From an uncultured Chlorobiota bacterium (GTDB lineage: Bacteria; Bacteroidota; Ignavibacteria; UBA10030; UBA6906): a DNA stretch of 25,133 nucleotides. The stretch spans positions 1 to 25,133 of the forward strand of contig CAADGV010000022.1 of assembly GCA_900696645.1 (NCBI GenBank). Direction: 5' to 3'. Position numbers and translations under genes: made by a program. Positions within the stretch are counted from its first letter, which is position 1; every line of letters starts with the position of its first letter. Below, piece after piece: positions 1-25,133 of the stretch. The notes below the pieces were generated by a model. That model had not been told where the DNA came from. It saw nothing but the letters and a program-made list of their open reading frames with translations, and ran no database searches.

Positions 1-19
1 CCAACACCCAAAAACGCCG

Positions 20-60
20 CAGTGAAGGCTCCGTTCGCTACGCTCACTCCGCCTCCACTG
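20..60. repeat. imperfect inverted repeat
   Basis: The outer arms, CAGTGAAGGC at 20-29 and GCCTCCACTG at 51-60, pair at 9 of 10 positions around a centre that reads like a common dispersed repeat (TTCGCTACGCTCACTCC). It lies beyond the 3' end of the regulator gene at 175-528. It could be a dispersed repeat or a weak terminator. The rest of 1-174 shows no convincing gene. Confidence 0.4.
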
Positions 61-174
61 AACACGATGCTTCACCCTGACATTCCTACTGAGCGTAAAA
101 CCATGACATTTCTATTGGGCTTCTACATGGCAATTGCGGTTGGCGTTAGCGGTTGACAATTTTGGACTGCGGCC

Positions 175-528
175 CTATGGCGATTTGCCCCCCCGTGCTC
201 TATCAACGTTGCTATGTGATCGTCTGTACTCATCCATCGTCATGCCCGTTTTCCGTTTGAACAGCTTCACGCCTGTGTCCTCTCGCGTGATGCCCACCTG
301 CTGGCAGATGGCATAACACTTCAAGTCGGTTGTTGTGAGCAGGTGCTTCATGACGTCGACCCGTTTCTTGCGGAGGTAATCGGAGAGCGGTACGCCCTCC
401 GTCCGCGCGAAAGCCTTCCGTAGCGTTTCTTCAGACACCTCGAACTGGGCTGCTATGTCTGCTATCGTTTCTATGCCATTAAGATGTAGATCAATCCAGA
501 TCTTCACATCGTCGAGTGTGCTTCTCAT
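175..528 (-). CDS. stand-alone AraC-type DNA-binding protein, copy 1
   Basis: This 117-residue protein is essentially just an AraC/XylS DNA-binding domain with no ligand-binding domain. The first helix-turn-helix covers about residues 20-50 (TIADIAAQFEVSEETLRKAF). The second covers about 70-105 and ends in the family signature FKRKTGMTMDEYRR. It shares LLTT, a cysteine in the following helix, RED and TGMTM with the proteins at 5946-6470 and 8452-8856, so the three are paralogues. It starts 60 nt after the RND permease stop on the same strand and may be co-transcribed with it. No clear Shine-Dalgarno precedes the chosen ATG. The 3' end carries a run of seven G in coding sense (188-194) and the protein ends RGGKSP. 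The role as a transcription regulator is inferred from the domain; the targets are unknown. Confidence 0.8.
   Translation of the reverse strand: MRSTLDDVKIWIDLHLNGIETIADIAAQFEVSEETLRKAFARTEGVPLSDYLRKKRVDVMKHLLTTTDLKCYAICQQVGITREDTGVKLFKRKTGMTMDEYRRSHSNVDRARGGKSP
188..194 (-). repeat. poly-G tract (7) near the 3' end of regulator copy 1
   Basis: Seven consecutive G in coding sense encode the RGG near the C-terminus. One extra G would replace the tail KSP-stop with a longer one. Runs of nine and eleven G sit at the same place in the two paralogues. Confidence 0.75.
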
Positions 529-588
529 GACTTAACCCAAGCAGAGAATGGGAGCATTTGATGTTGCCGGTGTGAACACTTGCTGTGC

Positions 589-3500
589 TCAAACCTTCTT
601 CGTCATCGCCCATCTGTCAATGAACGTGTACACAATCGGAATAGCGACAACGGTAAAGAGTGTTGACGCCACCAGTCCCCCCACAATCGGTACGGTCAGT
701 GCCCGCACAAGCTCGGAGCCGGTGCCGAACTCGAAGAACAGCGGAATAATGCCGAGTACCGTTGTTGCTGTCGTCATGAGGATCGGACGCAAGCGCTGCT
801 GCATCCCTTGTCGGATTGCATCGTTGAGCGCAATGCCCTTACGTCGCAACGCCGTGATGACATCCACCACGATCACCGCATCGTTATCTACCGCGCCGAT
901 CATGATGACGAGCCCAATGAGCGACATGACGTTGTACGCTTGTCCCGTAAGCGCCATTGCGCCAATGGCGCCGATGAACGCCAACGGACTCGTCAACAGA
1001 ATCACGAACGGATAGAGTACCGACTCATACTGCGCAGCAAGAATCATGTACACGAGAAAGATGGAAAGAAGAATGATGATCAGCAGACTCCGGAACGACT
1101 CGCGTATCTCCTCATTCTCTCCCCCGATACTGATAGCATAGCCGGCGGGCAGTGCAACGGATTTGGCCTTCTGCTCAAGCTCATCAACAACACTCCCCAA
1201 CGAACGCTCATGCACATTAGCGAGAATCACCTGTGCACGCTGCTGGTTCTCGCGCCAGATTTCCCCTTCACTTGTTGCTTCATGCCAACGCACGAAGTTG
1301 CGCAGCGGAGCGCCGCCGATTGTCGCCTCAAGCACTGCATCGAGGTTGTTTGCATGCGTGTTGCGGACACGGATCGTCACTTTCCTGTCGAACTCGTTGA
1401 GCGAAGTTGCCTCCGCGCCCTGCACCTGTTGCCTGATGAACGACGCGAGGCTTTGCACGCTCAGTCCGTGCAGCTTCGCTTCGTCGCGGTCAATTTCAAT
1501 TCTATACTCCGGCGTGCCCAATTGCAACGACGTGCGGATGTCTGTAACTCCTTGTACGGCTTGCAGTTGCTGTGCGAAGCGCTCGGCGATTTGCGCCACC
1601 ACTGCAGGGTCTTTGCCGGTGATACGAATCTTCAGATCATTCACTTCGGGACGCAGGATTTGCTCGAACGTTGTGCCGCGCGATCGGAGGGCAAACTCTA
1701 CACCCGATGTACCCTGTTGCAGCGCGGCTACAACATTGCGCGCCTCCTCCAACACGCGCGCCGTCAACCTCCCCTGCTTCACTCTTACCTCCATCGTCGC
1801 CCGTTCAAGCGCCGCGTCCCCAACGCGCCAGATGCTCGTCTCCTCCGTAGTGCCGATGGCAGAATACACTCCCTCCACACCGTCAAGACGAAGCAGCCGT
1901 CGCTCCATTTCCGCCATGCTGTTCGAGACGGCTTCGAGCGTCGCGCCTTTCGGGAACGTCATCTGAATCGTGAACCTGCTCTGATCAATATCGGGTGCAG
2001 GTTCGCTGCGGATGAAGAACGCAACCGCAACAGCAGCCGCAAACAGCCCGACGGTCGCCGCAATCACCTTGCCGCGGTGCGCAAGTCCCCACGCGAGATA
2101 CTTGTCCAATGCTGCTTCGCTCGTCCTCCTCACTTGCGAGACGAGACGTTCCAACATGCCACCGTTGCCGTGTCCGGCAATGCGTGACCTTTCACGCGAA
2201 AGCAGCATCGGCACGAGCGACACGGCCACGAACAGCGAGACAAGCAGGGAGACAGACATCGTCACTCCCATGTCAACAAAGAGCTGCGACGCCACTCCTT
2301 CGACAAATATTATCGGGAGGAAGATAGCGACGTTCGTGAGCGTTGAGGCGGTGACGGCGAGATTGATTTCTTTCGAGCCTTCCAAGACGGCATCGAGCAG
2401 CGGCATTCCCTTTTCCCGCAAACGGGTCACGTTCTCGATCACAATAATCGCATTGTCCCCCAACATGCCGATGCCGAGCGCAAGTCCCGTAAGCGAGATG
2501 ATGTTGAGATTGATGTTGAGAAAGTACATCGCGATGCATGTGGCAAGCAGCGAGACGGGAATCGTGACGCCGATGATGAGCGGATAGCGCACGCGCTGCA
2601 GGAAGAGGAAGAGTACCGCAAACGCCAGCACCGCCCCGATGGCAATTGCCTGCTGCACATCGGCGATGGATTGCGCAATGAACTCCGCCTGATCGGCGAT
2701 GACACTGAGGTGGAGTGACAGATACTCGCCGCGGAGATGATTCAGCACTTCGTGAATCCGGTCGGACACGTCAATCGTGTTGGTGCCCGCCTCCTTGCGG
2801 ATGTGCAGTGCAATCACCTCGCTGCCGTTGTAGCGCGTGATGCCTGTGCGTTCCTTGATCGTATCGCGCACAACGGCAACGTCGGAGACACGCACAAGCC
2901 GTCCCGAGGGCGTCGTATGCACAACGACGGAACGAATGTCATCCGGCGACGTGAACTCGCCGAGCGTTCTGAGCGGATAGCGGAAAAGCCCCTTCTTGAT
3001 TGAGCCGCCGGGGAGACTTACGTTGGATTGTGCGAGCGCTTGCGAGACCTGGTCGAGCGAGAGGTCGAGTGCCTCCAACTTCCTTCCGTCTGTAACGACG
3101 TGGATCTCCCTCTCCACTCCACCCAACACGCTCACTTGCGCAACGCCGTCAATCTGTTCGATCCGTTTCTTGACCAGTGCCCGCGCCGTTTCTTTCAGTT
3201 CCATCAAACCCGACTGTTTGTCGAGTCTCCAGTCCCGACCGCCGCGTCCAGTGTATCCAACCTCACCTCGTCCGCTTCCGGCGGACGCGGGGGTGAGGTC
3301 GCCGGAGGTAGAAGCCGCAGACAGAGCTATCGTCATCACCGGTTCTGTCGAGGGGTCTATGCGGAGGATTGTCGGGCGGCCTGCCTCGCGCGGCAGCGCG
3401 CCGCGCATTTGATCTAACTTTTCACGGACCTCTAACAACGCAAAGTCCATGTCAGTGCCCCAATAGAATTCCATCGTTACTACCGATTGCGCATCGCGTG

Positions 3501-3750
3501 AGATGGAGGAAATGCGTTTCGCACCGACAACCGTTGCGAGGGCCGCTTCCACCGGTTGCGTCACTCGCCGCTCCACTTCTTCCGGCGAGGTGTTGGGATA
3601 TGATGTTTGGACGGTGAGCTTCGGGATTTTGATGGGGGGAAGAAAATCAACGCTGAGATTCAAGAACGCAATAATGCCAAGCATCACTACGCCGATGAAG
3701 AACATCAGCACGGTAACGGGGCGGGATGTGGAGAGCGAACTTAGGGACAT
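589..3750 (-). CDS. RND efflux transporter permease (HAE1/AcrB-like)
   Basis: This is a full-length inner-membrane RND pump of about 1053 residues, the normal family length. It would use the proton gradient to export drugs, metals or metabolites together with a membrane-fusion protein and an outer-membrane channel. The N-terminal transmembrane helix is followed by the porter motif YPNTSPEEVE. A second membrane block around residue 432 reads GMLGDNAIIVIENV, and another near the end reads GAVDNDAVIVVDV. The usual Asp-Asp pair of transmembrane helix 4 is Asp-Asn here, and the helix-10 lysine region of AcrB is replaced by acidic residues. The porter domain contains an insertion of about 30 residues at roughly 150-180, encoded around a palindromic repeat. 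ATG at 3750 is preferred to TTG at 3756. No fusion-protein gene adjoins it; the only complete one is at 8889-10115. Substrate is unknown. Confidence 0.93.
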   Translation of the reverse strand: MSLSSLSTSRPVTVLMFFIGVVMLGIIAFLNLSVDFLPPIKIPKLTVQTSYPNTSPEEVERRVTQPVEAALATVVGAKRISSISRDAQSVVTMEFYWGTDMDFALLEVREKLDQMRGALPREAGRPTILRIDPSTEPVMTIALSAASTSGDLTPASAGSGRGEVGYTGRGGRDWRLDKQSGLMELKETARALVKKRIEQIDGVAQVSVLGGVEREIHVVTDGRKLEALDLSLDQVSQALAQSNVSLPGGSIKKGLFRYPLRTLGEFTSPDDIRSVVVHTTPSGRLVRVSDVAVVRDTIKERTGITRYNGSEVIALHIRKEAGTNTIDVSDRIHEVLNHLRGEYLSLHLSVIADQAEFIAQSIADVQQAIAIGAVLAFAVLFLFLQRVRYPLIIGVTIPVSLLATCIAMYFLNINLNIISLTGLALGIGMLGDNAIIVIENVTRLREKGMPLLDAVLEGSKEINLAVTASTLTNVAIFLPIIFVEGVASQLFVDMGVTMSVSLLVSLFVAVSLVPMLLSRERSRIAGHGNGGMLERLVSQVRRTSEAALDKYLAWGLAHRGKVIAATVGLFAAAVAVAFFIRSEPAPDIDQSRFTIQMTFPKGATLEAVSNSMAEMERRLLRLDGVEGVYSAIGTTEETSIWRVGDAALERATMEVRVKQGRLTARVLEEARNVVAALQQGTSGVEFALRSRGTTFEQILRPEVNDLKIRITGKDPAVVAQIAERFAQQLQAVQGVTDIRTSLQLGTPEYRIEIDRDEAKLHGLSVQSLASFIRQQVQGAEATSLNEFDRKVTIRVRNTHANNLDAVLEATIGGAPLRNFVRWHEATSEGEIWRENQQRAQVILANVHERSLGSVVDELEQKAKSVALPAGYAISIGGENEEIRESFRSLLIIILLSIFLVYMILAAQYESVLYPFVILLTSPLAFIGAIGAMALTGQAYNVMSLIGLVIMIGAVDNDAVIVVDVITALRRKGIALNDAIRQGMQQRLRPILMTTATTVLGIIPLFFEFGTGSELVRALTVPIVGGLVASTLFTVVAIPIVYTFIDRWAMTKKV
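3261..3298. repeat. palindromic repeat inserted inside the RND permease gene
   Basis: CCTCACC (3261-3267) pairs with GGTGAGG (3292-3298), and GTCCGC (3270-3275) pairs with GCGGAC (3281-3286) around TTCCG. It lies within the extra Gly/Ser/Arg-rich stretch of the permease and keeps the reading frame open. It resembles dispersed palindromes that can insert into coding sequence. Confidence 0.6.
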
Positions 3751-3756
3751 GAACAA

Positions 3757-4068
3757 GCCATGGATGCTACGGGAAGAAACGAAAAAGGGGGGTGAATGTC
3801 ACTCGATGCTCATGCCGGCGTTGACTTGCAGGTATCGACAAAAGCCTGCGCGGCGATCATCGATAATTCTGATGTTCTTCAATCAGCCGTGAAACAATAT
3901 GGACTTGAAACTGCTTCATCTTCTTTCATCCAATCATGCGCACCCACGATTACGCAGAGACCCGCCTGGCATTGACGCGGGTCTCATCAAAGGTTTATAG
4001 GAACTGATTACTCATTGTCGTTAAGTGTCAGAACCGAGTCGCGACGAAGAGTCCAAGTAGTGTCTTGG
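3757..4068. other. non-coding stretch upstream of the RND permease
   Basis: No complete gene is seen. On the minus strand a short open frame ends at a TGA near 3802 with RYLQVNAGMSIE, an alternating pattern like a terminal outer-membrane beta-strand. A diverged version, HLQVSAGMLYK-stop, precedes the permease remnant at 10213-10300. It may be the tail of a lost outer-membrane gene. A hairpin lies at 3957-3985. Confidence 0.4.
3957..3985. terminator. stem-loop, possible terminator
   Basis: GAGACCCGC (3957-3965) pairs perfectly with GCGGGTCTC (3977-3985) across an 11-nt loop. It lies about 85 nt past the stop of the cysteine peptide gene at 4069-4281, so it may end that transcript. No clear T-run follows on either strand, so classical rho-independent termination is uncertain. 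Confidence 0.45.
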
Positions 4069-4281
4069 TCAATCCCCGTTTTGTTGTTTATCGCATCCAC
4101 ATCCCATCGGGGTAGAAGGACAACTACAGTAAACACGTGTGCCGCCTCCGGGAAGGGCTTCTGTCTGTTGAATCCCGGGCGTCTGATCTGGTGTAGCTTG
4201 TGTTGTGGGTGCGAGAAGTAACCCAAACAGGCCGCAGAAAAACACGGAGGCAAGGCTCCCCGCAACGAGTTTTCGTTTCAT
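4069..4281 (-). CDS. small secreted cysteine-rich peptide 1
   Basis: This is a 70-residue precursor with a textbook signal peptide: a basic MKRK start, a hydrophobic core VFFCGLFGLLLAP, and likely cleavage around TQA. The mature part is short and Gly/Pro/Gln-rich, with four cysteines clustered near the C-terminus in CSC and CGC pairs. A perfect AGGAGG ribosome site lies 5 nt before the ATG. It follows the reconstructed CxSC gene (4348-4886) by 66 nt on the same strand, so it probably belongs to that operon. Two other small secreted cysteine-rich peptides lie in the island at 8133-8351 and 11381-11575; all three differ in sequence and cysteine number. I recognise no named family. A role as a secreted, disulfide-bonded peptide is an inference from the signal and cysteines. 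Confidence 0.8.
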   Translation of the reverse strand: MKRKLVAGSLASVFFCGLFGLLLAPTTQATPDQTPGIQQTEALPGGGTRVYCSCPSTPMGCGCDKQQNGD

Positions 4282-4347
4282 TGTGTCCTCCTATCATGAT
4301 TGAATGATGATGGTTGGTTATCTGCTTCAAAAAGATCGAAGCATTTT

Positions 4348-4886
4348 TCACATTTCATTTATCATGGTGAAATAACCCGTCGCATTTTCTGTTTGGGGAA
4401 TTGGGAGCGTGTGAATCACTCTGCATATGTTACCGGTATCAACGAGCATGATAAACGGTTTTGTCCGCGACTTACCTAAGACCCTTCTAGCCAACCCACA
4501 CTGTCAACTTCACACACAAAAAGTGAAGCCAAGTCTCCGTCCACCATCTCAGCACCTCTGAGACTTCGAGCCTCATACAAAACATGAACCTTGAGAGTTG
4601 TATCCGTCCGTGCAGCGTTTATGAAGAAGAGAAGATCGTCGCGGTAGCACGACGTGCACGAGTTCGTGCTTGCCACAATTACTATCTTCTTCTTGCCATT
4701 CTTTTGAAGAAATTGGCACATCTTACCTACAAAAACACTTTGAAGGTTTGCCTGCAAAGTATCGGATTGAATTCGTTCTAATGAATGAGAATTGAGCATC
4801 ATGAACACTTCGCGTTCATGATAAACAACAAATCCCAGACAAAGACTGACAAAGACTGACAAATACTGACCCCATTGCCCTCCCAT
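4348..4886 (-). pseudogene. CxSC thioredoxin-like protein 1, split by a frameshift
   Basis: The first frame (ATG at 4886, stop at 4476) gives 136 residues: a membrane-anchor-like segment GQYLSVFVSLCLGFVVY, then a beta-strand and redox-type motif VIVASTNSCTSCYRDD. It stops just after DSVGWLEGS. The adjacent frame continues as a plausible thioredoxin-fold ending, KPFIMLVDTGNICRVIH, to a stop at 4348. One added G in the GGG at the junction (near 4486) would join them into about 179 residues. The paralogue at 7132-7527 continues past the equivalent point in one frame. The gene starts 13 nt after the propeller gene stop, so they form an operon. Expected role: a periplasmic, membrane-anchored thiol-disulfide protein. 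It could be decayed, or the assembly could be short by one base. Confidence 0.65.
4841..4870. repeat. three tandem 10-bp repeats inside the CxSC gene
   Basis: AAAGACTGAC, AAAGACTGAC and AAATACTGAC lie end to end at the start of the CxSC 1 gene, encoding part of its hydrophobic segment. The 10-bp unit is not a multiple of three, so a change in copy number would shift the frame. Confidence 0.6.
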
Positions 4887-4899
4887 AACCTCGCATCGC

Positions 4900-6083
4900 T
4901 CACTGCTCCTTAACTTTGAGAACAAGAATCGTCGGAGTAGTTGGGTGTGTGGATGTATAGTCCCACCGAGTAAAATAGAATTCATCTTCATAGAAATTTG
5001 AGCCAACTAGTTCCAAATTCATTTCAATTCCTGTTATTTCCGCCTTTAAGCCCCCATCGTGGAAACGGAACAAATCGTAATAGTATGCTGGGACAGGAAT
5101 TTTGCTATACATAGGAAAATAGTTTTCGTAAGGACGGATGAGTTTAACAAGCATCCACCGATTGGTCGCCATGACTGCAGTAGGCGAGGAGTGGCTCGCA
5201 ATAACACTCCCGATCTTCTCTTCCGTGAAATTAGCCCGACCGTTGTTGAAGGAGAGTCCTGACAAGTGAGACATGTTGAGTGGAGTGAATTGAGAAGAAG
5301 TTACCTCGTACATTTTCGCCATCTTTCCTTCGATATTGTACTCTTGAATTACGTAGAACCCTTCCTGAAGCATTACGAAGAGTGAACCTGTATTTGGCCG
5401 TAAAGCAAATGGAGCAAACTTTACATACGGGCGATGGAAGAGACCCTCGGTTGGTCCAAGAACCTCTGACGGATTGGCGAAAATACCGCGTAGAATGAAT
5501 TGCTTGTCATAGAGGGCGAGATATGACCTTTTTTCATATGGCAGAAATCCATAATCATCCTTATCTGATCCGAGTCGCAAATTGGTAAACGTCCCAAGAA
5601 TAAAAGCTCCATTATGATATTCAATCGATTCCGCATTGCGATGAGCATACTGTAGGTTGCGGGAATTTAGAAGAACACCTTTCGGATCGAATTTTGTAAG
5701 TCGGAGGGGGTTCTCACCAAATGCAAATAGAGTGTCATTCTCGTCAAGTGCGAAGTCTGCAAGTCTTGTAAATTCACCTGGTCCCCTTCCGTGCGATGCT
5801 ATCCTTTTCTGAACCCGCCCCGCAGTGTCCACATGGAAAATACTTGGAGGGTAGCACAACACCAGAAAATCACCACTCTTTCGTTTTCGTACTCTTGATA
5901 TTGCCAAGAATTTTGAGGTGTCAATGTTTTGTGCAATTTGCATTTCTATTTTGCGCAATGTGTCAAAGCAAACTCCCCCCTGATAGTCGCGTGCAACTGC
6001 AACGTGGATAATGTCTGAGGTCTTTGGTCAGAGCAACCGACAAGCAGCATGAGCATTACGGACAGGCAGGTAGGGAGACGCAT
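4900..6083 (-). pseudogene. 6-bladed beta-propeller lipoprotein 1, split by a frameshift
   Basis: Starting at ATG 6083, the sequence reads a clear lipoprotein signal, MRLPTCLSVMLMLLVGCSDQ, but this frame ends at 5946. The propeller body runs in the next frame to 4900. It carries the family hallmark HGRGPGEF plus repeated NHL-like strands such as DFALDENDTLFAFG. One extra G in the GGGGGG at 5975-5980 would fuse both parts into about 394 residues, a usual length for these proteins. Such propellers sit at the cell surface or in the periplasm and probably bind ligands or proteins; the exact role is unknown. It is followed 13 nt later by the CxSC 1 gene. The start lies in the region read through by the preceding regulator gene. 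The break may be real decay, phase variation at the G-run, or a base-call error. Confidence 0.7.
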
Positions 6084-6470
6084 GGCTGAATTATCAATTT
6101 CGGACATGACGTTATCGTCGCTTAGGTTTACCCCCCCCCGTTGGCTTTGGGTTTTCCCATTCTTGCGTCGGAATTCTTCCATCGTCATACCGGTCCGTTG
6201 CTTAAACCAGCGAGCAAGAACATCATCTCGCAATTGAAGTTCACTCGCAATCTCGAAACAGGCCTTCTCTGTCGTAAGCAGCACTTTCTGCACAAACTCC
6301 AATCGAGTGTCAGCGACGAATCGCCCGATCGTCATTCCTTCCTTTCGATGAAATTCCTTGCGGAGGGAATCAATCGGGAATCCATGATGAACTGCCACAA
6401 CCTTTGCGCTCGCCGCCTTCCCCGGGTTTTTTCGTATCCAAGTTTTCAGCATCGAGGTGTCTATTGCCAT
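5946..6470 (-). CDS. stand-alone AraC-type DNA-binding protein, copy 2, read through at a poly-G tract
   Basis: From ATG 6470, preceded by TTGGAGG at good spacing, this encodes an AraC DNA-binding domain with the family signature FKQRTGMTMEEFRRK. It resembles the protein at 8452-8856 closely, including LLTT, the helix cysteine and the DTS start. After a run of nine G (6131-6139) the frame stays open and runs into the downstream lipoprotein signal peptide, ending at 5946. That makes an odd regulator/lipoprotein read-through product. With ten G the protein would end RGGGKPKRR at 6112; with eight it would end directly after the glycines. The ten-G ending resembles the alternative ending of copy 3. 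It lies 38 nt after a truncated fusion-protein gene. The probable role is a local transcription regulator. Confidence 0.72.
   Translation of the reverse strand: MAIDTSMLKTWIRKNPGKAASAKVVAVHHGFPIDSLRKEFHRKEGMTIGRFVADTRLEFVQKVLLTTEKACFEIASELQLRDDVLARWFKQRTGMTMEEFRRKNGKTQSQRGGVNLSDDNVMSEIDNSAMRLPTCLSVMLMLLVGCSDQRPQTLSTLQLHATIRGEFALTHCAK
6131..6139 (-). repeat. poly-G tract (9) in regulator copy 2
   Basis: Nine consecutive G in coding sense, at the same alignment position as the 7-G and 11-G runs of the other two regulator genes. Its length decides whether the regulator stops at once or reads into the lipoprotein gene. Confidence 0.8.
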
Positions 6471-6508
6471 GGAAATTACCTCCAAGTTGGGAAGGAAGAT
6501 ATTTCAGC

Positions 6509-6841
6509 CTATTCTGTTACGCGTATCCCCGCATCATGTGCTAATGTGTAGTGCCCGTCCACAATCACCGTATCGCCCGGTGTGATGCCCGAACGGATGG
6601 CAATGAAGCGTTCGTTCTCATCTTCGACATCAACGTAGTGCCACTTGGCAAGTCCTTGCTGCGCTGTGAATACGAGTGTCCGCTGGTCGCGCACAAGCAG
6701 CGCGGCCTTCGGTACAAGCAAGCGGTCGGCAATGATTTCGGTTTGGATTCTCACTGTTGCGTACATCCCCGGCATCAGCGAGTTGGAGGCGGGAAGGTTG
6801 GTACCGGAGGCAAGAAGAATGAGTGTGCGTCGTTGTGTCAT
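6509..6841 (-). pseudogene. C-terminal remnant of an RND membrane-fusion protein
   Basis: This holds only the last roughly 95 residues of a HlyD/RND-type periplasmic adaptor. By eye, 83 of 95 match the end of the complete protein at 8889-10115, including RLLVPKAALLVRDQRTLVF and the stretch KWHYVDVEDENERF. The match stops sharply upstream of LPASNSLMPGMY. The lipoyl, hairpin and barrel parts are absent, so it cannot work as an adaptor by itself. It sits between a permease 5' remnant and regulator copy 2, the same order seen around the complete copy, so it is a decayed duplicate of that block. Confidence 0.85.
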
Positions 6842-6944
6842 GGATTGCCGGCGTATATAGGAGGCGGAAGTTTGACGCCGTCAAATTGCGAAAAAGACAA
6901 CGGATTGTCAATACCGTATTTGCGGTAGACGCAAACCTAAGATC

Positions 6945-7080
6945 GCGCCAAGCATCACCACGCCGATGTAGAACATCAGCACGGTAATGGGCCGGGGTGT
7001 GGAGAGGGAACTTAGGGACATGAGCAAGTCAAGGGTGCTACGGGAAGAAACGAAAAATAAGGGTGAATGTCACTTGATGG
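6945..7080 (-). pseudogene. 5' remnant of an RND permease gene with its leader
   Basis: About 130 nt match the start and upstream region of the complete permease gene (near 3690-3805). Translation gives MSLSSLSTPRPITVLMFYIG and continues VVMLGAI, then similarity is lost and the frame soon stops. The shared upstream part includes CGTTTCTTCCCGTAGCA and AGTGACATTCACCC. The first membrane helix is present and the rest of the pump is missing. The space between here and the fusion-protein remnant holds CGGTATTGAC, also found at the same place in the second remnant. Confidence 0.8.
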
Positions 7081-7131
7081 ATTGCGGATGCAAAGTAAAA
7101 AGTGGCTGCTCGACAGCGCGGGGGTCAACTG

Positions 7132-7527
7132 CTATTGTTGAGGACTCCGAATGCTTATTGCATGAAGCAGCGTTTTGTAGAACGTCTCTGTTCGAGCACG
7201 ATCTGATGAGGAGCTGACATGTATCAAATAGCGAGTGTCGTTCTGCGTATCTCTCACTACCGCCGTAGGTCCGTTCCCGGACCACAACAGTGAATCTGGT
7301 GGGGAAATTGTCAGATGGCGAACAACCAAACTCTCAGGAATACCAAACTGTTGCGCAAATCTCTCTCCCTCTCGCTGTGATGGCAATAGGGAATGATACG
7401 ATACAACAATGGGAACGCTACCCGCGAGCAATAGCCAATACATCACGGCTTGCTCAATGCAACTGCCGCAGTGATCCTTCCGAACTAAGATCTCAATTGT
7501 CAATGGACGTTTGACTAACGATAACAA
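7132..7527 (-). CDS. CxSC thioredoxin-like protein 2
   Basis: This is about 131 residues with a strand-CxxC-helix start, IEILVRKDHCGSCIEQAV, and a later strand GPTAVVRDT that fits the cis-Pro side of a thioredoxin fold. It parallels the protein at 4348-4886 in motif placement and in following a propeller gene. The start is uncertain: TTG at 7527 is the nearest candidate. The frame is open upstream to a TAA at 7639 that ends the truncated propeller gene, and both lie in the same frame. No signal peptide is visible, so the native N-terminus may be lost. A role in thiol-disulfide exchange with the cysteine-rich peptides is an inference from motif and context. Confidence 0.6.
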   Translation of the reverse strand: MLSLVKRPLTIEILVRKDHCGSCIEQAVMYWLLLAGSVPIVVSYHSLLPSQREGERFAQQFGIPESLVVRHLTISPPDSLLWSGNGPTAVVRDTQNDTRYLIHVSSSSDRARTETFYKTLLHAISIRSPQQ

Positions 7528-7638
7528 TGTTGCAGTAAGTTCCTTTTCATATGTAGAAATGTCGTTCGTACCGGAAGGCAGTGTTCCGTCAATTGCTCTG
7601 CAACGGATTTCCCAATTGGCCGCATTTTGACCGGCAAA

Positions 7639-8136
7639 TTAGTACAGACTTCCACTGCTATCGACCCCTACAGATTGATGCGTGGAAAGTGAGTACCAAC
7701 CAGCACGTCCTAGCAGGGGAACGTCCTTGTCTAAGAATCTCCCGTCTACAGAAAAATAAGAAACCTTGAAGTCTTGGCAGAACACGACTTTCCCTTTCTT
7801 CATGGTCACCCAAGCAGAGTAGTTTGCAAGCTCTCCCGGGCCTCTCCCGTGTTTGCCCCACGTCGCTAATAGCTCGAAGTTACGTAGATCGAGGACACTG
7901 ATGCGCGTCATGCGACTGTCAAATAACACCAATATTGTTTCGTTCTCGTCCAGACCCATTGATTGCACCCATGCCCATAGATGGTTGGGTGCATTCGGCG
8001 GAGCCTCTACTTCTTGGACAAGTTGCAACTCTTGTGTCACATCCAGTGGTGCTTCCTGTGCGTGGTTCGGAAGCACCACCACCAAATGACACAATGCAAC
8101 GATGGACAGATTCCAAGTCACGAGTGATGCGGTCAT
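7639..8136 (-). CDS. 6-bladed beta-propeller protein 2, C-terminally truncated
   Basis: From ATG 8136, this 165-residue product has an N-terminal export signal (LSIVALCHLVVVLPNHAQ), the family motif KHGRGPGEL, and about two blades, then stops at DSSGSLY. Complete relatives in this window are about 350-390 residues, so half or more of the propeller is missing. Its ATG overlaps the stop of the cysteine peptide gene as ATGA (8133-8136), showing translational coupling. After the stop codon the same frame continues open into the CxSC 2 protein, which suggests a deletion joined the two genes. A two-blade fragment would probably not fold as a propeller. Confidence 0.68.
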   Translation of the reverse strand: MTASLVTWNLSIVALCHLVVVLPNHAQEAPLDVTQELQLVQEVEAPPNAPNHLWAWVQSMGLDENETILVLFDSRMTRISVLDLRNFELLATWGKHGRGPGELANYSAWVTMKKGKVVFCQDFKVSYFSVDGRFLDKDVPLLGRAGWYSLSTHQSVGVDSSGSLY

Positions 8137-8351
8137 GATCCGGCGCAAGCACCAGACGATTGTGGTTCTCCGTTTGGCCCTACACATTGGCACGAAGTGG
8201 GCCCTGACGTGCAAGTGTAGCCACAGCATTGCACCGATGCTCCACCACCGCAATCTGCGCTGGCACATGCCGCTTTCACTTGCTGAGTGAAGACAACAAT
8301 CTCGAGAGCAAGCACAAGCACCACCGAGAGTGAATAGAATGCTCTTTTCAT
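8133..8351 (-). CDS. small secreted cysteine-rich peptide 2
   Basis: This is a 72-residue precursor starting at ATG 8351, with GGAGG 5 nt upstream. The signal peptide MKRAFYSLSVVLVLALEIVV leads to probable cleavage near VKA. The mature part, about 46 residues, is Gly/Ser-rich with eight cysteines, including CC, CxxxC and CQC arrangements. It is the first gene after the iteron promoter at 8404-8481, and its stop overlaps the propeller start as ATGA. I recognise no named family. The even cysteine number suggests a disulfide-bonded or metal-binding secreted peptide. Small secreted peptides next to beta-propeller genes are known in Bacteroidota (NVEALA-type), but the NVEALA motif is absent, so this is only an analogy. 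Confidence 0.8.
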   Translation of the reverse strand: MKRAFYSLSVVLVLALEIVVFTQQVKAACASADCGGGASVQCCGYTCTSGPTSCQCVGPNGEPQSSGACAGS

Positions 8352-8403
8352 GATACCCTCCAACGTTTTTTTGAAGAAGTGGAATAATGTGAATTCGGGG
8401 ACG

Positions 8404-8432
8404 AATATAGTATCTCCCTATCAGTTTGTCAA
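8404..8432 (-). promoter_or_regulatory. promoter of the peptide 2 - propeller 2 operon
   Basis: On the minus strand a consensus -35 box TTGACA (8427-8432) and a -10 box TATATT (8404-8409) are separated by exactly 17 bp. Transcription would begin near 8397, about 45 nt before the peptide start. The three iterons end 10 bp upstream of the -35 box. Confidence 0.8.
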
Positions 8433-8442
8433 CAAATTTCTC

Positions 8443-8481
8443 TTTGCAATGTTAGTTTGCTATTTTAGTTTGCAATGTTGG
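8443..8481. promoter_or_regulatory. three tandem 13-bp iterons (operator B)
   Basis: TTTGCAATGTTAG (8443-8455), TTTGCTATTTTAG (8456-8468) and TTTGCAATGTTGG (8469-8481) lie end to end. The set is nearly identical to that at 12145-12183 and has the same 10-bp spacing to the -35 box. That fits an activator site. The regulator copy 3 gene ends inside the first iteron, so coding and control sequence overlap. The protein that binds is unknown; the adjacent AraC-type regulators are obvious candidates. Confidence 0.8.
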
Positions 8482-8856
8482 TATAAGCTCATGTTCGCTT
8501 AGGCTTTCGCCCCCCCCCCCGCTGCCGGATACGTGGTTGCCATGTTTCAATCGAAACTCCCGCATCGTCATCCCTGTGCGCAACTTGAACCAACGCGAAA
8601 GAACATCTTCGCGACCCTTGGTGAATTGGCAAGCAATATCAAAGCAGAGCCTATCCGTCGTGAGCAAGATTTGTTTCACTGCTTCCAGCCGAACGTCATC
8701 AATGAATTTGGCAAGCGTAACGCCTTTCTTCCTGTGGAATTCCTTGTTCAGTGTATGCACACTCATACCGTGTTGCGTTCCAAGTGCTCTTACGCTCGGA
8801 CATTTCTCCGGGTTCTCGCATACCCAGGTTTTCAGTTTTGAGGTGTCGAGTGACAT
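8452..8856 (-). CDS. stand-alone AraC-type DNA-binding protein, copy 3
   Basis: ATG 8856 follows GGAGG with an 8-nt spacer. The 134-residue protein is an AraC-type DNA-binding domain (about residues 18-105), with the second helix-turn-helix ending in FKLRTGMTMREFRLKHG. There is no sensor domain. A run of eleven G (8510-8520) encodes SGGGG, followed by a tail that ends in the iterons (PTLQTKIAN). With one more G the tail would instead be GRKPKRT-stop, similar to the alternative ending of copy 2. It begins 32 nt after the fusion-protein gene, so the two are probably co-transcribed, and it directly precedes the promoter of the peptide 2 operon, which it may control. Confidence 0.82.
   Translation of the reverse strand: MSLDTSKLKTWVCENPEKCPSVRALGTQHGMSVHTLNKEFHRKKGVTLAKFIDDVRLEAVKQILLTTDRLCFDIACQFTKGREDVLSRWFKLRTGMTMREFRLKHGNHVSGSGGGGESLSEHELIPTLQTKIAN
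8510..8520 (-). repeat. poly-G tract (11) in regulator copy 3
   Basis: Eleven consecutive G in coding sense, the longest of three runs at the same position in the paralogous regulators. Runs of this length are prone to slippage. Ten G would end the protein as GGGAKA, and twelve would give GGGGRKPKRT. Confidence 0.85.
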
Positions 8857-8888
8857 GGGATATACCTCCAGCTTGGGAATATTTCACA

Positions 8889-10115
8889 CTACGGTGTTAC
8901 GCGTATCCTCGCATCATGCGCCAGCGTATAGTGTCCGTCAATGATGATCGTATCCCCCGGCTCGATGCCGGAGCGGATGGCAATGAAGCGTTCATTCTCA
9001 TCTTCGACATCAACGTAGTGCCATTTGGCAAGTCCCTGTTGCGCCACGAACACGAGTGTCCGCTGGTCGCGTACGAGCAGCGCTGCCTTCGGTACAAGCA
9101 GGCGGTTGGGAAGTGTCTCGGTTTGGATTCTCACGCTCGCGTACATCCCCGGCATCAGGGAGTTGGAGGAGGGAAGGTTGGTCAGCTCAATCGTTACTCT
9201 GAGAGTTTTGGTTTTTGGATCAATCATCGGGTTACGGGAGATGACTCTGCCCGTGAAACTCTTGTCCGGCAGCGCGGCAACGGTCAGCTCGGCGCGTTGT
9301 CCCGGTTGCACACGCGGCGCTTCGCTTTCGATCACATCAACATCCACAAGCAGCGTCGAGAGATCAACAACAGTGCAGACAGCGCTACCCGCCTGTACGC
9401 GCTTGCCAACGGCAAGGTCGAGATTGCCGACGTAGCCCGCAAACGGAGCACGGAGTTCGGTCGCCTCCAAGTCTAACTTTGCGCGTGTGTAGGCTTCTTG
9501 CGCCGCGGCAAGGCCGCTTTTGTTGGCTATAATGTCGCCGCGGTCAACAAGCAGATAGGCGTTCGCGGCTTCGTATTCGCGCCGCGCTCGCGCCAGCGCA
9601 GGCTCGTCAATCTTCTTTGCCTGAAAGGCGCTTTCCGCATCGGCAAACCGCTGACGCACACGGGCAAGCTCCTCCTGCACATGTGCCGAATCGGGTCCGG
9701 CAAGAAACTCCGACGTGCTGAGCGCCCGGTACTCAATCTGAGCGGCAAGCAACGCTGTCGAGGCCTTCTCGAACGCGAGCCGCTGCTCGCGGTCATCCAA
9801 CTTCACAAGCAGATCACCTTTGCCAACGTGCTTGCCATTCTGCGCGTACACGCCAACAACATCGCCGCCAACGCGCGCAAACAACTCCATCTCGCCCCGT
9901 GCACGCAACACACCGTTGGTGGCAATGCTCTTGGCGAGGCTCCCCTTTTCCGCAATGGCAACAGTGACGGGGAAATGAACATCAGGCGGCAAATCAGATT
10001 GAGGTTGATGAGCAGCTTCAGGCGGTGGCGCAACGGGACGGAGAGCAAGCCAGAGAACACATGCAAGCGCTCCGGCAACAAGAGGAATAACGATAATCGG
10101 ACGTGGTCGCGGCAT
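8889..10115 (-). CDS. RND efflux membrane-fusion protein (periplasmic adaptor, HlyD family)
   Basis: This 408-residue protein starts at ATG 10115 with MPRPRP and a hydrophobic anchor (IIVIPLVAGALACVLWLAL). It has the usual adaptor plan: a first lipoyl half (VYAQNGKHVGKGDLLVKLDD), a helical hairpin of about 100 residues, a second lipoyl half (LRAPFAGYVGNLDLAVGKRV), a beta-barrel, and a membrane-proximal C-terminus (GIEPGDTIIIDGHYTLA). It would connect an RND pump to an outer-membrane channel. The gene next to it is only a permease 5' remnant, so the complete permease at 589-3750 is a likely partner; this is inference. An upstream in-frame extension to 10160 exists but is less likely. The regulator gene follows after 32 nt. 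Confidence 0.9.
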   Translation of the reverse strand: MPRPRPIIVIPLVAGALACVLWLALRPVAPPPEAAHQPQSDLPPDVHFPVTVAIAEKGSLAKSIATNGVLRARGEMELFARVGGDVVGVYAQNGKHVGKGDLLVKLDDREQRLAFEKASTALLAAQIEYRALSTSEFLAGPDSAHVQEELARVRQRFADAESAFQAKKIDEPALARARREYEAANAYLLVDRGDIIANKSGLAAAQEAYTRAKLDLEATELRAPFAGYVGNLDLAVGKRVQAGSAVCTVVDLSTLLVDVDVIESEAPRVQPGQRAELTVAALPDKSFTGRVISRNPMIDPKTKTLRVTIELTNLPSSNSLMPGMYASVRIQTETLPNRLLVPKAALLVRDQRTLVFVAQQGLAKWHYVDVEDENERFIAIRSGIEPGDTIIIDGHYTLAHDARIRVTP

Positions 10116-10212
10116 TCTCGTCAACACGAATGGGCAAACGAAACAGTTGATGACCCGCAAAAAGAAAGGTTTTTCCGAAGAAAGGTCAATACCGTGTTCG
10201 CGGCAGAGGTAT

Positions 10213-10300
10213 AAGAACCATCAACGCTGAGATTGAAGAACGCGATAATACCAAGCATCACTTGTAGAGCATACCAGCGCTGACCTGCAAGTGCTGAGTC
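10213..10300 (-). pseudogene. second remnant of an RND permease 5' end
   Basis: The minus strand reads VMLGIIAFFNLSVD, matching residues about 24-37 of the complete permease, before losing similarity. Just upstream is HLQVSAGMLYK-stop, matching the sequence ahead of the complete gene but with the leader and first codons deleted. CGGTATTGAC follows near 10195, as in the other remnant. It starts about 20 nt after the propeller 3 stop. It is a deletion scar of a duplicated efflux locus. Confidence 0.75.
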
Positions 10301-10322
10301 ATGACCTGTTAATACCGCCGAT

Positions 10323-11381
10323 TCAACGTTTCCACACTGTAATTGTTGTATCGGCGAGGGAGAAGATGTGGGCTCCCGTTACAACGGCGTCGCGCACGCG
10401 TTGTCCGAGTACAATTGAATGAACATACTTTCCGTCTTGAGCAGAGTAGACATCAATTCTGCTTTCCTTGGCGTCTTGAGGACCGACGCGGCTGAGGACG
10501 TAGAGCGTATCCTGCCAACAAGAAAGGGCCAGGGCGGCCAATGGAACATTCCGGTGATCTATAGATGAGCCTCCATCCGGTGAAAGCGTGATTCTTGGCC
10601 ACGGAATCTCTACTATGGTCCGCACAAGAAATTCACTCTCCCCCTTATGACTAAACCGCGCCAGTAGGCCTGAATAGTAAGGCGCGAATACAATGGCTCG
10701 CGAGCCGAGCCTCGCCAACGCACCATCAAGCACGATTCCATACTTCACCTGTTCTTCAATTAAACGACCGAAGCCGAGCATGCGACGTCCCAGCGAATCA
10801 TAGAAGGCAAAGAGGCCGTCCTGTCCATCGAGCATGAGCACAAACTGATTTGACGAAAGAACTTCAATCCGAAGAGGAACTGCGTTGATCCTGATAGTCC
10901 GCAGGAGCGACCCGTCTTGCCTGAACACCGTAACCAATCCTGTCTTCCCGTCGCACACCCAGATGTTCATTTCTGCATCTACAGTAAAGTCCCGCGGGTT
11001 GAGAAACTCTCCAGGACCGCTCCCCTTGCCTTTGCCGAACTTCATCAGAAGCTTCCCGTCACGGGAGAATTTCTTTACAAGATTGTCTCCCGCATCAACC
11101 ACATAGATATTCTCGTATCTATCGGTGCGCAACGTCCGAGGATGAAATAACGAGTATTCCGCAGTTGACTTTATGATGCTCGAAAGAATGGGTTTCTTGG
11201 AATGAATAGAAACCTGACTCTGTACTGATTGACTCTCTGGCTCCGCACCAATACTGCGGGGTGTAAACAGCGTGGATTGCGGTTGGGCAAGCTGTCCAAT
11301 CAAATACCCCGATACAATGATTACCCCGATTGCTGAACCGAAGAAGCGGGGTGGGCGATCATTGCCAAGTCTGGCGCTCAT
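10323..11381 (-). CDS. 6-bladed beta-propeller protein 3 (complete)
   Basis: This 352-residue protein has an N-terminal membrane or signal segment (FFGSAIGVIIVSGYLIGQLA, about residues 13-32), then NHL-type blades: PRTLRTDRYENIYVVDAGDN, the hallmark GSGPGEFLNPRDFTVDAEMN, and further repeats such as SRIDVYSAQDGKYVHSI. Length and motif spacing suit a complete six-bladed propeller facing the periplasm or outside. Its ATG overlaps the peptide 3 stop as TAATG, so the two are translationally coupled. It is the third gene of the iteron-controlled operon MauE - peptide 3 - propeller. Unlike copy 1 it has no lipobox. The ligand is unknown. Confidence 0.82.
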   Translation of the reverse strand: MSARLGNDRPPRFFGSAIGVIIVSGYLIGQLAQPQSTLFTPRSIGAEPESQSVQSQVSIHSKKPILSSIIKSTAEYSLFHPRTLRTDRYENIYVVDAGDNLVKKFSRDGKLLMKFGKGKGSGPGEFLNPRDFTVDAEMNIWVCDGKTGLVTVFRQDGSLLRTIRINAVPLRIEVLSSNQFVLMLDGQDGLFAFYDSLGRRMLGFGRLIEEQVKYGIVLDGALARLGSRAIVFAPYYSGLLARFSHKGESEFLVRTIVEIPWPRITLSPDGGSSIDHRNVPLAALALSCWQDTLYVLSRVGPQDAKESRIDVYSAQDGKYVHSIVLGQRVRDAVVTGAHIFSLADTTITVWKR

Positions 11382-11575
11382 TACTCCGCCGTGAAGCAGT
11401 AGTCATATATCGTACCGTCGGCTGCACGGCAGCACCGGTTTGTGCAGTTAGGTACGCAGTTAGGAGAGGGACAATGAGGGCCGCCAAAAGTCACTTCAAC
11501 GTGTTCAATGACCAGACTCGCTACGACAAGTACGAGCAGAACTACAACCCGCAGGTATCTCAACATACTTCTCAT
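11381..11575 (-). CDS. small secreted cysteine-rich peptide 3
   Basis: I chose ATG 11575 because AAAGGAG lies 8 nt upstream; another ATG at 11593 overlaps the MauE stop as ATGA. The 64-residue precursor has a hydrophobic signal (VVVLLVLVVASLVIEHVEV) and a mature part of about 35 residues with six cysteines, including CPSPNC, CTNRCC and a final YC. Its stop overlaps the next start as TAATG. The MauE-like gene immediately upstream suggests that redox handling of these cysteines matters; this is inference. It is not recognisably homologous to peptides 1 and 2 beyond architecture. Confidence 0.78.
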   Translation of the reverse strand: MRSMLRYLRVVVLLVLVVASLVIEHVEVTFGGPHCPSPNCVPNCTNRCCRAADGTIYDYCFTAE

Positions 11576-11589
11576 TGCACCAACTCCTT

Positions 11590-12006
11590 TCATGAAGATT
11601 TGAAAGCACGGTGGATTTGAAACAAAGACCAAATAATAGCCACATTGATGATAGTGTGAATGGCAATCGTTTTAGGTTCGGGAACGGAAAACCAGCATCC
11701 ACAATCGGAAAGCGGCATGAAGTATTTCTGTAACAGACTCGCACCTGTGACCAACATGAGCATGATAGCGGCTCCTAACGACGCCAGCGGACGCATTGAT
11801 GTGAAAAAGAGACACAAGCCCAAAAACAACTCCAACAGAATGACAGTCACCCCTACAGAGGTCGCCCATTGCAGCGGCACGAACCAGTAGTTGCCTAGGC
11901 TGCGAATGAAGTCACTGAAGTGAACAATCTTGTCAAAACCTGTGGCTATGAGGAAAAGACCGATTAGTATCGCTATGATTTTGAAGGCTTGGGCTTGAGT
12001 GACCAT
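11590..12006 (-). CDS. MauE/DoxX-like redox-associated membrane protein
   Basis: This 138-residue integral membrane protein has four hydrophobic helices and the sequence DCGCWF near residue 103, matching the CGC-type motif of the MauE family. In methylamine utilisation, MauE is needed for maturation of a disulfide-rich periplasmic subunit, and relatives are linked to thiol oxidation. Here it leads an operon with a six-cysteine secreted peptide and a propeller, so it may help oxidise or reduce the peptide. That step is inferred. AAGGA precedes the ATG, and the iteron promoter lies about 100-180 nt upstream. The stop overlaps an ATG as ATGA. Confidence 0.82.
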   Translation of the reverse strand: MVTQAQAFKIIAILIGLFLIATGFDKIVHFSDFIRSLGNYWFVPLQWATSVGVTVILLELFLGLCLFFTSMRPLASLGAAIMLMLVTGASLLQKYFMPLSDCGCWFSVPEPKTIAIHTIINVAIIWSLFQIHRAFKSS

Positions 12007-12105
12007 CGCGGTGATCCTTCTTCATGCCGCACACTTTTACAATGATTGAAGTGTGTGTCACAATGAACAACCATTGGAACAGCATCACGTGTGAATGAAC
12101 ATGTA

Positions 12106-12134
12106 AATTTATGCTCTCGCACAAGCCAAGTCAA
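12106..12134 (-). promoter_or_regulatory. promoter of the MauE - peptide 3 - propeller 3 operon
   Basis: The minus-strand -35 box TTGACT (12129-12134) and -10 box TAAATT (12106-12111) are separated by 17 bp. The layout relative to the iterons equals that at 8404-8481. Transcription would start near 12099, giving a leader of about 93 nt before MauE. Confidence 0.78.
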
Positions 12135-12144
12135 GCAAATTCTC

Positions 12145-12183
12145 TTTGCAATTTTGGTTTGCTATTTTAGTTTGCAATGTTAG
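12145..12183. promoter_or_regulatory. three tandem 13-bp iterons (operator A)
   Basis: TTTGCAATTTTGG (12145-12157), TTTGCTATTTTAG (12158-12170) and TTTGCAATGTTAG (12171-12183) stand 10 bp upstream of the -35 box. The middle unit is identical to that of operator B and the outer units differ by a few bases. Conservation of the array, spacer and promoter across two loci argues for a shared regulator. Confidence 0.8.
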
Positions 12184-12255
12184 TAGGAAACCTATCGTCG
12201 TCTGAGGTTTCCCCTCGGAGTCTATCTTAGTGAGTTTGGCTTTCTCATTAACTAT
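12184..12255 (-). pseudogene. possible 3' remnant of a fourth AraC-type regulator gene
   Basis: The minus strand upstream of operator A reads EGKPQTT followed by a frame open into the iterons as TLQTKIAN, the same tail seen in regulator copy 3. The bases GGGGAAACCT and GACGACGATAG resemble the sequence after the G-run in copy 2. No DNA-binding domain remains. The match is short, so this is tentative. The rest of 12184-12298 shows no gene. Confidence 0.4.
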
Positions 12256-12298
12256 CGCGTCGCGGCGGGCAATACTGCGGAATCAGCAGGAACAGTAC

Positions 12299-13021
12299 TC
12301 AGAACATCACACCCAAAAATGCTCCGTGGGATAGCGATTTGTAGTCGAAGAAATCGCTGTTCATGTTCCACGTTTGGTAGCGAACACGATACCCGAGCGT
12401 TATGCCGTCGAACAGAACAGCGTTCCGGAACATGAACATCACCTCGCCTGTTGTCGCGGCCGAGAAACCTGTCCCCGTGTTGAAGCCTTCGAAACTCCAG
12501 TGCACCGCCTCAATTGCGTGAATGGAGAATTCAAACCGCGGCTGCCGGAACCGGTACTTCAATCCCGCCCCGATACCCAAACTGCCGATATTGAAATTCT
12601 CCTTGTCGGTGCCGGTGTTGTCGCTGCGCGTGTAGTCGGTTGAGATCATAAGGGGGAGAAATATCCCGTGCGTCGGTGAAAAGGTCAAGGGAAATTCATT
12701 TCCGACAGTGATGGCGGCAAACACGGACGTTCTATCCTGGCCGCGAAGCGAGAAGCGGGTGTAGCCAAATGTCACATCAACCATTCCCTCACGAAACCCG
12801 ATCGTGGGCATGATGCGACGGTATGCGATCATGAGCGAGTCGGGCGAAGTATTCGAGTAGCGCGGCTCGAATGTTCGCTGCAGGTAGCCGACATCAATGA
12901 AGCGGTTTGAACTACTCGCCGCTGATTGTTCATAGTATTGAGCGTAAAGAGGACAAATACATACGAATGCTATAAGAATGAATAGCGTGAACCGAAGTTT
13001 CGTTGAGTATGCAGAGTTCAT
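12299..13021 (-). CDS. probable outer-membrane beta-barrel protein, unknown function
   Basis: This 240-residue protein starts with a signal peptide (LRFTLFILIAFVCICPLYAQ, ending in an AQ cleavage site). Alternating hydrophobic strands with aromatic ends follow, for example GMVDVTFGYTRFSLRG and GITLGYRVRYQTWN, and it finishes in GAFLGVMF, a typical last barrel strand with terminal Phe. I do not recognise the family. It starts 7 nt after the stop of the CNNM-type gene and is probably the last gene of the EVE-CNNM-barrel operon. Confidence 0.7.
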   Translation of the reverse strand: MNSAYSTKLRFTLFILIAFVCICPLYAQYYEQSAASSSNRFIDVGYLQRTFEPRYSNTSPDSLMIAYRRIMPTIGFREGMVDVTFGYTRFSLRGQDRTSVFAAITVGNEFPLTFSPTHGIFLPLMISTDYTRSDNTGTDKENFNIGSLGIGAGLKYRFRQPRFEFSIHAIEAVHWSFEGFNTGTGFSAATTGEVMFMFRNAVLFDGITLGYRVRYQTWNMNSDFFDYKSLSHGAFLGVMF

Positions 13022-13028
13022 AACCGCC

Positions 13029-14342
13029 TTACGTTTTGCGAATCCTGAGTTGCTTCACTTTCTTTTTGTCAACGCTTTCAATCGTTCCGCGCCATTGATC
13101 GAGTTGCAACGTGGCTCCGCGTTCGGGGACACGACCCAGCAAGTGTACGGCATACCCGCTGACAGTCACAACATCCTTTGTATCGGGAACGACCTCAAAC
13201 ATCCGAGCAAAATCATGCAGCGGCATCGTGCCATCGATCAGATATTCGCCTTCACTCACTTTCTGCACCATCAACGGCTCGACATCGAATTCATCACGTA
13301 TCTCGCCGACAAGCTCTTCAAGAACATTCTCCAGCGTGATCAATCCTGCGGTGCCGCCGTATTCATCGACAACAATTGCCATGAGCACGCGTTTTGTGAG
13401 GAATGTATTCAGCATTTTTTCGAGCGGCGTTGTTTCGGGAACGAACAGCAGTTCACGCTTGATACTCAAAAGCTGCGCCCCTCTTCCATTCGGCAGCGGA
13501 GAAGAGCTGTGCTGTTCCTTCATCCGGAACATATCCTTCAAGTGAATCATTCCGAGAACATTATCCAGATCTCTCTCGCACAACGGGTAGCGCGTGAACT
13601 GGCTTTCAAGCGCAATTTTCAAACTCTCATCAAGGGTTTTTTCCGTTGAGAGATAGACGATTTGCGTGCGGGGAACCATCACTTCACGAACTGTTCTGTC
13701 ACGCAGTTCCATTGCCCTGAGAAGGATGCTTCTGCTTGTGGTAGAGATTGTTTTTCCCTGGCTGAGAAGGATGCGCAGTTCTTCTTCCGAATGTGCCAAA
13801 TCGCTTTCACTCACGGGTTCGATACCCACAATCCGCAGGAAGTAGTTTGCCGCTCCGTTCAGCAGCCATATTGCAGGTTTGAAGACGACAAAGAACATGT
13901 GAAGCGGCGCGGCAATACCCAGCGTCACTTTTTGTGCACGCTGAATCGCGAGCGATTTCGGCGCTAACTCGCCGAGAACAATGTGAAGGAACGTGATAAT
14001 GCTGAAGGCAACACCGAAGGACACTGCCGCAACGACGGTGGGGTTCGTTATCCCGGCGAGCACGAACAAGGGCTGCAGCATGTGGGCAACAAAGGGTTCG
14101 CCCAGCCAGCCGAGTCCGAGACTTGTAAGCGTGATACCGAGTTGAGTAGCGGAAAGATATGCGTCGAGATGCGTGATGACTTGACGCGCCAGCTTCGCCC
14201 GCTTCATCCCGCTTTTGATGAGCGGCTCGATTTGCGTTGTGCGGACTTTCACAATGGCGAATTCCGCCGCAACGAAAAAGCCGTTGAGGAATACCAGCGC
14301 AAACACCGAGGCAATCTTCAGAATGCCGTAAACAATTTCCAT
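13029..14342 (-). CDS. CNNM/CorC (HlyC) family membrane protein
   Basis: This 437-residue protein has the three-part family plan. An N-terminal CNNM (DUF21) membrane domain covers about residues 1-190 (FLNGFFVAAEFAIVKVR, ATQLGITLTSLGLGWLGEP). A CBS pair follows at about 205-330 (VMVPRTQIVYL; VDEYGGTAGLITLENVLEEL). A CorC/HlyC C-terminal domain covers about 345-430 (GEYLIDGTMPLHDF). Relatives transport or regulate magnesium or cobalt and are often mislabelled hemolysins. It begins 6 nt after the EVE gene stop, so the two are co-transcribed. Confidence 0.93.
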   Translation of the reverse strand: MEIVYGILKIASVFALVFLNGFFVAAEFAIVKVRTTQIEPLIKSGMKRAKLARQVITHLDAYLSATQLGITLTSLGLGWLGEPFVAHMLQPLFVLAGITNPTVVAAVSFGVAFSIITFLHIVLGELAPKSLAIQRAQKVTLGIAAPLHMFFVVFKPAIWLLNGAANYFLRIVGIEPVSESDLAHSEEELRILLSQGKTISTTSRSILLRAMELRDRTVREVMVPRTQIVYLSTEKTLDESLKIALESQFTRYPLCERDLDNVLGMIHLKDMFRMKEQHSSSPLPNGRGAQLLSIKRELLFVPETTPLEKMLNTFLTKRVLMAIVVDEYGGTAGLITLENVLEELVGEIRDEFDVEPLMVQKVSEGEYLIDGTMPLHDFARMFEVVPDTKDVVTVSGYAVHLLGRVPERGATLQLDQWRGTIESVDKKKVKQLRIRKT

Positions 14343-14348
14343 CGAAAG

Positions 14349-14753
14349 CTATTTCGACATTGTGAGAACGGTTTTCCACAACGAGGCAGGAACGGGCATC
14401 ACGGAGAGCCGGGGCATACGCACAAGCTCGAATTGCGCGAATTCCTTTCGCGCTTTCACAGCGGCAAGTGTGACCGGCGCATTCAACTTCCCTTTCGGTT
14501 TGAGATCAACAACGGCAAGCTTCCCGTCGTGCTGCTTCGGATCGGGGTACGGATTCGAAATGATTTCTGCTATTCCGACAACAGCCTTCTCGTCGCCTGA
14601 ATGATAGATGAAGGCAAGATCGCCCTTCTTCATCGAACGAATGTGCTTCAATGCAAGGGTGTTGCTTACGCCATCCCATGTCGTCTTCTTATCTCTCTCC
14701 AAATCACCATAGGAGTATGTTGACGGTTCGGTCTTCAGAAGCCAGAATGCCAT
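14349..14753 (-). CDS. EVE domain-containing protein
   Basis: This 134-residue protein is a complete stand-alone EVE domain: MAFWLLKTEPSTYSYGDLER, then the WDGVSN and MKKGDLAFIYHS motifs and the GIAEI strand. EVE is a PUA/YTH-like fold proposed to bind modified bases in nucleic acids. ATG 14753 was chosen over a longer frame because AAAGGA lies 8 nt upstream and the family begins at this Met. It is the first gene of an operon with the CNNM-type protein. It diverges from the phosphatase gene at 14908, so 14754-14907 should hold promoters for both. Confidence 0.92.
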   Translation of the reverse strand: MAFWLLKTEPSTYSYGDLERDKKTTWDGVSNTLALKHIRSMKKGDLAFIYHSGDEKAVVGIAEIISNPYPDPKQHDGKLAVVDLKPKGKLNAPVTLAAVKARKEFAQFELVRMPRLSVMPVPASLWKTVLTMSK

Positions 14754-14907
14754 GTCCGATGTCCTTTGTTGTTCGGACAAAGTTACGGGAAAGGGAAAGG
14801 GAAAGCAAGGCAAACACGCTAGCCGAAACTCTTTGCCCGACGCCCATAATTTCCCTACCTTGATACAGAAGTGTTTTCTTTCACATCATATCGCCGACGT
14901 ATTCACG

Positions 14908-16137
14908 ATGGACCATCGCCAGCTTCAAAAGACGATCGAGAGTTTTGACACCGAGAAGTTCGAACATGCAGAACAGTTTCTTCTGCATGTTCTCCAGCAG
15001 ATCATTCAACACAAAGGAATTGATATTCTCGGCGGAAGATTGTGGAGACTGGAATCTGCGCCAGCGGCATACCGTCTCGTTGCACAGCTCGGCGCACTCC
15101 GTCACATTCGAAAAGACTTTGTTCTGACAGTCGCCGAATATCCGCCGTTCCTCCAACTTGGTACGGAGCGGACAATTGTATCGAATGAAACAAACGAGTA
15201 TTTGCGCGGACGCGGCATCACGACATACTCGGCAACAGGAGTCGGCGAGAAAGTACATGCAGAAGGAAAGCGATTGTACGAGTACATACTTACTTTCAAC
15301 ACCAATCTTGCCCGCGAGGAAGAGGCACCGGCACTCGACATCATCAGCATGACGGTGAGTAGAATGTTGCGAAGCCGTCGTCAGGAACTGAAATCCGCCA
15401 CGCTCGAAAAAGAGTTGGAGAAAGCGCGGATGATTCAGCAAAGCATCCTGCCCGAACCGGAGTTGCGTTTTCATCATTATGATATCTACGGTGTTTCGCT
15501 GCCCGACAGAAGCGTCGGCGGTGATTTCTTCGATTATGTTATCAGTCCCGAAAAGGATCGGGTTGATATCGTCATCGGCGATGCCGCGACCAAAGGAATA
15601 CCTGCTGCCGTTCAGGCACTGTATGCTTCAGGCGCTTTGCGGATGGGGGCGATGCATAATATCAAAGTCAGCACCCTCGTCCGGAATTTGAATGCGCTTG
15701 TTCATCAGGCATTCCCCGACGAGAGCTTTCTCACGCTCGTTCTTGCTGAACTGACGGACGATTCACAGGGACTTTGCGTGTACGTCAATGCGGGACATAC
15801 GCGTCCGCTGCTATGCCGCGGTAGGTCGGGCAAAGTTGAAGTTCTCAATCCCACAGGAACGATCGTCGGGCCGTTTGCCGACCAGAAATTCAGGCGTGAA
15901 AGCGTGCTGATTGGAAAGGATGATATTCTCCTCCTATCAACAGACGGCGTGACGGAAGCGATGAATTCCTCACGAAGAGAATATTCGGAGAAGAGGCTCA
16001 TGAAGCGTCTCGCCGCGCTGAGAAGAAAAACGGCGAAAGAAATCGCCCTCGGTATTCTTGACGACGTGGCGCGCTTCAGTTCGAGCGGAAAATATAATGA
16101 CGACAGGACTCTTGTCGTGATTAAGAGGGCGGGATAA
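14908..16137 (+). CDS. SpoIIE/RsbU-type PP2C serine phosphatase
   Basis: The start ATG 14908 (MDHRQLQKTI) gives 409 residues. The first roughly 180 form an unassigned sensor-like region, followed by a linker helix (LEKELEKARMIQQSILPEPE) typical of RsbU-type proteins. The PP2C catalytic domain carries the metal-binding motifs VGGDFFDYV, VIGDAATKGIPAA, NAGHTRPLL, LLSTDGVTEAMN and NDDRTLVV. Such enzymes dephosphorylate anti-sigma-factor antagonists in partner-switching pathways. No anti-sigma or antagonist gene is nearby, so the partner is unknown. The minus-strand genes on both sides read away from or towards it, so it is transcribed alone. Confidence 0.92.
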   Translation: MDHRQLQKTIESFDTEKFEHAEQFLLHVLQQIIQHKGIDILGGRLWRLESAPAAYRLVAQLGALRHIRKDFVLTVAEYPPFLQLGTERTIVSNETNEYLRGRGITTYSATGVGEKVHAEGKRLYEYILTFNTNLAREEEAPALDIISMTVSRMLRSRRQELKSATLEKELEKARMIQQSILPEPELRFHHYDIYGVSLPDRSVGGDFFDYVISPEKDRVDIVIGDAATKGIPAAVQALYASGALRMGAMHNIKVSTLVRNLNALVHQAFPDESFLTLVLAELTDDSQGLCVYVNAGHTRPLLCRGRSGKVEVLNPTGTIVGPFADQKFRRESVLIGKDDILLLSTDGVTEAMNSSRREYSEKRLMKRLAALRRKTAKEIALGILDDVARFSSSGKYNDDRTLVVIKRAG

Positions 16138-16144
16138 TGGTGCA

Positions 16145-16201
16145 GCCGGCGGGGACATCAAACGCCACGCGATCTCACCTTCGGGCGCTTCACCCGCCGG
16201 C
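16145..16201. terminator. long inverted repeat between convergent genes
   Basis: GCCGGCGGG (16145-16153) pairs with CCCGCCGGC (16193-16201) around a 39-nt centre. It lies in the 79-nt gap between the convergent phosphatase and DksA-like genes, so it may end both transcripts. There is no T-run, so the mechanism is uncertain. Confidence 0.5.
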
Positions 16202-16216
16202 CGGCTTGGACTTCAG

Positions 16217-16648
16217 TTATTGAGTGGTACTCATTGCGGTAATTCTCCGGGCCGATCTGCCGTTGTTCTTGCAATCAACACACAGTTGAGTGTGGGGAAC
16301 CGCAAGCAGCCGTTCCTTTTCGATCTTTTCGCCGCAGCCGACACACACGCCGAACACACCCATGCGGATGCGCGTCATCGCCGATTCAACATGCCGCAGC
16401 AGTTCAGTCTGACGATTGAGGAAGTACGCCGCCTGATTCTGCTCCTCTCTGCTTTGTGTATTGGTGTCAAGAATCCGATTGTGTGCTTTGATATCCTGCC
16501 GGATCTGCGAAGCCATTTCTTCCATCGCCAGCTTGAATTCCTCCAACTCGGCCTTTGTATAGCCTGCGGCAGGCGTTGTGGTTCTGCGTTTGCGGACAGG
16601 AAAGTTCTGCAAAGCCGATTTCATTTGACGTCTTGTTGTTGCTCTCAT
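16217..16648 (-). CDS. DksA/TraR family zinc-finger protein
   Basis: ATG 16648, with AAAGGAGG upstream, gives 143 residues: a basic N-terminus, a coiled-coil region (about residues 35-90, ELEEFKLAMEEMASQIRQDI) and a C4 zinc finger with CVGC and CVDC separated by 17 residues. DksA-like proteins bind RNA polymerase through the secondary channel and tune transcription. The length and finger fit that family. It is the last gene of a three-gene zinc-protein operon, 16 nt after the small zinc-ribbon gene. Confidence 0.88.
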   Translation of the reverse strand: MRATTRRQMKSALQNFPVRKRRTTTPAAGYTKAELEEFKLAMEEMASQIRQDIKAHNRILDTNTQSREEQNQAAYFLNRQTELLRHVESAMTRIRMGVFGVCVGCGEKIEKERLLAVPHTQLCVDCKNNGRSARRITAMSTTQ

Positions 16649-16664
16649 GGTTGTGTTCCTCCTT

Positions 16665-16871
16665 TCAGGCAGCATACTCCCTGCCGGATTGTGTTCTGTT
16701 GTAAGTAGCACGATACTCCGTCAACGGTTCTTCTCTGCCGCGTGATTGCGCGCAGCGTTGATGCGCGGCGCATTGCGGACACATGTACAACTCGCCGCTG
16801 CTTCCCCTTCGTTTCATCACTATCATGACGGAGCCGCATCGTCTGCATCGAATGGAAGTTGAGTAGCGCAT
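16665..16871 (-). CDS. tiny zinc-ribbon protein
   Basis: This 68-residue protein contains CRRC and CPQC knuckles 18 residues apart, near the N-terminus, followed by a basic, Gln/Arg-rich tail. GAGGAGGG lies 7 nt before the ATG, so it is very likely translated. It lies between two DksA-like genes with short gaps on both sides (25 and 16 nt). Function is unknown; RNA or polymerase binding is a guess from the company it keeps. Confidence 0.7.
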   Translation of the reverse strand: MRYSTSIRCRRCGSVMIVMKRRGSSGELYMCPQCAAHQRCAQSRGREEPLTEYRATYNRTQSGREYAA

Positions 16872-16896
16872 CGTTCGTCCCTCCTCTCATTGTTGT

Positions 16897-17244
16897 TCAT
16901 ACATCAAAACCTTCGAGTCCGAATTTCCCGGCACACGAATCACAAATGCGGGCTGTCGGCGAGCGGCGCAGTTTCTCCGCAGAAATGGACGTTCTGCATA
17001 CAGTACACATGCCGTAACATCCCCTCTCAATTCTGTCGAGCGCTGCCCGCAGTTCACCGTACCACGGGTCGGAACGGAACGCCATGATTCTGTCGAGCGC
17101 TGCCACGCACGGCGATTCTCTGAGTTTCTCTTTTACATATGGATCGATTCTGTAGGTGTTCTCGAAATACCGGAACAGCCTGTCGATATGGCTTGTAGCC
17201 GGCACGCGCATATCAAGCAATGCTTGTGTCACTTCTTCCTCCAT
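16897..17244 (-). CDS. DksA/TraR-type zinc-finger protein, short
   Basis: This 115-residue protein has an N-terminal helical region and a C-terminal C4 finger (CTVC and CDSC separated by 17 residues) introduced by DRIERGCYGMC, a DksA/TraR hallmark. It is the first gene of the zinc-protein operon. The start is uncertain: ATG 17244 is used, but GGAGGAAGAA just inside the frame could instead serve a GTG at 17232. The middle differs from DksA, so a specialised role is possible. Confidence 0.85.
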   Translation of the reverse strand: MEEEVTQALLDMRVPATSHIDRLFRYFENTYRIDPYVKEKLRESPCVAALDRIMAFRSDPWYGELRAALDRIERGCYGMCTVCRTSISAEKLRRSPTARICDSCAGKFGLEGFDV

Positions 17245-17311
17245 ATCTTTTGTTGAAAAGAATGATCACCTGTCCGGCCAGCAAGGATTGCAGACCGATT
17301 GTTCTAAACAG

Positions 17312-17732
17312 CTAAAAGGAAGCGATAGGTAGAATCAGCTTTGTTTGCGCGCCGCTGGACGCGGCAGCAAACATCTGATCAGATGAGATGAACGGGAGGT
17401 GCCCGGCTTGATTTTGACGAGAGATCAACCGGCGAGAAGTGTGTTGGCAATTCGCGGGCATACTGTTGCAACACCACAGGAACTCCGGCAACGGAGCCCG
17501 CAGCAACCAGAATTCCCGGCGGAAGCGAAACTTGCTTTGCAGCAGGGACTTTCGCCACTTGGACAAACATCGCCCCCGACACATTACCGCTCTGATTCTG
17601 GCTCGTGCCAACAATCTGATATGCCGGGGCACCATTGACCAAACCGGTCAAGAACGCTGCCGTTGCCGTAGTTGCCACAAAGTACAGAGCGGCTACGCAC
17701 AGAACAATGGTATGTCGGTATACTCTTGCCAT
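17312..17732 (-). CDS. small secreted protein with a split reading frame
   Basis: ATG 17732 opens a frame with a signal peptide (VLCVAALYFVATTATAAF). Its Gly/Val/Ala-rich body includes SLPPGILVAAGSVAGVPVVL, and it stops at 17379. An overlapping frame to 17312 ends in a more protein-like segment, DQMFAAASSGAQTKLILPI, suggesting a frameshift around 17400-17430. I recognise no family. A strong promoter lies upstream at 17765-17792. It could be a real 117-residue protein or a gene with one indel. Confidence 0.5.
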
Positions 17733-17764
17733 TTTGGTTGAATGTGGATTGAAGTCCTGATACT

Positions 17765-17792
17765 ATAATATGCCTTTTGCATAGAGATGCAA
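17765..17792 (-). promoter_or_regulatory. promoter of the small secreted protein, with a palindrome
   Basis: On the minus strand, -35 TTGCAT (17787-17792) and -10 TATTAT (17765-17770) are 16 bp apart. The -35 box is part of the palindrome TTGCAT-CTCT-ATGCAA (17777-17792), a possible repressor site. Confidence 0.6.
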
Positions 17793-17844
17793 GCAAAATC
17801 GGACTGTGAGCGTACGATTTTCGTCGGGTTGGGGAACTCTTCTC

Positions 17845-17873
17845 TTGAACGAAATGTGTTCTTTCTTTATACT
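17845..17873 (+). promoter_or_regulatory. promoter of the persulfide dioxygenase-rhodanese gene
   Basis: -35 TTGAAC (17845-17850) and -10 TATACT (17868-17873) are separated by 17 bp. Transcription would begin near 17880, about 48 nt before the ATG. This matches a sigma70-type consensus. Confidence 0.7.
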
Positions 17874-17927
17874 TGACACAATGAGATTGTTCTTTCACAA
17901 ATACCACATCTCTCCGAGGCACCGACT

Positions 17928-19037
17928 ATGAAGGTTGAACAGATCCGCTCAACGGATGGAACAGGCACTCTCTCATATTTTCTGATAGATGATACAGGGA
18001 AGAATGCCGTTCTCATCGATCCGAACATCGAGGATGTTGAGACTATTACGGCGATGATTCGAAAGGCGGGCGTCACGCTCACACACATCTTCGATACGCA
18101 TACACATGCCGATCACATCACGGGAGCTGGCGAATTGCAGAAGCAGTTCGGCGCAAAGATCGTGATGCATGAGAACACGAAGAATAAGTGGAAAGTGATC
18201 GACCAGGGAGACAAGTTCGGCATCGGCGATATTCTCAGGGCGAACGCCAAAATTCCGATTGATATGTATGTGAATGATGGCGATGTAATCACGTCGGGAA
18301 CGATGAGCATCAAAGTCCTCTTCACGCCCGGACACACAGATAATCACATTACGATGCATGTAGGTGATAGCATCTTCACGGGCGATTTGCTGCTGATCGG
18401 ACAGGCGGGGCGAAGCGATTTGCCCGGCGGCAACACCGAAGAACAATACGACAGCCTGATGAACAAAATTCTCCCTCTCCCCGACTCGACGAAAATGTAC
18501 CCCGGACATGATTATGAGGAGAATGTTTATGCCTTGCTGGGAGATGAGAAGCGCACGAACCCGTTCCTCGAGCGCCGCACAAAAGTGGAGTATCTGCAAT
18601 TCGTTGAAGATTTCTTTCCCCCTCTCGCGGAAGCTTCTGCAACAGGTGGAAAGATGACACTGCAATGCGGCGTGCAACGCGTTCCCCAGCCGACGGATTC
18701 ATTCAAAAGCATAACACCCCAGGAGTTGATGCAGTTGATGAATGAGAAGAACAATCTCCATCTGCTCGACGTTCGTGAACCATTTGAATTGATGTCGATG
18801 GGGGCAATCGAGGGCGTGCAGAATATCTCCGTGCGTGATCTCAAGTATCGAACCGCAGAGCTTCCGCAGGACAAGTCAACCGAGATTGTGAGCATTTGCG
18901 CAACCGGCAGCCGCTCGATGGAAGCAGCGCATTTACTGCAACAACTCGGCTACACGAACGTGAAGAACCTGACGGGTGGAACTGTTGCCTGGCTCAACAG
19001 CGGACTTCCTGTTGTGCGGTCGGCGATGAAGGTGTGA
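17928..19037 (+). CDS. persulfide dioxygenase-like metallo-beta-lactamase fused to rhodanese
   Basis: This 369-residue fusion has an MBL-fold domain (about 1-240) with the metal motif HTHADH at residues 58-63, the later ligands in FTPGHTDNH and IFTGDLLLIG, and MYPGHDY. It belongs to the ETHE1-like group that oxidises glutathione persulfide to sulfite. The C-terminal rhodanese (about 260-369) has LLDVREPFEL and the active-site loop CATGSRS (Cys near 324). Fusions of this kind couple sulfur transfer to persulfide oxidation. GAGG lies 8 nt before the ATG. It is a single-gene unit with a clear promoter and a downstream terminator. Confidence 0.92.
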   Translation: MKVEQIRSTDGTGTLSYFLIDDTGKNAVLIDPNIEDVETITAMIRKAGVTLTHIFDTHTHADHITGAGELQKQFGAKIVMHENTKNKWKVIDQGDKFGIGDILRANAKIPIDMYVNDGDVITSGTMSIKVLFTPGHTDNHITMHVGDSIFTGDLLLIGQAGRSDLPGGNTEEQYDSLMNKILPLPDSTKMYPGHDYEENVYALLGDEKRTNPFLERRTKVEYLQFVEDFFPPLAEASATGGKMTLQCGVQRVPQPTDSFKSITPQELMQLMNEKNNLHLLDVREPFELMSMGAIEGVQNISVRDLKYRTAELPQDKSTEIVSICATGSRSMEAAHLLQQLGYTNVKNLTGGTVAWLNSGLPVVRSAMKV

Positions 19038-19044
19038 AGACACT

Positions 19045-19332
19045 TTATCGTTTCGCCCTATAACCGATTTGAAAGCCCTGCTGTGCAGGGCTTTTGTGTT
19101 TGGCAAATATTTTTTTCGTCAGCAACAATTTGTTGACTTTGTTTAGCCGAATATTGCCGCTGCCATCCTTCGCTGTGAAGTGAGCGAAGTAGACTCCGCT
19201 GGCAACGCCCGTCGCGTCCCATGTCGTGGAATGATAGCCCACCTCATACGTTCCATTCACCAACTGGGCAACTTCCCTTCCGAGCACATCATACACAATC
19301 AAGCGCACGTTGACTGTTCCTAATTCTTTCAA
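19045..19332 (-). pseudogene. orphan type IX secretion sorting-domain fragment
   Basis: The frame reads KELGTVNVRLIVYDVLGREV, then VASGVYFAHF and NKLLLTK, which are the middle and end of a type A sorting domain. The PNPFN start motif and any passenger protein are missing. It begins 13 nt after the stop of the FG-GAP protein, which has its own sorting domain. It is probably left over from a tandem secreted-protein gene removed by recombination. The final 22 residues beyond LLLTK overlap the terminator at 19072-19095. Confidence 0.65.
19072..19095 (+). terminator. rho-independent terminator
   Basis: AAAGCCCTG (19072-19080) and CAGGGCTTT (19086-19094) form a 9-bp stem with a 5-nt loop, followed by a T-rich run (TTTTGTGTTT). 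It lies 35 nt after the stop of the dioxygenase-rhodanese gene. Confidence 0.85.
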
Positions 19333-19345
19333 ACACTACAGTTTT

Positions 19346-21259
19346 CTATCGAATCAAAAGGACCTTGCGTGTATATGTGCGGAATTCTCCGTTCGCTTCC
19401 ACTTCAATCAACCGGTAAAGATACACTCCGCTACCTGCATCACCTCCTTTATTATTTGTGCCAGACCAAGTGACCATATGGTTACCTGCTTCGAGTGTTT
19501 CATTGATCAACGTTTTTACCTCCTTTCCGAGAATGTCGAAGACTTGTAGAACGATGCGTTTCTTTGTTGTGATTCTAAGTTGAATCGTGCTCGCAGAGTT
19601 GAATGGGTTCGGGTAACTCAAGGTTAAAGGGGAATTATCGGAGCCACCAAACCCGCCGAAGGAAACACTCGCAGAACCGGTCTCTTCATAGACCACCAAC
19701 CTATCGCCCAAGGGAATCGAAAGTTGAGCAAAGACAAGATTTGTCTTCCCGTTGCCGTCGAGGTCGATAAAATGAAAATTCTGAATTGACCCTGTGTCCT
19801 TCTGCCAGAATCCGAGTTTCGTGCCTGAGAAGAGGTATGTATGAAGTTGCGAGTAATTGAGATTGCCTGCACGTTGGAGAGTATTTGCGCCTGCGACAAT
19901 GTTCTCACCTCTAAGAACCCCGGCATTTGCCCACAGCGGAGTGTTGGCGAGGGAGGAGTCTGCCCACAACACACTCCATGTTGTATCACTGATGTGCTTG
20001 AGCGCATAGCACGACCCATGCCCGACCGGACCGACGGCTCCAATGAAGAGTTCCATCGTCGTATCCGCATCAAGGTTCACAAACATGGGTGCAGTCGTGC
20101 CCGATTCCAGTCCCGTGTGTATCTGCCGCGCAACCCACGACGTGCCATTGTAGTAGAGATAGTCGATCGGCACAGGCTCGTGAAAACCGAACGAGCCGCC
20201 CGAAGGAATGATTTCATCCCAACCTGTTCCGTCAATCTGCCCTACGGCCATGTCAAATGTATATGGATAATACCGCGCGATTTGAATATTGAACGACATG
20301 GTGGTACCGCTTTTGAATGCGAATTCTGCGATATAAACATATGTAGCATGTATCCCAGGTGGTGGTGATGGGTTTGATTGCTGGATGCAAACCTCAGGAA
20401 TCCCATTGCGATTGATGTCCGTTTGAAGCCCTTTGGTGATGTAGCCAGTGCTTGACCATTGAATATTTGACGCATGGCGACGATAACGCCCATTACCTTC
20501 CGACTCCAAGAACTGGACTCCATTCTTCACTATGACCCACTCGTGCTTGCCATTTCGATCAATATCCGTCACAGCCAAGGGACCAAATCCTCCAACCAGT
20601 ACGGTATCCCATTCGATTCGAAACGAGTCGTTTCCAACGTGTTCATAAACGACAAACCGATTGGAGTCACCATTTTGAGGAAAAAAGCAATAAGCAATTT
20701 CTATCCGTCCATCACTGTCAACGTCGGCGAGTGCTATATAAGTACTCGGCTGGGTCTGCGATGGGCTCCGCCACACCTCCCGAAAATCAATCGGAGGTGC
20801 CGTCGGGATTTGAGGGAGAGAGGTGAGGTCAATCCTCGTCGGGATGAAATGCTCCCGGGTAAATGCTTCCCTACTCCCGTCGTCATACGCTACATGCAGA
20901 ACTCCCCAACTGAATTGATCAAATAGGGTCTCGCTCCACATTCGCTCTTTCTTCCATTCCATTCTTGCGACATTGGCTGCAACCCGCCGCTCGCCAGCGA
21001 GCTCGAGCAGCCCGTTGCCCAGATTTCTCCAGACTTGCACGTTGCCGTTGGTGTAGTACGCAAGATCGAGCAACGGATCGGTGTCAAAAAGTCCAAGGGT
21101 AACATTTGGAGGGTGGGGATACACAGGCTGGCCGTGCTGCACGGTAACGCCGAAGGATTGTAATGTTCGCGTCTGCTCACCTGCGCGTAGCGGCGCAAGG
21201 GCCGCAAGCATTACTGCAAATGCAAATACCAACCAGCGAAGTTTTCTTTGCTTAGTCAT
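19346..21259 (-). CDS. secreted FG-GAP/VCBS-type repeat protein with type IX sorting domain
   Basis: This 637-residue protein has a signal peptide (LVFAFAVMLAALAPLRAG), then a body with repeated Asp-rich calcium-type loops: DVDSDGRIE, DIDRNGKHE, DINRNGIPE, NLDADTTME and DLDGNGKTN. These are characteristic of FG-GAP/VCBS beta-propeller repeats. The end is a complete type A sorting domain starting YPNPFNSASTIQLRI and ending GVYLYRLIEV then KVLLIR. It would be exported by Sec, moved across the outer membrane by the type IX system, and anchored or released. AAGGGGTGAGG precedes the ATG. The ligand is unknown. Confidence 0.9.
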   Translation of the reverse strand: MTKQRKLRWLVFAFAVMLAALAPLRAGEQTRTLQSFGVTVQHGQPVYPHPPNVTLGLFDTDPLLDLAYYTNGNVQVWRNLGNGLLELAGERRVAANVARMEWKKERMWSETLFDQFSWGVLHVAYDDGSREAFTREHFIPTRIDLTSLPQIPTAPPIDFREVWRSPSQTQPSTYIALADVDSDGRIEIAYCFFPQNGDSNRFVVYEHVGNDSFRIEWDTVLVGGFGPLAVTDIDRNGKHEWVIVKNGVQFLESEGNGRYRRHASNIQWSSTGYITKGLQTDINRNGIPEVCIQQSNPSPPPGIHATYVYIAEFAFKSGTTMSFNIQIARYYPYTFDMAVGQIDGTGWDEIIPSGGSFGFHEPVPIDYLYYNGTSWVARQIHTGLESGTTAPMFVNLDADTTMELFIGAVGPVGHGSCYALKHISDTTWSVLWADSSLANTPLWANAGVLRGENIVAGANTLQRAGNLNYSQLHTYLFSGTKLGFWQKDTGSIQNFHFIDLDGNGKTNLVFAQLSIPLGDRLVVYEETGSASVSFGGFGGSDNSPLTLSYPNPFNSASTIQLRITTKKRIVLQVFDILGKEVKTLINETLEAGNHMVTWSGTNNKGGDAGSGVYLYRLIEVEANGEFRTYTRKVLLIR

Positions 21260-21588
21260 ACCTCACCCCTTGACTTGAATAGACTGAGCGGTAAAATGGT
21301 TGTACGATGAAGTCGAGACCAAGGAGGTCGGGCAGCGGGGACAAGCGTAACAGGATTGTGGTAGGCATGAGAACTCCTGTTTTCAGCATTCAGTATACCC
21401 GCACCGTTGTTTGAGCGAGGCGGGCGGTTCAGCAACTGGTATGAATATAACCAAAAAAAAAAGCGAAGGGCAAGGAAAATCGGCGAACTGCAAATCTACT
21501 CTTTCGTGATAGACGGCCGCAGGTGTGTTTTTCCCACAAAGCAGCGTTTTTTGTATCTTGAGTTGAGAGTTCAATAACTGAAACCAAC
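21260..21588. other. divergent intergenic region
   Basis: These 329 nt separate the FG-GAP gene (minus) and the SDR gene (plus). I see no convincing gene or strong promoter match. It contains an A-run near 21452-21462. Confidence 0.5.
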
Positions 21589-22725
21589 ATGTCCAAACAC
21601 TTCTTCATCACCGGCGGCACGGGATTAGTCGGCAAGAATCTGATTCCGCGCCTGCTCAAAAGATTCCCAAACTCAACAATCACCCTGCTTGTTCGGGGAG
21701 AGGACGAAGGCGAAGCGAACGAGCGAACGCAGAACATTGCCTGCCAAATTGCCGATGACTTCAACATCCCCGATGCGCCGCAGCGCATTGACGGCATGTT
21801 GGGAGATGTGGGGCTTGACCATTGCGGACTGAGTCCTGCGCAACAGGAACGCATCGTCAAACAGGCAACGCATCTTATTCACGGCGCGGCAACCATCCGG
21901 TTCGATCATCCCATCGACGAGGCGCGGGCAATCAACTGCGGCGGCACACGCAGAATGCTGGCGCTTGCCCATATGTGTGCCGGGAAAGGTAAACTCGAAC
22001 GCTTCGTGTACATCGGTAGTTCGTCGGTTTCGGGGCAGCGGGGCGGACACATTTACGAGGATGAACTGGAGAAGGGACAGAAATTCTTCAACACATACGA
22101 ACAGTCAAAGAACGAGTCCGAGCGGATCGTGCGGAACAACTTCGACAAGATTCCCTGCACGGTCTTCCGTCCCAGCATCATCATCGGCGACTCGCGCACC
22201 GGCAAGACAAGTTCGTTCAACGTCATCTACATCCCGCTCCGCCTCGTGCAAAAGGGGATGCTTACGTACGTCCCGGGCACACCCGACACGTTGATGGATT
22301 TGGTGCCGATTGACTGGGTTGACGATGCGATGGTTCACATTCTCACGAAAGAAGAATCCATCGGAAAAGTGTTCCACGTAACCGCCGGACCACAACGTGC
22401 CGCCCGTCTCGACGAGGTGGTTGTTGCCGCCGTGAAGTACTTCGACAAGAACACGCCGCTGAAGCATCCCCGCACGATGGAATTCATCAAAAAAAAAGAA
22501 TATGAGAAGCGTCGTTCAAAAATGCGGGGACGCGAAGACGCCCTCATGTCGCAGCTCGACACATTGCTTCCCTACGTCACCGTCAACCGCCTGTTCGATT
22601 CGACAAATGCAGACAAGCTCTTGGAAGGAAGCGGGATTGAGTTCCCGCTTTTCAAAGACTATTCGGACAAAATCTTTGAGTACTGTGTGAAAACGAATTG
22701 GGGGAAAGCAGAAGCCAGAGATTAG
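21589..22725 (+). CDS. extended SDR reductase (NAD-binding 4 / thioester-reductase-like)
   Basis: This 378-residue protein has the Rossmann motif FFITGGTGLVGKNLI at the N-terminus (nucleotide binding), the VYIGSSSVSG strand, and the catalytic YEQSK (YxxxK) near residue 166. Downstream sequence includes VFRPSIIIGDSRTGKTSSFN and LVPIDWVDDAM. That is the profile of male-sterility/thioester-reductase-type extended SDRs, which act on acyl, sugar or sterol-like substrates; the actual substrate cannot be read. No Shine-Dalgarno is obvious before the ATG. The last codons (EARD) come from a purine-rich repeat. Confidence 0.87.
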   Translation: MSKHFFITGGTGLVGKNLIPRLLKRFPNSTITLLVRGEDEGEANERTQNIACQIADDFNIPDAPQRIDGMLGDVGLDHCGLSPAQQERIVKQATHLIHGAATIRFDHPIDEARAINCGGTRRMLALAHMCAGKGKLERFVYIGSSSVSGQRGGHIYEDELEKGQKFFNTYEQSKNESERIVRNNFDKIPCTVFRPSIIIGDSRTGKTSSFNVIYIPLRLVQKGMLTYVPGTPDTLMDLVPIDWVDDAMVHILTKEESIGKVFHVTAGPQRAARLDEVVVAAVKYFDKNTPLKHPRTMEFIKKKEYEKRRSKMRGREDALMSQLDTLLPYVTVNRLFDSTNADKLLEGSGIEFPLFKDYSDKIFEYCVKTNWGKAEARD

Positions 22726-22741
22726 AAGCAAGAAGTCAGAC
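22710..22741. repeat. purine-rich repeat, left flank of the four-helix-bundle gene
   Basis: AGAAGCCAGAG and AGAAGCAAGAAG, read on the plus strand, form the end of the SDR gene and its trailer. A similar sequence lies in inverted orientation at 23134-23156. Confidence 0.5.
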
Positions 22742-22746
22742 ATCTG

Positions 22747-23112
22747 CTACCTGTGAGTCGTCCAATTGCTGTGAAGACCGTTCAGCATTCTGCCTATCTC
22801 CTCATATTTCTTAAGAAGCCGCTCGTGTTCTTCCGAAGCAACGTATTGACAGTCCCTCGCAAACGTGAGCCACAGTTTTGTCTCTTCGGTTGAGCCGATT
22901 GCATCGATCAACTGCCGTTTGAAGATGTTTTCATATTCCCGTTTCGCCCAGCCTTCGACAATGTTGGCCGGAACTGAACGGGAGGAACGGCGGATTTGGT
23001 CTGTTAACGAGTATTGCTCTTCCTTGGGAAGCTTTTTTGTCAACCAGAAAACCTCCATCGCCGCCTCGTATGACAACCGGTATACCTTCAGATCATTGTA
23101 TGTCTGAATCAT
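22747..23112 (-). CDS. four-helix-bundle protein (bS23/IVP-like)
   Basis: This 121-residue all-helical protein matches the four-helix-bundle family found in intervening sequences of 23S rRNA genes and as free-standing copies. It has the typical pattern: DLKVYRLSYEAAMEVFWLTK, then LTDQIRRSSRSVPANIVEGW, and a C-terminal helix with CQYVASEEHERLLKKYEEIG. The conserved RRSSRSVPANIVEGW is decisive. Function is uncertain. The gene sits between two genes whose ends contain matching purine-rich repeats, which suggests it arrived as a unit. Confidence 0.88.
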   Translation of the reverse strand: MIQTYNDLKVYRLSYEAAMEVFWLTKKLPKEEQYSLTDQIRRSSRSVPANIVEGWAKREYENIFKRQLIDAIGSTEETKLWLTFARDCQYVASEEHERLLKKYEEIGRMLNGLHSNWTTHR

Positions 23113-23127
23113 AATCTTACCTTTCGA

Positions 23128-23649
23128 CTATTCATCTTGCTTCTGGCCTCTTGCCTCAAACTTCTCCCACTCAGATCTGTACAGAATACTTCTCGAATCA
23201 ACCGCCCGATCTATCGCAAGTACACCGTTCAGATGGTCAATCTCATGCTGCAATAGTTCTGAAAGTGCCCCGCTGGCTTTGAGGGTCTTCTTCACCCCCA
23301 TTTCATTCTGATACCGGATTTCAATAGAATAGTGCCGCTTGACCTTCACGAGAAGATTGGGAAAGCTGAAGCAATCATCCCACAATGAGAAGAGCCGCTT
23401 GCTTCGCCTAATAATTGTGGGATTAATGATAGCAAGAGGTTCAACGATGTGAATGAAAACGATGCGTTGCGTTACGCCAATTTGTGGGGCGGCAATGCCT
23501 CGCCCAAAGCCGTTGCGTTTTCTGAAGTCATGCAACGTATCCCGCAAATCGGCCACAATTCTGCGCAGTTGAATCGAGTCGAATTCCGTCACCGGTTTGC
23601 ACTTTTGCCTCAGAACAGGGTTCCCGAGCAGCAGGATTTCTCTTTTCAT
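23128..23649 (-). CDS. peptide deformylase (variant motif 2)
   Basis: ATG 23649 was chosen because AGGAGG is 5 nt upstream and the family begins with MKREILLLGNPVLRQ. The 173-residue protein has motif 1 as GIAAPQIG and motif 3 as QHEIDHLNG, which supply the metal histidines and catalytic glutamate. Motif 2, usually EGCLS, is DDCFS. The metal cysteine is kept but the Glu-Gly before it and the Leu after it are changed. It would remove the formyl group from new proteins, or act as a specialised paralogue. The C-terminus (EARGQKQDE) is encoded by a purine-rich repeat. Confidence 0.88.
   Translation of the reverse strand: MKREILLLGNPVLRQKCKPVTEFDSIQLRRIVADLRDTLHDFRKRNGFGRGIAAPQIGVTQRIVFIHIVEPLAIINPTIIRRSKRLFSLWDDCFSFPNLLVKVKRHYSIEIRYQNEMGVKKTLKASGALSELLQHEIDHLNGVLAIDRAVDSRSILYRSEWEKFEARGQKQDE
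23134..23156. repeat. purine-rich repeat, right flank of the four-helix-bundle gene
   Basis: On the minus strand this reads GAGGCAAGAGGCCAGAAGC then AAGA, sharing AGAAGCAAGA with the left flank in opposite orientation. It encodes the last residues of the deformylase. Confidence 0.5.
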
Positions 23650-23776
23650 ACATTCCTCCTGTCGCAAAGTACGCGAGTTCTGCATGAAAAGAAATCGCAT
23701 GCAACTTTGCAGACCGGCAAGCGTTAGCAGTACTCGTTCACTCAAACCGCTTTACAACAATCTTACCGGAGGAGTC

Positions 23777-24703
23777 ATGATGCGATCAATGCAAGGTCTC
23801 TTGAGTATCGTCCTCGCGCTTCTATTTGTTTCTGTACAAATACTTCATGCCGGTGACGGCAAGGCACCTGAGCAGATGCTTGTCACGACTGATTGGCTGC
23901 ACAAGCATCTCAGCGATCCTTCGATTGTCATTCTCCACGTCGCCTTCGCAAAAAGTGAGTACCTTGCCGGGCATATTCCCGGTGCCCGTTTGATTCCGTG
24001 GCAATCAATCGTTACGCCGCCGCCACAACCACCGGGGTCGGGCCTTACATCCGAAGTTCCTCCCATCGCTCAACTTGATTCGCTGTTCGAGTCAGCCGGT
24101 GTATCCGACAACTTGCATGTTGTCATCTACGGTTCGGTTGTTTCGGCTGCACGGCTGTTCTGGACGTTGGAGCAGATTGGTTTTGCAGGCAAACTGTCGG
24201 TTTTGGATGGAGGGTTGGATGCATGGCGTGAAGAGAAGCGGCCGCTTTCAACCGACATTCCTGAAATTCGGCGCGGCTCTCTCACAACACATCTCCGCTC
24301 CGACATTGTGGTTGATGCGGATTGGATCATGAATTTTATGAACTCCTCTTCAAAACGGATTGTAGATGCCCGACTTCCCCACTTCTATGCCGGCGCCGAT
24401 TCCGGGGGAATGGCACGAGCCGGACATATTACCGGCGCTGTAAATATTCCCTACACTTCTCTCAACAAAGAGCTGTCGAAGTACAGAGACTTGAAGACGC
24501 TCAAGAGATTGTTTCAGGATGCAGGAGTGATAGAAGGCGAACAGGTGATCGTTTACTGCCATGTCGGACAGACGGCAAGTGTTGTCTATTTCGCTGCCCG
24601 CCTGCTCGGCCATGATGCACGCATTTATGACGGCTCGTTTCAGGATTGGGCAAAGCGGAGTGAGTGTCCGGTTGACACCATGATGACTCCTGATGTGAAG
24701 TAG
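23777..24703 (+). CDS. secreted two-domain rhodanese (sulfurtransferase)
   Basis: ATG 23777 follows GGAGGAG and gives 308 residues. A signal peptide (LLSIVLALLFVSVQILHAG) precedes two rhodanese domains. The first (about 35-155) has the fold motifs YLAGHIPGARLIPW and VLDGGLDAWREEKRPL, but Gly-Ser (VIYGSVVS) stands where an active cysteine loop would be. The second (about 170-300) has RIVDARLPHFY, ARAGHITGAVNIPY and the active loop YCHVGQTA (Cys near 260). This is the usual inactive/active tandem of 3-mercaptopyruvate or thiosulfate sulfurtransferases, here exported to the periplasm. Confidence 0.92.
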   Translation: MMRSMQGLLSIVLALLFVSVQILHAGDGKAPEQMLVTTDWLHKHLSDPSIVILHVAFAKSEYLAGHIPGARLIPWQSIVTPPPQPPGSGLTSEVPPIAQLDSLFESAGVSDNLHVVIYGSVVSAARLFWTLEQIGFAGKLSVLDGGLDAWREEKRPLSTDIPEIRRGSLTTHLRSDIVVDADWIMNFMNSSSKRIVDARLPHFYAGADSGGMARAGHITGAVNIPYTSLNKELSKYRDLKTLKRLFQDAGVIEGEQVIVYCHVGQTASVVYFAARLLGHDARIYDGSFQDWAKRSECPVDTMMTPDVK

Positions 24704-25071
24704 GTCTCCGCAATCACCAAACAACTTGTTTGCGCATGAAGGCTGGGTCGCTTGCTTTTTTCTGTGACAATCTCTAAGTTCCTGCTGTGTGATCACCCTC
24801 TGAAGTACTATCGAATCACACCTGAATCCTGCAAGCAGTCAACACAATGCGGCGACAGCGTTTGATTCGGAGACGCGAAGTCAGCCGGGCATCAAGTAGT
24901 CGATTCCTTTCAGGGTCCTTTCCGTTCTCGTTGTAACATATCAACTACCTTTCAAGCCACTGGTTCTGTTTCGGCAGTACGTCATGTGCCGCGAAGATTT
25001 CTAAGGGCGTTCCACCACAATCACCAACATCACAAAACAATCAACCAATCACAAACCAGAGAGGATCTCTT
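24704..25071. other. intergenic region
   Basis: These 368 nt hold no gene I can support. A small perfect inverted repeat, CAAACAACTTGTTTG (24718-24732), follows the rhodanese stop, and a T-run lies near 24755, which may help end that transcript. The next gene is preceded by AGAGAGGATCTCT, in which the ribosome site can pair with the bases next to it. Confidence 0.5.
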
Positions 25072-25133
25072 ATGAGACACTTTTCCCTTCTCGTTGCAGT
25101 TTTGGCACTTGCTATCACCGTGGGGGTTGGACA
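25072..25133 (+). CDS. exported protein, N-terminus only (runs off the window)
   Basis: ATG 25072 opens MRHFSLLVAVLALAITVGVG, a typical signal peptide, and stays open to the window end. AGAGAGG lies 7 nt upstream. Only 20 codons are visible, so the product cannot be named. Confidence 0.6.
   Translation, partial: MRHFSLLVAVLALAITVGVG

Follow-up and report, generated by a model that had tools for sequence, protein, structure and literature searches.

RND pumps have been studied mostly as exporters of drugs and metals, and none is known to us that serves one particular peptide substrate. MacB belongs to the ABC pumps, and its gene is not known to be accompanied by redox, propeller, and peptide cassettes of its own; CusF is a copper-binding protein without a disulfide framework. 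The mau cluster contains MauE, a thioredoxin-like (Trx-like) protein, a small Cys-rich subunit, and a propeller. A precedent for the release of a disulfide-bonded peptide is Escherichia coli heat-stable enterotoxin II (STII), which is exported by Sec, undergoes disulfide formation, and is released by MacAB-TolC (PMC8277102). Genome mining with decRiPPter yielded candidate families in Streptomyces with mauE and mauD beside small precursors, and disulfide formation was suggested as the role of MauE (PMC7794033).

Here we analyzed a stretch of 25,133 nucleotides from an uncultured Chlorobiota bacterium (the window), whose contig has an IS-like end. The original prediction for this DNA described, at positions 4069 to 12183, a repeated module of small Cys peptides, propellers, and thiol-redox proteins encoded on one strand.

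An RND efflux operon as the frame of the locus

This observation was largely correct and is partly confirmed. The parts that it listed are present, and the peptide, MauE, CxSC, AraC, and propeller genes all lie on the minus strand, as do all other features described below. It overlooked the RND efflux operon, which is the frame tying the cassettes together, and left unnamed the periplasmic adaptor inside the interval (8889-10160), remnants of adaptor and pump, and the inner-membrane pump just outside it (589-3756). The adaptor belongs to the AKWxYV subfamily (alignments A1/A2) and scores 193.5 bits against TIGR01730 (cutoff, 94.9 bits), and the pump (ACR_tran), which closes the interrupted operon downstream, matches PF00873 (E = 4e-222); together they identify an RND tripartite efflux system. 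The pump scores under all NCBIfam RND cutoffs, with RND_permease_2 as the top model. Cassettes lie within and beside this operon, between repeated fragments of the adaptor 3' end and the pump 5' end. These comprise an adaptor remnant at 6499-6841 (direct repeat D1, 85% identical to 8879-9178, with a phmmer match to the adaptor) and pump remnants at 6947-7079 (D2, 89% identical to 3676-3808) and 10220-10262 (D5, 93% identical to 3646-3688).

Three small precursors with signal-like N termini (called by a simple heuristic) carry 4, 8, and 6 mature Cys residues, as predicted. They are pep1 (4069-4281; 70 aa; CxCP-x5-CxC, from sequence reading), pep2 (8133-8351; 72 aa), and pep3 (11381-11575; 64 aa; CPxPxC...CC; homolog in genome G039). 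The leader ends found among the three are TTQAT, VKAAC, and VEVTF. The peptides are present beyond chance, because the opposite-strand control gave only 0.07 such ORFs per locus and homologs of two of them, with a like arrangement of Cys residues, occur in a different family of the same order. The framework of pep1 recurs next to those propellers that are most closely related to propeller C. Compared with the same-genus genome G001, mature pep2 has five synonymous changes and one nonsynonymous change (dN/dS = 0.06), indicating purifying selection on the mature peptide. Pfam, NCBIfam, and PDB profile searches with the peptides yielded a single family match, to NVEALA, and profile searches with pep2 and pep3 across the class gave solid matches in G000, G001, and G039 only. 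Therefore, sequence search alone cannot track this class of peptides, whereas genomic context can. Leaders are conserved and cores are hypervariable. As to double-glycine/PCAT bacteriocins, the leaders look Sec-type, and no C39 peptidase ABC transporter was seen among the annotated ORFs.

The claim of three six-bladed propellers stood for two of them, which exceed the DUF5128 cutoff of 22.9 bits. Propeller A (10323-11381; 33 bits) is NHL-like, with an AF2 pLDDT of 78 and Brat NHL as the best Foldseek match (TMt, 0.78). Propeller C (4900-6090; 28.6 bits) has relatives that are encoded at comparable loci in G243 and G279, and a frameshift near 5980 separates its main ORF (5958-4900) from a lipoprotein-like start (LVGC). 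Propeller B (7639-8136) is broken, having a 669-bp in-frame deletion relative to G001 and a TAA at 7639. The MauE-like membrane redox protein was borne out (11590-12006; PF07291, E = 4e-17), and both CxSC Trx-like proteins were found, neither with a Pfam match of its own. The CGSC protein (trx1; 7132-7638), whose N terminus was lost to the deletion, models as a thioredoxin fold with Foldseek matches to ResA/CcmG/DsbE. The CTSC protein (trx2) has a TM-like start and an N-terminal part at 4476-4884, with a CxxC column that is invariant in alignment A7, and its C-terminal part is frameshifted (4348-4494, from sequence reading). Two of the three cassettes in this genome contain broken genes.

The small AraC-type regulators proved to be two HTH proteins of about 135 aa each, AraC1 (8452-8856; G11 tract; HTH_18, E = 2e-9) and AraC2 (6095-6470; G9 tract at the 3' end; HTH_18, E = 1.8e-6, under the curated cutoff). 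A third AraC regulator with a G7 tract lies downstream of the pump (175-528; HMM E = 1e-44). On/off phase variation through the AraC G tracts was considered; frame analysis showed an intact HTH in every frame, with only the tail altered, and a simple G-tract switch is therefore not supported. Promoter-like sequences lie upstream of pep2 (TTGACA-17-TATATT, 8404-8432; an 11/12 consensus match only) and upstream of MauE-pep3 (TTGACT-17-TAAATT, 12106-12134; a 9/12 consensus match only). Three 13-nt direct repeats, a candidate activator site, were detected by TRF at 8443-8479 and in a second copy at 12145-12184 (direct repeat D4), and the repeat core has just these two occurrences genome-wide.

Cassette exchange and linkage to one adaptor subfamily

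In the interval from adaptor to pump, cassettes have been acquired, deleted, and exchanged, with adaptor 3' and pump 5' fragments left behind. In G001, the flanks are retained, one cassette has been swapped, and the pep3 cassette is missing. Around the swap, AraC is 91% identical and RND 89% identical between the two genomes, and the peptide, propeller, and Trx genes in between are unrelated. Values of dS relative to G001 are 0.10 to 0.25 for the cassette, 0.39 for RND, and 0.54 for the adaptor. The adaptor-AraC-[cassettes]-RND order is maintained in relatives within the order, one of which has homologs of both pep2 and pep3. MauE is fused to the adaptor in G005, a single MAG that is 79% complete and 6% contaminated.

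Across Bacteroidota, peptide cassettes are associated with this RND adaptor subfamily. A Cys peptide lies within 9 kb of the adaptor at 32 of 70 AKWxYV-subfamily loci versus 1 of 40 loci of other RND adaptors (P = 3e-7); with a propeller, the counts are 28 of 70 versus 1 of 40. The peptide-adaptor linkage was found in 25 of 45 genera, occurs on either side of the adaptor, and does not extend to the remaining RND adaptors in these genomes. At 38 of the 70 subfamily adaptors, no peptide was detected, and the pump may therefore have other substrates. The co-occurrence in related genomes to which the original prediction had looked is thus evident: the module of peptides, propellers, and thiol-redox proteins recurs, and the even Cys numbers (51 of 54 peptides) fit disulfides.

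Within clades, peptide cores follow the type of the adjacent propeller. A whole-matrix Mantel test of peptides against propellers was not significant, and a within-clade top-K permutation test using cores only, which was chosen after the Mantel result was known, gave a P value of 2e-4. Co-variation is therefore limited to close relatives, that is, to the most similar propellers. This tracking of propeller similarity by the cores lends support to the earlier suggestion that the propeller is the peptide's partner.

A proposed export route and competing explanations

We read these modules, with moderate confidence, as interchangeable peptide cassettes belonging to an RND-type tripartite operon that is dedicated to export; the association itself is shown, and export and function are inferred. 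A broader reading, which we put forward tentatively, is an undescribed Bacteroidota-wide RND-dependent secretion of disulfide-rich peptides, in which peptide and cognate propeller would form swappable cassettes in the adaptor-pump interval and NVEALA would be one branch. In the route proposed under the first reading, an AraC-type regulator would turn the cassette on. The small precursor would then be exported by Sec and cleaved, as suggested by the signal-like N termini and by a signal-peptidase-I-like gene in the NVEALA clusters. TlpA/ResA-like CxxC proteins and MauE may help to oxidize the even Cys set, and the cognate periplasmic or lipoprotein propeller encoded next door may, judging from the co-variation, recognize the folded peptide. 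Finally, the adaptor-RND-TolC pump would take over the peptide for release, a step to which the operon position, the subfamily-specific linkage, and the MauE::adaptor fusion point. Outside the cell, the peptide may serve in antagonism or signaling.

In the literature searched on NVEALA, propellers with MauE, propellers with Cys peptides and RND, and RND with peptides and signal peptidase (mostly outside subscription journals), such a system is not described. Overall, our results suggest a widespread undescribed system making and releasing disulfide-bonded peptides. If this is true, RND pumps would gain a secretion role through a subfamily that brings along its peptide substrates, helpers for redox chemistry, and cognate proteins to bind the peptides. 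The NVEALA/propeller gene pairs, which are orphans in Bacteroidota, would then find their place in a pathway, and a large reservoir of disulfide-bonded peptides would become testable for antagonism or signaling.

Other explanations were weighed. The peptides may be bacteriocin-like toxins that leave by the same export route, with the cognate propeller lipoprotein conferring immunity in a polymorphic antagonism locus. Cassette exchange and decay, multiple cassettes per locus, hypervariable cores, the co-inheritance of peptide and propeller, and a motif resembling a lipobox in 20 of the 36 paired propellers would all fit, but homology searches of the peptides for toxins were empty and a 350-aa propeller is unusual among immunity proteins, which are usually small and specific, so that we consider this explanation possible but somewhat unlikely. 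It is doubtful that the peptides are extracellular signals (pheromones) sensed or gated by the AraC and propeller parts, given that the AraC proteins are HTH-only, cytoplasmic, and without a sensor domain and that no receptor or kinase linked to the loci was seen, even though an AraC-type regulator accompanies nearly all loci of the order, candidate activator repeats stand at two cassette promoters, and conserved leaders precede variable cores. Duplicated remnants, broken genes, and the IS-like contig end mark a recombination-prone site, and the adaptor-pump gap could be a mere insertion hotspot in which peptide modules and pump are functionally unlinked; linkage in 25 genera on either side of the adaptor, its failure to extend to the rest of the RND adaptors in those genomes, and the MauE::adaptor fusion make this improbable.

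That the peptides are periplasmic metal carriers of a metal-efflux pump, comparable to CusF for CusCBA, is very improbable. Small Cys-rich periplasmic proteins do adjoin an RND pump for which the HME model (TIGR00914) ranks second, but the pump scores 466.8 bits, far short of the cutoff of 701.45 and below its RND_permease_2 score. Disulfides would account for the even numbers of Cys residues and for the Trx-like partners, and the frameworks are not conserved. We give hardly any credence to a methylamine dehydrogenase (MADH)-like periplasmic enzyme with an incidental RND pump, in which MauE and a MauD-like Trx would mature a propeller and a Cys-rich small subunit. The locus shares these four kinds of parts with the mau cluster, and MauE has a proposed disulfide role (PMC7794033), but the fold matches a six-bladed NHL propeller rather than MADH, the peptides are hypervariable and linked to an adaptor subfamily, and pep1, pep2, and pep3 lack Trp (sequence reading) and therefore the two Trp residues that TTQ requires.

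Comparison with known systems

The export reading of the locus shares parts with several described systems. Like the mau cluster, the locus has MauE, a Trx-like protein, a small Cys-rich protein, and a propeller; unlike it, the locus has no Trp for TTQ, an NHL-type six-bladed propeller, variable peptides, and an RND context. As in CusF-CusCBA, an RND tripartite pump is accompanied by a small protein of the periplasm; the pump here, however, scores below the HME cutoff. As in the decRiPPter families, candidate small precursors adjoin MauE, with disulfide formation as its suggested role. Streptomyces, being Gram-positive, differ from the window in having neither an outer membrane nor RND-TolC-type export. 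The proposed route follows the same logic as that of STII, from Sec through periplasmic disulfide formation to a tripartite pump, and the window peptides have Sec-type signals (by heuristic) and even mature Cys numbers. The window pump, however, is of the RND type (PF00873) and not a MacB-type ABC pump, so the likeness is one of working and not of membership.

A further relationship is with NVEALA (PF14055). Both combine a small signal-led peptide with few Cys residues, six-bladed propellers (adjoining the peptides in the window, as for NVEALA), a CTSC Trx-like protein, and the same RND adaptor subfamily. The reported absence of NVEALA holds for the window, as pep1 to pep3 have neither a PF14055 match nor the leader-end motif; their Cys frameworks also differ, and their cassettes add MauE and AraC and sit inside the adaptor-pump interval. 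The further suggestion of a separate peptide class appears not to hold. Only one of 55 peptides fits NVEALA (the L125 peptide matches PF14055 at E = 2.7e-11), yet NVEALA occurs in two of 149 sampled genomes, and in both the NVEALA clusters lie beside this adaptor subfamily. Therefore, rather than being separate from NVEALA, the peptides appear to belong to a class that is broader than the window type and includes NVEALA.

Cassettes in and beside an RND operon

The small cysteine peptides, propellers, and thiol-redox proteins of the original prediction do form a module, but the prediction did not name its setting, partly inside and partly next to an RND efflux operon. The window is the entire contig C22 (25,133 bp), part of a genome of 4.2 Mb, and all module and RND operon genes have minus-strand orientation. 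Listed as they are transcribed, these are MauE (12006-11590), pep3 (11575-11381), propeller A (11381-10323), a 43-bp RND 5' remnant, the RND adaptor (10160-8889), AraC1, pep2 (8351-8133), a truncated propeller B, the thioredoxin-like (Trx) CGSC protein, a second RND 5' remnant (7079-6947), an adaptor 3' remnant (6841-6499), AraC2, propeller C, the Trx-like CTSC protein, pep1 (4281-4069), the RND pump (3756-589), and a third AraC gene (528-175).

Reading frames are open in propeller A, MauE, the adaptor, the pump, AraC1, and all three peptides. An in-frame loss of 669 bp has shortened propeller B and removed the start of the neighboring Trx gene, and propeller B also carries a TAA at 7639; one frameshift parts propeller C from its lipoprotein-type start, and a second interrupts the CTSC protein. 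Because long neighboring genes are intact, we attribute these lesions to probable local decay and not to sequencing quality. In the CTSC gene, the part encoding the membrane segment contains a ten-base tandem repeat (3.3 copies, 4838-4870).

A genome of the same genus (G001, locus L033) matches the outer flanks at 83 to 89% identity and also has the pep2 cassette (91%). At the pep1 position, G001 instead has an unrelated peptide, propeller, and CKPC Trx protein, bounded by the same AraC (91%) and RND (89%) genes. The MauE-pep3-propeller A cassette is missing from G001, which retains an RND 5' remnant at that spot and has two adjacent RND genes with no cassette between them. Synonymous divergence is lower in the shared cassette (0.10 to 0.25) than in the RND (0.39) and adaptor (0.54) genes, as expected if cassettes recombine. 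Contig C43 of the window's own genome carries MauE, a frameshifted pep3-like ORF, a propeller A paralog (217 bits), and a second RND pump. In G039 (Ignavibacteria bacterium K_DeepCast_100m_m2_316), the order is adaptor-AraC-pep2 homologs-propeller-Trx-RND1, continuing as AraC-pep3 homolog-propeller-MauE-RND2, which looks like the undisturbed arrangement. IS-terminal-like sequence (CCAATAGAAATGTCA / TGACATTTCTATTGG and GACATTCTTACTGGG-like) is present both at window positions 1-150 and at the right end of C43. This suggests a junction of the two contigs at a mobile element, with AraC3 on one side and a MauE-propeller-RND2 cassette on the other. Another congener (G002, L034 7433-19711) has propellers alternating with proteins of 4 to 15 CxxC motifs, possibly multihaem or thiol-rich exported proteins, and no RND adaptor.

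At the start of two cassettes, three 13-nt direct repeats immediately precede a -35 hexamer; the repeat sequence occurs nowhere else in the genome and is likely an AraC-type activator site. The window's only G/C runs of at least 7 nt (plus-strand C7, C9, and C11 at 188, 6131, and 8510) each sit at the 3' end of an AraC gene, one per gene. Further tracts occur at L033 (5448 and 8594), at L053 (11630), and in the AraC genes of L040 and L046; across the order, a G or C tract of 7 to 11 nt is present in most of the AraC genes examined, even in AT-rich genomes. Tract slippage alters only the AraC C-terminal tail.

Linkage to one adaptor subfamily

The adaptors at these loci define a subfamily (alignments A1 and A2; GLAKWxYV invariant) present in 127 of 395 phylum genomes. 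With purpose-built HMMs, we annotated 70 subfamily loci, 60 fetched and 10 of the order (relatives labeled in databases as Ignavibacteria/Ignavibacteriae and Bacteroidetes MAGs), and 40 control RND adaptors (TIGR01730), many out of the same genomes. A same-strand cysteine peptide with a signal-like start (a simple hydrophobicity rule) lay within 9 kb at 32/70 subfamily loci versus 1/40 controls (P = 3e-7), whereas the background measured on the opposite strand was 0.07 per locus in both sets. The window is one of these 32 loci, its peptide count comprising the true peptides and a likely false positive at 17635-17312. Propellers (44/70 versus 2/40) and Trx/MauE proteins (22/70 versus 2/40) were also enriched, although these HMMs were trained on cassette loci and the counts may be biased toward the subfamily set, unlike the homology-free peptide rule. 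Peptide and propeller occurred together at 28/70 loci versus 1/40, in 25 of 45 genera; this is the co-occurrence that the original prediction proposed to test in related genomes. In G005, MauE is fused to the adaptor in one 552-aa ORF.

Related adaptors in Aminicenantes/Acidobacteriota MAGs (L056, L057, L058, and L060) have one to three propellers beside RND genes, and no cysteine peptide was found at these four loci. Propellers may have become linked to the pump before the peptides did.

NVEALA peptides (PF14055) belong to the same genomic setting as the window peptides. Only 1 of 55 peptides matched PF14055, and in a 149-genome sample NVEALA peptides exceeded the cutoff in two genomes, both with NVEALA-propeller clusters at a distance of about 8 to 22 kb from a subfamily adaptor. 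In both genomes the clusters include a CTSC Trx protein and a signal-peptidase-I-like gene (L226, 13835-14725; L227, 1265-2137; called by eye from an SMxPxLxxGD motif), possibly a dedicated processing enzyme. The window peptides fail the NVEALA test, but in view of the shared setting they appear to belong to a wider class with NVEALA as a member, not to the separate class proposed.

Peptide conservation and pairing with propellers

Purifying selection, expected if the predicted peptides are real, is seen in mature pep2, which differs from its G001 counterpart by five synonymous changes and one nonsynonymous change (dN/dS, 0.06). The pep2 and pep3 homologs in G039 keep most or all cysteine positions and little else. 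By these sequence comparisons, we regard the window peptides as genuine genes. Among 54 non-redundant adaptor-locus peptides, mature cysteines number 4 (26 peptides), 6 (17), 8 (6), 10 (1), 12 (1), 5 (2), or 7 (1), an even count in 51/54 (P = 3e-5 even at a 72% chance expectation); since 9/11 candidates away from subfamily adaptors are also even, parity alone is no class marker. Four class relatives (L118, L120, L122, and L123) have a common long leader (GDISLxGxxxxLFExTYA-like) before variable cysteine cores, resembling a leader-core split.

Of 40 pairs, 35 have the peptide immediately before its propeller. Within the class-wide set, the propellers most closely related to propeller C (G243, 33%; G279, 28%) adjoin peptides with the CxCP...CxC framework of pep1, and outside the genus the nearest relative of propeller B is accompanied by pep2-type peptides. 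When propeller pairs were ranked by similarity, the peptide cores of the top 8, 15, or 25 pairs were more alike than in any of 5,000 permutations, and the excess persisted when labels were shuffled within clades only. A whole-matrix Mantel test of peptides against propellers was not significant, as expected because most pairs are beyond alignment, and we therefore limit the co-variation to recognizable relatives. It was not seen for pep3, whose G039 counterpart has a distant propeller.

Proposed export route and known systems

Models indicate an NHL-type six-bladed propeller and, for the CGSC protein, a thioredoxin fold close to ResA/CcmG. Alongside the observed position, exchange, linkage, cysteine parity, selection, and co-variation, we propose a route in which the precursor would be exported by Sec, its cysteines oxidized by the Trx/MauE proteins, and the peptide bound by the propeller and released via adaptor-RND-TolC. 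The product may act as a toxin against which the propeller gives immunity, or it may be a signal.

In the literature searched, we found no account of RND pumps that carry dedicated disulfide-peptide cassettes. STII sets a precedent for the proposed logic of peptide export: after Sec export and disulfide formation, it exits by MacAB-TolC (PMC8277102). The parts are already known; what appears new is how they are arranged, that they are exchanged, and how widely they occur. We therefore place the system provisionally with tripartite export of periplasmic peptides, though it may be categorically new.
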